Assembly: GCF_000236905.1 (NCBI RefSeq)
Contig: NC_016529.1
Span: 62,001-126,000, forward strand
DNA: 64,000 nucleotides
From: Tetrapisispora phaffii CBS 4417
Taxonomy: Eukaryota; Ascomycota; Saccharomycetes; Saccharomycetales; Saccharomycetaceae
Direction of reading: 5' to 3'
The notes below the pieces were generated by a model. That model did no database searches and was not told where the DNA came from. It saw only the letters and a program-made list of their open reading frames with translations. Shown here piece after piece: positions 1-64,000 of the stretch. The stretch's first letter is position 1, and each line of letters opens with the position of its first letter. Position numbers and translations under genes: made by a program.

Positions 1-2
1 GC

Positions 3-1451
3 GTTGCCAAGGTGCAGAAGACTGGCATGCACCAATCAATGAGGTGCTTAAGTGACGAAGCTGGCTTCAGAATAGAGACCGATGGGTTCGGAGAGATTAA
101 AGTTCCTGCCAACAAATATTGGGGTGCCCAGACTGAGAGATCTTTTGAGAACTTTAGGATTGGCGGCCCTCGTGAGAGAATGCCTGATCCAGTGGTGAAA
201 GCGTTTGGCGTGTTGAAGAAGTCTGCTGCTATAGTGAATGAAGGATACGGGACTTTGGACCCACAGATTTCGAAAGTGATCCAAGAGGCTGCTGACGAGG
301 TTATTCAAGGTAAATTGAACGACCATTTCCCCCTGGTAGTGTTTCAAACTGGTTCTGGTACCCAATCAAACATGAATGCTAACGAAGTTATTTCGAACAG
401 AGCTATCGAACTGCTAGGAGGTACATTGGGGTCCAAGCAAGTTCACCCAAATAACCATGTTAATCAAGCTCAATCATCTAACGATAGCTTCCCAACAGTT
501 ATGCATATTGCTGCTGTTACTGAAATAACCGATCATTTAATTCCTGAAGTGGCTAACTTGAGAGATGCTCTAGAGTCTAAGTCAAAAGATTTTGCTCACA
601 TTGTCAAAATCGGTAGAACCCATTTACAAGACGCAACTCCATTGACATTGGGCCAAGAGTTCAGTGGCTACGTTCAACAATTGACGAATGGTATCGGCCG
701 TATTGAACATTCTTTGATTAATTTAAAGTTTCTAGCTCAGGGTGGTACAGCAGTTGGTACTGGACTAAACACTAGAATTGGTTTTGCTGAAAAGATAGCT
801 GAACAGATTTCTAAAGAAACAGGCGTTGCTTTCAAGACTGCTCCAAATAAATTCGAAGCTCTTGCTGCTCACGATGCTATAGTTGAAGCCAGTGGCGCTA
901 TCACCACTGTTGCTACCTCCTTGTTTAAGATTGCTCAAGATATTAGATACTTGGGTAGTGGTCCAAGATGTGGTTACGGTGAATTATCATTGCCAGAAAA
1001 CGAGCCAGGTTCTTCAATCATGCCTGGTAAGATCAACCCAACACAAAACGAAGCTGTCACCCAAGTATGTGCCCAGATCATAGGTAACAACCAAACCATC
1101 ATCTTTGCGGGTACACAAGGTCAATTCGAATTGAATGTATTCAAGCCAGTTATGATCTCTAACTTATTAAGCTCTATTAGACTCTTAGGCGACGTCTCTA
1201 AGTCCTTCCGTATCCATTGTGTTGAAGGCATCAAAGCCAACGAGGAAAGAATTGCCGACTTGATGAACAAGAGTCTGATGCTGGTCACCGCTTTGAACCC
1301 AAAGATCGGTTACGATGAAGCCACGAAAGTCGCAAAGAACGCACACAAAAAGGGTATCACCTTAAAGGAGAGTGCAATGCAATTGGGGTCCCTTACTGAA
1401 AGTGAGTTTGACGAATGGGTCGTCCCAGAAAAGATGATTGGCCCAAAATAA
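3..1451 (+). CDS. FUM1: Fumarate hydratase (fumarase), 5' end beyond window
   Basis: Class II fumarase, which interconverts fumarate and malate in the mitochondrial TCA cycle and also acts in the cytosol in yeast. The protein follows S. cerevisiae Fum1 almost end to end, from the [20 protein letters not shown] segment through the superfamily signature [16 protein letters not shown] to the C-terminal GPK. The frame is open to the first base of the window with no upstream stop, and the first in-frame ATGs (27 and 39) lie just before the conserved catalytic domain. The true start, with the mitochondrial presequence, is therefore probably to the left of the window. An internal ATG could make the cytosolic form, but that is inference. 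In S. cerevisiae FUM1 is YPL262W, not next to UTP23, so its position here reflects rearrangement. Confidence 0.95.
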
Positions 1452-1657
1452 GTCATCACACATCTGTCTCCAATTTAAACTATTCTGTATAACTCTTATT
1501 CGTATTCAATTTAACAACATAACCTCATACTCTTCTCTGTAACATGGTAGACGTTGGCCAAACGTCCTAGAATATGACAAACGTTCCTGCCCATTAAGCC
1601 TTGCATTAGAAGTGATAAAAGAGTACAGGAATGGTAGCGCCGCGTACTTTTACATAG

Positions 1658-1686
1658 TGAAAAAATTTTCAGCTGTGCGATGAGCT
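1658..1686. promoter_or_regulatory. RRPE plus PAC boxes upstream of UTP23
   Basis: The 413-bp FUM1-UTP23 gap holds an RRPE-like box (TGAAAAAATTTTC, 1658-1670) and, 6 bp on, an exact PAC box (GCGATGAGCT, 1677-1686), about 180 bp before the UTP23 ATG. In yeasts this adjacent pair marks ribosome-biogenesis promoters, bound by Stb3 and Dot6/Tod6. That fits UTP23 and supports its annotated start. Confidence 0.75.
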
Positions 1687-1864
1687 TGCAATGTTACCAG
1701 TTTGTGAGAAAGGTAGTTGACATCCACGAGGCTTATACAAAAGGATGGCTACAACTTATTCTGTAGAGGTATGTAATGTGGCATGGTTGAAGTCTGTTCA
1801 CTAGTTCATCCAACTGAAGTAGAGTTCCCATTGGCCAAGGAAAGAAGTGCAAGAGAATTGAAAC

Positions 1865-2680
1865 ATGCGTCAGAAGAGAGCTAAGTCATATAAGAAACAG
1901 ATGGTGGTTTACAACCACACTTTCAAGTTCAGAGAGCCATACCAGATCCTAGTGGATGAACAGATTGTTCAGGACTCATTTGAGTCGAATTACAACCTTT
2001 ATAGGAACTTGCGGAAGACGCTGCAAGCTGAGAATATTAAGGTTATGATCACACAATGTTGCATGCAGAAGCTGTACACCACCAGCAACCAGGAGCTGAT
2101 CGACGAGGCCAAGAGGTTCGAAAGACGTCGTTGTAACCACTCGATTAAGGATCCTAAGGAGCCATTGGAGTGCATAGAGTCAATTGTGAATATTGACGGT
2201 CAGAACAAGCATAGGTATGTGGTTGCAACTCAAAATATGGAGTTGAGAAGAAAATTGAGAAGGGTCCCAGGTGTCCCGATTTTGCATCTGTCTAGAAGTG
2301 TCATGATCATGGAGCCGATAAGTGATTCTAGTGTGAGACTTAATAGGAAATTCGAGCAGAGTAAGCTGTATAAGGGTTTGAACGATCCAAAATACTCGAT
2401 GGCCCCAACACCAAAAGAGGGTACCCCAGACACTGAGGGTACACAACCAGCAGCCACAAAGAAAAGAAAAGGTGTGAAGGAACCAAATCCACTAAGTAAG
2501 AAAAAGAAAGTTAAGGTTGAGATACCTAAACCTGCAGCTACTACAACAGATGCGGCTAACAAAAAGAGGAGAAGAAAGCATAGATCGAACAAGAACTCAG
2601 AGAATGGAAATGAGGGAGAGGACCCTAAGGAAACTGGAAATAGCGAGGAACAGGTTCCAGAATCACAGGATGCAAACTAG
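1865..2680 (+). CDS. UTP23: Small-subunit processome protein Utp23
   Basis: Utp23-family protein with a PIN-like domain over about the first 160 residues, needed for early 18S rRNA processing and release of snR30 in the nucleolus. The N-terminus (MRQKRAKSYKKQMVVYNHTF) is the family signature. A Cys/His cluster (Cys-Cys near residue 61, Cys/His near 89-91, Cys near 102) matches the reported zinc site. The C-terminal third is Lys/Arg-rich with acidic stretches, typical of the flexible tail. 271 residues is close to the yeast norm. The ATG at 1865 follows a PAC/RRPE promoter. It corresponds to S. cerevisiae YOR004W and is one of a YOR004-YOR007 group in this window. Confidence 0.93.
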   Translation: MRQKRAKSYKKQMVVYNHTFKFREPYQILVDEQIVQDSFESNYNLYRNLRKTLQAENIKVMITQCCMQKLYTTSNQELIDEAKRFERRRCNHSIKDPKEPLECIESIVNIDGQNKHRYVVATQNMELRRKLRRVPGVPILHLSRSVMIMEPISDSSVRLNRKFEQSKLYKGLNDPKYSMAPTPKEGTPDTEGTQPAATKKRKGVKEPNPLSKKKKVKVEIPKPAATTTDAANKKRRRKHRSNKNSENGNEGEDPKETGNSEEQVPESQDAN

Positions 2681-2764
2681 GCCATCACCTATTTAATGAA
2701 AACTGAAAGTTCGTGTATTATTGAATATAACGTTTATATAATGTCTAAATACAAAACATATATA

Positions 2765-3085
2765 TTAAGCATATGGGTCTAGATACTCCCCGAGAAGATC
2801 ACTAACACGAACTTGCAGGTCTGTCAGCTCCTGGTCGTAGTTAACATCAATTAGGAATAGATGGTCGTCCTTTGAATGAGGCATGTTGCCTTCTGGGAAA
2901 CTGCTATTTGAAAAATATTCATACAAACCCTCTTCGTCGTACTCATCATCTCCTCCAATAACTTCAATAACTTCAATTGGCAGACTCACTACGAAGCCGA
3001 TCAAGGCAATAAGCGTAACAGTATTTAACATCTGCATTTTACTGTTTCTTGCTTTGCATATCTTGTTGGTGAGTAACGGTTTCAT
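2765..3085 (-). CDS. Unrecognised small secreted or membrane protein (candidate)
   Basis: A 106-codon ORF, convergent with UTP23 and ending 84 bp from its stop. I do not recognise it. Residues 17-36 form a hydrophobic stretch (MQMLNTVTLIALIGFVVSLP) after a Lys/Arg-rich start, resembling a signal peptide or single membrane anchor; translation could also begin at Met17 or Met19. The rest is strongly acidic (GGDDEYDEEGLYEYF), with one NSS glycosylation sequon near residue 60 and no cysteine after the hydrophobic part. The start is a true ATG. A 71-codon ORF overlaps on the other strand, so chance cannot be excluded. The signal-like N-terminus and even acidic composition argue weakly for a real gene. 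Confidence 0.4.
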   Translation of the reverse strand: MKPLLTNKICKARNSKMQMLNTVTLIALIGFVVSLPIEVIEVIGGDDEYDEEGLYEYFSNSSFPEGNMPHSKDDHLFLIDVNYDQELTDLQVRVSDLLGEYLDPYA

Positions 3086-3793
3086 TTTATGTATCTAGAA
3101 TATACTGAATTTCATAGCATGCTTTTATACACTGTATTTTAGAGTCTTGAACAGTTTAGAGCAATCAAATCTCAGAGTTGAGCAAACCAGTAAATTTAGA
3201 ATAATAACTACAGAAACAAGCTGCGAGTTCTAAAATAGCAAGCTACAATTTCGAAGGCAACTACACCAATTCTTCAAAAGCTGACTAATCCAGCAAAACC
3301 ATAGGGACAGTTTACGTAACCAAACTTGTTTCCGCTCTAATAACAACTCAATACATAATACAACTGCTATGCTACTTTGCTATTATCGAACGGTGTCGAG
3401 CCTCATTCTTACCAACTAAATAGCACGTAACTTAGCTCAAGGACAGCAAAAAATAGATTTTACAAAGCAGCAAACTAACCTTAGGATTAGTGCATATAAA
3501 CTGTGCGTTCCCAATTGCTGTCGTCCAGCTGACGCAGGAGAACAAAGGACAGAGGGCAGCAGGAATTTGTGACACTTCCGATTTGCTGACACAAATAGCG
3601 AACCGGGTAACTGCGTCGCGTTTTGTTTACATTTATTAAACGCTAAATAAGAGATCTCTATAACATTGATTCTATAATACCCATAAAACGATTCCATCGG
3701 ATTGTATTTGAAGATTTAGTCAGGTATCTGTGCACCTAGAGAGTGGTTCCTTGACTTGAGCATCACAGGTTGGGTGAAACATAGAGAGTTTCA
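3086..3793. other. Intergenic gap before the kinesin gene
   Basis: About 700 bp between the small ORF and the kinesin ATG. I see no RNA gene or clear motif. Short ORFs here (for example minus strand 3437-3697) look like chance. Confidence 0.5.
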
Positions 3794-6742
3794 ATGATTG
3801 AAAGCGCTAAAATGGAGAATATTACAGTAGCGGTACGATGTCGGGAGCCCATCGATGAGGAAAAGCATAGCGGGAGTCCAACTATTATATCAATTGGTGA
3901 TAATGAGGATGGTACCTCGAATGAGGTGATAGTGTTAGATGAAAGTACGGGAAGGAAGAAGATATACACTTTGGATGCAGTATATGGGGAACAAGATGAT
4001 CAGAAGAAATTGTTTGATGAGACCGTTATTCCATTTTATAAGAGCTTCTTTGATGGGTATAACGTGTCGATAATGAGTTATGGATCGCGGTTTTCTGGTA
4101 AAAACTATACACTGTATGGTGAGTATTCTGAATTACAAAACGCAAATAATGCTGAATCGGAGAACTTAGGGGTAGTGCCGAGAGTACTATCTCGACTGTT
4201 TAAGGATTTGGAGAGCAATGGAAATGATCATATAATAAAATGTTCTTTTGTGGAAATATACAATGATGAGTTAAGAGATTTACTAATAGATACAGGTAAT
4301 AACGCTAATGGGAACAATAGCAACGGCGCAACTGGAAGCACGGGTAAAAAATTGAGAATTGTAGATTCTGCAAGCAACGGTCTTAGGTCAGCGGGAAGCA
4401 GTAATTCAAGCACAAGAGATAATTCACCGTTGACAAATTCTAAGAAAATACCCACTGCAATGATGAGGAAAAGAATGGGGAAAAGGTCGTTACCACCAAA
4501 CAATTCTATTTCGAATAATACTGCAAACAATAATAGGCTTTCACTATCAAGGACGAACTCTTTTTCTGATTATTCATTACAGAGTTCTCATGAAAGACTG
4601 AATAGTATATATATTCAAAACTTACAGGAGATAACAATAACGGAAATCGAGGAAGGAATGGCAATTATAAAAAAAGGGTTAAAAAATAGAAGAATTGCTT
4701 CCACCGGCTCTGCATCAGATAAGAATGAATTTTCTAAGAGAAGTCATTCCATTTTCAATATCACATTATACAAAGAGGAAGAAGTTAATGAGGTGTTTAG
4801 AATGTCTAAATTGAGTTTTGTGAATTTTGCTGGATCAGAATATGGAGATAATAATACAAGTAAAAATGGTGCCTTTAATTCAAATTTACAGAGTTTTAAT
4901 AAAATGATTAACGGCATGGTAAATAACTCAACTTATGCATCATTCCTGGATTCCAAGTTAACACAACTTTTGCAAAATAACTTTGATGGAATCACCAGGA
5001 CATTATTTATCGCTAACATAGCACCATTAAAAAAACAACTAGATGCTACTTGTTCAGTGTTAACTATGGCAACTAAAATAAAAGAAATAAAAAATGAACC
5101 AAAAAAGGGATCAGTAATAACGAAAGAGTCATTAATTAAAATTCTTTCAAACGAATTAGTTAAAACAAAATCGGATTTATTATCATATAAGTCAAACGAT
5201 AATGGTATTTATATGGATGAAAAGCATTACTCAGAGTTAACAAAAACATTGGAATCATACAAAGAGAAAATTCAAAATTCAAAAAATTCAATTAATGAAT
5301 TAACAAAGAAAGGAAATGAAATTAGGATTGAAAAGAGAACATTTGAAGAAATCAATGAACGCCAGAGAATCAAGTTACAGAATTTAAGGGAAACAATTAG
5401 CAATTTAAATTGTGCATTAGAAAAACAAAGTAAAAGAGAATCTGAGTTAGAAAATATTAAAATAAAACTACATTCTATATTGGGAAACATGCAAAAATCT
5501 GTTGAAAAATATTCTGATAAAGAAATACATTTGCAAAATAAATTGAAGTTATTATATGATAAGGAATTAGTCAAATTAAAAAATTCTTTAGAAAGTAATT
5601 TTGCAGATATTAAAAATAGGATGCCGGATGATAATGATAACATGAATACCAATATTGATAATATTAAAGCAGAAATATTAAAAATAGCGAACCAATCACA
5701 ATCTAAAGTTAAGGAACTCTTAACAAATAGTGCAAACCAAGTTTTAGATACTTCACCAAAATATTTTGAACAGTTGGATACTAACCTAAAGAATTTAGAG
5801 GAATCAGTTGAGATCAATCATAATAAATATTCAGAATTGTTGTCAGATATTAGCGAAGAGTTCAATAATTTGAATAATTACATAAATGACAATTTTCTCA
5901 AGTCTAGCCATGAAGAACTTATCGATACATACATTAATAGGACCTATCATGAAGTACAAGGTATTTCTGTCGAATTTACAGAAAACTTTAAGAAACTATT
6001 GGATATATATGTTGAAAAGAATACAAAAAGTTTATCAAAGAGTATAACTTCATTAACTTCCGAAATTGTTGAAAATGAATTAACTCAGTTTAATCCAGAA
6101 AAGAAAAAATGGGAATTAGCATCTAATGAGATCATAGAAAATTTTAACGAAAGTATAACCAAGAATAAGAATAAGAACAGCGAGATATTAGCTAAACTAT
6201 TATCTGAATCGACCTCAACTTCAGAACTTTTTATAAATAATATGAGCTCGATAAAGAAGAATGTGGAGATTGTGGAAGAATTTTCCGAAATATTTAACTC
6301 AAATGATTTGATAAAGTCAGAGTTTTTAGAAATCATAAATAAAAATAAAAAGTTAAAAGATCTCATTACGGATAATTTTAATTCTTCAGAAAATTCCATT
6401 GATTCTTTTGATAATTTGAAGGAAGCTATGCAAAATGTCTTCAAGAACGAAATGAAAGAATCATATAGCAATGACACATTAAATTTGAAAGAAATTTTTG
6501 AACAAATGGAACAACAAAAACTGGGAGTTAATTCCTCTTCAAAAAAGAAAGCATACAAACAAAATCTTTCCCCATCTAAGATTTCACCAATAAAATCTTC
6601 AACGAAGTTAAATAGTCCTCTAAAAGTTGAAATCCAATCACTATCTGAAATAGATATGAAGAGACCGATCAAGAGAAAATTAAATCTCAACCTTGATTTA
6701 TCAGAAAATCTTAACTCAAGTAAAATGATACATAAAGAATGA
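3794..6742 (+). CDS. CIN8: Kinesin-5 family protein at the CIN8 locus with degenerate motor motifs
   Basis: Kinesin-5 motors cross-link and slide spindle microtubules in mitosis. The N-terminal motor fold is recognisable over residues 8-430: a VRCREP start motif, EIYNDELRDLL (154-164), a Cin8-style loop-8 insertion of about 100 Asn/Ser-rich residues (about 165-270), and LDSKLTQLLQ (385-394). The gene is convergent with NPR2, as CIN8 (YEL061C) and NPR2 (YEL062W) are in S. cerevisiae. The nucleotide-binding motifs are altered: the P-loop reads GSRFSGKN (97-104, Thr/Ser replaced by Asn), switch I NEFSKRSH (311-318), and switch II NFAGSE (344-349, Asp replaced by Asn). Coiled coil and low-complexity sequence fill 440-900; the tail has several Ser-Pro sites. 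The length (982) matches Cin8 and there are no breaks. ATPase activity is doubtful; a start at Met7 is also possible. Confidence 0.85.
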   Translation: MIESAKMENITVAVRCREPIDEEKHSGSPTIISIGDNEDGTSNEVIVLDESTGRKKIYTLDAVYGEQDDQKKLFDETVIPFYKSFFDGYNVSIMSYGSRFSGKNYTLYGEYSELQNANNAESENLGVVPRVLSRLFKDLESNGNDHIIKCSFVEIYNDELRDLLIDTGNNANGNNSNGATGSTGKKLRIVDSASNGLRSAGSSNSSTRDNSPLTNSKKIPTAMMRKRMGKRSLPPNNSISNNTANNNRLSLSRTNSFSDYSLQSSHERLNSIYIQNLQEITITEIEEGMAIIKKGLKNRRIASTGSASDKNEFSKRSHSIFNITLYKEEEVNEVFRMSKLSFVNFAGSEYGDNNTSKNGAFNSNLQSFNKMINGMVNNSTYASFLDSKLTQLLQNNFDGITRTLFIANIAPLKKQLDATCSVLTMATKIKEIKNEPKKGSVITKESLIKILSNELVKTKSDLLSYKSNDNGIYMDEKHYSELTKTLESYKEKIQNSKNSINELTKKGNEIRIEKRTFEEINERQRIKLQNLRETISNLNCALEKQSKRESELENIKIKLHSILGNMQKSVEKYSDKEIHLQNKLKLLYDKELVKLKNSLESNFADIKNRMPDDNDNMNTNIDNIKAEILKIANQSQSKVKELLTNSANQVLDTSPKYFEQLDTNLKNLEESVEINHNKYSELLSDISEEFNNLNNYINDNFLKSSHEELIDTYINRTYHEVQGISVEFTENFKKLLDIYVEKNTKSLSKSITSLTSEIVENELTQFNPEKKKWELASNEIIENFNESITKNKNKNSEILAKLLSESTSTSELFINNMSSIKKNVEIVEEFSEIFNSNDLIKSEFLEIINKNKKLKDLITDNFNSSENSIDSFDNLKEAMQNVFKNEMKESYSNDTLNLKEIFEQMEQQKLGVNSSSKKKAYKQNLSPSKISPIKSSTKLNSPLKVEIQSLSEIDMKRPIKRKLNLNLDLSENLNSSKMIHKE

Positions 6743-6889
6743 TTTTCATTACAAATACTCTGTACCATTATATACATATGAAAAACGTTTATAAGGCAAT
6801 GCCTTAAGTAACTTTATATATTGTAACAATAGTCATAAATGCTTTTAGGAGTCAATTGATATTTAAAGGTTACATAAATAATTAAAATG

Positions 6890-8917
6890 TTAACAGTTTA
6901 TAATGCGGTATTCGGTAAGTTCATTTAAAAGTGTTTCAACTTCTTCTCTGGACAACTCTAGATTTGAACATATATTATCCAAATTTTCGGCAGATTGAAG
7001 TGCATCGAGTAAATATATTTTGTCATTTATGTTTATTTCACGACTAAATTTGGTTGCTTCAATCCCAAGATTGTTCATTAGACCTGGAAGATCATTATCA
7101 TAAGATTGATTCTTAAATGCAACTTTTGAAGGATGTTGTCCTTGTCCATTGATCGAAGTAGTAGGTCTTCCATTCGTGGATAATTTTTTGTATACATTAT
7201 TCAACACTCTATCCGCAACATCGACATCCAGGGTATGTAGCTTTTTTTTTGTATCTGTATACAAATCAACTCCAAATTTAATATCAGAAGTTGAAAATAT
7301 GTTATAAGTATAACTTTGACTTTTATTCTTTACTATTTTTGGACCGTTTTGCAGGTTTTTGAGATCATTCAGCTTTGAGAAGGCTTCATAATTTTTAGGT
7401 AGCGGATATGAATGACATCTATAAATGATTCTCTTTATGATTCCAAATATTATGAAGCGTCTAATGTCGATAAAATTGTCTCTAATACTATTAAAATTAA
7501 TTTGATACCACTCCTCCAGTTTAACGCCTTGACTTAGTGATCTGTATAGATCAAATAATGTCGATTTAGTTGGTAAATAATTTCGATTTTGATGCATTTC
7601 ATCATTATTTCCACTTGAAAAACTGCTCTCAGACCTTCGTCTATTTTCATATATAGAATCATGGTTTGGATATGCTGTGTCATCATTATGATGCCCCTCG
7701 TCAGAGATAAACGAGGAAGCTTTTGAGTTTAGATTTTGTCTCAATGAACTAGAAGAAGTGAAATGGGAAGCAATCGATGCAGATCTCCTATTTTTCACCA
7801 TTTTTCTACCCTTCTTAAAGGGTAATGCTGATAGCAAAGAGTCTTCTGGACTTGTGACATATATTTGACATTCTGTCGCTAACGTTGGATCCGTCAAAAA
7901 ATCTGTAATTGAACTGGTTGGTGCATATATATTCGAAAACTGAAAAATATCAGAGAGAATAACACAGCCATAGTACACAAAATGCCGTATACATTCAATC
8001 ACTAACATGGCATCACTATTGCTTAAATTAGCAATTTTAAATATGCTATTTAAACCATCGATATATGGAACTATTTTTAACATTGTTGGGTCCCAGTTGA
8101 CATCAATAATTTTATTAAGATTGACAGTGGGTATAGGTACATCTTCTACTGAAATTGAATCAATTGGAGGCATTAATGTAGGAAATAGTTTTATATCAAT
8201 AGCATTCCCATCATCGATAGGTATATAACATTCAGAATAACTGTTTAAATCTTGAAATACTCGCATTAAGATATCGTTCATAGAGAGTTGCATTTTATCA
8301 TTCTTAATATAATTTTGGATAACATTGTACTTGGAAAATAAATATTCGACTTCCTTTGAATTAGCTTTATCTTGGGTATTAGTTGATCCCACTGTAGTAT
8401 CTATATTACTTATAGTAGGAAGTATCATTGAGTTTGTTTTCGAAAGAATATTATTGTCTGGTTCTGTGTTCGACTTGTCTTGATCTATTAAATTTGAAAT
8501 CAATTTGAAATCAAAGTAAGCCATATCCTTCTCACATTTTGATAAGAACTGACATTGGCCTTCTAATTCACAGAACATCTTCCCCAACCTTTCTACCACT
8601 GGTTCGTATGGGGATGTTTCACATTCATAGGGAAATACAAAAACTAAGTTAAAGCTGAAGTTATTTCTAGCGTACAATGATGAGTTAATTATGATCGGAT
8701 AGCCCACTATTCTATAATTATTATATTTCAAAGTTAATAACTTATGGCATAGTTGTGGTTTAGGTATCACATAGTTCTTTATAGCATCGAAGTTAATACC
8801 TGACTTCACCAAATTACTAGGTGGGAATTCATAACTGACTTTTGTACCCTCGGTTGGGTGAAACACAGAGTAAAATATACCATGAATAGGCACAAATCCA
8901 TCAAAACTATTATTCAT
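6890..8917 (-). CDS. NPR2: Npr2, subunit of the SEACIT/GATOR1 complex
   Basis: Npr2/Nprl2 family protein. With Npr3 and Iml1 it forms the SEACIT (GATOR1-like) complex at the vacuole, which restrains TORC1 when amino acids or nitrogen are short. The N-terminus DGFVPIHGIFYSVFHPTEG and the later FVFPYECETSPYEPVVERLG are hallmark Npr2 sequences. A longer frame exists upstream but has only a TTG and no ATG; the first ATG, at 8917, gives MNNSFDGFVPIHG, which aligns with the start of S. cerevisiae Npr2, so I chose it (675 residues versus about 615). The extra length is low-complexity Ser/Asn sequence around residues 380-440. The stop lies about 150 bp from the convergent kinesin stop. Confidence 0.93.
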   Translation of the reverse strand: MNNSFDGFVPIHGIFYSVFHPTEGTKVSYEFPPSNLVKSGINFDAIKNYVIPKPQLCHKLLTLKYNNYRIVGYPIIINSSLYARNNFSFNLVFVFPYECETSPYEPVVERLGKMFCELEGQCQFLSKCEKDMAYFDFKLISNLIDQDKSNTEPDNNILSKTNSMILPTISNIDTTVGSTNTQDKANSKEVEYLFSKYNVIQNYIKNDKMQLSMNDILMRVFQDLNSYSECYIPIDDGNAIDIKLFPTLMPPIDSISVEDVPIPTVNLNKIIDVNWDPTMLKIVPYIDGLNSIFKIANLSNSDAMLVIECIRHFVYYGCVILSDIFQFSNIYAPTSSITDFLTDPTLATECQIYVTSPEDSLLSALPFKKGRKMVKNRRSASIASHFTSSSSLRQNLNSKASSFISDEGHHNDDTAYPNHDSIYENRRRSESSFSSGNNDEMHQNRNYLPTKSTLFDLYRSLSQGVKLEEWYQINFNSIRDNFIDIRRFIIFGIIKRIIYRCHSYPLPKNYEAFSKLNDLKNLQNGPKIVKNKSQSYTYNIFSTSDIKFGVDLYTDTKKKLHTLDVDVADRVLNNVYKKLSTNGRPTTSINGQGQHPSKVAFKNQSYDNDLPGLMNNLGIEATKFSREININDKIYLLDALQSAENLDNICSNLELSREEVETLLNELTEYRIINC

Positions 8918-9266
8918 TCTAAAATTTAACTCTGCTGCCTGCTTCTTAGTCAATATGCATTCAATTATAATAAAGAATTAAATCACTATTTAAATAACCA
9001 GTTGCAATTATAGAATGTACCTTTTCTTGGATGTTAATTTTCATAATGCCACTTCAAAAAAATGGATTGTTACCTTTAAAAGTTTTTGAGAATCAAATAT
9101 AAATTAGATATACATTAAGGTTATTATAATGGTATACTATTATGTAGCACTATTTATTATGTACATTGTATGCACTTAGACCTTTTCAGTTTCAAGTTGG
9201 AGTGAAAACTGGTTGAAAAACGGTCAAATTTGAAAGAAAGTTACATGATGAGAAGAGACAGATATA
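8918..9266. other. NPR2 promoter / TSR3 3' region
   Basis: Gap of about 350 bp, AT-rich, with no RNA gene or motif that I can support. Confidence 0.5.
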
Positions 9267-10295
9267 TTAGGTCTCTAATTTCTTCAATTTTTCTGTTGTG
9301 CGAGCTAGGTCTTCTTCCACCTCTTGCTCATCATCTTCAATCAAGTTTCCGAGCGAATCGTATTTCAATTCAGCTGCTTCTTCCTCACTTTCGATGATGT
9401 TGCCTAATGCATCATATCTAACCTCTTCTTCTTCTTCAGACTCATTCTCTTCTTCACTAATTAGTACGTTACCTAAATTATCGTACCTTATTTTTCTCTC
9501 AGTATTTTCCTCAGAGTAGTATTGTTCGCTATCGAATTCCTCATCATCAGACATATCTTGCAAGTCTCTGTTAGTGTTGCCTTGTAGCCAGATATCACCT
9601 TCTCTCGATTGGGATTTTCTTTCCTGGACTTCTTTGTCAATTTTCTCTAACCACTCTTCTTCAACTTTCTTAACTGACTCTGAATCTGTACACTTTTGAT
9701 ACATTTCCAGCAATTCTTTATTTAATTCTAAAAACCCTAATCCCCACGAGAAGTGTTCCAGTAACTCAGCAGCCAAATCAACTCTGCCAACAATAGCAAA
9801 GCAAGCAGCTAAAGCTTCTACGCAGTTCAATCTCCAAGGCCTTCCGTAATTAACTTGATTGGCAGCAACTAAATAAGGTAACAATCTCTCATGTTTACCA
9901 CCTATTTTGTTGAATGGCACCTCATCCAGTCTTGCCCATGAACACTCGACTACTGAAGCTCCGAATTCTTCTACAGTTTCTTTATCATCTGGGCAGACAA
10001 CACCTTTTCCATTGGGAGAAACAACGATACCTTGGAACTTCTGGCCAACTCTCAAAGACTTAATCAAACCTAGTCTCTCAAGCTTTTTACCACTACATCT
10101 CTTTGGGTCGCAATGATCAAAGTCCCACATAGCAAGCTTAACAGGAAACCCAGCTTCCTTGCTATTAGCACCAGTACCAGCATTAGAGAATTTCATTTCC
10201 ATTCGTTTATGGTTCGTTCTTGTGTGATGGCCATTCGACCCTCTAGAAGGCTTTCCACTTCTCGTTTCACTGCTTTTATTCTTACCTTTTGCCAT
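9267..10295 (-). CDS. TSR3: 18S rRNA aminocarboxypropyltransferase Tsr3
   Basis: Tsr3 transfers the aminocarboxypropyl group of S-adenosylmethionine to the hypermodified m1acp3-pseudouridine of 18S rRNA, late in 40S assembly in the cytoplasm. The conserved core occupies residues 50-215: the RLI-like start PVKLAMWDFDHCDPKRCSGK, then CSWARLDEVP, LLPYLVAANQVNYGRPW and EALAACFAIVG. The tail is very acidic and holds three related units, RYDNLGNVL (270), RYDALGNII (293) and KYDSLGNLI (311). 342 residues versus about 313 in S. cerevisiae, the excess being in this tail. The ATG at 10295 has a PAC box about 140 bp upstream. It corresponds to YOR006C. Confidence 0.94.
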   Translation of the reverse strand: MAKGKNKSSETRSGKPSRGSNGHHTRTNHKRMEMKFSNAGTGANSKEAGFPVKLAMWDFDHCDPKRCSGKKLERLGLIKSLRVGQKFQGIVVSPNGKGVVCPDDKETVEEFGASVVECSWARLDEVPFNKIGGKHERLLPYLVAANQVNYGRPWRLNCVEALAACFAIVGRVDLAAELLEHFSWGLGFLELNKELLEMYQKCTDSESVKKVEEEWLEKIDKEVQERKSQSREGDIWLQGNTNRDLQDMSDDEEFDSEQYYSEENTERKIRYDNLGNVLISEEENESEEEEEVRYDALGNIIESEEEAAELKYDSLGNLIEDDEQEVEEDLARTTEKLKKLET

Positions 10296-10436
10296 TCACT
10301 CTATACAGTACCAAATGTTACTACAATGGTACCTCCTTGGCCTCTATATCTCAAACTAAATTCAAAATAAAGTATCTTTTTCTTTTCCTATCGAACTTCT
10401 TATAAAGTTAATGAAAGTTGTAATAATGTTGATATA

Positions 10437-10446
10437 AGCTCATCGC
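10437..10446. promoter_or_regulatory. PAC box in the TSR3-VRL1 divergent promoter
   Basis: An exact PAC box (AGCTCATCGC on the plus strand, that is GCGATGAGCT on the minus strand) lies about 140 bp upstream of TSR3 and 240 bp upstream of VRL1. It fits TSR3, a ribosome-assembly gene. No clean RRPE lies beside it. Confidence 0.7.
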
Positions 10447-10683
10447 AACTTAAGAATTTCGAAAAATGTAATGAGCTTTAGGGTCTTTTTTTAACATAAA
10501 AATGGAACTAAATATATTTTAAAGGTTTAGATAGTCCCATTTATTTTAGTGTGCATTCATATGGATACTTTCATGTTTGAGCTGTGATTCTTATTTGATT
10601 TAGTGTTATAAAAGGACTAAGTTGAGGTATTGCTGTGGGTCTCTGGGAGATCACATATACCTGCTAACAAAAAAAGGTTAAAA

Positions 10684-13600
10684 ATGGCTTATTTTATGCC
10701 AGTATTAAAGAATCCATTGATCAATGCTGTGTTTAACTGTCCTGATCCCCATGCATCGCCATTTAAAAAGCTTTACAATGAATTAAGGGACAAAGACTTT
10801 TTGCTATTGGTACCGAATGACTTCATTCTTTTATATTATAAGGATTCGACTTCTAATATCTCGTTTAGGGAACTATGCTATACATATGATTTCGTTGCAG
10901 CCCATATTCTTATTCTTGATAAGAATAGTTCAACTGATAAGATATCTAGCAGCAATCAAAAGAATGGGGATGTTTATTTAAAATCACTGAATGGAAAAGA
11001 AGTTCTCCTAAGGCAATCATTATGCATACCGATTAAAGGATATTTCTCCAAAAGAAAGAGCCAGATGAGAGATGCCACACTGTTGACAAATTTTAATGAT
11101 TACTTGCATGGTTCTGGTCATTTTGGAATTATGCACATTGATTATCCATTAGGAGTTAGTGATTGGACATTAATAGATGAATTGAAAGGTTTTGAAGAGT
11201 CAAGGGAATTGCCTTTCCATAGTCAAGATAAAGATAAACCCGGTTTGCTACAAAGAACAGAAGAGAATAAAGCTGATAGAGTAAAATTTATCCAACTATT
11301 TCAAGAACGTAAAGATTGGACCATAGAGTTAGAAAAATACCTTAAAAAATATCAAGCTATGGAACCTTTACAAAATATTGGGTCTGAATTATTCCACGAT
11401 ATTGTCAATATGATATATAATACATTAAAAGAAGAGCAAAGATTTCAAAGATTCACTAATCTATATGATATAGCATATGAATATATCGAATCTTTGTTAT
11501 ATCAAGATATTTGGAATAAATTACAAGAACATTATAGAGATAAAATACTGGATTTTAGACTTGTTTCTCAACTTTCATTAGATATGCTGGATACAACATT
11601 CTATAACCGTACATTCAAGAATTTCCAATTGATTGACATAGTTAATATGGAAGCTTGCATGGTTCAAGCAGTGTCTGTGTTTAAAGGAATCAAGTCAGCA
11701 AACAGTTATTCAAAAAAAGTAGACGTTATCTTCAAAACTCTTAACATAATTACGGGAAAGAATTCAGATGATACTATTAGAGATAATACACTGCCAAAAC
11801 TACCTCTAATTGATGCAGATACATTAGTTAGCTTATTTGCGCTCCTATTATGTAGAGCTGGGGTAGAAGATGTTTTCCTACATGTTCAATATTTACAATC
11901 ATTTTATAAGGATGAAAATACAGTTAAGTTCGGTGCCTTAGGATACACATTATCGACAATTGAGGCAACTTTATCTTACTTCTATGAGCTTTCGAATAGT
12001 GATGAATCTAGAATCCAGCTTCAAAAATTATCTTTACTAGAAGATTTTTTGATAAAAATAAGGAGCCAGCATGACGATTTGATACCTATCAATCAGTTTA
12101 AAGACTACTTTAGATATAGAACACAGTATGGAGAATCCATTTTGTCATTGCTTATTGCCAATAAGAAAAATGAAGCTTTGTGTGAAGCTTTATTGAATTT
12201 TGAAGATATTTTCCCGCTGGATGATTTATTATATGACACCGACGTAAGTGGTTCAACATTATTGATAAAATGCTTGAAAGAAAGGAATTTGGAAGCTGCA
12301 GAGATTTTAATTGAAATATTTCAAAATTCGTGCACAAATTCAGAACTTCTAAATTATTATAACAAAACTGACAAAACCAAAAGGACACTGGCTCATTATA
12401 TTACAGATGAAATTGAAATTTTGGAAAAAATTGGGAAGTACATTAATTGGACTCTTAAAGATTTAAAAGGGCGGACTGCATTATTCACCATATTTAGAAG
12501 TTATGATCAAACGACGTATTCAAGTACTATAAAAATTGCATTAGATCAGGCTCTATTGTGGTATAAAAACAATGATATTATTTTTAAAGTCTCAGATCAT
12601 ACTGACTTATTTGGCGATTCATTATTACATATTTTAAAATCTCAAGTTTCATTATTACTGAAATTTGAAGATCTAGATATTAACATTCCAAATCTGAAAG
12701 GAATGACACCTCTGATGACATACGTTAAATATAATAGAATTGATAACATAAAAACAATTCTTGAGGATGGCAGGTTGATAATAAAGAAGCTACAAAAGGA
12801 TAAATATTTAAATTGTTTGGATTATGGTAAGAATTTTACAGTTTTTAATCTACTGGCTGCAAAACTTAGTAAAGATGTGATATTTGAGAACGCATATATT
12901 TCATATGCTCGTTACGAGAAATCTCATTGGTACCTTTGTATTTCGGTTCAAAAAGATGATCTTGAATATACGACAAACATCATCAAATTAAAAAAATATT
13001 ATAACCTTATAAATGCTATGCAAAAAATATACAAATCTGACTTCATTCCATACTCAGATATGTTAGATTGTTTAAAGAAAATCATTGAAGGGCATAATAT
13101 ATTACCAATAAGAAGGTTAAAGATTAAAAATTATCTGAATTTCTTATCTCATGGCTTAAGTGCGCTATTATATTTTGAGAAAATAGATCCACTTACGTTA
13201 CTAGACGAAAATCTGATCATAAAATGGATTTCCTCGAAACTTCAGCAACAAGAGAAGTCTATTGATGATCATAGTAGTTTCAAGCCCTTATCGGCTGAGG
13301 ATATAAATAATATCAAAGCATTTTGTGACTTTAGTTTTCAAGAAATAGGTAAAACGAATAATGTAATTCAGAGTTTTTTGAAGTTGAGTATTTTTGGGGA
13401 AATTAAGAATACTGATCTTAATACTTCCTATGATATTCTAGAAAGGTTGGGCTCATATTTTTCTAATAATGAAATCTCGAGAACTTTGGGCGATCTGCAA
13501 AGTATATCTCCACATGTACATTCATCAATGGTTTATTATGAGTTATCACAGGACATATTATTTATGAAAAAATGTACCCTAATATTAACCTCAAAATTAG

Positions 13601-14007
13601 CATCGTTCATAAAAGACAAACTGTCAATTTGGTTGAAAAAGAATACAAAACTATTAGAACATCGAAAGGAATACTCTATTAAATTTTTGCAGAGTAATGA
13701 AGAAACTGGAAATCTTTCTGAAAATACGAGTGTGTTTAGATATGCCTGGAATGTTACGTACAGGAAGGAGGAAGAAAGACGATTAAAATTCGCTATGCTT
13801 GAGTTGGAGAGAGATCTTAAAAAGCTTGGCACAGAAATAAGAGTGAAGCATGAAGAATTAGCAGAAGAATTTAGTGACTATGTTAGGATGAAATCCAAGT
13901 TTAACAGTAACCTTCTGGTTAGGAAGTTTGTTTCTCTAAATCTAGCTCATCTAAAAGAACAGAGCAACCTCGTACAACGGATTGCAATGAAGCTTAATAC
14001 TAAATAG
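10684..14007 (+). CDS. VRL1: VPS9-domain and ankyrin protein Vrl1 (VARP-like), intact
   Basis: Matches the Vrl1 protein (YML003W/YML002W locus), a VARP-like endosomal protein that acts with the PX-BAR protein Vin1. A VPS9 guanine-exchange domain is visible around residues 375-430 (LVSLFALLLCRAGVEDVFL, then the TLSTIEATLSYF helix). Ankyrin-like repeats follow at about 480-700 (SGSTLLIKCL, KGRTALFTIF, FGDSLLHIL, KGMTPLMTYV). The C-terminal 100 residues form a charged coiled coil. The frame can be extended upstream, but only from a TTG; the first ATG at 10684 gives MAYFMPVLKNPLIN and 1107 residues, near the expected 1090. The gene lies between TSR3 and SGT2, and YPT7 (YML001W, its chromosome XIII neighbour) is 4.5 kb to the right. 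The reference S. cerevisiae copy is broken by a frameshift; this one is continuous. Confidence 0.88.
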   Translation: MAYFMPVLKNPLINAVFNCPDPHASPFKKLYNELRDKDFLLLVPNDFILLYYKDSTSNISFRELCYTYDFVAAHILILDKNSSTDKISSSNQKNGDVYLKSLNGKEVLLRQSLCIPIKGYFSKRKSQMRDATLLTNFNDYLHGSGHFGIMHIDYPLGVSDWTLIDELKGFEESRELPFHSQDKDKPGLLQRTEENKADRVKFIQLFQERKDWTIELEKYLKKYQAMEPLQNIGSELFHDIVNMIYNTLKEEQRFQRFTNLYDIAYEYIESLLYQDIWNKLQEHYRDKILDFRLVSQLSLDMLDTTFYNRTFKNFQLIDIVNMEACMVQAVSVFKGIKSANSYSKKVDVIFKTLNIITGKNSDDTIRDNTLPKLPLIDADTLVSLFALLLCRAGVEDVFLHVQYLQSFYKDENTVKFGALGYTLSTIEATLSYFYELSNSDESRIQLQKLSLLEDFLIKIRSQHDDLIPINQFKDYFRYRTQYGESILSLLIANKKNEALCEALLNFEDIFPLDDLLYDTDVSGSTLLIKCLKERNLEAAEILIEIFQNSCTNSELLNYYNKTDKTKRTLAHYITDEIEILEKIGKYINWTLKDLKGRTALFTIFRSYDQTTYSSTIKIALDQALLWYKNNDIIFKVSDHTDLFGDSLLHILKSQVSLLLKFEDLDINIPNLKGMTPLMTYVKYNRIDNIKTILEDGRLIIKKLQKDKYLNCLDYGKNFTVFNLLAAKLSKDVIFENAYISYARYEKSHWYLCISVQKDDLEYTTNIIKLKKYYNLINAMQKIYKSDFIPYSDMLDCLKKIIEGHNILPIRRLKIKNYLNFLSHGLSALLYFEKIDPLTLLDENLIIKWISSKLQQQEKSIDDHSSFKPLSAEDINNIKAFCDFSFQEIGKTNNVIQSFLKLSIFGEIKNTDLNTSYDILERLGSYFSNNEISRTLGDLQSISPHVHSSMVYYELSQDILFMKKCTLILTSKLASFIKDKLSIWLKKNTKLLEHRKEYSIKFLQSNEETGNLSENTSVFRYAWNVTYRKEEERRLKFAMLELERDLKKLGTEIRVKHEELAEEFSDYVRMKSKFNSNLLVRKFVSLNLAHLKEQSNLVQRIAMKLNTK

Positions 14008-14165
14008 CGTAATGGTATGAAATATTATGATTTAAACTAAAATGTATAGATTAAATTTGATGAAAAATTTACATAATAAAACTAAAATTCAAACGCATTT
14101 GCAAATTGCATTATTAAAACAAATATTTAAGCTTATATATACCAAAATTAAAAGGCACCTTAAAA

Positions 14166-15182
14166 TTATTTTGGAGCACCTGGAAAACCACCATTGCCAA
14201 ACATATTCTTAGCCATATCCTTCAAATCTGGGTTGTTCATCATTGCACTTAAGTCTGGAGTACCTTCACCGGAAGCAAAGTTTTCTGCCATTTGTCTGAC
14301 AGCTGGGTTTTGCATCATACTCTCCATTTGTTGCATAGCATTTGGATTTTGCATCATTTGTTGAGCAGCTTGCATGATTTGAGGGTTTTTTAATAGATCG
14401 CCTAAACCACCGCCTAAACCACCGCCTAACATTGAAGATAAGTCAGGGAAACCACCCATACCACCCATGCCTGCAGCACCTGTACCTGCATCTGCATTAG
14501 ATTCTGTTTCAGCTTCTTTTGGAGTAACTTTTTCTAAGTTTAGAGATTGTTCAACCTTCTTCTTCGCCGTTTCGTAATCTCTCTTCATGATATCGGTAGC
14601 TTTGTCACCTTCAATATCTAAAACCTTCTTGTAAGCATCTAAAGCATCTTCAACTTTACCTTGAGCAAATTTGGCGAAACCTAATCTGGAATAACCTTTG
14701 GAATAGGTTGGGTTAACTTTAATAGCAGATTCAGCATCATTGACAGCATCGTCATACTTCTTTAAGGAAGAGTAAGCAGCAGCTCTGTTGGCGTAGTAAA
14801 CAGCATTTGTTGGTAAAACTTCGATAGCTTCAGAGTATTTCTTAATAGCAGATTCGTAATCCTTGGTAGCCATGGCTTTGTTACCTTCTAATTTTAAGCC
14901 TTCAGCCGTAGCTTTTTGCTCTTCATCAGCAGCATCATCAGCAATATTCACTTGAATGTCATTAGTAGCAGAACCAGATAGGAAAGATGTTAAACCATTA
15001 CCGTTGAATGCAGACTTAACAGTGTCCTTAACAGAATCTCTTTCAAATTCAAAAGCTTCAGCAATACAGTCCATAGCAACATTTAAAGAATCGGCATTGT
15101 CGCCAGAAACTTCTTTCTTATCGACAACATTGTTCAAATAGTCTACGATTAACGCAGCAATTTCTTTATTAGAAGCAGCCAT
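14166..15182 (-). CDS. SGT2: Co-chaperone Sgt2 of the GET pathway
   Basis: Small glutamine-rich TPR protein that receives tail-anchored membrane proteins after synthesis and passes them to Get3 through Get4-Get5. An N-terminal dimerisation/Get5-binding domain (1-75) is followed by three TPRs (about 90-210; AEGLKLEGNKAMATKDYESA begins the first). A Gly-rich linker (GMGGMGGFPDL) leads to a Met/Gln-rich client-binding region (QIMQAAQQMMQNPNAMQQME). 338 residues against 346 in S. cerevisiae. The ATG at 15182 is clear. It corresponds to YOR007C and converges on VRL1 with about 160 bp between the stops. Confidence 0.96.
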   Translation of the reverse strand: MAASNKEIAALIVDYLNNVVDKKEVSGDNADSLNVAMDCIAEAFEFERDSVKDTVKSAFNGNGLTSFLSGSATNDIQVNIADDAADEEQKATAEGLKLEGNKAMATKDYESAIKKYSEAIEVLPTNAVYYANRAAAYSSLKKYDDAVNDAESAIKVNPTYSKGYSRLGFAKFAQGKVEDALDAYKKVLDIEGDKATDIMKRDYETAKKKVEQSLNLEKVTPKEAETESNADAGTGAAGMGGMGGFPDLSSMLGGGLGGGLGDLLKNPQIMQAAQQMMQNPNAMQQMESMMQNPAVRQMAENFASGEGTPDLSAMMNNPDLKDMAKNMFGNGGFPGAPK

Positions 15183-15423
15183 CTTGTACTTCGATAAATG
15201 TATATGTGTCTGTATTTGTGTATGTCAGTGGATATACAACTGGTTTTATCACTTAGAACAAGATGAAAACTCAATGGATGAAAGAACAGAGAAATAAAAC
15301 ACCAAAACAACGACTATATTATTTTAATATATAACAATTAGATAGAAACGTTGTTTCCCTCTTGGCACTCCCTCAAACCAAATCACTTAATTTATCTTTG
15401 GTTTGGTTATGTTCATTATTTGT

Positions 15424-15437
15424 GGAAACTTCGAGAT
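15424..15437. promoter_or_regulatory. Possible heat-shock element upstream of SGT2
   Basis: Alternating pentamers GAA (15425), TTC (15430) and a partial third (GAT, 15435) sit about 245 bp upstream of SGT2. This is the spacing of an Hsf1 site, with the third unit imperfect. It would suit a chaperone gene. The rest of the 516-bp SGT2-tRNA gap shows nothing I can name. Confidence 0.35.
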
Positions 15438-15698
15438 GGAAATTTCTACGCATCAAGTTTCGGCGACTGAAAAATTATCGAGATGTCGGCGAAGATAAAC
15501 GATTTAAAGGAAAAGGTACCATTCATTATAAGAAAAGTAAGGGTCAGGGTGGACTGCTTCTGTTGAGGAGTAATTGTTTTGTAAACTACACTTAAATGAT
15601 GGTACTCTCGTCACTGAAGTAGATATGTAAAGAGAAGGATTGATCTGCTGGAAATGTTATGCTTTTGTGAAACAGAAATTCAGGGAATAAAAAAGAAT

Positions 15699-15771
15699 CT
15701 TCCCCGCCAGGACTCGAACCTGGAATCTTCTGGTTCGTAGCCAGACGCCGTGACCATTGGGCCACGAGGAA
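15699..15771 (-). tRNA. tRNA-Arg (anticodon ACG)
   Basis: Intronless tRNA. The acceptor arms TTCCTCG and CGGGGAA pair fully, discriminator G. The anticodon loop CTACGAA gives ACG, which reads CGU and related Arg codons after A-to-I editing. The T arm carries GGTTCGAGTCC, the Pol III box B. The sequence is almost identical to the S. cerevisiae tRNA-Arg(ACG). It lies between SGT2 and ALG6. Confidence 0.97.
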
Positions 15772-15973
15772 CAAGACTTCGTATATTTCTTTTCCTTCTT
15801 TTGAGTTATATTCCGGTGCTTGGTTAAGTTCCCTGAAATAAGTGAGAAGTATACATGACAAGCCTTTTCTTTGTTATTCTTATTGACAGCCTATTTATTA
15901 GTAGCTTAGGTATTTATATATTACACAAAATATCTATTGATTTACGTGGTCCCTTTCATCAACATTAAAAACC

Positions 15974-17653
15974 TCATAGGTATTGTAAGTTTTTGCTTGT
16001 TAATGTGAATAGTTTGTAGTAATTCCATAGCCAAAATGAAGTAAAGCAGCAAAACCCAAGCGTACAATTTAATAGAACAAATATGTCAGGATATTGTGGA
16101 GGTGGCTCGACGAATAGTTCTAGACCTTGGATAGCGACCATTACAATATACGATAACACAATTATTATTTTCCATATGATATTGTTAGGTAACAGACTTC
16201 TACGACGGTAGTGTGTGTTTACATTTTGAATTGGTGGACCTGGTGTCAATATCTTTGGTAGGAATCTTGGTGTGAAGAAACTGAAATTACCTATTAACCA
16301 ATTGCTTAAGATGAAACACACACCATATTGTAACACGACACCATCTTTTTTTAATAATGGCCATAATGTAAACAATGCCACATTGTTAATCCAACTAACC
16401 AAAGAAAGAACATTCCAATCTGTGGATGTGTATAATAACGTTATTGGTAATAATGGTACTAAAATAGTTTTTTCGTGAACCTGGAAACTGAATAAGAAAA
16501 ATGACATAGCACATGCAGCCAAACTATATGGTAATAAATGTTTCTTAGGAAACCACAATATAGTAACCATTGCAGGCAAAAATCCAACTACAGTTAAGAT
16601 CAACGAGTATAACTGTAGTTCATCTTGGGTATAGTTTACTTTGTACTTCATTATAACATTGGTGACACACCAGAAGTTAGCTACTTTATCTTCAAAGATA
16701 CCTCTAGCAAATGGAAATATTCTGTGAACTGATTGGATGATATTACGTTTACCACCGCCGAAAACATATAGAGGAGCAAAAACTGTGAAGAAAGATACCA
16801 TTGTAGCAATAGCAATGTTCAAAAATCTTGAGACATTGAAGAATTGCTTTTTAAACAATGATCTTCCTAATAAATATGCAAAAAAGATTGGTGCGTAATA
16901 TAGTGACATTTGTTTGAAGCAAATGGACATAACAAAAGAAATAGCGGCAGGGGCGTACATATCATCTAATAGATTGTTGATGGCATATACAGTCAAACCT
17001 AGCATAACGGAATTGTATTGGAAGTGACCGTGATCGATTAACATCAAACATGGTTGGAAAAGTATAGCTGCTGCTGCGATATATTGACCCATTGGTGATT
17101 GTTTTCTCTGTTTCCCTACCCATGTGGTGAAATATATGATAGCAGGAATGTAAAAAATGACTTCACTGACAATTGCAGTCAATCTCATGAACGTTTTCAG
17201 TTCTTTCATTTCCATTCCTCTAGATGTCTCTAACTCAAACCAAGCAGGGTTAAAGAATTTTCCAATTAAACCACAGATATATGAATGATAAGCAGTTAAT
17301 GGTGGATAATCTAGACCCCAATATTGTAGATCGTAAAAATACCATTGTGAAATTGGCAAATGCTGAGTAATCTCCATCCAATGTCTTTGAGCTTCAAAAT
17401 CGCCAAACATTGGAGCTTCGTTCATACCGGAATACGGTCCTAACCCAATGGCACATCTAATAATCAGAGCAAATAAAACAATAATGTATACGCTCAACCA
17501 TTGATTTGTGGTGGATTTGAAGGGGGACAAAAATGTATACAATGGTGATGCATAGAATGGCTCAGTATCTAGAGTCTCATCTAGACTAGAGATATCATTT
17601 TTATGTGTTTGCTTTACAAATTTCTTCGAATTATGTTTTCCACTCTTACCCAT
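15974..17653 (-). CDS. ALG6: Alpha-1,3-glucosyltransferase Alg6
   Basis: ER membrane enzyme that adds the first glucose, from dolichol-phosphate-glucose, to the lipid-linked Man9GlcNAc2 oligosaccharide used for N-glycosylation. It is a polytopic protein of the ALG6/ALG8 family. The luminal motif MFGDFEAQRHWMEIT holds the catalytic Asp region and YFYDLQYWGLDYPPLTAYHS is the other family signature; many hydrophobic segments follow to residue 540. The frame can be extended upstream only from a GTG; the ATG at 17653 gives MGKSGKHNSKKF and 559 residues against 544 in S. cerevisiae, so I used it. It corresponds to YOR002W. Confidence 0.96.
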   Translation of the reverse strand: MGKSGKHNSKKFVKQTHKNDISSLDETLDTEPFYASPLYTFLSPFKSTTNQWLSVYIIVLFALIIRCAIGLGPYSGMNEAPMFGDFEAQRHWMEITQHLPISQWYFYDLQYWGLDYPPLTAYHSYICGLIGKFFNPAWFELETSRGMEMKELKTFMRLTAIVSEVIFYIPAIIYFTTWVGKQRKQSPMGQYIAAAAILFQPCLMLIDHGHFQYNSVMLGLTVYAINNLLDDMYAPAAISFVMSICFKQMSLYYAPIFFAYLLGRSLFKKQFFNVSRFLNIAIATMVSFFTVFAPLYVFGGGKRNIIQSVHRIFPFARGIFEDKVANFWCVTNVIMKYKVNYTQDELQLYSLILTVVGFLPAMVTILWFPKKHLLPYSLAACAMSFFLFSFQVHEKTILVPLLPITLLYTSTDWNVLSLVSWINNVALFTLWPLLKKDGVVLQYGVCFILSNWLIGNFSFFTPRFLPKILTPGPPIQNVNTHYRRRSLLPNNIIWKIIIVLSYIVMVAIQGLELFVEPPPQYPDIFVLLNCTLGFCCFTSFWLWNYYKLFTLTSKNLQYL

Positions 17654-18552
17654 CTTGTCTGTAACTATTAAACAAGGGAAATAAATAGAAACTTCAATTG
17701 AAATACCTCGCACTGTCTAATATCCTCTTTCTCTTCTGAGCGAACGGACTCTGCAATAACTCCTGCATTTTACTAAGCATGAAGACCTTTTATCTTCGTA
17801 AAATGGTCTTTGTTTGTTGTATGGATTGTTTTTGAGTTTCTCCTTTGAAAAAAGTTCATGATGATTTCGATGTCACATAATATTAATTGTCATCGAGATC
17901 GTGCAATATTGAGGTTGTTTTCAAATAGCAAGAAGTACCCACAGCACACTGGAGTAATTATATAAAGCCAACCATTTGGTTGCGTATTCTTGTGTTGTTC
18001 CGTCCATCAAGCCATGCTGTTAGAGTCGCAATGCAAAACAACAGGCTCGGTGATCTCAATTAGAGTCAATAGAATCTGCTTTCACAGAGAGAAAGAAAGT
18101 TTAGCACTTAATAAATAGTTAAGTGCATGGTCAGGAGTAAATTGTATATGTGCATGTGCATGTTATCTAATGGGAGAATCAGATAAGTGCTGGTAGTATT
18201 ACTGTCACCAATCCACTTGTTCACCCACCCACACTCACTTCTCAACGTACTTTGCAACTATCACGAATAACGACGCCGGGAAATTTTTGTAAGCATCAAA
18301 AAGTAATCAGCATTCAAAGCAGGGACCTTAAAAGTAAGGATAAATGAGCTTTAAAAGTCATTTTAAAGTGTTTGCTATCTCCTGATTAAGGTGGATCATT
18401 GTGTGTGTCGGTAGATCTACAAAGATATTTCAATACTGGAGGTTGTGAACTAATCGAAAAAAGTGACTTAAACTTTGATTATTTTTGCATATTATTTACT
18501 TTTGCATTTCCATCTCCATCTAAAAGATAAACTCTCATCGCACAAGTTTGAT
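17654..18552. other. ALG6-YPT7 divergent promoter region
   Basis: About 900 bp between two divergent genes. I see no RNA gene. Short TATA-like and CT-rich tracts are present, but no motif that I can assign with confidence. Confidence 0.5.
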
Positions 18553-19182
18553 ATGTCATCAAGAAAGAAGAATCTGTTGAAAGTCATTGTGCTAGGTGAC
18601 TCTGGTGTAGGTAAGACTTCTTTAATGCACAGGTACGTTAATGATAAATATTCTCAACAATATAAAGCGACTATAGGAGCTGATTTCCTAACAAAAGAAG
18701 TGGTTATTGATGATGGCAGTCAGGCTGCTACAATGCAAGTATGGGACACTGCTGGTCAAGAAAGATTTCAATCACTAGGTGTTGCATTTTATAGAGGTGC
18801 TGATTGTTGTGTGTTAGTATATGATGTTACAAATCCAAAATCATTCGATAACATTAAATCATGGAGAGATGAATTTTTAATACATGCTAATGTATCTTCT
18901 CCAGAAACATTTCCATTTGTCATATTAGGTAATAAAATAGATATTGAAGATTCAAAACAAAAAATAAGTGCAAAACAAGGCCAAGAAATGGCAAAGGAAC
19001 TGGGAAACATTCCTCTATTTTTAACTAGTGCTAAAGATTCAATCAACGTTGATGTTGCATTTGAAGAAATTACAAGAGGTGCATTGCAACAGAATCAAAA
19101 TGATGCAGATGCTTTTAAGGATGATTTTAATGATGCTATAAATATTCAGTTGGACGATGAATCAAGTTCATGTGCTTGTTGA
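18553..19182 (+). CDS. YPT7: Rab7-family GTPase Ypt7
   Basis: Rab GTPase of late endosomes and the vacuole. It recruits the HOPS tether and retromer and drives vacuole fusion; Mon1-Ccz1 is its exchange factor. All GTPase motifs are intact: GDSGVGKTS (15-23), effector segment [12 protein letters not shown] (34-45), WDTAGQE (64-70), NKID (127-130), TSAK (158-161). It ends in Cys-Ala-Cys, a double geranylgeranylation signal. The frame extends upstream to a TTG, but the ATG at 18553 gives [20 protein letters not shown], the family start, and 209 residues against 208 in S. cerevisiae. It corresponds to YML001W, the gene next to CEN13. Confidence 0.98.
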
Positions 19183-19370
19183 TTTGTAAATAAAGTATTT
19201 TTCTTACTGCCCTCTAATTAATATAAACTGGTATGATTTTATAATAAAAAAATCAATATATATATATATATGTATGTATGTATATATATGTAACTGATCT
19301 CAACACCTATAGGCTTTTCTAATATACAGTATAAATTAGTAGCTTTCAAATATATATGTATATAATTATA

Positions 19371-21602
19371 TTACCTCTTGAAAGAAACATTTCTATTCTT
19401 GGCTGTTGGTCTTCTTCTCTTTGCTCCTTGTAAAGCATTCTCATTGTTATCTGCAGAGAATGGATCATACTTCCTTTTGTTCGGAGTTCTTCTTCTATTA
19501 TCTTGAGATAAAATTTTGTCACCTTTACTGTAGTCAATTACTGTATGATCTGAGTCAGCACTTCTACCACGTCCTCTATGTTGTCTATTTCTTCTGTCTT
19601 TAGTATCTTTTAAGACAATAATCTCATCTAAATCTTCCTGTTCCTCCTTATCTTCAAAAGCAGGCAAATGAGATTGTGAAATGACTTCTTCTGGCTCAGG
19701 AAATGGTTGCTTCATAGACTCTTTATGCGTATCTTGGACTTCCATGGAAAAGGCAATTTCTTCAGCTTGTTTCATTGCAGCATCTACTTCTTTTTGACGA
19801 TCACTTAGCTGTTGCTCTGTTATTAAATGCTTAGTTCCCTTGTCATATGTTATTATATCATCTCTAGAATTGAATATTTTGCTAAATACTAGAGAGTCTT
19901 TGCCCTCCTTTGATGTCACATCGTTCAAATTAGAATTGTTACTGGAATATTTTTCTAAGATATTTTCAAATTGAGAAACAATGAATTTAATTTGAGAAGT
20001 GCTTAAATCGTTTGAAGATGTTTCTTTATCCTTAGCTGTGGTGGATACTACTGTTGTAGAAATGTTATTATTTTTCATGTCCTCAAGTGTACTTTTGATT
20101 AAATTGGCAATCGCCTTTGCATTTGATCTTACTGGATCGGTCATCATTCTATTTACAGAAATGACGCCTGCTGGGTTAGTTGGTACATACTCAACTAACG
20201 AGGCAATTAATTGATTTGGCATAATATATCTTGGGGATTCATCATCTCTTCTAGCAATTGTGTCTCTCCATTCCCATAACCTTTTAACCAATTCAACTTT
20301 TTGAGAAGGTATATTATATTGGTATATCATAGAACGCCAAGGCATGTCACTTTCAGTAGGTGAAAAAACTGCAGAGCTTGGCAATGTTGGTTTGTATTTA
20401 GAATATTCAAATCTTCTTTTCGCCACTTTACGAGATTCATGCAACATGCTAGCTAGTTTATCTTCCTGAATTAACATATTTCTTAGTTGATCAAATATAT
20501 TTAATAAGAAATGCGTGTCAGCTCTTGCATAAGCATTCATTGCCTTTGAAAGAGGTCTTGTTCTCCAGTCTGCTAGTTGATATTGTTTTGAAGTTTTAAA
20601 ATGAGCAAACCTTTCCAATAGGTATGCTAAACTATGTCTTGGAAATCCAAGGGCTCTAGATGCATGATAGGTGTCAAACAAACTGACAATATACAATCCT
20701 AAATCTCTCTGTAACCAAATTATATCCATGAATGCCCCATGTAAAATTTTAGTGATTTTAGGATCAGTGAAAACTACATTCAAAACTTGCAATTTATCTC
20801 TCAAAGCAATGGTGTCAACTAAATAATCTGTGTTTCTAGTACTGATTTGCATTAAACATGTAATACCATAATAACTTCTGAAGTCATGGTGTTCTAAATC
20901 AACTGCTAATTCAGTAGCAGTTTTCAATTCATTTAACATAGCAGCTAAGCTTTCCTCATTATCTACCCAAATAGCCTCAGTCTCTTCCCACACCTTAGAT
21001 GGGATTGGATCAGAAAACTGCAATACTTGTTCGTTATATTCTTGTTTATCAATTTCTGTTTCATAAGGCTGAGGATAATGCTGAGGTGTATCTTCAGTCC
21101 CATCTACAATCTTCAATACCTCATCCAAAGGTACAACTGCATTTGGTTTGTCGGTTAATAAAGGCCTGAATGGGTGTGTCTCTGAATTATCAACTGGCAC
21201 CGAAAAATTTAATTGGGGTTTGGAAAGTCTTGTAACGTTATCTGATTCAAAATTTAATGAATCGTTTAAATATTTCATTTTTGGGTCATTAGAACTCTTC
21301 TGTGAGGCTTTTGATAAAGCATCAATTGAATGATCAGCTAGCTCAAACAAACTATCTAACAAATTTCCAATATCTTTCCATGATTCATCTAAATTTTCTT
21401 TTCCTTCTACAAGACCTTCACTATTTTCATCGACTGAAGATATTATGCTATTTATCATATCAGTAACTTTTTGAGATGTATTTGTTAGAGATGAAGCAAT
21501 TTCTTTATCTAAACTTCTATAGAAGTCAACATCTTGGGCAGCTAAAGCTGAAGCAGCCCTGACTGAGCTTACTACCAAGGGAAGTAGTTCGTCAGCATTC
21601 AT
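19371..21602 (-). CDS. RRP6: Nuclear exosome 3'-5' exonuclease Rrp6
   Basis: Nuclear exosome subunit that trims 5.8S rRNA, snoRNAs and other nuclear RNAs. An N-terminal PMC2NT domain (about 10-110) binds Rrp47. The DEDD-Y exonuclease domain has motif I AVDLEHHD (Asp235, Glu237), motif II HGAFMDIIWL (Asp293) and motif III NAYARADTH (Tyr358, Asp362), all intact. An HRDC domain follows (LVKRLWEWRDTIARRDDESP), then a basic C-terminal tail. The longer frame starts only at GTG; ATG 21602 gives MNADELLPLVVSSVRAAS and 743 residues against 733. It corresponds to YOR001W, the gene next to CEN15. Confidence 0.97.
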   Translation of the reverse strand: MNADELLPLVVSSVRAASALAAQDVDFYRSLDKEIASSLTNTSQKVTDMINSIISSVDENSEGLVEGKENLDESWKDIGNLLDSLFELADHSIDALSKASQKSSNDPKMKYLNDSLNFESDNVTRLSKPQLNFSVPVDNSETHPFRPLLTDKPNAVVPLDEVLKIVDGTEDTPQHYPQPYETEIDKQEYNEQVLQFSDPIPSKVWEETEAIWVDNEESLAAMLNELKTATELAVDLEHHDFRSYYGITCLMQISTRNTDYLVDTIALRDKLQVLNVVFTDPKITKILHGAFMDIIWLQRDLGLYIVSLFDTYHASRALGFPRHSLAYLLERFAHFKTSKQYQLADWRTRPLSKAMNAYARADTHFLLNIFDQLRNMLIQEDKLASMLHESRKVAKRRFEYSKYKPTLPSSAVFSPTESDMPWRSMIYQYNIPSQKVELVKRLWEWRDTIARRDDESPRYIMPNQLIASLVEYVPTNPAGVISVNRMMTDPVRSNAKAIANLIKSTLEDMKNNNISTTVVSTTAKDKETSSNDLSTSQIKFIVSQFENILEKYSSNNSNLNDVTSKEGKDSLVFSKIFNSRDDIITYDKGTKHLITEQQLSDRQKEVDAAMKQAEEIAFSMEVQDTHKESMKQPFPEPEEVISQSHLPAFEDKEEQEDLDEIIVLKDTKDRRNRQHRGRGRSADSDHTVIDYSKGDKILSQDNRRRTPNKRKYDPFSADNNENALQGAKRRRPTAKNRNVSFKR

Positions 21603-22024
21603 TGTATAGATTACGTCAAACACTGGTACTTTCTTGTATTCTATAGATATTTAGGCTTAAGTTGCTAATTTTTTAATCATTAATAGTTTATTCAGATATA
21701 TGCACATATCTATATTTATATATATTATATTTGAAGCTCATCACTTGAATAAATTTTTCAGTCTCGGCACCAAATTTCACTACAGGCTAAAACTTGTCCG
21801 TGAAAAAATAGCAACAAAATCAGAGATAAAGCGAATCCCTTCCTATAGAGCCTATTGTAAAAGCATAAAGGCATATCCATAGTACATAGTAAATTATAAA
21901 TATCTACTATAACAATAAGCTAACTAAAAACTAGATGAGTTTACCTTACTAGTTTCGTGCTATATATCCCCAACAAAGGCTTCTGACACTAACTCAGAGA
22001 TGTAATATTGTACAGTCTTAACAT

Positions 22025-22230
22025 ATTTTCTATGTTCGGAAACAGTAAAATTAAATTTATATTAATGTCATATTAAATTCTGAATATTTATATATTATAG
22101 CATTCTTTATTTTATGTTTTAGAATTTTTATAAGTTATATTTTTGTTTTAAATTATGTTTTGAAATTATTCTTTTAGATTTAAGTTTTTTAATATTATTA
22201 AATAATATTATGCTTATCCGAACAAAAAAT
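22025..22230. other. Candidate point centromere: AT-rich tract between two CDEIII-like motifs
   Basis: The RRP6-PHO80 gap corresponds to the CEN15 interval of S. cerevisiae, and YPT7 (next to CEN13) lies on the same side as RRP6. Within it, 22043-22214 is roughly 88% A+T by hand count, in the manner of CDEII. On its left, the minus strand reads TTTCCGAACATAGAAAAT (22042 to 22025), a close match to the CDEIII core TTTCCGAA with A-run spacing. On its right, the plus strand reads TATCCGAACAAAAAAT (22215-22230), a second, slightly weaker match. Both point outward from the tract. I find no exact CDEI (RTCACRTG) at the expected distance, so orientation and exact limits are unsettled. Confidence 0.5.
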
Positions 22231-22484
22231 GTTGTTTTGTATGAGTTATTGTTATTTGTCGCATAGAAAAACATGAAAATTTTCAAGCATAAAAGTTTGT
22301 TTTTTGGTCATCGAAGTTCATTAGGAGGCGGTAAATAAAATTTATTATTTTATTATTCCTTAGCAGGATCACAAAAGATTGAAGCTATCTAAAGTTGAAT
22401 AAGAGATAGTATTATTTAAATTATACTAATTAAATAACTTATCTATGCATTATTTGAGTTGTGATGGTTACTGTTCGAAATATT

Positions 22485-23555
22485 CTATTCATTAGAATTT
22501 AAAATATTGTATTTAGGTGCGTATTCAGGAGAATATTTGGGCACTTTTGGTAGACCATCTTCTGGTTTTGACATAACTGATTTATCAGTTTGTTGAATTT
22601 GTTCTCCCTTTGTAAGAATATTAACATGATCATCATAGTTCCTTTTCTGTGGTGTTATATGCTGAGCGTAGATTTGTATAACTTTCCTGTTGTCATCGAT
22701 ATCTGAAATATTTGTATCATTATAATTAGTTTGGATTATGTAGTTGACTTTTTTTGATTTATCAGTTGAATTCTTTAATAAACCAACTATTTGAACCATT
22801 TTTCTGTAATATATGTTTAAAACATTATATCCACTATTTGGATGGGTTAACTCCGGTTGAATATTTGCGGCTAATAAATCACCTAAATCAAGCGTGAATT
22901 GACTGCTTTTCTTTTCCAGTTTACATAATTTTATATTATCATCTCTTGGTATAATTCTGTAATTAATTCTTCGCAGGAAATCTGTTTCTAAAATATTTAA
23001 TTCACTACATCTGACACCTCCAACTTTTGCATAATGAGAATTTGTGCAAAATGAATCACTTAAACCTTTACTTGCCACAGTTGTTGCAGCCAACAGAAAT
23101 CTGTGAACTGTTAAAGAATTTATTTTAAACTCTGGGTAGACTGACGATAGTAAATCGATATAATAAAGGGACGATAAAAGTACAGAATGCTCTAGAGAAG
23201 CATATTTTGTTAGCCGTATCAAGTAATTATTAACTGAAATATTTGGTGGAACTCTTGAATGAAATCTTGTTAAATTTATCATATTGTTGTTATTTTTATT
23301 ATTTACATCTGTTTGCGTTGGGATCATTGCAGAATTGTTTTCTGTTAAAATTTCATTTCTATCGTTAATTTGAATCAAAAATGTTAACATTCTGGAAATT
23401 AGAACAACTAAATCAGAACGTGAGCATTTTAAGAACGATGTTGGTAACATTATTGTTTCTATATTCTCATCATTATTGTTATCACTATCATTATGGTTAG
23501 TATTATTACAAATATTGGGAATATTATTTGTTTTAAAGGTTAGGTGCTCAGCCAT
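22485..23555 (-). CDS. PHO80: Cyclin Pho80 of the phosphate pathway
   Basis: Pho80-type cyclin. With the kinase Pho85 it phosphorylates Pho4 when phosphate is plentiful, keeping PHO genes off. The cyclin core spans about residues 40-215: SRSDLVVLISRMLTFLIQIND, FHSRVPPNISVNNYLIRLTK, LTVHRFLLAATTVASKGLSD and KVGGVRCSELNILETDFLRR. The protein is 356 residues against about 293, with Asn/Asp-rich inserts near the N-terminus and between the first helices, plus a longer C-terminal tail. The ATG at 23555 is clear. It corresponds to YOL001W, the first gene on the other side of CEN15. Confidence 0.95.
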   Translation of the reverse strand: MAEHLTFKTNNIPNICNNTNHNDSDNNNDENIETIMLPTSFLKCSRSDLVVLISRMLTFLIQINDRNEILTENNSAMIPTQTDVNNKNNNNMINLTRFHSRVPPNISVNNYLIRLTKYASLEHSVLLSSLYYIDLLSSVYPEFKINSLTVHRFLLAATTVASKGLSDSFCTNSHYAKVGGVRCSELNILETDFLRRINYRIIPRDDNIKLCKLEKKSSQFTLDLGDLLAANIQPELTHPNSGYNVLNIYYRKMVQIVGLLKNSTDKSKKVNYIIQTNYNDTNISDIDDNRKVIQIYAQHITPQKRNYDDHVNILTKGEQIQQTDKSVMSKPEDGLPKVPKYSPEYAPKYNILNSNE

Positions 23556-25337
23556 AATGTTCAGAATCGATTATTAGAAGATGATGAGATGTTTTATTAA
23601 GAGGTTTTCAATGTTCCTTGTGTTTAGGTAATTATAATATTGTTAAAGTTGTGTCTTTATTCTATTCTTCACTCTCTTTTCAATAGGCAAAGCATAATTA
23701 TATTCTTGTGTTGTTGGTGAATAAAAAAAGTTATTTGAACTATTTTAAAAGTGTAACTGAAGTGGAAGGTTGTTGGTTTTTTCTAACAGCTGTGAGTTAT
23801 GTTAACAGTAGTAGTAACGGTATATATTTATCTATCTTTGTTTAATTTCCAGCCTCAATAAAAACAGTTGATTGAGTTTTGTTTTGTTTTTATATTTTTT
23901 AGTCAATAGATTTGATCTTGTAAGTATAAATATTGCTTCAATAGGTTCTATGAATTTAAATGTTATTCTAGATTGTATTCATTAATTATATATATATATG
24001 CATATAGGACTAAATTTGATCATAAATTTTCTTTTTTGAACTAAAGCTGTTTCAGATATGCGTACATAAACAATGAGAATAAAACACCGAATCAATATAG
24101 TTACAGTTAATATAGGATTTCTTTGTAATTAGTTTATGAATTTTACAAAGAACTAAGAACTAGGGTCGAGAAATATGACTATAAAACCAAATGCTAATGT
24201 TATTATTGTTAATAATCACTAGAAAGCTATTTTTTGGATAATGATGATTATATTATTGGTGAATGAAATCATTTAGTTTTATAAATTTTCACTATTTTAC
24301 ATTGTTCTTTTTCATGCTCACAATGGGACAAGTGAATAATAAAAAAGTTGACTGATGGAGCTTTTGAAATTTCAAGAATAAGAAAAAATATAATGAAAGA
24401 AACATAACAAACTACCCACAACACGATATGACACTAAGAAGAAAAATGGAATATTTACGATGAAGAAATAAGTAAATATATGTAGAGATATATATTTAAC
24501 AGTTAATCTTTTGAAGAATAATGGTAAGTTATAATATAATGTAATGAATTATTGAGAAATCGTAACTTTTACAACATGTGTTCCTTGATGCTTGATGCTT
24601 GGTAAAATAAACTTATGCGAGTTCCAAATATTTCGTAACTTAGGTAACCAACCAGTGCTGAATTAGGAATAACAAAACACTATTATTATTGTGTAGCGTC
24701 GTCTAATTTTGGAAAGCTTGCATAAATTTGAAACGTGTTGCAGCATTATATTCAATTAGTACTTATATGACTCTCGTACGTTTTTGGTTAACAAGACACG
24801 AATTTAGAATGTCACAATCTTAATAAAGAAGAGAAGATATTAGATGATCACGGGGATAAGATAAGGATTCGGTATTCTGTTACGAAATTACTATGTTCGC
24901 TATGTGTGTTGCATTTTATAATAAAGTCGTGGGTTGATTGATTTGTAAAAAAGGCCTATCTGTTGATGCTGGGGGACAACAGTAATTTTTGTTTATGAGA
25001 TGTTTTTTCGTTTTTGGTTATAATTGGTAACAATAGCTAACAGTTATTTTAGTGCGCATTGCAAACCATTATACACAAGCACCATTATTAAACCCAAGAA
25101 GCTTATATATGTTGCAACATTTTGATATTATGAAAGATAGAGTTATTATATAAAACGTTCTTTTGGATTATTAATCAAAGACAATCTTTCACCTTAATGT
25201 TGCTTGATTTAAGTTAAACTAGATAAATATTGTATGTTACAAGATTAGCAGTAAAAAGATAAATGCGTAAATTCATGTAATCTGACGAATTTATCTGAAA
25301 TTTGTATAATAAAGAAAATAGGGTCAAAAAACAAAAA
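23556..25337. other. Long AT-rich gap where IZH2 would be expected
   Basis: About 1.8 kb with no convincing ORF. In S. cerevisiae IZH2 (YOL002C) lies between PHO80 and PFA4; no remnant is recognisable here. The PHO80 promoter must lie at the left end. I see no RNA gene before the tRNA at the right end. Confidence 0.5.
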
Positions 25338-25410
25338 TGCTTCCAACCAGAGTCGAACTGATGATCTCCACATTACTAGTGTGGCGCCTTACCAACTTGG
25401 CCATAGAAGC
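25338..25410 (-). tRNA. tRNA-Thr (anticodon AGT)
   Basis: Intronless tRNA. The acceptor arms GCTTCTA and TGGAAGC pair (one G-U), discriminator A. The anticodon loop CTAGTAA gives AGT, reading ACU/ACC. The T arm carries AGTTCGACTCT. It closely resembles S. cerevisiae tRNA-Thr(AGT). A probable LTR relic starts about 250 bp upstream of its 5' end. Confidence 0.96.
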
Positions 25411-25657
25411 AGTTATATTACGGAATCTGTAATATTTTAGGATTTTGTAAGTAACAATATTAGTGGGGAATATATAAAAAATTTTGGTAAGGTCAATATA
25501 ATTGGATGAGAAGCATCTTTTTGTGGAGAAACAAGCGTTGGAACAGTGGTAGGTTTACTGTATACGCCATCACCTGGCTAGTTAAGTTGTTGGTGCTTGT
25601 TCTGCTCATTAGTTGAATTCATTGCTTTAATATATTAAAAGTTATTATATTATATAT

Positions 25658-26050
25658 GTTGGAAATGACACTGGACACAAAACTGAATATACGATACCAA
25701 ATATGACTTCTTCAAGAACTTATTGTTGTAAACCTAAAACAATAGTGCCTACGAGAATGTAATATCAGACTTTCCAAGGCATAAATAGTATTGTCGAACC
25801 ATCGATCTGCCATACATGTTCAACTCGACGTCGTCGTCTCGTTGGACAGAACGGTAGATTGAAATATTATGTATATATAAACTCCAGTAATCAATAGTTA
25901 ACAATTCATTGATCCAGGTCCAAGAGACCAGAGAGATTAATCTAATTATATAGTATATAATTTAACTACATTTTAATATATTAAAGCGATGAATACAACT
26001 ATTGAGCAAGACTGAAGTAACTAAACTACTCGTTTGTTAATCTTGAATTT
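25658..26050 (+). mobile_element. Probable solo LTR (Ty-like), upstream of tRNA-Thr
   Basis: Begins TGTTGGAAATGACACTGG, the TGTTGGAA-type end seen in yeast Ty LTRs. It has a TATA-like stretch near 25872-25882 and an AGAGACCAGAGAGA motif near 25924. The same start (TGGAA-ATGACA-TG) and the same AGAGACCAGA motif, in the same order, recur on the minus strand upstream of the tRNA-Pro (54763-55060). The position about 250 bp upstream of a tRNA gene fits Ty targeting. The right end is an estimate from the other copy; no internal coding region remains. Confidence 0.4.
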
Positions 26051-26586
26051 CGTTGAATCTTATTACTTGTAATTCGCCTTTACAACTAACGGATCCGTAG
26101 ATATCTTAACCTCTTGATTATGAAATCTCCGATTCCTGAGAGTTTTACACTAATAAATGTGAGCTTTCACCCATAGTACTTTCTCTTACCGCTTTATTCC
26201 ACTTTGCATATTGTTAAATATTTTTATAATTACAAGATTTTGATTAATCATTAGAATAGTATTAGAACAGTTTAATCTTTGCAATAATTGATGGTCAATT
26301 GGCTTTTATGAAAGATAAGAATTGTCGGAAGGATTCTAAAATCAATTATCATCATGTGATCTTGGCATCAAAGTCTTATAGATTACTTATTAAGAACCTT
26401 TATGTATTCGTAGATGAATAATTATAAAATACTGTTTTTTAGTCTTTTAAACTGTTAATGATCTCTCCAATTATATATATAATTATATCTTTACCGCCTA
26501 TATTTCACTGTCATTGCCAATAATAATAGTATTAAGTTATAAAGGGAATCTGTGCAGCTTTCGAAACGTACTGGTTGGTAACTAAG

Positions 26587-27729
26587 ATGCCGGTAAAATT
26601 TAAGTGGCCATGGATGGGTATTGCAATCCCTTGTGTTTTAATATCATTTATTGGCTACCTATCACATTACTATATTCTAAGACAGCATCTATCATTGATT
26701 AAACAATGCTATTTCGAATTTTCACTCACTATGATTTGGGTCTCATATTACATGGCTATCATTATTAATCCAGGTAAACCAGGTAAGAATTTCAAACCGT
26801 TACCTCATGAATGGAGGAATTTTTGTAAGAAATGTAACAACTACAAGCCAGAGCGTTCTCACCATTGTAAAACTTGTAATCAATGCGTGTTGATGATGGA
26901 TCACCATTGTCCCTGGACAATGAATTGTATTGGCTTTAATAATTTCCCACATTTTATGAGATTTTTATTATGGATTATGGCCACAACAGGCTTCCTTTTG
27001 TTCTATCAAATTAAAAGAATCATATATATGTGGAATAATAGGAACTTACCATCTTATCTTTTCGAAAGATCAGAAGTCATTGCGTTATTCGTATGCACAC
27101 CATTAAACTTATTTATTTTACTAACAATTACATTACTATTCTGCAGATGTTTATTTAATCAAATAATAAATGGTAAGACACAGATTGAAGATTGGGAAAT
27201 GGATAGGTTAGAAAATAGGTTTTATTTAAAAAAATTATTGCCTCAATTAATACTAAATCTGTGGGAACTTTATCCTGAGTTAAAATCTGCGAAACACGAT
27301 GAGGAAGCTGAAAGACTGATAGAAAAGAAAGGAATACGATACGATAGTATCGTGAACTTTCCATATGATTTAGGTATTTTTAAAAACATTACAGCACTTG
27401 TTGGTCAGCCTTTATACTGGCTGTGGCCTTTTGGAGGACCATCTGGAAATGGTATGAACTTCGAAAAAAATGAAATCGCACTTTTTGATCCTGATTCCTC
27501 ACTACCAGTATTTACTTTGGCCTTGCCATGGCCACCTGATAAAGGACGTCACAATAATAGCAAAACTTTAAATACTGATTCAAATGTTGAATTTATAACA
27601 ACAGATGGGGAACAAGTGGTAAGAAATAGAACACATGCCAAAAATCCAATTTTAAGTAGAGAAGAATGGTTTAATGAATGGGGAGAAAACTTGGAGGATT
27701 TTGGCGTTGATGTAGAAATGGAAAACTAG
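26587..27729 (+). CDS. PFA4: Protein S-palmitoyltransferase Pfa4
   Basis: DHHC-family palmitoyltransferase of the ER; its best-known substrate is chitin synthase Chs3. The Cys-rich DHHC domain is complete: CKKCNNYKPERSHHCKTCNQ, then DHHC at 105-108 with catalytic Cys108, then PWTMNCIGF. Hydrophobic segments flank it near 10-30, 44-62, 115-135 and 165-185. The frame extends four codons upstream to a TTG, but the ATG at 26587 gives MPVKFKWPWMGIAIP, the family start, and 380 residues against 378. It corresponds to YOL003C. Confidence 0.96.
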   Translation: MPVKFKWPWMGIAIPCVLISFIGYLSHYYILRQHLSLIKQCYFEFSLTMIWVSYYMAIIINPGKPGKNFKPLPHEWRNFCKKCNNYKPERSHHCKTCNQCVLMMDHHCPWTMNCIGFNNFPHFMRFLLWIMATTGFLLFYQIKRIIYMWNNRNLPSYLFERSEVIALFVCTPLNLFILLTITLLFCRCLFNQIINGKTQIEDWEMDRLENRFYLKKLLPQLILNLWELYPELKSAKHDEEAERLIEKKGIRYDSIVNFPYDLGIFKNITALVGQPLYWLWPFGGPSGNGMNFEKNEIALFDPDSSLPVFTLALPWPPDKGRHNNSKTLNTDSNVEFITTDGEQVVRNRTHAKNPILSREEWFNEWGENLEDFGVDVEMEN

Positions 27730-27955
27730 AAAGGTATGTAGTGTATATATTTTAAAATTAAAGGCTATTTGATGTTATTTTTAATACTGGAAATAAAATA
27801 AGTAACAGTTTTGTTGTTGTTACGCTAATTCAGGAATATTGAAGAATATTTAAGTCGATTTACGAAAAGTAACTTTCCTTTTATATTATTATTTTTAATT
27901 ACATATTGTACCAATAATTCGCACTTGGGTTACTTAATTAAACGTCGATACTCAT

Positions 27956-30900
27956 TTAAGCTTTAACTTCGTTAGTTGTAGAACTAGATGATTCGACAAC
28001 CTTTGATTCCAAATTAGCAACATCAGGTGTTTCTTCTTCTTGAGTCTTTTCTTTATTTTCTAAAGGCTTGTTTGGAATTGCAGCAACAACTGGAACAACA
28101 TAATTCTTTAGTGAACCATACTTTTTGATATGACTGTATTTAAGATTTATGTTGTTGATCTCGTCTTCAGACAGAGATTGTTTCCAACCAAATTTACCGT
28201 TTAAAAATGCATTCACCCTATCAATAGATAGCTTCTTCTTATTCTTATAATCATCGCTAGTTACATCAATAGGGTATTTGTTCATCGATAGACGAGAAAA
28301 TGTATCGAATGAACCAGGTTCAATTTCTAGAGCATAATTTTCTGGACTTATTTTTATCTTTAAATCTGATTGCGACACACCTTTTGGTGAATACTTATCG
28401 TTAATAACTTCTTCTTCTTCAGCGTAGGCTTCCTCAGTTTCAAGTATTTTCTCCAAAAATGGAATTTGAATTTCCTCCTGTGGAACACCTTCTGTTGGAT
28501 GAGATAATGCATAAGAGGTAATATAATATTTCCATTTTTCTTCAGCAGTCTTTGGTTCACCTAAAGTTAAGTCATCCATGCCGATATATTGGATACTAAT
28601 GTTATCTGAACTTTTATTAAATTCGATGCGGAACATATTATCTGTTGTGCTCATGTGAGATCTAGCTTGTAAACGATACAAAATTTGATCTTTTGAACTA
28701 GTGGTAGCGCAGCTTCTGTCTTTTTCCATTAACATCATAATTTCAGCTGTCTTTGTATCTGACATAATAGTATGAGCATGTTTCACAATCGATTGAGTAA
28801 CCTTGTCAATGGTGTAAAGCTTAAAGGCTTTATTTCTAAAAGCTTGACGTAAACTTTCTTCAAACCAATGATGTTCAAGATTACCTTCAATCAATCTTGT
28901 GCTTAAATCTAGCAATTGTTTATAACTATCAGTACCCTCAAAATCTAAGCCCATATTTTTTAACTGAGTGGAAACCAAATTTAAATCTTTTGCAAATGGA
29001 ACAATCGATCTATTCTTAATCTCTTCAGTGACCTCTGCATTCATTTGTTTAGCTTCATTTAATCGTTCATATAAAGTTATTAAATGACGGATAAAGACGT
29101 AAATATTGGTGTTACCAAATATGTTATATTTGGAACGGTTTTGGATAATACCTAGCGAATTTGCATCGTCTACAATACTGCCTAATAACCATGGTTTTTG
29201 TGCTTCTTGTCTTATTAATTCATCGTCATCAACAGATGTGGCTGAAGAAATGTCATTAGAGAAAGTTTCGTTCTTGTCTAAACCTTGCTTAACTTTTTGA
29301 TATTTCACTTTGTCTAATATATCATGAAATGAGATATCATCATCCTCAATACTACGTTTCTTTGGAAATTTATCAGAGTCACCAGAACTTTCTTCTGAGT
29401 CTGTTTTGGTATCGTCCAATGGTGATCTAATTTTAATTGCAGCCTTGATATCCGCTAGTGGGATAAAGAAAAACAATGAAATGAAGCTTTGTAAGAAATC
29501 TCTTAATCTTTCTTTATCTGGATTTGAGTAATTAGAAGTATGATTTATGAATACGTCAGTCAATTTTAGAATGTCATATAGAATTTGTCTATCTGCAACT
29601 TTATAGTCCAATTGACTCTTGGGTTTAGGTGTCAACCAATGTAACTTTTTGTTAGTTTGATCTACCTTAATACTGCTTATTTCAGAGATCAATTGTTTAG
29701 TGGTTAATAATTTTTTATCAGCTTGTTTAAAAGTTAAACCTAAATGATCTAATGATTTGTAATAAACTTTTTGTTGTAATTCTCTCCAAACTTTATTCCA
29801 CTCACGTTGGGCTCTCCTCCATTCTTCATCTTTTTGCTTTAACCTTTTCAAAATAATTGGAACTGCGACAGCTGGATATTCGTGCAATGCATCAATTAAT
29901 TCAAAACCTCTTTCTTTTCCATAAACTTTTCTAATAACTTTTTGATAAATTGTGACAGAAGTATGGCCTAAACCAATAGGTAACTTAAAGTTAGCTCTTT
30001 CTTCTTCAGTCATATTAGCGATTTTACTTGCAATGGTTTCTAAAGTTTGGATGGTTCTTAAATTTGATTCGATATAGAAATCATATTCATGTCTTTCCTC
30101 TTCGATTTTGAATAATGTCTCTTCGTATTGATTTTTACGATGGGCAATGAACCCAGAATCTTCAGAAGCCCATACAGGATGACCAACCCAATCATCATTC
30201 AAAACTTCCCAACACATTTCATCTCTACCGGAACAAGGCATGAATGTATCAGTTTTAGGCAATTTTTTGTAACTTGGGCCATATGCTTCGCATAGATCCA
30301 AATCTAACTTATGCTTTTCATGTACTATATTTTCGATATGTTTTGGTTTGTCTTGATAACCAACAAATCCTTTGAACCAGTCAAATAATTCCTTGTTTGA
30401 ACCTAAATAGTATTGAACTTTTTCTACTAACTCGTTCACATTTAAAATGTTTTGAGAATATAAATTCAAAATTTTTAAGAATTCCATATAAATTTGTTTA
30501 TTGTTGATGAATTTTTTGGCTTTATCGAAGAAGTTTGTTTCCTCGACCAAAGACAAACTGTCTTCAATAGGTTCGACAGGTTCAGGAATAACAGGAACAA
30601 TGCTTGGATCTAAATCAATTTCAGGTCTTACGGATATATCTTGTGGATATCCTCCATCCATTTGCATTTGCATTTGCATTTGTAATTGTTGTTGCTGTTG
30701 CTGCTGTTGCTGCTGTTGTTGTTGAATGGAAATATGTTGTTGAGCTTGTAATTGATTTAATTCAGCTGGTGAATAATTGACATTTGCAAGATTTCTAGCT
30801 GTTTGACCATCCATCATGGGACTTCCTCTCAACTCAGAAATTTGCATTGCTTCATTTGTTAATTGAGTCGTTGATTGTTGTTGAGCCGGAGTGTAGGCTT

Positions 30901-32494
30901 GTTTTTGATCTGCAATATACTGTTGCGATTGAATATGGTCTACCTTTGGATGCATTATTGACGAAATTCCCATCAAATTGTTGTTAACAGCCGTTGTGTT
31001 GTTATTTTTGTTAGAAGGAGGTAAAAAATTACCTAATGGAGGTAAACTTTGAATAGTCACGACGTTTCCAGCAGCATTAGCAGCTGCAGCTGCAGCTGTT
31101 GGGACATTATTTTGATAATAAGTATTATTCTCGTAGATATGTTGTGGAATTGCGACATTGTTCTGATGAAGCTGTTGATACTGCATTGCGTTAGCTTGTA
31201 TATTTTGGTTTGTTTCTGCACCAGCGGAATTATTATTATCCGGTAAAAACTTTTTGAAATCATCTAATAAATCAGGAGCATTTTGGAATAATATGGTTAC
31301 TTGTGAGTAAACTTCATGAATTGGTTTTTGTTCCTTTTGATAAGTTTGCAATATCTCTAAAAATGTTTTATAGATATCAGGTTCATCGACGAATCTATTT
31401 TTGATTTTATTTACATAACTTACAGCTTGGCTAAACTCAACATCTGCAGGTTTCTCAGTGATCTTCATGGTATCTTGAGTCATATTATGCATATTGGGTT
31501 GTATAGGAGCATTTGCAGAAGACTGGATAACTGACTCTGATTTTGTTACTTCTGTGTGACTAGGAGTTCCAAGATTAGGCAGTAATGAAGGTTGGGCTGC
31601 AGTAGCTACATTTTCAATAGCATTGGTTTCCTTATTTCTTGTGATATTTGGAATAGCGGTAGTGTTTGCAGCTACAGGTGTGGTAGTGCCAGTTGTTGTT
31701 GCCGCTGTTGGCGGTGATGTCGAAGTGGTTGGACCTGGCACGTTAGTATTAGTTGCAGCACTTGGAATTGGTTTAGCATAAGGTATAGTTTCAGAACCTA
31801 TTGGAGTTGTGACTTTGATTGGATCATTTGGATTATTTGTACATTCAATTGTATATCCTTGTGGTAAGAAAGTATTAAAACCTTGTATTAGAGATGGATA
31901 ACCTCTAAATAAAGTCGATACACGTTCGATTACACCCGGAGTGTCAATTGATTGTGATTTAAAGTCCTTCATTATATCTAAGAAATGATTGTAAATGTCT
32001 GGTCTCGAACTGAATTGTAATTTTACTTGTTCCAAATACGTCAAAGCATCCTTGACATTTAACGGCCTATAGAATTGCTCATCCGATTCCTTTGAATCAT
32101 TAGCAGAAGCAGTAGTGCCGGCAGTGGCAGAATACGTTGTATTAACATTTGGAATAGATGTTTCTGCGGAAATGGCAGGCGTAGTTTCAGTTTTCACAGG
32201 TAAAGGGTTATCGAAACTTGCTACTGACAAACTATTCGAATTGACGTTTGCATTACTGTTTGGGAAATGATGTAAAGGCGTTTGTGTAGTGGTGTTAGAA
32301 CTTGTGCTTGCATTGGCGTTTGAATTTACAGATCCATTACTACTGTTATTATTTAACTTCGAAAAAGAAGGCAGAACAACGGGTTTATTGGCCTCATTGC
32401 CATCGACGTCCATGGCGTTAGTAGCAGGACCAGGGGTGGCACTGCCATTGGCAGAACCATTCGAGTTTTGTGATTGATTCCAAACCTGTGACAT
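27956..32494 (-). CDS. SIN3: Transcriptional corepressor scaffold Sin3
   Basis: Scaffold of the Rpd3L and Rpd3S histone deacetylase complexes, recruited by repressors such as Ume6. Three paired amphipathic helix domains are visible at about 140-215, 350-420 and 650-715 (EQVKLQFSSRPDIYNHFLDI; KIKNRFVDEPDIYKTFLEIL; KKFINNKQIYMEFLKILNLY). The HDAC-interaction domain follows from about 745 (CEAYGPSYKKLP). The linkers are Asn/Thr/Gln-rich, with a run of 13 Gln and a Gln-Met repeat between PAH2 and PAH3. 1512 residues against 1536 in S. cerevisiae. It corresponds to YOL004W and shares a 1.3-kb divergent promoter region with RPB11. Confidence 0.97.
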   Translation of the reverse strand: MSQVWNQSQNSNGSANGSATPGPATNAMDVDGNEANKPVVLPSFSKLNNNSSNGSVNSNANASTSSNTTTQTPLHHFPNSNANVNSNSLSVASFDNPLPVKTETTPAISAETSIPNVNTTYSATAGTTASANDSKESDEQFYRPLNVKDALTYLEQVKLQFSSRPDIYNHFLDIMKDFKSQSIDTPGVIERVSTLFRGYPSLIQGFNTFLPQGYTIECTNNPNDPIKVTTPIGSETIPYAKPIPSAATNTNVPGPTTSTSPPTAATTTGTTTPVAANTTAIPNITRNKETNAIENVATAAQPSLLPNLGTPSHTEVTKSESVIQSSANAPIQPNMHNMTQDTMKITEKPADVEFSQAVSYVNKIKNRFVDEPDIYKTFLEILQTYQKEQKPIHEVYSQVTILFQNAPDLLDDFKKFLPDNNNSAGAETNQNIQANAMQYQQLHQNNVAIPQHIYENNTYYQNNVPTAAAAAANAAGNVVTIQSLPPLGNFLPPSNKNNNTTAVNNNLMGISSIMHPKVDHIQSQQYIADQKQAYTPAQQQSTTQLTNEAMQISELRGSPMMDGQTARNLANVNYSPAELNQLQAQQHISIQQQQQQQQQQQQQLQMQMQMQMDGGYPQDISVRPEIDLDPSIVPVIPEPVEPIEDSLSLVEETNFFDKAKKFINNKQIYMEFLKILNLYSQNILNVNELVEKVQYYLGSNKELFDWFKGFVGYQDKPKHIENIVHEKHKLDLDLCEAYGPSYKKLPKTDTFMPCSGRDEMCWEVLNDDWVGHPVWASEDSGFIAHRKNQYEETLFKIEEERHEYDFYIESNLRTIQTLETIASKIANMTEEERANFKLPIGLGHTSVTIYQKVIRKVYGKERGFELIDALHEYPAVAVPIILKRLKQKDEEWRRAQREWNKVWRELQQKVYYKSLDHLGLTFKQADKKLLTTKQLISEISSIKVDQTNKKLHWLTPKPKSQLDYKVADRQILYDILKLTDVFINHTSNYSNPDKERLRDFLQSFISLFFFIPLADIKAAIKIRSPLDDTKTDSEESSGDSDKFPKKRSIEDDDISFHDILDKVKYQKVKQGLDKNETFSNDISSATSVDDDELIRQEAQKPWLLGSIVDDANSLGIIQNRSKYNIFGNTNIYVFIRHLITLYERLNEAKQMNAEVTEEIKNRSIVPFAKDLNLVSTQLKNMGLDFEGTDSYKQLLDLSTRLIEGNLEHHWFEESLRQAFRNKAFKLYTIDKVTQSIVKHAHTIMSDTKTAEIMMLMEKDRSCATTSSKDQILYRLQARSHMSTTDNMFRIEFNKSSDNISIQYIGMDDLTLGEPKTAEEKWKYYITSYALSHPTEGVPQEEIQIPFLEKILETEEAYAEEEEVINDKYSPKGVSQSDLKIKISPENYALEIEPGSFDTFSRLSMNKYPIDVTSDDYKNKKKLSIDRVNAFLNGKFGWKQSLSEDEINNINLKYSHIKKYGSLKNYVVPVVAAIPNKPLENKEKTQEEETPDVANLESKVVESSSSTTNEVKA
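30659..30724 (-). repeat. CAG/CAA and hexanucleotide repeats inside SIN3
   Basis: Bases 30686-30724 are 13 CAA/CAG codons in a row (poly-Gln). Next to them, 30659-30682 is four copies of a 6-bp unit (CATTTG on the plus strand) encoding Gln-Met. Both are likely to vary in length between strains. Confidence 0.9.
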
Positions 32495-32593
32495 TTAAAC
32501 TGTAGTTTTTATACGGAGGTTTGGTTTTGTAAAAGATACGTAAATACTATTGTATTCGTAGAATAATTATAATCTTATTTCTTGCGTATGAAC

Positions 32594-32625
<32 letters not shown>

Positions 32626-33836
32626 TTAATAGAATAATTGAAAAGGCAATAATAAATAAATGTTAGTTGTAGAGAATATTATAACAATTATGTAGCATTT
32701 CAGTTTTAACAATTCAGCATACTATGTTGCTATTACTATTTTTTTCCTCTACTTCTGTTTTTATTTTTTATGTTTTTTTTCTTTTAACTCTTAATAGTTA
32801 GCGGTAGCTTAAAGGTTGCTCGCTCTTTTAAAAAAAAATAGCGAAAATTGAAGGAACCCAAAAAAAGCGAAAGACATCTTAAATTTCTTTGATCTTTCGT
32901 GCAGAACGACAAACCCGCATATTTTCTCGGAAATTTTAAGGCGGTGTTTTTGTTTCCTAAAGCGGTAATTCTTTCTGAAAGAGGCAAAAATACATGTGTG
33001 TCCCAGCGAACGAATCTTGCCGTAGCTCGTGACTTGGCTGCCGCCAGTACTGCGGTCTGGGTAACAAAACTGCGGCAGTCTTTTGGCGGTGTGGAAGAGA
33101 TGGGGGGAAAAGGGAATTTCCGTCGCATTTGCTTTTTGTGACACTCGCGCATTTGTGTCGTTTTTATGTGTTTTGTAATCGTTCAGGGAAAAGTATAATT
33201 GGAGTTAAGTGTGAGTTACATTGGCGGTATATACTCTTTTTTGTATTAGTTTTGTGATTTGTCATTATGTTGTTTTTATTAATTAATGTTTTGTTGTTTT
33301 CTTGACTGAATACATTGTGTATTGGTTGGGCAGTTGCAAACTTCCGTTTGGGAAGCAAAATGTAATTATTGTAAAGTTCAAAAAAAGCAAGGATTAGAGC
33401 GGCGTACGTTTAGAGACAGTTACATCTCAAAAGTCTTGTTAAGCGATACAATGTTTACGAGTGTAGGCTTTTTTATTGGTGTGTGTGAGGGGAAAGAGCA
33501 CTAGCCGTGTACTTTTCACTCTGCATGCTTGTAATGTGTGTATGCGCACGTGACACAATATCATGGTGCACGAACTCGAAATATTTTCAATATCAATTTT
33601 TAGTAATAAGCTAAGAAGAACAATAATATACACTACACACATACATGCAATAAGTAAGCATTTAAGAAAGCAGATTCTATTGAAAAGTTCAGGAAGTAAA
33701 AGTGAATTTGTAATTACATTGTATTGGGAGTCCATCTGAAGTTACCAGAAATACTCTCCGCATTCGCATTTATAGGCTCAGAGAACTATTTCAAGGCAGG
33801 CACTACTACTTTCTCAATCTTTTATTTTGCACAGAG
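32495..33836. other. SIN3-RPB11 divergent promoter region
   Basis: About 1.3 kb. An (AT)n run fills 32594-32620. A GC-richer patch near 33000-33090 holds several GCGG/CCGCC words, some resembling the Ume6 core (CCGCC), but none is a full consensus. ORFs of 80-122 codons overlap here in several frames and look like a stop-poor stretch, not genes. Confidence 0.5.
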
Positions 33837-34199
33837 ATGAATGCTCCAGACAGATTTGAATTGTTTCTTCTTGATGAAGGTCAGTCAAAATTGCAAATTG
33901 AACAAGATACAAAGGCTGCTAATGCTGTTGTGATCACCTTTGAAAAAGAAGATCATACTCTAGGTAATTTGATTAGAAATGAATTATTAAACGATGAGAA
34001 AGTCTTGTTTGCAGCTTATAAGGTCGAACATCCATTGTTTGCTAGATTCAAATTAAGGATACAAACCGAAGAAAACTATGACCCAAAGGATGCTTTAAAG
34101 ATGGCTTGTAATAATATTATTAACAAATTAGGTATATTGAAAACAAACTTCGACACTGAATGGAACTTACAAACTTTAGCATCTGATGATAATTTTTAA
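33837..34199 (+). CDS. RPB11: RNA polymerase II subunit Rpb11
   Basis: Small Pol II core subunit that pairs with Rpb3, the equivalent of the bacterial alpha dimer. The whole protein is the alpha-like dimerisation fold: [20 protein letters not shown], the signature [19 protein letters not shown] (motif HTLGN), then [20 protein letters not shown]. 120 residues, exactly the S. cerevisiae length. It corresponds to YOL005C. The ATG at 33837 is unambiguous. Confidence 0.98.
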
Positions 34200-34444
34200 T
34201 ACAAATAAATACGTAAATAAATTAAATTTAATTGTATATAATAATGCTCATGATTTATCATCAATAAACAAAACTATGCACACATACAAACTTCTATTTT
34301 TATTTTTATTTTTATTAAGGTGATGATTTAGTACCTAATATATATCAATAAATATATATTATATGAATTTATATGAATGGCTTGAATTAATAATTAAAAA
34401 TGACGGATTTATGAGAGAGAGAAAAATAATGTTTGAACCGGAAT

Positions 34445-36568
34445 TCATCTTAATTGACCTTGTTCTACTGTTACAATTGTTGATTTTTGTTTTAGACCTT
34501 CTTTAATTAATGTTATTTTATCTAGGAATTTACATTCTGGATAATCTGGTATTTCTCCACTTTTCAAAATTTCAACTAATGGATATGTTATACTTTCATG
34601 AGATGGAGATATATATGTAACAAGTTTACCACCATCAGAAATAGCAAATTTATGATGATCTTTGAAATTAAATTGGAATGTACCATCACTTAATTCAAAC
34701 ATAACAAATTGCTTATATCTTGTATATCTTCTTAAAAAGACATCATCTTTATGATATTCTTCTCTAACAAATGTAGAAACTCTACTTAGATTTGCTCTCA
34801 TATATTTAGAGAAAAAATCGATTACTTCTAAATGTCTCGTTAGCTCCCTTGGTTTATCTCCAAGTAAATAATGACTTGCTACCCAACCTTCTTTATCATC
34901 GTAACTAATGTACCAAAATTCTTCGGCGTCCGCTAATCTTAGTACTGTTGTACCATTATTAAATAGAACACCAATATCTTCTGTTGACAATTGATATGAA
35001 AAACCATGTTTATTGGAATAATCAACCCACTTTGTCACAACAATTGGGTGCTTCACTTTTGGTAATCTTGATGGCGGTAAACCACCCATTTTCTTTTGAG
35101 CTTCAGCTTCTAGTATACCATTTAATGTTAAATGGCACTCACTTGCTAAGATCCTTAATGAAATTTCTGATTTAATGATATTTGTTGATGTGGCAACGAG
35201 ATCTTTTTTAGCGACTGCTTGATGAGCTCTACGAATTCTTGCCTCACGTGCTAGATCATTTAATTTTCTTTGTGTCTCTATATCAACAATTTCTTTATAT
35301 TTATATTTCGTACCACCTGGTGATAAAGAATCTGGCAAGACATTTTTTCTTAGTTGTTGTAATTCATTGTTTTTAATTATTGAAATAGGTTGCTTGTCAC
35401 TACTTGGATTCACAGCAGCAGCGTCAGATAATAATCCTGAACTTTCTAAACACTTTTTAAAATTAACAATAGATTGTTCCATCGTTAATTGATTATCGTA
35501 ATTTGGAATATTAGTCATTACGTCTGATTCAATTTGCGGTGGAAATAAACCCCTAAACCAAACGTAATCTATGATCTCATCGACTGAAGGCCTTTCTAAT
35601 GGATCTAATGATAACAGATCTTGAATTAGAATTTTTGCTTCAGGAGAAATATATTTGTCCTTTGGAAATGTGAAATCACAACATTTTATTCTTTCATAAA
35701 TTGTGTTGACATCCTTTGATTGAAATGGTGGTTTACCTATCAACAAAGCATATAACATTACACCTATCGACCAAATATCGACTTCATAGGAATGACCTGT
35801 ATGTTTACCCATTAAAACTTCTGGAGCAATGTAGTTTGGTGTACCACACACAGTATATTTTCTTTCTCTATCATTAGCTAACACAGCGGCTAAACCGAAG
35901 TCACCAATTTTTAAATTATAATCCTTATCAAAAAAAATATTACCTAATTTCAAATCTCTATGAATAACTCTCCTGGAATGCATATATTTAATGGCACCAC
36001 AAATTTGTGTTGTGAAAAATCTTACTTCAGGTTCAGTCAAGCTTTTTCTTTTCTTCAATAGATCCATCAAGGAACCATTCGGGCAAATTTCTAAAAGTAT
36101 GTATACATTTGTATCATCTTCGAAACAATCTATGAATTGTACTATATTTACATTTTTCATACTTTTATGAATTTGAATTTCAGATAATAATTTTCTTCTT
36201 GTCTTTTCTGACTTTATGGATAATTTTGCAACAGTCTTAGCGGCAAATATCTTACCACTATCATCATTAAATTGGAAACAACGAGCGAAACCACCTTCTC
36301 CTAAGAAATGACCTCTATGGTAATCTCTTCCTCTTGTTTTAATCAAAGAAGGTGGAGTTTTACATAGTGATGATAATTTTTCTTTCTTTTTCTTATGCTG
36401 TGGTTGATTTGCTTGGATATTATTATTTCTGTCAGTGCCTGACCTCTTTACAGAAGTTCTATATTTTTCATTTTCTTTATCGAATGCATTAAATTTAATT
36501 GGAGTATGTAGATTTGAACGAGCATTTAATTGCTGATCATTAATTGACTGTAATGGAGCTAAAGACAT
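34445..36568 (-). CDS. CDC5: Polo-like kinase Cdc5
   Basis: Polo kinase, required for mitotic exit, cohesin removal, adaptation to DNA damage and meiotic steps. An unstructured N-terminus (1-82) precedes a full kinase domain: FLGEGGFARCF (88-98), Lys111 in FAAKTVAK, HRDLKLGN (203-210, catalytic Asp205), DFG (223-225), and CGTPNYIAPE (241-250). Two polo boxes occupy about the last 200 residues; PB1 begins at WVDYSNKHGFSYQLS. 707 residues against 705. It corresponds to YMR001C, the gene next to CEN13. The ATG at 36568 is clear. Confidence 0.98.
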   Translation of the reverse strand: MSLAPLQSINDQQLNARSNLHTPIKFNAFDKENEKYRTSVKRSGTDRNNNIQANQPQHKKKKEKLSSLCKTPPSLIKTRGRDYHRGHFLGEGGFARCFQFNDDSGKIFAAKTVAKLSIKSEKTRRKLLSEIQIHKSMKNVNIVQFIDCFEDDTNVYILLEICPNGSLMDLLKKRKSLTEPEVRFFTTQICGAIKYMHSRRVIHRDLKLGNIFFDKDYNLKIGDFGLAAVLANDRERKYTVCGTPNYIAPEVLMGKHTGHSYEVDIWSIGVMLYALLIGKPPFQSKDVNTIYERIKCCDFTFPKDKYISPEAKILIQDLLSLDPLERPSVDEIIDYVWFRGLFPPQIESDVMTNIPNYDNQLTMEQSIVNFKKCLESSGLLSDAAAVNPSSDKQPISIIKNNELQQLRKNVLPDSLSPGGTKYKYKEIVDIETQRKLNDLAREARIRRAHQAVAKKDLVATSTNIIKSEISLRILASECHLTLNGILEAEAQKKMGGLPPSRLPKVKHPIVVTKWVDYSNKHGFSYQLSTEDIGVLFNNGTTVLRLADAEEFWYISYDDKEGWVASHYLLGDKPRELTRHLEVIDFFSKYMRANLSRVSTFVREEYHKDDVFLRRYTRYKQFVMFELSDGTFQFNFKDHHKFAISDGGKLVTYISPSHESITYPLVEILKSGEIPDYPECKFLDKITLIKEGLKQKSTIVTVEQGQLR

Positions 36569-36791
36569 GATTGTGTATCAGCAAAGTCAAAGAGCAATAA
36601 ACTAGTTCAAACCGCCTTTTGATCAGTTTTTTTTTCTAGGCTCAAAAGCTACTGTGCTTTATATATACTCTCTTAGCAAAAGTAACCGATGAAGTTCTTG
36701 GTAGATATAGAGTTGTGTATAGAAATTTGAATAATGGAAGTAAATAAATCGCAAAGAAAGAATATGTATAATAGTTGTCTATAAGTAAATA

Positions 36792-36801
36792 TGTTTACAA
36801 G

Positions 36802-36845
<44 letters not shown>

Positions 36846-37120
36846 CAAAACAAAGTAATAACAAAGTTAGAACAAGAATTATGAAAAGACCAATAATGCA
36901 TCTCAATTACCAGAAAGAGCTATAATATAAACATTCACAAAATACATGAAGCCAAAAAAAAGACAGAACCTCAGGTTCAAAGCTTCAAAGAATTAACTGG
37001 TGAAGCTATTATCTGTTGTATGTGTATTATGTTTTGTGTTTATTGTGAAAAATTGACATTGAAACATTTTTTGTCTTTTCAGCTTTTCATGTCAATTTGT
37101 TGTACTCTTTCCTAATTAGG
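36792..37120. promoter_or_regulatory. Mcm1- and Fkh-type sites upstream of CDC5
   Basis: CCTAATTAGG at 37111-37120 is a perfect CC(A/T)6GG Mcm1-type box. TGTTTAC at 36792-36798 is a forkhead core (GTAAACA on the minus strand). CDC5 belongs to the Mcm1-Fkh2 (CLB2) cluster in S. cerevisiae. The two sites here are about 310 bp apart, not adjacent as in the classical composite site, so joint action is uncertain. Confidence 0.4.
36804..36842. repeat. (TA)n microsatellite
   Basis: 39 bp of alternating TA in the CDC5-TOP1 gap, about 240 bp upstream of CDC5. Confidence 0.95.
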
Positions 37121-37135
37121 AAGTATCTTGAATTT

Positions 37136-37235
37136 ATCACGTGCCCATCAATTAAGATCCCTAAAACAGGCCCTAAAACACAAACCCCAAACCAACTCAA
37201 ACCCTAAAAAAGAAAGCACGTGATTAACACGTGAT
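37136..37235. promoter_or_regulatory. Cluster of three Cbf1-type E-boxes and three Tbf1-like sites
   Basis: Within 100 bp there are three Cbf1-type boxes (ATCACGTG 37136-37143; CACGTGAT 37217-37224 and 37228-37235) and three CCCTAAAA units (37159, 37171, 37202) resembling the Tbf1 site. The cluster lies about 570 bp from CDC5 and 820 bp from TOP1, far from both starts for yeast promoters. A TATA-like run (37310-37320) follows on its right. Confidence 0.6.
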
Positions 37236-37320
37236 TAACAAAAAACATCCCTCGACTTCAATCCCATTGTTTTTGGGTGTGTGTGTCTCTCTTCCTCCGT
37301 ATAGGAATTTATATATATAA

Positions 37321-37520
37321 AGAGGGACTTACGATCAAATAAAACTATGTTAGTATGAACTATCTTGTCCTGATACAGGAGCACATATGTAAACCTTTGT
37401 TGTAAGGTTAGAAAATGAACAACTGACAACCATATGATCTAATGATTGAATTCATTCTACTGTACTGTTGAGTTAAGGTACACATTATAATGAACAAGTG
37501 CAGGTTACACAACACGTTCG
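37321..37520 (+). ncRNA. Possible small RNA gene downstream of the Tbf1/Cbf1 cluster (speculative)
   Basis: Suggested by promoter context, not by a recognised family. The Tbf1/Cbf1-type cluster and a TATA-like run lie just upstream, the pattern of many yeast snoRNA promoters. Inside, AACCTT and AAGGTT pair as a hairpin (37394-37411), followed directly by AGAAAA, which could be an H box (ANANNA) of an H/ACA snoRNA; TCCT/AGGA at about 37368-37380 can also pair. No box C/D pair is present. Strand and limits are guesses. Confidence 0.2.
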
Positions 37521-38058
37521 TAGAATTTCTTTTTGTTTTATGTTTTTACTTTTATGTATAAACATAGTTGCAAATTGAATTTGAATAATTTGATTATGCT
37601 AATGAGTTTATTGAGAGCTTCTGTTATATGTGTGGTATAGATATGTGTTCCATATCTTAAGGCCCCTGTCTTCTACTAGATCTACTACTATTTATGTTTG
37701 CCGCTGTCAATATATCATTATTAACGGTATGGGGTTACAAATATTTAATTTTTTTTTTCTTTTTTTTCAAGATGTTGATTATTCACATTTCCCAATGGAC
37801 ACACGAAAAGAAAAGATATCTAAGGAAAGGATATAGTTTTTTTTATTAAATGAAAAAAAAGATTTATCGATGGTGTTAACTAATTCAAGTTAAAGGTCAG
37901 TTAAAAGTGTAATTATTTTAGTTTTGTTCTGATTTTTTTTTCACGAAATTAAGAATTCGAGATTTCATGGTTACACAATTTGAGAAATAGATACGTATAT
38001 ATTCTGTGTCAATTACTCCGATTACATTTACTGGCCCATTCATAACATTCTTTCGATA

Positions 38059-40422
38059 ATGGGTAAAAGAAAAATTGTCCTGTCTGAATCTGATTCTGAA
38101 ACTGATTTATTCAGAAAAGATACTAGGGATTATGATCTAGATACACCTTTATCTAAATCTGGAGATTTGGATATCCCGCTTTCTAAAACAGTTACTTTGA
38201 GCCATAAAAAGTTAAAGACTGTCAAAAACGAAGACGAAGTAGATGAGGAGACTAGTTTATCTGGATTCACGAGTAATACTTCAGTTTCATCATCTCCAGT
38301 TAAGAGAATCAAAAAGGAAAGTAAGAGTAAGAGTAAAACCAAGACTGGAACTGAACCTAAGTTTAACACTAAAGCTAAAACATCTTTAAAAAAGGAAGTT
38401 ACTGAAAGTAAACTCATTAAAGAAGAAACTCCTGGTGAACAAAATGCAGAAGGTGAAGTAGAAGAGGATGAAGAAGAAGAAGAAGAAGAAGAATATAAAT
38501 GGTGGGAAGATAATGAGAATGATGGTTCAGTACAATGGACAACATTTAGGCACAATGGTGTTTTATTCCCACCGGTATATGTACCATTGCCATCTCATAT
38601 CAAATTATATTATGATGGAAATCCAGTAGACTTACCACCAGCAGCAGAAGAAGTAGCAGGGTTCTATGCTGGTGTGATAGGTACCGATCATGAACAGAAC
38701 CCAATCTTCCGTAAGAATTTCTTTACTGATTTCAAAAAAGTTTTACAAGAGAACGGTGGTACATTAAATGGTGTCTCAATTGAAAATTTTTCAAAATGTG
38801 ATTTTTCAAGGATAGTTGATTATTTGCAACAACAGAAAGAAATTAAAAAACAGTTAAGTGCTCAAGAAAAGAAGCAATTGAGAATAGAGAAAGAAGAATT
38901 CGAAGAACCATACAAATTTTGTGAAGTCAACGGACGTCGTGAACAAGTTGGTAATTTTAGAGTAGAACCTCCTGATTTATTTAGAGGTCGTGGTGCTCAC
39001 CCCAAAACAGGTAAATTGAAGAGGAGAATATATCCTGAGGATATTGTATTGAATTTAGATAAAGATGCCCCAATTCCACCGGTTCCAGAGGGACATCATT
39101 GGGGAGAAATTAAGCATGACAACACAGTTCAATGGCTTGCCATGTGGAGAGAAAACATTTCAAATTCTTTTAAATACGTTAGACTTGCTGCAAACTCATC
39201 ATTTAAGGGACAAAGTGATTTAAAAAAATTTGAAAAGGCACGAGAACTGAAAAAGCATATCAATACTATTAGAAGAGATTATAAAAAAAATATGAAGAAT
39301 AAATTAATGGTTGAAAGACAAAAAGCTGTTGCAATTTACTTAATCGATGTTTTTGCCTTGAGAGCAGGTGGTGAAAAATCTGATGATGAAGCTGATACTG
39401 TTGGTTGTTGCTCTTTAAGATACGAGCATGTAACTTTAAAGCCACCTCAAACTGTTATTTTCGATTTTTTAGGTAAGGATTCCATTAGATTCTATCAAGA
39501 AGTTGAGGTAGAAAAGCAAGTCTTCAAAAATCTAGCAATTTTTAAAAGACTACCTAAAAAGCCTGGTGATCAATTATTTGACAGATTAGATCCATCCATT
39601 TTAAATAAATTTTTACAAAACTACATGCCTGGTTTAACTGCGAAGGTATTTCGTACATACAACGCTTCAAAGACAATGCAAGACCAATTAGATTTAATAC
39701 CCAATAAAGGTTCAGTTGCTGAGAAGTTATTAAAATATAATGCTGCGAACAGAACGGTTGCAATTCTATGTAACCATCAACGTACAATCAGCAAAACACA
39801 TAAACAAACTATAGAGAAGGCAAGTGATAGAATCAGAGAATTAGAATGGCAAGCGTGGAGATTAAAAAAAGCAATGGTTCAAATAGATGCAGATGCCGTA
39901 AATAAGAGTAAAAATAAAAAATTCTTAACAAAAGTAATCAAGACATTCACTAAAACGGAGCAGAAGAAAATTCATAAGCTCATTATTGATAGAGAAAATG
40001 ACCGAGTACAAAAAAGGTACATAAGAGAGAACGATGCAAAGAAATTCGAAAACGAGGAAGAACTAGGTGAATCTGTTCTAAAAGAATGGTTACAAAAAGT
40101 TGAAGAGAAAAAAATTGAATACAACAAAGAAGTTGAAAGCGATGAGATCGAAATCACAACGAAGATCAATACGGTAGAAAAAATCGAGAAACAATTAGAA
40201 AAATTAAAATTAAGAATCGAAACATCTTCCATTCAATTAAAGGACAGAGAAGAAAACTCACAAGTCTCACTGGGAACTTCAAAGATCAACTATATTGATC
40301 CTAGATTGTCAGTCGTCTTCTGCAAGAAATACGATATTCCAATCGAAAAAATCTTCACGAAAACTTTAAGAGAGAAATTCAAATGGGCAATTGAGTCCGT
40401 AGATGAAAACTGGAGATTCTAA
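38059..40422 (+). CDS. TOP1: DNA topoisomerase I (type IB)
   Basis: Nuclear type IB topoisomerase that relaxes supercoils through a 3'-phosphotyrosine link. The order is: charged, Ser/Lys-rich N-terminus with an acidic run near 140; core domain from about 150 ([20 protein letters not shown]); catalytic segment [20 protein letters not shown]; linker coiled coil; and C-terminal active site [12 protein letters not shown] with catalytic Tyr745. 787 residues against 769 in S. cerevisiae, and the last 47 residues are almost unchanged. It corresponds to YOL006C. The ATG at 38059 is clear. Confidence 0.98.
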
Positions 40423-40440
40423 CTTCAGCAATCATTTCCA

Positions 40441-40480
40441 CCTCAAGACACCTCAAGACACTACAAGACACTGCAAGACG
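40441..40480 (+). repeat. 10-bp tandem repeat just after TOP1
   Basis: Four 10-bp units in register (CCTCAAGACA twice, CTACAAGACA, CTGCAAGACG), starting 18 bp after the TOP1 stop, so probably in its 3' UTR. The units differ at a few positions. Confidence 0.9.
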
Positions 40481-41100
40481 CTACAATATTGGAATCATAT
40501 AGCATGTCATAAGCAACATTTACCACATAATATTTAATGTATACAGTATAAAAAATATTAATTATATATCCTAAAACAGTTATCTAGCACGCTGTTGTAA
40601 CATTTAATCTAAATGACTGTCTTAACAATTAATCTCTTATTTAGTCTTCCTATCTCAAGCTTTTTTCACAATACTTAACCTTGTGAACACGAAAAAAGGC
40701 AGTGGGCTTTTCGTGTTTCATGTGTAAAACACGAAATCAAATAAAACTTACAGTAATAGTAACTGACGAAATAAAGTTACAATGAAAGTGAACCAAGAAT
40801 TGTAAAGAAGATGTTGAGGAACTATTGGCTAAGTGCTTCGTTAGTCTCAACCTTGTGGAGTGGCAGTGGCAGGATAATCGAGAATGGTAAGATGTTAAGA
40901 ACTGAACCAGTCTTTCTGCAATAGGAAATGAAATTCAAGATCACTTCTACCAGAGTCTGTTTCAAAGGGTTGGAAAAACCCAATAAAACTACATGTGTAA
41001 TTATATATAAAGCGTACATAAAAATACATTCTCAGCAATATGTAACTTTTTGAGTTACTAAACCGGCTTGAGAAGAAGAGACCTGAACACGACTTACAAC
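40481..41100. other. TOP1-CSI2 intergenic region
   Basis: About 620 bp after the 10-bp repeat, containing the CSI2 promoter. A 17-bp region near 40693-40735 has CACGAAAA/TTTTCGTG-type inverted words (a GTGAACACGAAAAAAG stretch and CTTTTCGTGTTTC), a possible hairpin or terminator. No gene is evident. Confidence 0.4.
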
Positions 41101-42063
41101 ATGAATATAACAGCGCTAACTTTATATTTGTTTCAATTGGTCGTGCTGACAATTGGGTTGACATCTGCCAGTTCCACAAGCAGCACAGGCAGTGGAACAA
41201 ACACAAAGAACTTACCAAATTTAGTGAGTGTTCGCACAACCAGCACCAGCGAGTCGCAAACATCGACCTCATCTATAACTTCGTCTACTACTACTGGTTC
41301 TTCATCAATTTACTCTTCTGCATTGTACTCATCTAATTCCACTACTACGTCGTATAGTTACTCACTTGGAATTCCACTAACAAACCATAATAAGTACATA
41401 TCGGTGCCAACGGACCCGGAAGGGACTGTATACATTGCATTTGGTGTAATATTAGGTGTTGCTTTTCTACTAATAATTTTGATCTGGGCCATTCTTCAAT
41501 TCAACTCATTCAGAAACACCAAGGCCTGGGATTCTGATCAAGATGGCAACATCCATACCATGGATCTAGAAAAGACTTTCCAGAATAATATAAATTATAA
41601 CAATGTCTACAGTTCCAGTAACTTAGCATTAACTAATTCCCAAGATGCATGTAGCAACTCGAGTGGCAGTCCAAACACCAACTCAAGTGTCTCTGACAGC
41701 AATAACAGCATGTCAGATAACATTGATTTTGAGTCAGATATGACAGAGAAGGTTCTTAGAGAGAAAATGATGGAGAACAAATTCACTTTGAATGCAAGAG
41801 ATACAATGTTCATCTCCCCAACTGAACTGTTCACGCAGACAGGAAAACCATACAACTTCCAAGCCATTCCAGATAATGGCAGTGAACTCAACTTACAAAT
41901 AGAACAAACAATGATCAGTCCAATAAGAGATGTCTCGAAGACAAACAGTGTTTATGGTAATAACTTTCAAAATTATTCATTATCTCAAACTGACTTCCAA
42001 AGCAAGCCAAAAAAATTCAGACCGCCATCAATGCATCTAGAGGACCTCCTCAATAATTCATAG
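41101..42063 (+). CDS. CSI2: Csi2-like single-pass membrane protein
   Basis: Matches Csi2 (YOL007C) by position between TOP1 and MIX17/COQ10 and by architecture; function is poorly known and linked to chitin synthesis and the bud neck. It has an N-terminal signal peptide (MNITALTLYLFQLVVLTIGL), a Ser/Thr-rich extracellular part (about 22-105), a single membrane segment (about 118-145, YIAFGVILGVAFLLIILIWA), and a cytosolic tail with Asn/Ser-rich and conserved segments. An upstream extension begins only at TTG; ATG 41101 places the signal peptide at the very N-terminus and gives 320 residues against about 341. The assignment rests on order and topology more than on sequence. Confidence 0.85.
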   Translation: MNITALTLYLFQLVVLTIGLTSASSTSSTGSGTNTKNLPNLVSVRTTSTSESQTSTSSITSSTTTGSSSIYSSALYSSNSTTTSYSYSLGIPLTNHNKYISVPTDPEGTVYIAFGVILGVAFLLIILIWAILQFNSFRNTKAWDSDQDGNIHTMDLEKTFQNNINYNNVYSSSNLALTNSQDACSNSSGSPNTNSSVSDSNNSMSDNIDFESDMTEKVLREKMMENKFTLNARDTMFISPTELFTQTGKPYNFQAIPDNGSELNLQIEQTMISPIRDVSKTNSVYGNNFQNYSLSQTDFQSKPKKFRPPSMHLEDLLNNS

Positions 42064-42185
42064 CATAAGTAAGCAATATGTATATATATACTTACAAAAA
42101 TAAATTAAAAACGTAACATTAAGGTAAATTGAACTCATCCAGACCATCATTTGTGTCGCGTACACATTTGCGTCGCAGACACTTC

Positions 42186-42212
42186 TCACGTGATGTATTC
42201 CGACCAATCGGA
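42186..42212. promoter_or_regulatory. Cbf1-type box and CCAAT box upstream of MIX17
   Basis: The 485-bp CSI2-MIX17 gap has a TCACGTGAT box (about 42186-42194) and, about 12 bp on, a CCAAT word as in Hap2/3/4/5 sites. Both are about 340 bp upstream of MIX17, a mitochondrial gene. Suggestive only. Confidence 0.4.
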
Positions 42213-42548
42213 GATGCTGAGATATTTTCCAGATCCTGACATTAAAGGTCAACATTGGGAACTGGAAAGGCTTTTACTCTAACAGTCTTGATCTTTAACT
42301 TCCAGAAATTTCCATATGAGTTTGATAAGATCGAAGTGTGAGGTTTGCGCTGTCATCCTAGAATTTATATATAAGTACAATCATGTGCATTTCAGAACCA
42401 GGAGTTTTTCTTTGACAAAAACAACACATTTTATTTACTAATAAGAACAGTTGTATATATATTTTCCATACATCCAAAGTGCAAAGAAATATTTATAACC
42501 CGAATTATAAATAACAACTATAAACAACAACAATATTCGTATATTAAA

Positions 42549-43031
42549 ATGGCTCGTTCAAGAGGTTCAGGTTCAAGAGGTGGTTTTGGCTCCAGATCAG
42601 GGTCTGCAGGTGGGTTTTCTGGTCAACAGACTAGGTCAGCCTCCACAATGGCAGCTCCTACTAGATCAAATACAGCATATTCACATCCTCCAGCGGCATC
42701 GCCAGCTCAGGCACAATCCCAAGGCACACAACCAGGGATGTTCGCTCAAATGGCCTCTACTGCAGCTGGTGTTGCTGTCGGTAGTGCTGTAGGTCACACC
42801 GTCGGTGCCGGTTTAACTGGTATGTTCAGCGGTAGTGGTAGTGAACAAGCTCAAGCTCCTGCCCAGGCACAAGCTGTTGACTCAGCAACTTCAGCAGGTT
42901 CTGCTGGTAGTTGTGATGTGGATGCTAGAAATTTCACTCGTTGTTTAGAAAGCAATGATGGTAATATGCAAATTTGTGATTATTACCTTCAACAATTGAA
43001 AGCATGTCAAGAAGCCGCAAGACAGTATTGA
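42549..43031 (+). CDS. MIX17: Mitochondrial twin CX9C protein Mix17
   Basis: CHCHD2/CHCHD10-type protein of the mitochondrial intermembrane space, imported by the Mia40 pathway. The Arg/Ser/Gly-rich N-terminus looks like a presequence. A Gly/Ala-rich hydrophobic segment lies at about 68-95 (MASTAAGVAVGSAVGHTVGA). The C-terminal CHCH fold has both CX9C pairs: Cys122/Cys132 and Cys143/Cys153. 160 residues against 156. It corresponds to YMR002W and sits next to the chromosome XV gene COQ10, an example of the interleaved order. Confidence 0.96.
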   Translation: MARSRGSGSRGGFGSRSGSAGGFSGQQTRSASTMAAPTRSNTAYSHPPAASPAQAQSQGTQPGMFAQMASTAAGVAVGSAVGHTVGAGLTGMFSGSGSEQAQAPAQAQAVDSATSAGSAGSCDVDARNFTRCLESNDGNMQICDYYLQQLKACQEAARQY

Positions 43032-43181
43032 AACTAATGGAAAAAGCCACCAAGATCATATAAGCTTTTTTTTTCATAAACTATCTATTCTTTAAGGTCT
43101 ATCTAATTTTTTGTCGTACTATTATTCTTCATTTATGTATATATTTATTTAAATTACGTTAATACATCAGTCTAAATTATG

Positions 43182-43718
43182 CTACCTGCTCTTCTTAATG
43201 ATTTCATATACTCTTTTCTCAAAAGCATGCAACACTAAAGATGTTGCACTCTTTGCAAATATTGACGATACTGCATTATAAATAGGTGACCTGAATTTAT
43301 ACTTCAATTCCAACTCAAGATCGCTTTGCTTATTGTTCCGCAGAGGAGTAATTGTCCATTTGCCATATAAGAAATAGAATAAATTATGGCTAATGCTTTC
43401 AGTAACGATATTGTAATTGTTAGCACCTTTATCTTCACAGAGGACATTACAAGTAAATTTATCGTCGTACTTCTGGAAACCAACTCGAAGTCCAGCTTCT
43501 GATGGTAAGCCATTTTTATCTGACTTATTGACAAAGGATTCTTTGCAATAAGGTATAAATTCTTGGTATTGTTTTACATTTGAGATAACATCGTATAGTA
43601 ACTTTGTGTTACTGTTAATTTTCCTTTTGTATACAAATGTTTGTTCCTTAGGTTTTAAACCATCACCAAATAAACATCTCCTAAACGTCAATTGCCTCTT
43701 ACCAATATTTTTAAGCAT
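43182..43718 (-). CDS. COQ10: Coenzyme Q-binding protein Coq10
   Basis: START-domain (polyketide cyclase-like) protein of the mitochondrial inner membrane, needed for coenzyme Q to work in respiration. The basic N-terminus MLKNIGKRQLTFRRCLF is a presequence. The START fold follows: LLYDVISNVKQYQEFIPYCK, LRVGFQKYDDKFTCNV and LELELKYKFRSPIYNAVSSI. 178 residues against 207 in S. cerevisiae, the difference mostly in the N-terminal region. It corresponds to YOL008W and converges with MIX17, 150 bp between stops. Confidence 0.96.
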   Translation of the reverse strand: MLKNIGKRQLTFRRCLFGDGLKPKEQTFVYKRKINSNTKLLYDVISNVKQYQEFIPYCKESFVNKSDKNGLPSEAGLRVGFQKYDDKFTCNVLCEDKGANNYNIVTESISHNLFYFLYGKWTITPLRNNKQSDLELELKYKFRSPIYNAVSSIFAKSATSLVLHAFEKRVYEIIKKSR

Positions 43719-44018
43719 TGTTAATCCTCCATGCTCTATAAACTAAGCCTCGAAACAATTTTGCATTTCATTTTATGATTCATTTCTTTTTCATTCAATC
43801 AGAGAGTTCTTGTCTTATTTTATATTAACCTCTCAAAATAAAAAATAAAGATCAGTTATTCAGCAAGAACAATGTTAAGTGTAAAATACTTTTAAGAGGA
43901 ATTGAAGATACAAAAAAGAACTATTGAATCGAATGCTATATACTTCAGCACTAAGAACAAGTTCTGAATATAACACTCACATAAATCTATCATTTTTGAT
44001 AACGGTTTGTAGACAAGA

Positions 44019-45488
44019 ATGAATTTACTAGAACACGATCCTTGGAAATTAGAGACATCTGAAGAGCATACAAAGCCAGCAAGTTCGAATATTTTCTCAG
44101 AACCAGTTACAGAATTCAATGAACTAGCAGGTACATTAAATACGTTAAAACTTAACCAAAGCAATGGAAATGAGGATAGCTGGAATGTAACTCAACATGC
44201 CAACATTTTGGCAACAAGTAATGAATATCAAGATGAAAATGCTTCAAAAAAAACAGATAAAACTAATGTTCTTGATACTGGTGATGAAAATAATGAATGG
44301 TTAGAATGGATTACTAAGATAAAGAAGAATTATAATCCATTATCATACGATTTAGTGGAGATAGAGGAAATTCCAGAAAGGGAAGGTGTACTATTTAAAC
44401 ACACAAATTATTTGATAAAATACATGAACCCAACATCTAATGCAAGTTCAAGTGTGATCAGAAGATATTCTGACTTCATATGGTTACAAGAAATCTTGAT
44501 TAAAAAATACCCCTTTAGGATGATTCCTGAATTGCCTCCAAAAAAAATGGTTGCAGCTAATTCAAATAATGATGTTTCATTCATGGTTAGAAGGAAAAAA
44601 AGTTTATCAAGATTTCTAAATCTATTAACAAAACATCCTTTCATGAAAGATGATGTTTATTTGAATAAATTTTTATCTTTAGAGAAAGATATAAATAGTT
44701 GGAAGAAGCAAGTTGAGGATGAACAAATACCGGATGAATTTATGGACAAACAATATTCTCAAAGTTTTAAAAAGATATGGAAGAAAGAATATGCAGAAAA
44801 TTGGAATACGGCAAATAACTCGATTGATACTGTTATCGAAGTATGGAATAAAATAGGTGTTATATTTGAGAGGCAAGAAAAAAAAATAGTTCAAATGGCT
44901 CATGAACGATCTATTTTACATAGCATGATTAATAAACTAATTGATAATACTCCAAATTTGTATCCAATCGAATTAGATAATACCATTCTGGATATTAACA
45001 ATAATTTATCAATGGTCAATTCAAATGTTAAAAAGACAATTAGTGTTTACGATGAGGAATGCAAAGAATTTGCAAATTCAATTATTCCAACTTTCAAAAA
45101 ATATATTGAAATTTTAAGTTCTTTGAAAAATCTATTTGAAAGGTACAAGATAATGGGAGGGAATAACATATTACAATTATACAAACACGTTGAAAGTAAT
45201 ATGGGTAGACTAGAAAATATGAAAGGTAAGCCTGACGTGAGTGGTGCGGAATATGATAGATTAAAAAATACCATTTTATATGACAAAAAGTTAATATTAG
45301 AACAGACGAACCGGTTATGGTTAATAAGGGAATGCATTATGGAAGAATTTCTTATCTTTCAGAAATCACAATTTTTGATTTCATCATCCTTTAAAAGTTG
45401 GATTAGAGTTAACTCTAATTTTACTGGAATGGAAATGAACAATTGGGAAGTACTGATGAATCAACTAATAGATCTTCCAAGTCCTTAA
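44019..45488 (+). CDS. MVP1: Sorting nexin Mvp1 (PX-BAR)
   Basis: SNX8-like sorting nexin that forms tubules on endosomes and recycles cargo such as Vps55 and Vps10 independently of retromer. A disordered N-terminus (1-105) precedes the PX domain (about 105-230), which contains the lipid-binding segments SSVIRRYSDFIWLQEILIKK and PFRMIPELPPKK and the later RRKKSLSRFLNLLTKHP. The BAR domain (about 250-489) is three long helices. 489 residues against 511. The ATG at 44019 is clear. It corresponds to YMR004W; AIM34 (YMR003W), expected just before it, is absent. Confidence 0.96.
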   Translation: MNLLEHDPWKLETSEEHTKPASSNIFSEPVTEFNELAGTLNTLKLNQSNGNEDSWNVTQHANILATSNEYQDENASKKTDKTNVLDTGDENNEWLEWITKIKKNYNPLSYDLVEIEEIPEREGVLFKHTNYLIKYMNPTSNASSSVIRRYSDFIWLQEILIKKYPFRMIPELPPKKMVAANSNNDVSFMVRRKKSLSRFLNLLTKHPFMKDDVYLNKFLSLEKDINSWKKQVEDEQIPDEFMDKQYSQSFKKIWKKEYAENWNTANNSIDTVIEVWNKIGVIFERQEKKIVQMAHERSILHSMINKLIDNTPNLYPIELDNTILDINNNLSMVNSNVKKTISVYDEECKEFANSIIPTFKKYIEILSSLKNLFERYKIMGGNNILQLYKHVESNMGRLENMKGKPDVSGAEYDRLKNTILYDKKLILEQTNRLWLIRECIMEEFLIFQKSQFLISSSFKSWIRVNSNFTGMEMNNWEVLMNQLIDLPSP

Positions 45489-45633
45489 ATATCCCAACTG
45501 AGTAATTTTTGAATTTACCTAAAGTTAATTTAATAATTATATAACCTACAAAATTTATACACCATATAATAAGGTTATGACAAATTGTTATTTAAATTGT
45601 TATAATTACGTTATATGTATATGATTATACTAT

Positions 45634-46731
45634 TTATGCTATTTTCTTACTTGTATTTGTGAAACCCACACCCTTAATGGTAGCAATAAAATCATCGCTA
45701 TCTGGATCATCAACTTCCTTTAATAAGACTTCTGTATCAAACACTTTTTTGATGTCTCTTAATAATACAATAAATTTTTCGTCTATCTGTTCCTTGGATA
45801 TTCTTAATCTACCAAGATCTTCTTTACCAATTACCATATATAAGATAGCTAGTGGCAATTGATTTCTGCCAACTGCTGAACTTTTTGATATTTCTTCTAG
45901 TAAATGGTAAGCGGTCTTTTCACCAATATCTTCTGGTACTTCACCTGAATCACCAATTGCTTCTGCAAAATAACACCAATTTTTTTTAGTTTCTGCAACT
46001 AATGTGATACCCCAACCTGGACTCTTACCAGAATTTTCACCTCTCCAAACATCTGCGGTGATATTAACTTCACAGTTTGCTATTTTCAAAACTTTTCTTG
46101 CCGCATCTATCATTCTATTAACCATTGACGGACTTACTCTTGTTGAGTATGCAACACCTCTAATCTTCGAGATCTGTGGTCTTTCTAATTCATGCATGGT
46201 AATTGGTTGCGCAAGTAAAGTGTCCACAATCAAATGAACTTCACCACCTCCTAATGGCGGAGAACCTCTTTTTAAAGTATGCAATGCACATTCCCTGACA
46301 CCAAATTTTTCCATCACAGGCATTAACCCCCATTTGATAGCTTCAATACCAGCATCATTATGAGATGCAGTAATACCACGAAATATAATTGAAAATTTCT
46401 TTTTAGAGAAAGGAGCTAAATATAACATTGCTTCCACATAATAACCCACAGGTTTCGAGTTAGGACATGTATGTGTATAAGAACCACCAATAATAATACC
46501 AGGTCTATATATAACAGTGGTACCTGTATAAGAAATCTCAATGGAACTACCATTCGTCACCGCTTCTAACAGTCTCAAAAATGAGACCTCATAATCTTTC
46601 AAACCCGGGTTCAAGTCATTGGAACGAATTTTCTCTATCTTAATTTGTCTTCCAGAAAGTGTAGCCATCAACAGACGAAGTCTGAAGTTTTCTGGACCTT
46701 GAAACGCAATAATACTATTCCTATCTGACAT
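45634..46731 (-). CDS. RCL1: U3 snoRNP-associated RCL1
   Basis: RNA 3'-terminal-phosphate-cyclase-like protein of the small-subunit processome. With the GTPase Bms1 it acts at pre-rRNA site A2 in the nucleolus. The cyclase fold runs from end to end: IAFQGPENFRLRLLMATLSG, the GGSYTHTCPNSKPVGYYVEA segment, RGSPPLGGGEVHL and the TRVSPSMVNRMIDAARK region. It lacks the cyclase catalytic His, as the family does. 365 residues against 367. Two PAC boxes and an RRPE lie upstream. It corresponds to YOL010W; MDM12 (YOL009C), expected between it and COQ10, is absent. Confidence 0.97.
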   Translation of the reverse strand: MSDRNSIIAFQGPENFRLRLLMATLSGRQIKIEKIRSNDLNPGLKDYEVSFLRLLEAVTNGSSIEISYTGTTVIYRPGIIIGGSYTHTCPNSKPVGYYVEAMLYLAPFSKKKFSIIFRGITASHNDAGIEAIKWGLMPVMEKFGVRECALHTLKRGSPPLGGGEVHLIVDTLLAQPITMHELERPQISKIRGVAYSTRVSPSMVNRMIDAARKVLKIANCEVNITADVWRGENSGKSPGWGITLVAETKKNWCYFAEAIGDSGEVPEDIGEKTAYHLLEEISKSSAVGRNQLPLAILYMVIGKEDLGRLRISKEQIDEKFIVLLRDIKKVFDTEVLLKEVDDPDSDDFIATIKGVGFTNTSKKIA

Positions 46732-46939
46732 CTTCCAAAACTTATATTCACGGTTGCGTATGGGAAACTCTTCTTCAATTACTTTCTAACCAAAATAAAA
46801 CTAAAAAAAGAACTGGAAAAACAAACATGTTATTTAAATCAGTTTAATTCATCAGCTGCTAGCTCAAATTTATAACATACTGATAAGAATAAAACTAACA
46901 ATAAAGAGGTTTCTTCTTCAAGAAAGTGATGTGTTTCTT

Positions 46940-47025
46940 GCGATGAGCTCTAAAAATTTTTCAGTCTAAGAAATTATAGTCACGTGCGCAGTTTGTTTTG
47001 TGCAAGAAGGATAAGGCGATGAGCT
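46940..47025. promoter_or_regulatory. Two PAC boxes, an RRPE and a Cbf1-type box upstream of RCL1
   Basis: Exact PAC boxes (GCGATGAGCT) lie at 46940-46949 and 47016-47025. An RRPE-type box (TAAAAATTTTTCA) lies at 46951-46963 and a TCACGTGC box at about 46980-46987. The first PAC is about 210 bp upstream of RCL1. The set is typical of ribosome-biogenesis genes. The rest of the 870-bp RCL1-TAF4 gap shows no other gene. Confidence 0.8.
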
Positions 47026-47599
47026 GAGCTTTGAAGGACCCTTGGGAATTAAGATGTGTAGAGAGAGATTTGTTACATGGGAAAAGTTTAGAGTAGTATA
47101 GTCTGCGAACACCCTTTGGCATTTCAAGGTTGGGAGCATTATATTTCAGTGATATAATGGGCATCTTACTTGGAGCTTCCTAAACCTGTATTTATAAGGA
47201 TTACGAGGACTGTAAAAGATTCGGTCCATTGATAACATTAGAAAGGTGTATCGTTTCTAAAACGTTTTAGCAGTGGATATGCACATGCTCTCTCTCTCTT
47301 TTGCTCTGTTGGATAACCAGTCAGCTGCCGGTTGTGGAAGTTTATGGTCATTTGTTTCACTTCTAAATTTCGAATCACTATCGACGAGGTCACCATAATG
47401 AATATTTCACGTTTGAACAATTTCAAGAAACATTGTATAAGAAGATGTAACCACTTCGCTCAAAAAGAAATAGGATGTTTTATGACTAAAAACCAACTAA
47501 AGTTGACTCAAGGATTCTCGTGCATACAAATTGACTACATAGACCTTCCAGAGCAAGTATTATTGATATTTGTATTATATATCTTTCTCTACCTGCACG

Positions 47600-48907
47600 A
47601 TGCCAAGTCCAGAAAACACAAGTGAACCTTTATCAAACAAACTAAAACCAAACTCACAAAATGTTGAAACTGATCCAACTTTTAATTTGAGAGATAATCC
47701 TGGAATCTCCTTTGTAGATAACGCTGCCATGAATTCGTCATTGAATACTCCAGTAGGTTTTGCTTCAGAAACGCCGACTTCGTTCGATAACGAGGTGGGC
47801 AACGATGAGACAGGGTCATCTACTAGTGGAATAATGAATAATGATAATATTGATGCCAATATATACAACACCCCACTTCCTGCTAGCCAAGAGCCAACTA
47901 TTAATTTAAACAAGGACTCAGCTACTGTGAACTCGAAAGAGACACAGGTTTCTATGAAAACAGAACCAGCAGAAGCAGAACCGGACTCTATACCCAATAG
48001 TAACAATAAGAATATATCGTCTGTAAGGAAACCAGCTATAGGCGCTGTTGGCTCAGGGCTAGCTCTTCCACAGTTAAACCAAGACTCTAAGAAAAATGCC
48101 AAAAAATCTAATGCAAGTAATTCAAAAGCAGAAGGTTCCAAAGCTAACCAACCAGCAGATGCCAATAAAATGTCAGATGTACTATTTTCAGCAGGTGTGG
48201 ATATCAGAGAAGAAGAAGCGTTACTAAACTCTTCAGTAAATACATCAAAGAATCAAACCCACGCAACAATTGTTAACATGCCAGAACATCCTCCTTTCTT
48301 GCATCCGTCGCAAGTATCTAAGTTTATGAAAAAGATTGCAAGAGAACAAACTTTTAACCAAGATTTCACTAAGAATAATGATATTCTGGCAATGATCTCG
48401 ACAGCTTGCGAAACATACATGAAAGATTTAATCACAAATACCATAGTAGTCTCAAGGCACAGAAGAAGAGCTGTTCAATTAAATTCAGGCAGAAGAAGTA
48501 AAGTATCAGTGGAGTTAAGAAATATTGCCATAAACCAGAAAAAAGATGAAGAGAGACGTGTTAAGAAAAGAATTGCACTAGGTTTAGAAAAAGAAGATAC
48601 TGAAAATAAAATAGATTCCGAAGAAACATTACACAGAGCTTCAAATGCTACTGCAGGTTTAAGAGCAGGTACTAAAAAACAGTATGGTTGGTTAACATCA
48701 TCAGTTAATAAACCATTAGCTAGTAATGCAAAAACAACAGGTAAAATTGCTGCAGCTGTTCAAGCAAGGGGTGATATTGGCTTGAAATTCAGAGAAGCTA
48801 GGGAAGAACCTGGCATTGTTATGAGGGATCTATTATTTGCTCTAGAAAATAGAAGAATCGGCACAAGTAATGTAATTACAAAAGGTTATTCAAGAATAAG
48901 AGATTAA
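47600..48907 (+). CDS. TAF4: TFIID subunit Taf4
   Basis: Histone-fold TFIID subunit that pairs with Taf12. A disordered, Asn/Ser-rich N-terminal half (1-225) precedes the TAF4 region: HPPFLHPSQVSKFMKKIARE, then histone-fold helices in ILAMISTACETYMKDLITNT and VVSRHRRRAVQLNSGRRSKV, and the conserved C-terminal end GIVMRDLLFALENRRIGTSN. The frame extends upstream to a TTG; the ATG at 47600 gives MPSPENTSEPL and 435 residues against 388, the excess in the disordered half. It corresponds to YMR005W. Confidence 0.94.
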   Translation: MPSPENTSEPLSNKLKPNSQNVETDPTFNLRDNPGISFVDNAAMNSSLNTPVGFASETPTSFDNEVGNDETGSSTSGIMNNDNIDANIYNTPLPASQEPTINLNKDSATVNSKETQVSMKTEPAEAEPDSIPNSNNKNISSVRKPAIGAVGSGLALPQLNQDSKKNAKKSNASNSKAEGSKANQPADANKMSDVLFSAGVDIREEEALLNSSVNTSKNQTHATIVNMPEHPPFLHPSQVSKFMKKIAREQTFNQDFTKNNDILAMISTACETYMKDLITNTIVVSRHRRRAVQLNSGRRSKVSVELRNIAINQKKDEERRVKKRIALGLEKEDTENKIDSEETLHRASNATAGLRAGTKKQYGWLTSSVNKPLASNAKTTGKIAAAVQARGDIGLKFREAREEPGIVMRDLLFALENRRIGTSNVITKGYSRIRD

Positions 48908-49186
48908 ACCAGTCTGGATTTCCATACCTACCGTTTCAACAACGGTTTATACATTTCCATATTTTGCATATAATTCTGTAATGAGTTCAATAAATTTCTT
49001 AAAATTGTAGTTGAGTTGACAGTCACATTAAAAATGAACAAAAAAAATTCTATAGATGAACGATTAAATACTTTTTAATTGTTTTATTGTGATTATTATT
49101 TAAAATATGTATTCATTAATACCAGCAATTGAGTGCATAACGCTCATTGAAATGATAAACAAATAAATAGAACTTATATTATTTTC

Positions 49187-51166
49187 TTAGAATAACCAAG
49201 CGATTGCAGAGAATAAACCTACAGTGATTAAAGACTTTAAGTCAACAGTCGACAAAGCTTGAACACCACCACTATGTTTAACAGTGGAAGATAAAGAAGA
49301 TGAAGAACGAGAAGAAGAAGAAGAAGAAGAAGTCTTTGAAGATTTACGAGATGAGGTGGAGCTAAATGCAGTGTCCGATAAATCATCATCTTCAGCAACA
49401 GCAGCAGTATGGTTGGAGCTAATAGTACCATCCCAACAGTAGTTACTGAAACAGGTTTCACATTCTGCTGGCAAAGTAGCATTCGTACTTTCTTGCTGAC
49501 GTCTAACAATGGCACAAGCAACACAACCTAAGAAGTCAGAACTCTCAGTTAAGTTACCTCTGGTAGCAGCTTCAAAACCATTTTCAATCATACTTAAACG
49601 TTCAGAAGTTGAGTAAGACAATTTGAAAGTACTTTGGTTACTGTTGAAAGAATATTGAGAATTTGGAATGTAAACAATCAATGGTGGAATGTAAGCTAAG
49701 TCGGTCATATTGGAAGCATCACAACCGAAGAAAGTAGGTTTCTTGTTTAAACCCAAGTTAACAAAAGTGTCGACATCTGGAACGTATGGGAAGGCTGTAC
49801 CATTACCTTGTTTAACGAATTGACGCTCATAAGTAGCAACTAACGAAGTACCGTTTGGCCAAGAGTTCTCAGTATCAGCTGAGTTATCTAAAGCAAAAAT
49901 CACATCAACATTACGCTTCTGTTGAATTAATGGAAGTAATGGAACATTTTGTAAATCTTCACCACCATCAACTAAGTACAAATCATCAGCAGTAGATAGA
50001 CTGTTAGAGTAGTTGCTTTTAATAAAAGAGGAGTCTTTGAATGGATTTGGAGCATAAATAGAAATGTCATTAGAGTCCTCAGCTAGATCGTTTAAGTAAT
50101 CGGTAAATAGACTTTTTAAGAAGGATGGAATAGAGGTGCTGTTGATTTGGAGTAAGAATTGGTTGAACAAAGAGGAAGAAGTACCCATAATAAAACCTGT
50201 GTTATCGAAACCTTCAATACATTGACCTTCAACAACTGGAGTACCATTGGTAACATTGGTACCTAAATATTTGACGTCAGTAAAAGCATTTAAGGTTGGG
50301 TCCCATGAACCCATTTCGAATGGGTTGAATTCGAAAATGGTGGCATTGGAGTTAATAATAGTGGTACCTGGATATCTACCATCAGCGACAGAGATTGGGA
50401 ATGGCATTTCAGCATTCTTGAATACGTCAACATCTCTTAGAGTAGACCAAGTGTAAGCATCACCACCGTGATGTAATGATGGGAAGAAATTGTAGGATAG
50501 AGCACGACCCCAAACATCTGTTAGAGAGATGTTGAAGCCAACATCTTGCTTGTCATGCACTGCATCGGAGATATCATCCCATCTGCCTAGACTTTTGAAA
50601 ATGTTTATACCACCTGGGGTGACAATACTATGAGAAATATCCCAAATAGCATCATCTTCGGTGAAATTATTGACAATAGTCTGAACGGACGTCCAGTTAT
50701 TCCAAGCCAGAGTACCAACTAACCAATTACCACCAGACAAACCGGCTAAGTAAGTAGAACTTTGTAGCAGACCACCTAAACCGACATCATTGGCACCTTC
50801 TGTCCTGTTATCCATAGCTGCAATCATACCAGCACCACTCAACATGGCTCTATAACCACCACCTGAGGCGGCGATACCAATCTTTGGTACACTTGCACTG
50901 CTGTTAGATCTGAACAAATCATCGAAAATAGAAGTGTCTGTGAAGTTAGCAGTGGCCCTCTTTAAGAAGCTCTGCAAGCTCTCCTTGGTAACGTCATTTC
51001 TCTTTTTCAACCAATCTTGTTCATCTGTGGATAACTCGTCACCAGATCTTAAAAAGTTCACGTCAGAGTCACAAGTGACATTGCCTGGAGCATACCCATT
51101 GCTTGGCGACCAACCATGCACAGAGGTAGCAACAGCAAAAGCTAAAGCCAGGTGTTGCAATTGCAT
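49187..51166 (-). CDS. GPI-anchored (lyso)phospholipase B
   Basis: Secreted or cell-wall phospholipase B that releases both acyl chains from glycerophospholipids. It has an N-terminal signal peptide ([20 protein letters not shown]). The cPLA2-like catalytic domain has SGGGYRAM (101-108) and the nucleophile elbow GLSGGN (142-147, Ser144), with the catalytic Asp segment [15 protein letters not shown]. There are many Asn-X-Ser/Thr sites. A Ser-rich stalk and a final hydrophobic stretch ending IAWLF mark a GPI signal. 659 residues against 664 for Plb1. Both sister regions of S. cerevisiae place a PLB here (PLB3 YOL011W; PLB2 YMR006C and PLB1 YMR008C), so I give no single name. Confidence 0.94.
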
Positions 51167-52097
51167 TTTTTTGTCTTATAAATATTAGCGTCTAGTTATT
51201 ACGGTATTACACTAGTACCTTGAATCTTCTTCTTAACCAAGAAACGCAAGTTATAAATCTTGGAAAAAGAACCGAAACATCAGCAACCCATCCCAAAAAC
51301 TAAGATATATTGTATATATAATAAATCATATTTACATTGTTACATGAAATGTTGACATAAGTTAAACGAAAATACCAGTCTTATTGCAACCTTTACGGTA
51401 GCAAAGAAAGGTAAGAAAAGACAGTATACAGCGCCGTGCAGTACGGATTCCTGCCTACTGTCGACTAAATAAACATCAAACTGAAAAACAAATAATTGAT
51501 ATTAAATCACTCTGCGCACAATATGGGAGACCTGTTCGAGTCCCTACCTCATGCATACCATGTTTGGAAGTAACTAAATGTACAGTCAATCGAAGTCAGA
51601 CGTAGGAGAGGCAAAGGTATTTGAGTAACAATTTGAAATTAGTATCCTCCCTCTCCCTAAGCCTCAATCCTCAGGGTTCATTGGCAGCGATATACACGAC
51701 CTTGTCCAACCTTACCAACTGCCATCATCAATTCTTGCCATCGTTGCAGTTTCGAAAACTTTAACAATATTCGTGGTCAAGGGATCAGGTGAAGAATGCC
51801 TCGAGAGAGTGGAAAATTGAAAAATTGAAAAATTTCTCACAAGTGAAATTTATGTTATTACGTAATTCATTGCAGCAAAATACCGCTTATGCCAACTATA
51901 ACTGCAAGCATAAGAAGGGTTTAGACAGTTCTGGTACAATAGGAACTGATTGTTTATCTATCAGTTGCATATGGTGTGTATGGGATGAGATGTGTCTTTT
52001 ATAAATGTGGATGCAAGATGCATATGTAGAGATTATTTACTATATGATGCAGAAAGGTGTCGAAAAGAAGGCTTATGATCCTTCTTTCTATTGTCTA
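51167..52097. other. PLB-RRN11 gap at a synteny break
   Basis: About 930 bp. The order left of here is the chromosome XV/XIII block; to the right it is unrelated. It contains the PLB promoter at the left. A box-B-like word (TGTTCGAGTCC, 51533-51543) stands alone without a tRNA. No other gene is supported; the short ORF at 51789-52004 looks like chance. Confidence 0.5.
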
Positions 52098-53411
52098 TTA
52101 TTCTGGCATTGACTCGAAGTCAAACGTTCTGGTTTCGATTGTCTTTAGTTTAGTTTCAATTGTTCTAGCTGGGTAGTCGAAATTCTTGTCTTGTGTGGCT
52201 TTCCTTAAGTATTTTTTACAATTGTTTATGCATATGGTGATTTTATTATTGTATATTTCTGTGTCGTATGGGTATGTGTCCATTTCGTCTACTTCTGGAT
52301 TCCTTCTGCTCATGAAATATAATTTCTCGGAAAGGTTGTCTGCTTTCACTAGATGGCACAGAGCAAATATATACCAAATTTCATTATCCTCACTATACGG
52401 TGGGATAACAACCATTTCAGCTATTTGTTCTATCAAGCTATCTATCTCGCTTTCGCAGGTTTCGCTGTCGCTGCTTAGGGTTAGTTTATGCCAGAGTAGA
52501 GTTTTGGTATATAGAGGTGTCAATCTTCTGGAACCACCATTGAAGTTTGTTTGATCATTTCTGTAATTGATGCCCTGTACAAAAGATCTGTTTTTGTTAG
52601 AATACACATTGCTTAGCCATTGCAGAAAATCAATTAGCTTTGTGGTATCAATGTTTTGTAATATAATAGAGCCCAGGTTCCAGACTCTTCTAATGTCAAC
52701 GTCAGGTATCCGAAGCAAAAAAGTAAAACACTTGTATGCAATATCCCATTTTTGCTTGAAGATGTTGCTGTACATCAGATCAGTGAGAAGAGATAAATGA
52801 TGCTTGTTGTAATTTTGCAGATTTCTATTCCTACTGATATTGTTATCATTGATGGGCTCAAACCCATCTATCATCAATTCGAAATTATTTTTGACGTTCT
52901 TATTGAGATGCATAGTTTTGACTTTATATTTTTTATCAATTTGTTTTCTAGTTTTTTTAAATCTATAATAGGTAATAAAATTCTTATTCACATGTCGTTG
53001 CCTCTTTAGATTATTACTTTCCCATTTTTCAAAACTTTCTTGTGGTTTATCATATCTTAAAAAGTATTTCTTCTCTTCATCTGTGGGACCATTGTCTTCG
53101 AATTCATTATCTACATCGTCGTCATGGTTATTGTCGTCTTCATCGTCATCTATAGCTTCCCCCATAATGCTCTTCCATCTCCTAATCCTTCTCTCTTGAG
53201 CGACTTCTGCGTCTTCAGACGTTAAATTATGTTCACTATCGCCATCAAGATCTTCACCACCTGTATCATTCTCAGAAGTCACTGGTGTAGGTAACTCATT
53301 CTTAGATAATTCATTGTGTTTTGCATTGATATCGTTGATATATTGATATCGCAATTTTTTCAAATTGAATGCATTTATAGTTATATTGCTACTCACAGGC
53401 AATTCAAACAT
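52098..53411 (-). CDS. RRN11: RNA polymerase I core factor subunit Rrn11
   Basis: Subunit of core factor (Rrn6-Rrn7-Rrn11), which recruits Pol I to the rDNA promoter. It aligns along its length with S. cerevisiae Rrn11 (YML043C): start MFELPVSSNITINAFNLKKL then RYQYINDINA, ERRIRRWKSIMGE, EKKYFLRYDKPQESFEKWES, HLSLLTDLMYSNIFKQKWDI (TPR-like helices) and WQ-type LIDFLQWLSNVYSNKNRSFV. 437 residues against 507; the acidic C-terminal extension of the S. cerevisiae protein is missing. A PAC/RRPE pair lies upstream, as expected for a Pol I factor. It does not belong to the chromosome XV/XIII block on its left. Confidence 0.92.
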   Translation of the reverse strand: MFELPVSSNITINAFNLKKLRYQYINDINAKHNELSKNELPTPVTSENDTGGEDLDGDSEHNLTSEDAEVAQERRIRRWKSIMGEAIDDDEDDNNHDDDVDNEFEDNGPTDEEKKYFLRYDKPQESFEKWESNNLKRQRHVNKNFITYYRFKKTRKQIDKKYKVKTMHLNKNVKNNFELMIDGFEPINDNNISRNRNLQNYNKHHLSLLTDLMYSNIFKQKWDIAYKCFTFLLRIPDVDIRRVWNLGSIILQNIDTTKLIDFLQWLSNVYSNKNRSFVQGINYRNDQTNFNGGSRRLTPLYTKTLLWHKLTLSSDSETCESEIDSLIEQIAEMVVIPPYSEDNEIWYIFALCHLVKADNLSEKLYFMSRRNPEVDEMDTYPYDTEIYNNKITICINNCKKYLRKATQDKNFDYPARTIETKLKTIETRTFDFESMPE

Positions 53412-53568
53412 TTATGTGACACAGTTTCATGCAGTTCTTAAAATGCTTACACACCAGTATTGTTGATCTTAAGAAAATGAGCGCAAAGTCTTTGATGTAT
53501 ACAGATATAATCATTTTATATAATTGATTTTAGTTGTGTAAAGCTGTTTGTTTTGATCTTATTCGGAT

Positions 53569-53593
53569 TGAAAAATTTGAGATGCGATGAGCT
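53569..53593. promoter_or_regulatory. RRPE-like and PAC boxes upstream of RRN11
   Basis: An RRPE-like TGAAAAATTTGA (53569-53580) is followed 3 bp on by an exact PAC box GCGATGAGCT (53584-53593), about 175 bp upstream of the RRN11 ATG. Confidence 0.75.
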
Positions 53594-54762
53594 ATTATCA
53601 AAAAAAGAAAATACCGATAAGTATCTCAAAAACAGAACTGTTATAACTATAGGTAGTGGTGAGTTATTATTTCTGATTGGATAAGACATGATACATTCAA
53701 GAGACTTTAAGTAGTTAAACTCATATAATTAAACGTCTAAGAAGAAATTTAAAAGACATTAAATTACCAAACATTGGTCTATATGGCCAAAAAATATCTA
53801 TAGAAATTAAAAAAGATCATTACATTAGATCATCCTGATAACTATTAATTCTCAGGCGGTAAAAAGGATAGTAATAGGTATTTCTCAATATAGTGATAGT
53901 TTTGCAAGATACGGGTGTTTAACTAGGAATTCAGTAACGAACAGATGCTGTCTGATGAAGTTTGCTTAGTGCACTTTCAATACTTTAGGACTCAAAAAAA
54001 CGATACATTTGGTGATATAAAATAATAATGCGGTTTACTGTTGCAGTAAGCCTTTTTAATCCAGTTGTCCAACGATACAGAGCTTAACTGCAATCTATGT
54101 TGTATAATGACAAAAGTTTTATCTATTTTAGTTCCCCCCATTGACTATTCTATTACTTGTTAAAAATATCTGAAGTAATTTAAATGTATATTTGTATTAA
54201 TGTATTCTTCATACCTTATAATCTTTATTCAGTAGAAGCAAATAGAACTGAGTTTTTTACCGTCGGCCTCTTGTAATCGTGATAGAGTTGAACCTTAAAT
54301 TTCCATTTTCTGTAATAGTGTAAGGTTTACTATTACTTAATACAAACTGCGTCTTGGGACGAGTGCTCGTATAGCTTATCGATATTAGTATTGTCAGAAT
54401 TATTGTAGTGCATGTGACAGAACTAAGTGTTTATGACACTTTGAGTTCAGAACCAATCGATCACTTACTAATGGGAAAGAAGGTTCTAGACAATCTTCCA
54501 AATGATAGATGAAAACTTTAGAGTACAATGTAAATGGCTATGTGATAAACACAGATGTACAATACAGCGCTAAAGATCTTAGGAGAATGACTGTCACGTA
54601 AGGTGTTCACTCAAGTATGAGATAACTTATATATTAAGAGGACATCTAACTCTATATAGAACTGTTTAAATATACTAATAAAAGACCAATCGATTATTTA
54701 AGTATTACGAAGATGGACTACTCGAAAGCAACTAAAGTGACTAACGACACTAACTTAGACGT
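53594..54762. other. Gene-free stretch between RRN11 and the LTR relic
   Basis: About 1.2 kb without a plausible ORF, RNA gene or motif that I can support. It may contain older, unrecognisable retrotransposon remains, given the LTR-like element and tRNA to its right. Confidence 0.4.
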
Positions 54763-55060
54763 TGGTACTAACCAACTTAAGCTTGTTTCTCCACAAATAT
54801 AAGTGCTCGGAATAACTTATTATTAACCTAAAGTTTATTATATTAGATATTATATGACTATTTAACTAGTTTCTCTTCTGGTCTCTCTTCTTATTATCAA
54901 ATTCTCGAAGCTAACATGGTCTTGAAGTATAAAATCGAGTGTTATTTATGCTTTTAGTTTCTAAGTTCTTGACGTCGTCCTATATCTGTACTTATTAGGA
55001 ACTCGCTCGATATAATTGCGTACAGCGAGTTAGGTGTCTGTAGCAATGTCATGTTCCATA
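54763..55060 (-). mobile_element. Probable solo LTR (Ty-like), upstream of tRNA-Pro
   Basis: On the minus strand it begins TATGGAACATGACATTG, matching the start of the element at 25658 (14 of 15 bases over TGGAA-ATGACA-TG). It shares the AGAGACCAGA motif in the same order (54872-54885 on the plus strand reads CTCTTCTGGTCTCT). A 17-bp word (54781-54797) recurs in inverted sense at 25520-25536, near the other element. It starts about 145 bp upstream of a tRNA gene. The first T-G dinucleotide is degenerate and the 3' end is a guess, so it is an old copy. Confidence 0.4.
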
Positions 55061-55203
55061 TTTTCTAATTTATTCCCAATTCAGAATCTACTTAACCTGA
55101 CCAAGTTATTTAATTCTTGTTGAGGTTTCTCGATAATAATATGTCCTTGTTTCAAATAGAGAAATAACTAGAGTTAACGTCATCACGTTTTCGTAATATT
55201 AAA

Positions 55204-55311
55204 GGGCGTGTGGTCTAGTGGTATGATTCTCGCTTTGGGAAGTTCAGCCGGTCAAATGGTTGTGCAATTCAAATATGCGAGAGGCCCTGGGTTCAATTCC
55301 CAGCTCGCCCC
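55204..55311 (+). tRNA. tRNA-Pro (anticodon TGG) with a 36-nt intron
   Basis: Exon 1 is 55204-55239 (starts GGGCGTGTGGTCTAGTGG, ends TTTGGG with anticodon TGG). The intron is 55240-55275, after position 37 as usual. Exon 2 is 55276-55311, with T arm GGGTTCAATTCCC and 3' end CTCGCCC plus discriminator C. The exons match S. cerevisiae tRNA-Pro(TGG) almost exactly; the intron does not. It lies in the RRN11-HSP60 gap. Confidence 0.97.
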
Positions 55312-55541
55312 CAATTTTTTGATAGCCTCTTTTAAGAGAGGTTACATCAATTGATCTTCTTTTTTTTACAGTTACGATGAAATAGCTACCTAATTTAATT
55401 TGAAAATACATTTATTACTATAAAGGAGTATCATTCATATTTACAAATATCCAATATAGATAAAGAAAAAGGTATTGAGAACAGAAAAAAATATACAGAG
55501 TCAATATTTACAATATGTGAAAAATCTTTCTCTTTTTATCT

Positions 55542-57326
<1,785 letters not shown>

Positions 57327-57483
57327 TCAACACGGAAGCTAACTGCAATGAGCAAAGCGGCAAGATTTAAGTCCAGATATACGTATATATACTTATAATT
57401 AGAGCCTCAAGAAGTTATGTGTGTGATCTTATTTTGACCAATCCATTTTTCTACAATACAATGGGGGGAAGGAGAAGGATATC

Positions 57484-57491
57484 TTCTAGAA
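57484..57491. promoter_or_regulatory. Heat-shock element of HSP60
   Basis: TTCTAGAA is an exact inverted nTTCnnGAAn pair, about 235 bp upstream of HSP60, as expected for an Hsf1 target. In the same 1.3-kb gap, two CACGTG boxes (about 57547 and 57579) and a CCCCT stress-type word (near 57951) also occur. The remainder, up to the LCB kinase at 58581, shows no gene; ORFs of about 75-80 codons near 57900-58170 on both strands look like chance. Confidence 0.65.
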
Positions 57492-58580
57492 CCCAAAAAG
57501 AAAAGTCAAAAACTTCCACACATGCTCGTATAAAATGATGATCACACACGTGATAAATAAAGCACAAATACTGTAGTCACGTGACCAGATCCAGTCATCC
57601 ACAAGACTTGACTACGGGGGATCATGCACGGACGTCTTTTTCTTGCTCAACAGGCAGGATAAATGTATAAATGTTGTGGTCCAGGTAATAGCAGCGACAT
57701 CGCCAGGTCAGCTCATATCAGTTTATGCTTACACTTAGCCCAAAATGAGTATTGTGCTTAAACCAAAATAGCATTAACAGTCGTTTCTTTGCTAGTACAT
57801 ACAACACCCTAACATTCTACCTTTAGAACCAAGTCTGTTCCACGGACCAATAATGTCATATCATTGACTAAGTGTCTCTCTTTTACCTCTTCCATACACG
57901 GAAACGGAGCAAATGAAGCATTTCCGTACGCACACACACAGATAACATGCACCCCCTCCTCCCATTCCCAGTGACGTTATTTTTTCTACGGAGTCGTAGA
58001 GGTCCGAAACAATGCTGCTGCATAGCAGCGCAGCCGACAAAGACGACGGAAGTACCCGAGCACAGAATCCACCGAAGACCGACCACTTTGTCAGTGAAGG
58101 GGGTTACCGTAGCACAATCATGCTGCACACAGCATCGAAATTGGTTCTTAGCATTGTGTCAAAAAAGGTAATTAAAAGCACGATCGCGTGATATTGGTAT
58201 TCCTCTACCTGTTTCTCTGTGTCTCATTTTCTCCTTATTCTCAATTTTTCTGTTGCAAGCAATTAAAATTCACGTAACTGCTTAATGGCCATAGACTGGG
58301 CAGCAAATGTAGCATGGTTTTTTGAAATCAGTTTTTATTTGCTGCAATTTGTTCACAGTGATACCAATATATATATATAAGTGTGTATGGGAACAAAGGG
58401 AATTATTCCTTTAATTAACCTATTATTAGCTTTTACTTGGTTTACCCCGATTTTACTATTATTCATGTTTGTTGGGAGTTGCTGATCTCAACAATTTCAT
58501 AAAGGTGGAGTAAACCCCATATTACATCACAGCGAAAGTAAGGTCATTCATCCCCACTTTCAAAACCAAATACCCCAAGA

Positions 58581-60350
58581 ATGGCTGGTTCCAGATTGGA
58601 TTCATATCGCAGACAAAACGTCACCACCATTGGTCTAATTTCCGAAGACGGAATTGTTCTTAAATCTCAAGAACATGCACGTACAACAGATGCAACAACG
58701 TGTTCGGCAATATGTTCACCATGCATATCATTATGCAATGCAGGAAATACCGGATCGTCGCACTATTTAGACGAGCCCCCTTATTTTGGTTCTCTTAGAC
58801 ATGTTTCGGGAAACGCAATCATACCATATGGCCGTATTATTAATGTTACACAAGCTGCTGGCAATCCGTTGGACCCATTTATTGATTCCGTAAACCAGAC
58901 AATCTCAGAAGAGGAGCAACAGACATTAATACATTCTTCCGGGTCTATTTCAATCACGTACATAGCGCAAAAGAATGGGATTTTTGTCCCCGAGACCATA
59001 CCCGTACGAATCGACGAGTCCATCCCAACGCCAACGGCAGCAGCAGCAGGAGGTGCAAGCACATTCTTAGATACAGAAGAAGAAGATTGCACCCCGACGT
59101 CATCTTCAAATTCACAACAAGATAAGACTCCCCTAATTAATGCTATCTTGAAAAGAAGTTATCAGAATGCTAAGATGTATAGACGCATACTAGTGATTGT
59201 CAATCCCCATGGTGGCAAAGGTAACGCGAAAAAAATATATTTATCTAAATGTGAGCCGATCTTGAAGGCAAGTACAGCAACCGTCGACATTGCATACACA
59301 AAATACGCAGGTCATGCAATCGATATAGCGCGTGAGGTGGATTTATCGAAATACGATACCATTGCTTGTGCCTCGGGTGACGGTATTCCATATGAAGTGA
59401 TCAATGGCCTCAACCAGAGATCCGATCGTGTTGACGCCTTTAATAAACTGGCAGTGACACAAATACCTTGTGGTTCCGGTAACGCAATGAGTGTGTCGTG
59501 CCATTGGACAACGGATCCATCGTTGGCTACACTATGTGTATTGAAAGGTAACGAAGCACGTATAGATCTAATGGCATGTTCACAGATATCGTATGCGGAC
59601 ATTTCGCCAAAATTGTCGTTTCTAAGTCAAACGTACGGTGTGATTGCTGAATCAGACATCAATACAGAATTCATTAGATGGATGGGTCCTTCCAGATTCG
59701 ATATCGGTGTGGCATTCAACGTCTTCCAGAGAAAGAAGTATCCGTGTGAAATTTACGTGAAATATGCTGCAGAAGATAAAGAGTCCGTTAGAGTTCATTT
59801 CGAACAAAATAAAGACAGCACTGCCCTAGTCTTCGAGGAGACGACATGCCAACTGTCTTCGTCGTCAACCTCGTTGCAAACGAAAGCTAACTCGATTCCG
59901 AAGACTCTAACAGACGAAGATTTCGAATTAAAATACCCTTTGAACAAAGGTGTTCCGACCGATTGGATCAAAATAGACGAGGATTTTACAAACAATATAG
60001 GTATTTTCTACACAGGTAAAATGCCATATATTGCTCCCGCCACGAACTTCTTTCCCGCTGCATTGCCTTCAGATGGTGCAATCGACTTGATTATGACAGA
60101 TGCAAGAACTCCCGTCTCTAAAACGGCATCCATTTTGCTGTCGCTAGATAAAGGAGCACACGTATTAGATGAAAATGTTGTGCATACAAAGATCCTTGCC
60201 TATAAAATTATTCCGAAACTCAATGGAAGTTTGTTTTCCGTTGATGGTGAAAAATTCCCATTAGAACCTCTGCAAGTGGAAGTAATGCCACAATTATGTA
60301 AGACAATATTAAGGAATGGTAGATTTGTGGATTCGAAATTCCTATCCTAA
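58581..60350 (+). CDS. Sphingoid long-chain base kinase (Lcb4/Lcb5)
   Basis: Diacylglycerol-kinase-fold enzyme that makes sphingoid base 1-phosphates from dihydrosphingosine and phytosphingosine. The catalytic core has VNPHGGKG (207-214), [14 protein letters not shown] (264-277, the GDG nucleotide motif) and [14 protein letters not shown], then the conserved [19 protein letters not shown]. Four Cys at 41, 45, 48 and 52 ([12 protein letters not shown]) match the palmitoylated N-terminal Cys cluster of Lcb4. 589 residues, shorter than Lcb4 (624) and Lcb5 (687). S. cerevisiae has two WGD copies, LCB5 (YLR260W, beside HSP60) and LCB4 (YOR171C, near GLN4). Here one gene lies between HSP60 and GLN4, so it may stand for both. 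Confidence 0.94.
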
Positions 60351-60536
60351 GTCAATAAACAAAGAGCGCATTCTATATATATATATATACGCACGCATTG
60401 TCAGCATCTACTATTTCGAATAAAACATACTCTTCTATTTTTATACATAGTAAATAACAACACCATACAAAGAAAAAACACATGAAGTGTAAATTATTAT
60501 CTCAAACAACTGTGTATATATTCATTACTTTACTAT

Positions 60537-60547
60537 ACATACATACA

Positions 60548-60576
<29 letters not shown>
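60537..60576. repeat. (ACAT)10 microsatellite
   Basis: Ten perfect ACAT units in the gap between the convergent LCB kinase and TMA7, about 40 bp past the TMA7 stop. Confidence 0.95.
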
Positions 60577-60578
<2 letters not shown>

Positions 60579-60615
60579 TCATATGTTTTAGTGCAAATAA
60601 AATTGCAAAATGACT

Positions 60616-60810
60616 CTATTTCTTACCGGATTTCTTGATACCACCACCAACTAATGGCTTACCAGATTTAACATTTGACATCATAGCTTTCTTAGCTGCT
60701 GCATCAGCCTTTTGTTTTTCTTTGAAAGCTAAATCTTCAGGATCGATGTCCTGTTGTTGCTTCTTCTTTTGCTTTAGAGGCTTCATTTTACCACCTTGAC
60801 GACCAGACAT
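60616..60810 (-). CDS. TMA7: Translation machinery-associated protein Tma7
   Basis: Tiny, highly conserved ribosome-associated protein (64 residues, the S. cerevisiae length). It begins MSGRQGGKMKPLKQKKKQQQ and ends KPLVGGGIKKSGKK, the family's diagnostic ends, with a charged helix between. Its role in translation is not known in detail. A near-PAC word (GCGATGAGG, about 60972) lies upstream. It corresponds to YLR262C-A, in keeping with HSP60 and LCB5 on its left. Confidence 0.96.
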   Translation of the reverse strand: MSGRQGGKMKPLKQKKKQQQDIDPEDLAFKEKQKADAAAKKAMMSNVKSGKPLVGGGIKKSGKK

Positions 60811-61100
60811 TTTGGATTGGTTTGATTGGTGAGCTTGTTTGGTTGGCGTTCCTAAAGTTGAATTTCCTTCTCATGTCCATTATCATATATTTATATTATA
60901 GGTGAAGATTAAGTTTCGATTTTTCCTAACTACTGAAAAGTAGAAAAAAAATTGTGAAAAAAAGTTATATCGCGATGAGGGAAAAAACCTGCTTAGTAAA
61001 AAGTAATATATCAAAGTAAAAGACGTACTTAAAAAAAAGTTAAAAAAGTATAAAAAAACGTATGATGTTATATGGTTTACATGGTTTTATCTCCAGATGT

Positions 61101-63527
61101 CTATTTAGTGGTATCCTTTAAGCTGACGATTCTATTCAAAATGATCTTGTCATCGGTGCTATCCTTGTCCAAAGTGAAATAACCAACTCTCATAGCTTGG
61201 AATCTGCATACTTCCTTGGCATTTCTATCTTCTTCAACATAGAATTCGGAATCCTTTGTCGAATCGACAATCCATGGAGATTGCTTTACCGTTTGACCGA
61301 AGTTATGTTCAACAACAGCATTCTTATAGACAACTTCACTGTCTGGGTTGATGTCGGCTAAATATCCATCTGGATGAGCAGATGGGTTTTCAGAACTGAA
61401 TAATTGGTTGTATACTCTAGTTTCAGTAACTTGCACTGGCGAATTGTATTTCTTAGAAACTGGAACCCATTGAATGTAAGTTTTTGGCTTCTTTGGCTTA
61501 CCATCAACTGGCTCGTTGTCATATTTAACATAGATTTTAGTAATTTTACCGGACTCATCCTTTTCAGATCTAACAAAAGAAACAGTATGTGGAACCTTGA
61601 TTAAACCGACAGATTGTTCTGGGGTTAATCTGAAAAATTCCTTGTCGCTACTGTCTTCACTGAAATCTGATCTTTCGATATAAAATCTATTGGTAAATGG
61701 AACTTGTCTATCACCAAATTCAGCAGAACCTGCACGGTATGGAATAGTGACTAATTCTTCATAATTTTCTGATAAATTTTCAACAATCACTTCAATAGGA
61801 TCTAAAATGAACATTAATCTGGGAGTAGTATCTTCTAAAAACTTTCTGATAGCACTTTCAAATCTAGCAACTTGAATGTTGGTAGTAGACGTCGTAACAC
61901 CTAAAGTATTTATAAATGATAAGATAGCTCCTGGTGGGATACCACGTCTACGAATAGCTTCCAGGGTGTATAATCTTGGATCATCCCAACCTCTGACGTA
62001 TGAACCTTCGACTAATTTTGCAATCTTTCTCTTTGATAGAACAGTGCCCGTGATGTTCAAACGACCGTATTCTCTTTGTGCTGGTCTAAAAACATGTACT
62101 TGATCACATAGCCATTCATAACTTTCTCTTGATAAGTAGAATTCAGTGGTACATAAAGAATGAGAAATATTTTCAAAGGAATCAACTAAACAGTGAGTGA
62201 AATCATAAGTTGGGTAGATTTTCCATTTATCACCAGTTCTTGGATGTGGAGAATTCAATACTCTGTACGCAATTAAGTCCCACATTTGTGGACTTGGAGA
62301 GGTTAGATCTTGTTTCATTCTTAGAATGGCTTCACCTGGTTGGTATTTACCTTCTCTCATATTTCTGAATTCTTGTAAACTTTCTTCAATTGGTCTATCA
62401 CGGTGCTTACAAGCGGATCTTTCACCACCAGGGGTACCATCCTCTTTGATACCACGTCCACGTTTGATTTCTTCAGCAGTACAGTGACAAATATAACCTT
62501 TATCGTTTTTAATCAAAACTTCGGCTAATTCATATAGTTTGTCAAAGTAATCACTGGAGTATGTAACCTTCCAAGGCTTGAAGCCTAGCCAAGAAACCAT
62601 TCTTTGAATAGATTCAAAATATTCTGGGGCTTCTGCTTCAGGGTTAGTGTCGTCAAATCTTAAATAACATACACCATTCCAGTATTTGGCATAACCAAAG
62701 TTAACCATAATGGCTTTAGAATGACCGATATGTAAGTATCCATTTGGCTCTGGTGGAAATCTAGTTTGAACTCTACCACCGGTGGCCTTTAGATGCTCAA
62801 TCATCATCTCTGGATATGCTTGAGGGTTTTCACCTGCTTTGTGTAAATCACCTAAGAAACCTTCATTAAACATAGTTCTTTTTGGTTCATTAGAGGCTGT
62901 TTTTGAGTTGGAATTATTGGTATCATTCTTCTTTTTATCTTTTTGATCATTTTTAGTCTTCTTTTTAACTAAATCTCTTTCATCTTTTGGACCTAACACT
63001 TTCAAAATTTCTTCATCAACAATTGGTTTGAAATAACGTGGTTCAGCCCATTTCAATTCAGGCAAGTTCTTAATATTAGCAAAAAGACCTGGAACTAACT
63101 TGTAACGTTCAGCTAAGATTTTTTCCTTGTCATCTTCAATATATTTAGCGACTCTAGCTCTAACTTGATCTTCAGTTACTTCAATACCAACACCTGATTC
63201 TTCATTCATTTTCTCAACAGTAGCATTTGAACCTTCTGATTTAACATATTTGAATGCTGCAGTAACTTGCATGGCAGTTTTTAGGTCACCAATAACAATA
63301 CCATTAACTATTAATTCTGAGCCTGGTAATTCAGCACCTTTAGCTGAGGAAGCTAGGTTATGTACCAATGCTCTTTCAGTTTTCCCCCATTTGTAATCAG
63401 CAGGAGCTTGGGCAAGAAATTGGGCTAATGCTTCAGAAACTTTCTTGTTCTTAACAATTTCTTTGACTTTACCATCTTCAAACCCAACAGCACTGAAAAG
63501 GCTGATTAATTCTTCGACGTCTGACAT
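61101..63527 (-). CDS. GLN4: Glutaminyl-tRNA synthetase
   Basis: Class I synthetase that charges tRNA-Gln in the cytoplasm. The eukaryotic N-terminal domain (about 1-185) is followed by a Lys/Asn-rich linker (186-215) and the catalytic domain: HIGH motif within RFPPEPNGYLHIGHSKA (HIGH at 266-269), FDDTNPEAEAPEYFESIQRM, and a KMSKS-equivalent VLSKRK after GRLNITGT. The anticodon-binding beta-barrels follow, ending at residue 808 against 809 in S. cerevisiae. The ATG at 63527 is clear. It corresponds to YOR168W. Confidence 0.98.
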   Translation of the reverse strand: MSDVEELISLFSAVGFEDGKVKEIVKNKKVSEALAQFLAQAPADYKWGKTERALVHNLASSAKGAELPGSELIVNGIVIGDLKTAMQVTAAFKYVKSEGSNATVEKMNEESGVGIEVTEDQVRARVAKYIEDDKEKILAERYKLVPGLFANIKNLPELKWAEPRYFKPIVDEEILKVLGPKDERDLVKKKTKNDQKDKKKNDTNNSNSKTASNEPKRTMFNEGFLGDLHKAGENPQAYPEMMIEHLKATGGRVQTRFPPEPNGYLHIGHSKAIMVNFGYAKYWNGVCYLRFDDTNPEAEAPEYFESIQRMVSWLGFKPWKVTYSSDYFDKLYELAEVLIKNDKGYICHCTAEEIKRGRGIKEDGTPGGERSACKHRDRPIEESLQEFRNMREGKYQPGEAILRMKQDLTSPSPQMWDLIAYRVLNSPHPRTGDKWKIYPTYDFTHCLVDSFENISHSLCTTEFYLSRESYEWLCDQVHVFRPAQREYGRLNITGTVLSKRKIAKLVEGSYVRGWDDPRLYTLEAIRRRGIPPGAILSFINTLGVTTSTTNIQVARFESAIRKFLEDTTPRLMFILDPIEVIVENLSENYEELVTIPYRAGSAEFGDRQVPFTNRFYIERSDFSEDSSDKEFFRLTPEQSVGLIKVPHTVSFVRSEKDESGKITKIYVKYDNEPVDGKPKKPKTYIQWVPVSKKYNSPVQVTETRVYNQLFSSENPSAHPDGYLADINPDSEVVYKNAVVEHNFGQTVKQSPWIVDSTKDSEFYVEEDRNAKEVCRFQAMRVGYFTLDKDSTDDKIILNRIVSLKDTTK

Positions 63528-64000
63528 TTTCTTTAATCTGAGATCACTTATTTGTTCTTAAGATATTTTAGATACAACTTTTTAAATACTAATGAAACAA
63601 GCGATATTTAACTGTAATCAATCACCTCATGAGATCGTTTATATACATATATTTTTATGTTCTCAAAGCATATGCAGCCTCATCTCGTCTGTAATGTTTT
63701 CAACCATCGATAGCCTTTAATGACAAATTTTCTGAAGAAGAGACGCGTTATATCATGTTACACGAGCCGCTGTCAGTTACAGCATCTACCATAAAAGAAC
63801 CATTCCCAAATAAAGTATCATGGATGTAGAATCGACCATTCCATCCTATCAGGGATACCGAACAATAAACCAGTTAACCATTATATCTCAAACGTAATCT
63901 TGCTAAGAATTCATCTTTAGTAAAAAAAACGTCGAGCCCATGCGATTTCGACTTGATGTTCCCCTCATAAAGATTGACCTGAACAGCAAAGTCAACTAAC
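63528..64000. other. GLN4 promoter region at the window end
   Basis: About 470 bp with no supported gene or motif; any neighbour begins beyond the window. Confidence 0.5.

Follow-up and report, generated by a model that had tools for sequence, protein, structure and literature searches.

A very probable point centromere of Tetrapisispora phaffii with a second, weaker CDEIII-like element across its A+T-rich tract

Background

In the usual view, a point centromere has a single sequence-specific site for CBF3 and a polarity that runs from CDEI to CDEIII. The closest described systems are those of Saccharomyces cerevisiae, Kluyveromyces marxianus, and of Henningerozyma (Tetrapisispora) blattae and Vanderwaltozyma, which are taxonomic relatives of Tetrapisispora phaffii. 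In S. cerevisiae, RRP6 and PHO80 presumably flank CEN15, and YPT7 and CDC5 are taken here to flank CEN13. The Cep3 protein of this yeast binds the CCG of CDEIII, where no change can be supported (PMC6077249), and its CDEII measures 79–88 bp (PMC12226651). For the CDEII of Saccharomycetaceae point centromeres a range of 76–98% A+T is given (PMC3141009). In native S. cerevisiae kinetochores, a centromere was described as carrying a pair of CBF3 complexes, of which one sits on the CCG of CDEIII and the second on pericentromeric DNA without sequence specificity (PMC12873945, preprint). The CDEII of K. marxianus is twice as long as that of S. cerevisiae (156–165 bp), and an extra upstream element, CDE0, is treated as an A+T-rich region that is poorly conserved in this species (PMC9227491); in our own reading, CDE0 is unlike CDEIII. 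For H. blattae a CDEII of nearly 200 bp is given, and for Vanderwaltozyma one of about 75 or 85 bp (PMC12925627).

The latter source is an atlas in which centromeres were annotated in 138 species; T. phaffii may well be among them as well as in the public annotation, and the centromere analyzed here, in itself ordinary for the family, may have been predicted before. The main text of the atlas contains none of the terms Tetrapisispora, phaffii, inverted, symmetr, or palindrom (PMC12925627), and in the running text of the open-licence papers searched we found no mirrored second CDEIII site in T. phaffii.

Methods

The window, i.e., the whole stretch of 64,000 nucleotides that was analyzed, comprises bases 62001–126000 of contig C10 (NC_016529.1) of T. 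phaffii CBS 4417. The genome (12,115,070 bases) consists of 17 contigs, 16 large ones with 12,100,190 bases together (C1 to C16) and C17 with the remaining 14,880. Centromere candidates were sought by motif searches, gene-family searches, and fetches of small stretches; a CDEIII-like motif led to ten of the 13 (C10 included), neighbouring genes led to two, and the outward core led to the one on C14. The pair of cores was what drew attention to C5. A weight matrix of 27 columns was built from the 12 candidates other than that of the window and run along both strands of the window (127,948 positions). Left-out scans were also performed from −400 to +300 around the candidates, as far as sequence was available.

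Results and discussion

Two orthologues directly adjoin the candidate centromere, RRP6 on the left (19371–21602, minus strand; phmmer against PDB, E 3.4e−224) and PHO80 on the right (22485–23555, minus strand; E 1.2e−85), and the gap between them measures 882 bases. A YPT7 (Rab7) type GTPase (18553–19182, plus strand; top match YPT7, E 1.7e−100) and a CDC5-type polo kinase (34445–36568, minus strand; top match CDC5, E 2.5e−172, with kinase and polo-box domains) lie further out on opposite sides, and the phmmer searches agree with the identities that an earlier, sequence-only reading had given to all four genes. The locus therefore occupies the ancestral syntenic position and shares its RRP6 and PHO80 neighbours with the S. 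cerevisiae-type centromere, the S. cerevisiae gene order being as we take it.

Within the gap, TTTCCGAACATAGAAAAT (22025–22042, minus strand) and TATCCGAACAAAAAAT (22215–22230, plus strand), each present a single time in the window, bracket an A+T-rich tract equivalent to CDEII (22043–22214), and the tract of about 170 bp and 88% A+T with outward-facing CCGAAC-type cores at both ends that had been reported was found again, the A+T content being 88.8% across 22045–22214 and inside the range for CDEII (PMC3141009). The most A+T-rich 170-bp tract of the whole window begins at 22040 (0.894; runner-up 0.841). The words CCGAA and TTCGG occur 24 and 19 times in the window, respectively; a divergent TTCGG...CCGAA pair spaced by 120–220 bp exists solely in the RRP6–PHO80 gap, and two convergent pairs elsewhere enclose 71% and 59% A+T. 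A search of 21500–22600 against Rfam at the gathering threshold gave no match.

The left motif (22016–22042 in the 27-column model, minus strand, CCGAA core at 22035–22039) is the best site of the window with 30.8 bits, followed by the right motif (16.6 bits) and the next site (11.7 bits). The pattern TCCGAANNNANNNNATNTGTT, which was itself derived from known candidates, matches exactly at five places genome-wide (12.1 Mb), on C3, C7, C10, C11, and C12, all of them candidates, and 50 matches at up to one mismatch vs. 17 for its reversed control. Given the top left-out score and the exact match to TCCGAANNNANNNNATNTGTT, the left motif is taken as CDEIII. When all 13 candidates are aligned it has both the CCGAA core and the species-wide consensus, and since it fits the consensus of the 12 others, the situation that the sequence-only reading had considered damaging, a genome-wide consensus agreeing with neither motif, does not apply; the consensus is partly circular, because ten of the 13 candidates were found by a CDEIII-like motif. 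CDEIII is moreover a partial dyad (arm complementarity 85 of 156 vs. 47.8 expected from composition), and as complementarity stays at 81.6 when the arms are re-paired among sites, the dyad is a property of the consensus and not of single sites.

Of the 16 large contigs, 13 yielded one candidate each (C3, C4, C5, and C7 to C16), and whole-contig searches of C1, C2, and C6 by short patterns and family models yielded none. In every candidate TCCGAA follows 133 bp of 83–92% A+T, and TGTT stands at +16 in nine of them. The C7 candidate was found beside a dynamin gene, that of C8 beside a trehalase gene, and that of C16 was located by pattern (C16:106645). The C3 candidate has an APS (adenylylsulphate) kinase of the MET14 type as its neighbour, the C4 candidate has HAT1 and a protein with a Nic96 domain, and the C12 candidate has a phosphomannose isomerase; on C5, a match to dynamin lies at a distance of 1.7 kb. 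The neighbours on C3, C4, C5, and C12 are presumably of types that adjoin centromeres in S. cerevisiae. The genome also contains a Cep3 gene (E 7e−158). The proposal of a candidate point centromere is upheld by the consensus match of the left motif, the A+T-rich tract, and the flanking genes: judged from its sequence, 22016–22241 is very probably the point centromere of contig C10, and its assignment to the ancestral position of CEN13/CEN15, with a centromere function predicted from these features, is well supported.

It would read CDEII-CDEIII on the minus strand. No NNCANNTG word starts 125–175 bp upstream of the left CCGAA, as had been noted before, and the same interval is also empty of it in C4, C9, C11, and C15 (partial CDEI matches of 6 to 7 of 8 exist in C4, C9, and C11). 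RTCACRTG is matched at 6 of 8 positions four times from −230 to +40 of the window centromere, and the best of the four by the CDEI matrix, the doubtful GTCATATT (22067–22074, plus strand, 5.9 bits), stands at a distance of 151 bp from the CCGAA of the right motif; a 6/8 match arises by chance with a probability of about 0.17 per 20 positions. Across the genome, the best CDEI-like words lie 140–157 bp upstream of CCGAA in 11 of the 13 candidates (at least 7/8 in seven, a weak 6/8 in four), and at this distance C10 and C15 have no E-box. In C7, C8, C11, and C14 the best match reads RTCAC on the strand opposite CDEIII, with a tie in C9. This is presumably unlike the S. cerevisiae order; as CDEI is nearly palindromic, the opposite-strand reading may mean little.

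Compared with the S. cerevisiae type, the CCGAA-cored CDEIII, the A+T-rich CDEII, and the presence of a Cep3 gene are alike, whereas CDEI is unrecognizable in the window, TGTT stands 3' of CCG, and 11 of the 13 T. phaffii candidates have a second CDEIII-like site. Because no CDEI is recognizable upstream of CDEII, we regard the window centromere as a variant and not as a standard Saccharomycetaceae point centromere. The 140–157 bp between the best CDEI words and CCGAA also exceed what the S. cerevisiae CDEII would give (PMC12226651); a long CDEII is a feature in common with K. marxianus (PMC9227491) and H. blattae, but not with Vanderwaltozyma (PMC12925627).

The right motif (22215–22241 in the model, plus strand, facing outward) is the second of all window positions in the left-out matrix and has CCGAA; as its TGTT is at +12 and not at +16, and its score is 16.6 bits, we call it CDEIII-like only, a term already in use for Dekkera (PMC4999066). 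A score of about 16 occurs once per roughly 128,000 positions in the window, which suggests some 190 such sites genome-wide, and four non-centromeric sites among the loci fetched for likeness outscore it; the score is thus too weak for uniqueness in the genome, and it is the position of the motif that counts. Apart from CDEIII itself and the partner formed by its dyad, the left-out scans around the candidates gave sites that reach 4 bits or more solely at about −150 to −201, at or beyond CDEI on the upstream side of CDEIII. This zone held 15 matches in 2,106 positions, distributed over 11 of the 13 candidates, vs. none in 10,202 control positions (Fisher p 3e−12, a value inflated by a zone set after seeing the data and by neighbouring positions that are not independent). 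The best score downstream of CDEIII, available for ten candidates, was 0.5.

The second sites face outward in C3, C5, C9 to C12, C13, C14, and C15. The one in C7 (14.1 bits, about 200 bp upstream) faces the same way as CDEIII, and the one in C16 overlaps CDEI and is doubtful; in C4 and C8 the left-out scan found no site of at least 4 bits. An intact outward TTCGG is present at −155 to −183 in five of the 13 candidates (C5, C10, C12, C14, and C15), with a further one at −211 in C12, and the only same-direction CCGAA is at −217 in C7. Of the two possibilities raised by the sequence-only reading, the first, one CDEIII motif with a diverged CDEI, stands in that the left motif is CDEIII and CDEI is unrecognizable. 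The second, an unusual and symmetrical arrangement, is true insofar as a weaker far-end element recurs in most candidates and mostly faces outward, but the symmetry is limited, since this element falls clearly short of CDEIII in strength and its CCG is intact in only five of 11 sites.

The outward strand reaches at least 9.7 bits in seven of the 13 candidates vs. one on the same strand (shuffles: mean 0.03, never more than two of 13), and the sum of the outward scores is 105 vs. a mean of −76 (sd 15) in dinucleotide shuffles, reached in none of 2,000 and, with C10 and C14 left out, never reached either. Same-strand scores in this region are raised too (sum 53.7), an increase traced in good part to C7 and to the dyad partners in C10, C12, C13, and C14. 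When the outward scores are set directly against those of the same strand, the difference is weak (Mann-Whitney p 0.04, Wilcoxon p 0.07). The far-end pattern TTCGGAWAATGNNCAYRTG has 209 matches at up to three mismatches vs. 116 for the reversed control, and among the matches listed C12 is the only known candidate.

In our preferred reading, which we consider likely, the tract is a point centromere with its CDEIII on the left, a decayed CDEI, and a weak accessory mirror element on the right. Cep3, as part of the CBF3 complex, would bind the CCG of the left CDEIII, and the A+T-rich tract would in this way receive its Cse4 nucleosome, with CDEI probably decayed beyond recognition. The right motif would belong to the centromere design of the species, as a weaker outward element that, on most of the chromosomes studied, coincides with the position of CDEI or lies slightly beyond it. 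Considering the binding of Cep3 to CCG (PMC6077249), the two CBF3 complexes of the preprint (PMC12873945), and the Cep3 gene of T. phaffii, we read the left motif as the CBF3 site that is essential, and infer that the second element most likely offers Cep3/CBF3 an accessory contact of low affinity beyond the nucleosome, at its far side. The paired complexes of S. cerevisiae (PMC12873945) differ in that the second one occupies pericentromeric DNA, while the second motif of T. phaffii lies across the A+T-rich tract.

A serious, if less probable, alternative that stands close to the accessory contact is that a former far-end CDEIII is decaying in these second elements, left behind, for example, by centromere flips or in-place replacement and devoid of present function, so that the centromere consists of nothing but the left motif and its tract. 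The loss of CCG in six of the 11 second sites and the two candidates without such a site argue for it, as do the orientation changes of centromeres reported in several yeasts (PMC3141009) and the indication that centromeres within one genome seem to change singly (PMC12925627). On the other hand, a second site recurs within a narrow range of distances in 11 of the 13 candidates, which would require simultaneous relics at most centromeres. In addition, the second sites are no closer to their own CDEIII than to others (nine sites tested, p 0.44), which speaks against recent local copying and leaves a local inverted duplication of each CDEIII, tested in the same way, unsupported.

It is more doubtful that these are double-ended point centromeres, in which a strong and a mirrored weak CBF3 site would bracket the A+T core with one CBF3 complex on each side, the second site replacing CDEI and Cbf1 where CDEI was lost. 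In C10 and C15, both without an E-box CDEI, the outward core lies at the same distance (−183).

We regard it as unlikely that the second elements have no relation to CBF3 and instead serve a different transcription factor of the zinc-cluster type, or are intergenic words that arose by chance. Cep3-like zinc-cluster domains do occur in GAL4-like transcription factors (PMC6077249), and if C10, C14, and C5 are left out, outward CCGAA is found in only two of ten candidates (p 0.011). Set against this, the chance of CCGAA is 0.016 per stretch (estimated from A+T-matched sequence enriched in CDEIII-like words), which gives p 1.3e−6 for five of 13 candidates, p 3.2e−5 for four of 12 without C14, and p 6.5e−4 for three of 11 without C10 and C14; the match also extends beyond the core, and the empty control positions lie around the same centromeres. 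A canonical plus-strand centromere, with the right motif as the true CDEIII, GTCATATT as its CDEI at a distance that fits the best CDEI words elsewhere, and the left motif as the accessory, is very improbable given the 30.8 vs. 16.6 bits, the lack of TGTT at +16 on the right, and the ease with which such a search returns a 6/8 CDEI by chance.

A mirrored second site at most candidates would show either how the polarity of a centromere can disappear or be reversed, or a centromere that is in transition, and it bears on why the A+T core is long in some lineages and on how CDEI can be lost.

Several further loci were inspected as possible centromeres. CDEIII-like matches with low upstream A+T were rejected, and so was the match at C8:105865, which adjoins an apparent tRNA (by eye). 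On C2, a stretch near citrate synthase has CCGAA solely where the upstream A+T is 79% or less, and the flanks of the C16 citrate synthase contain no centromere candidate. The stretch C1:1009440–1010340 beside a trehalase gene has neither CCGAA nor a 130-bp tract above 82% A+T; by yeast gene order this flank is presumably an ancestral centromere position, and its centromere was possibly lost or moved. The other full-length trehalase site is that of C8, which has a candidate. The pattern TTTCCGAAC has 73 sites. The 39 inspected were on contigs for which no candidate was yet known, and the C14 site alone was in a centromere-like tract. Eight of the 39 have similar flanks by eye and appear to belong to a repeat that is dispersed in the genome and may be the end of a transposon.
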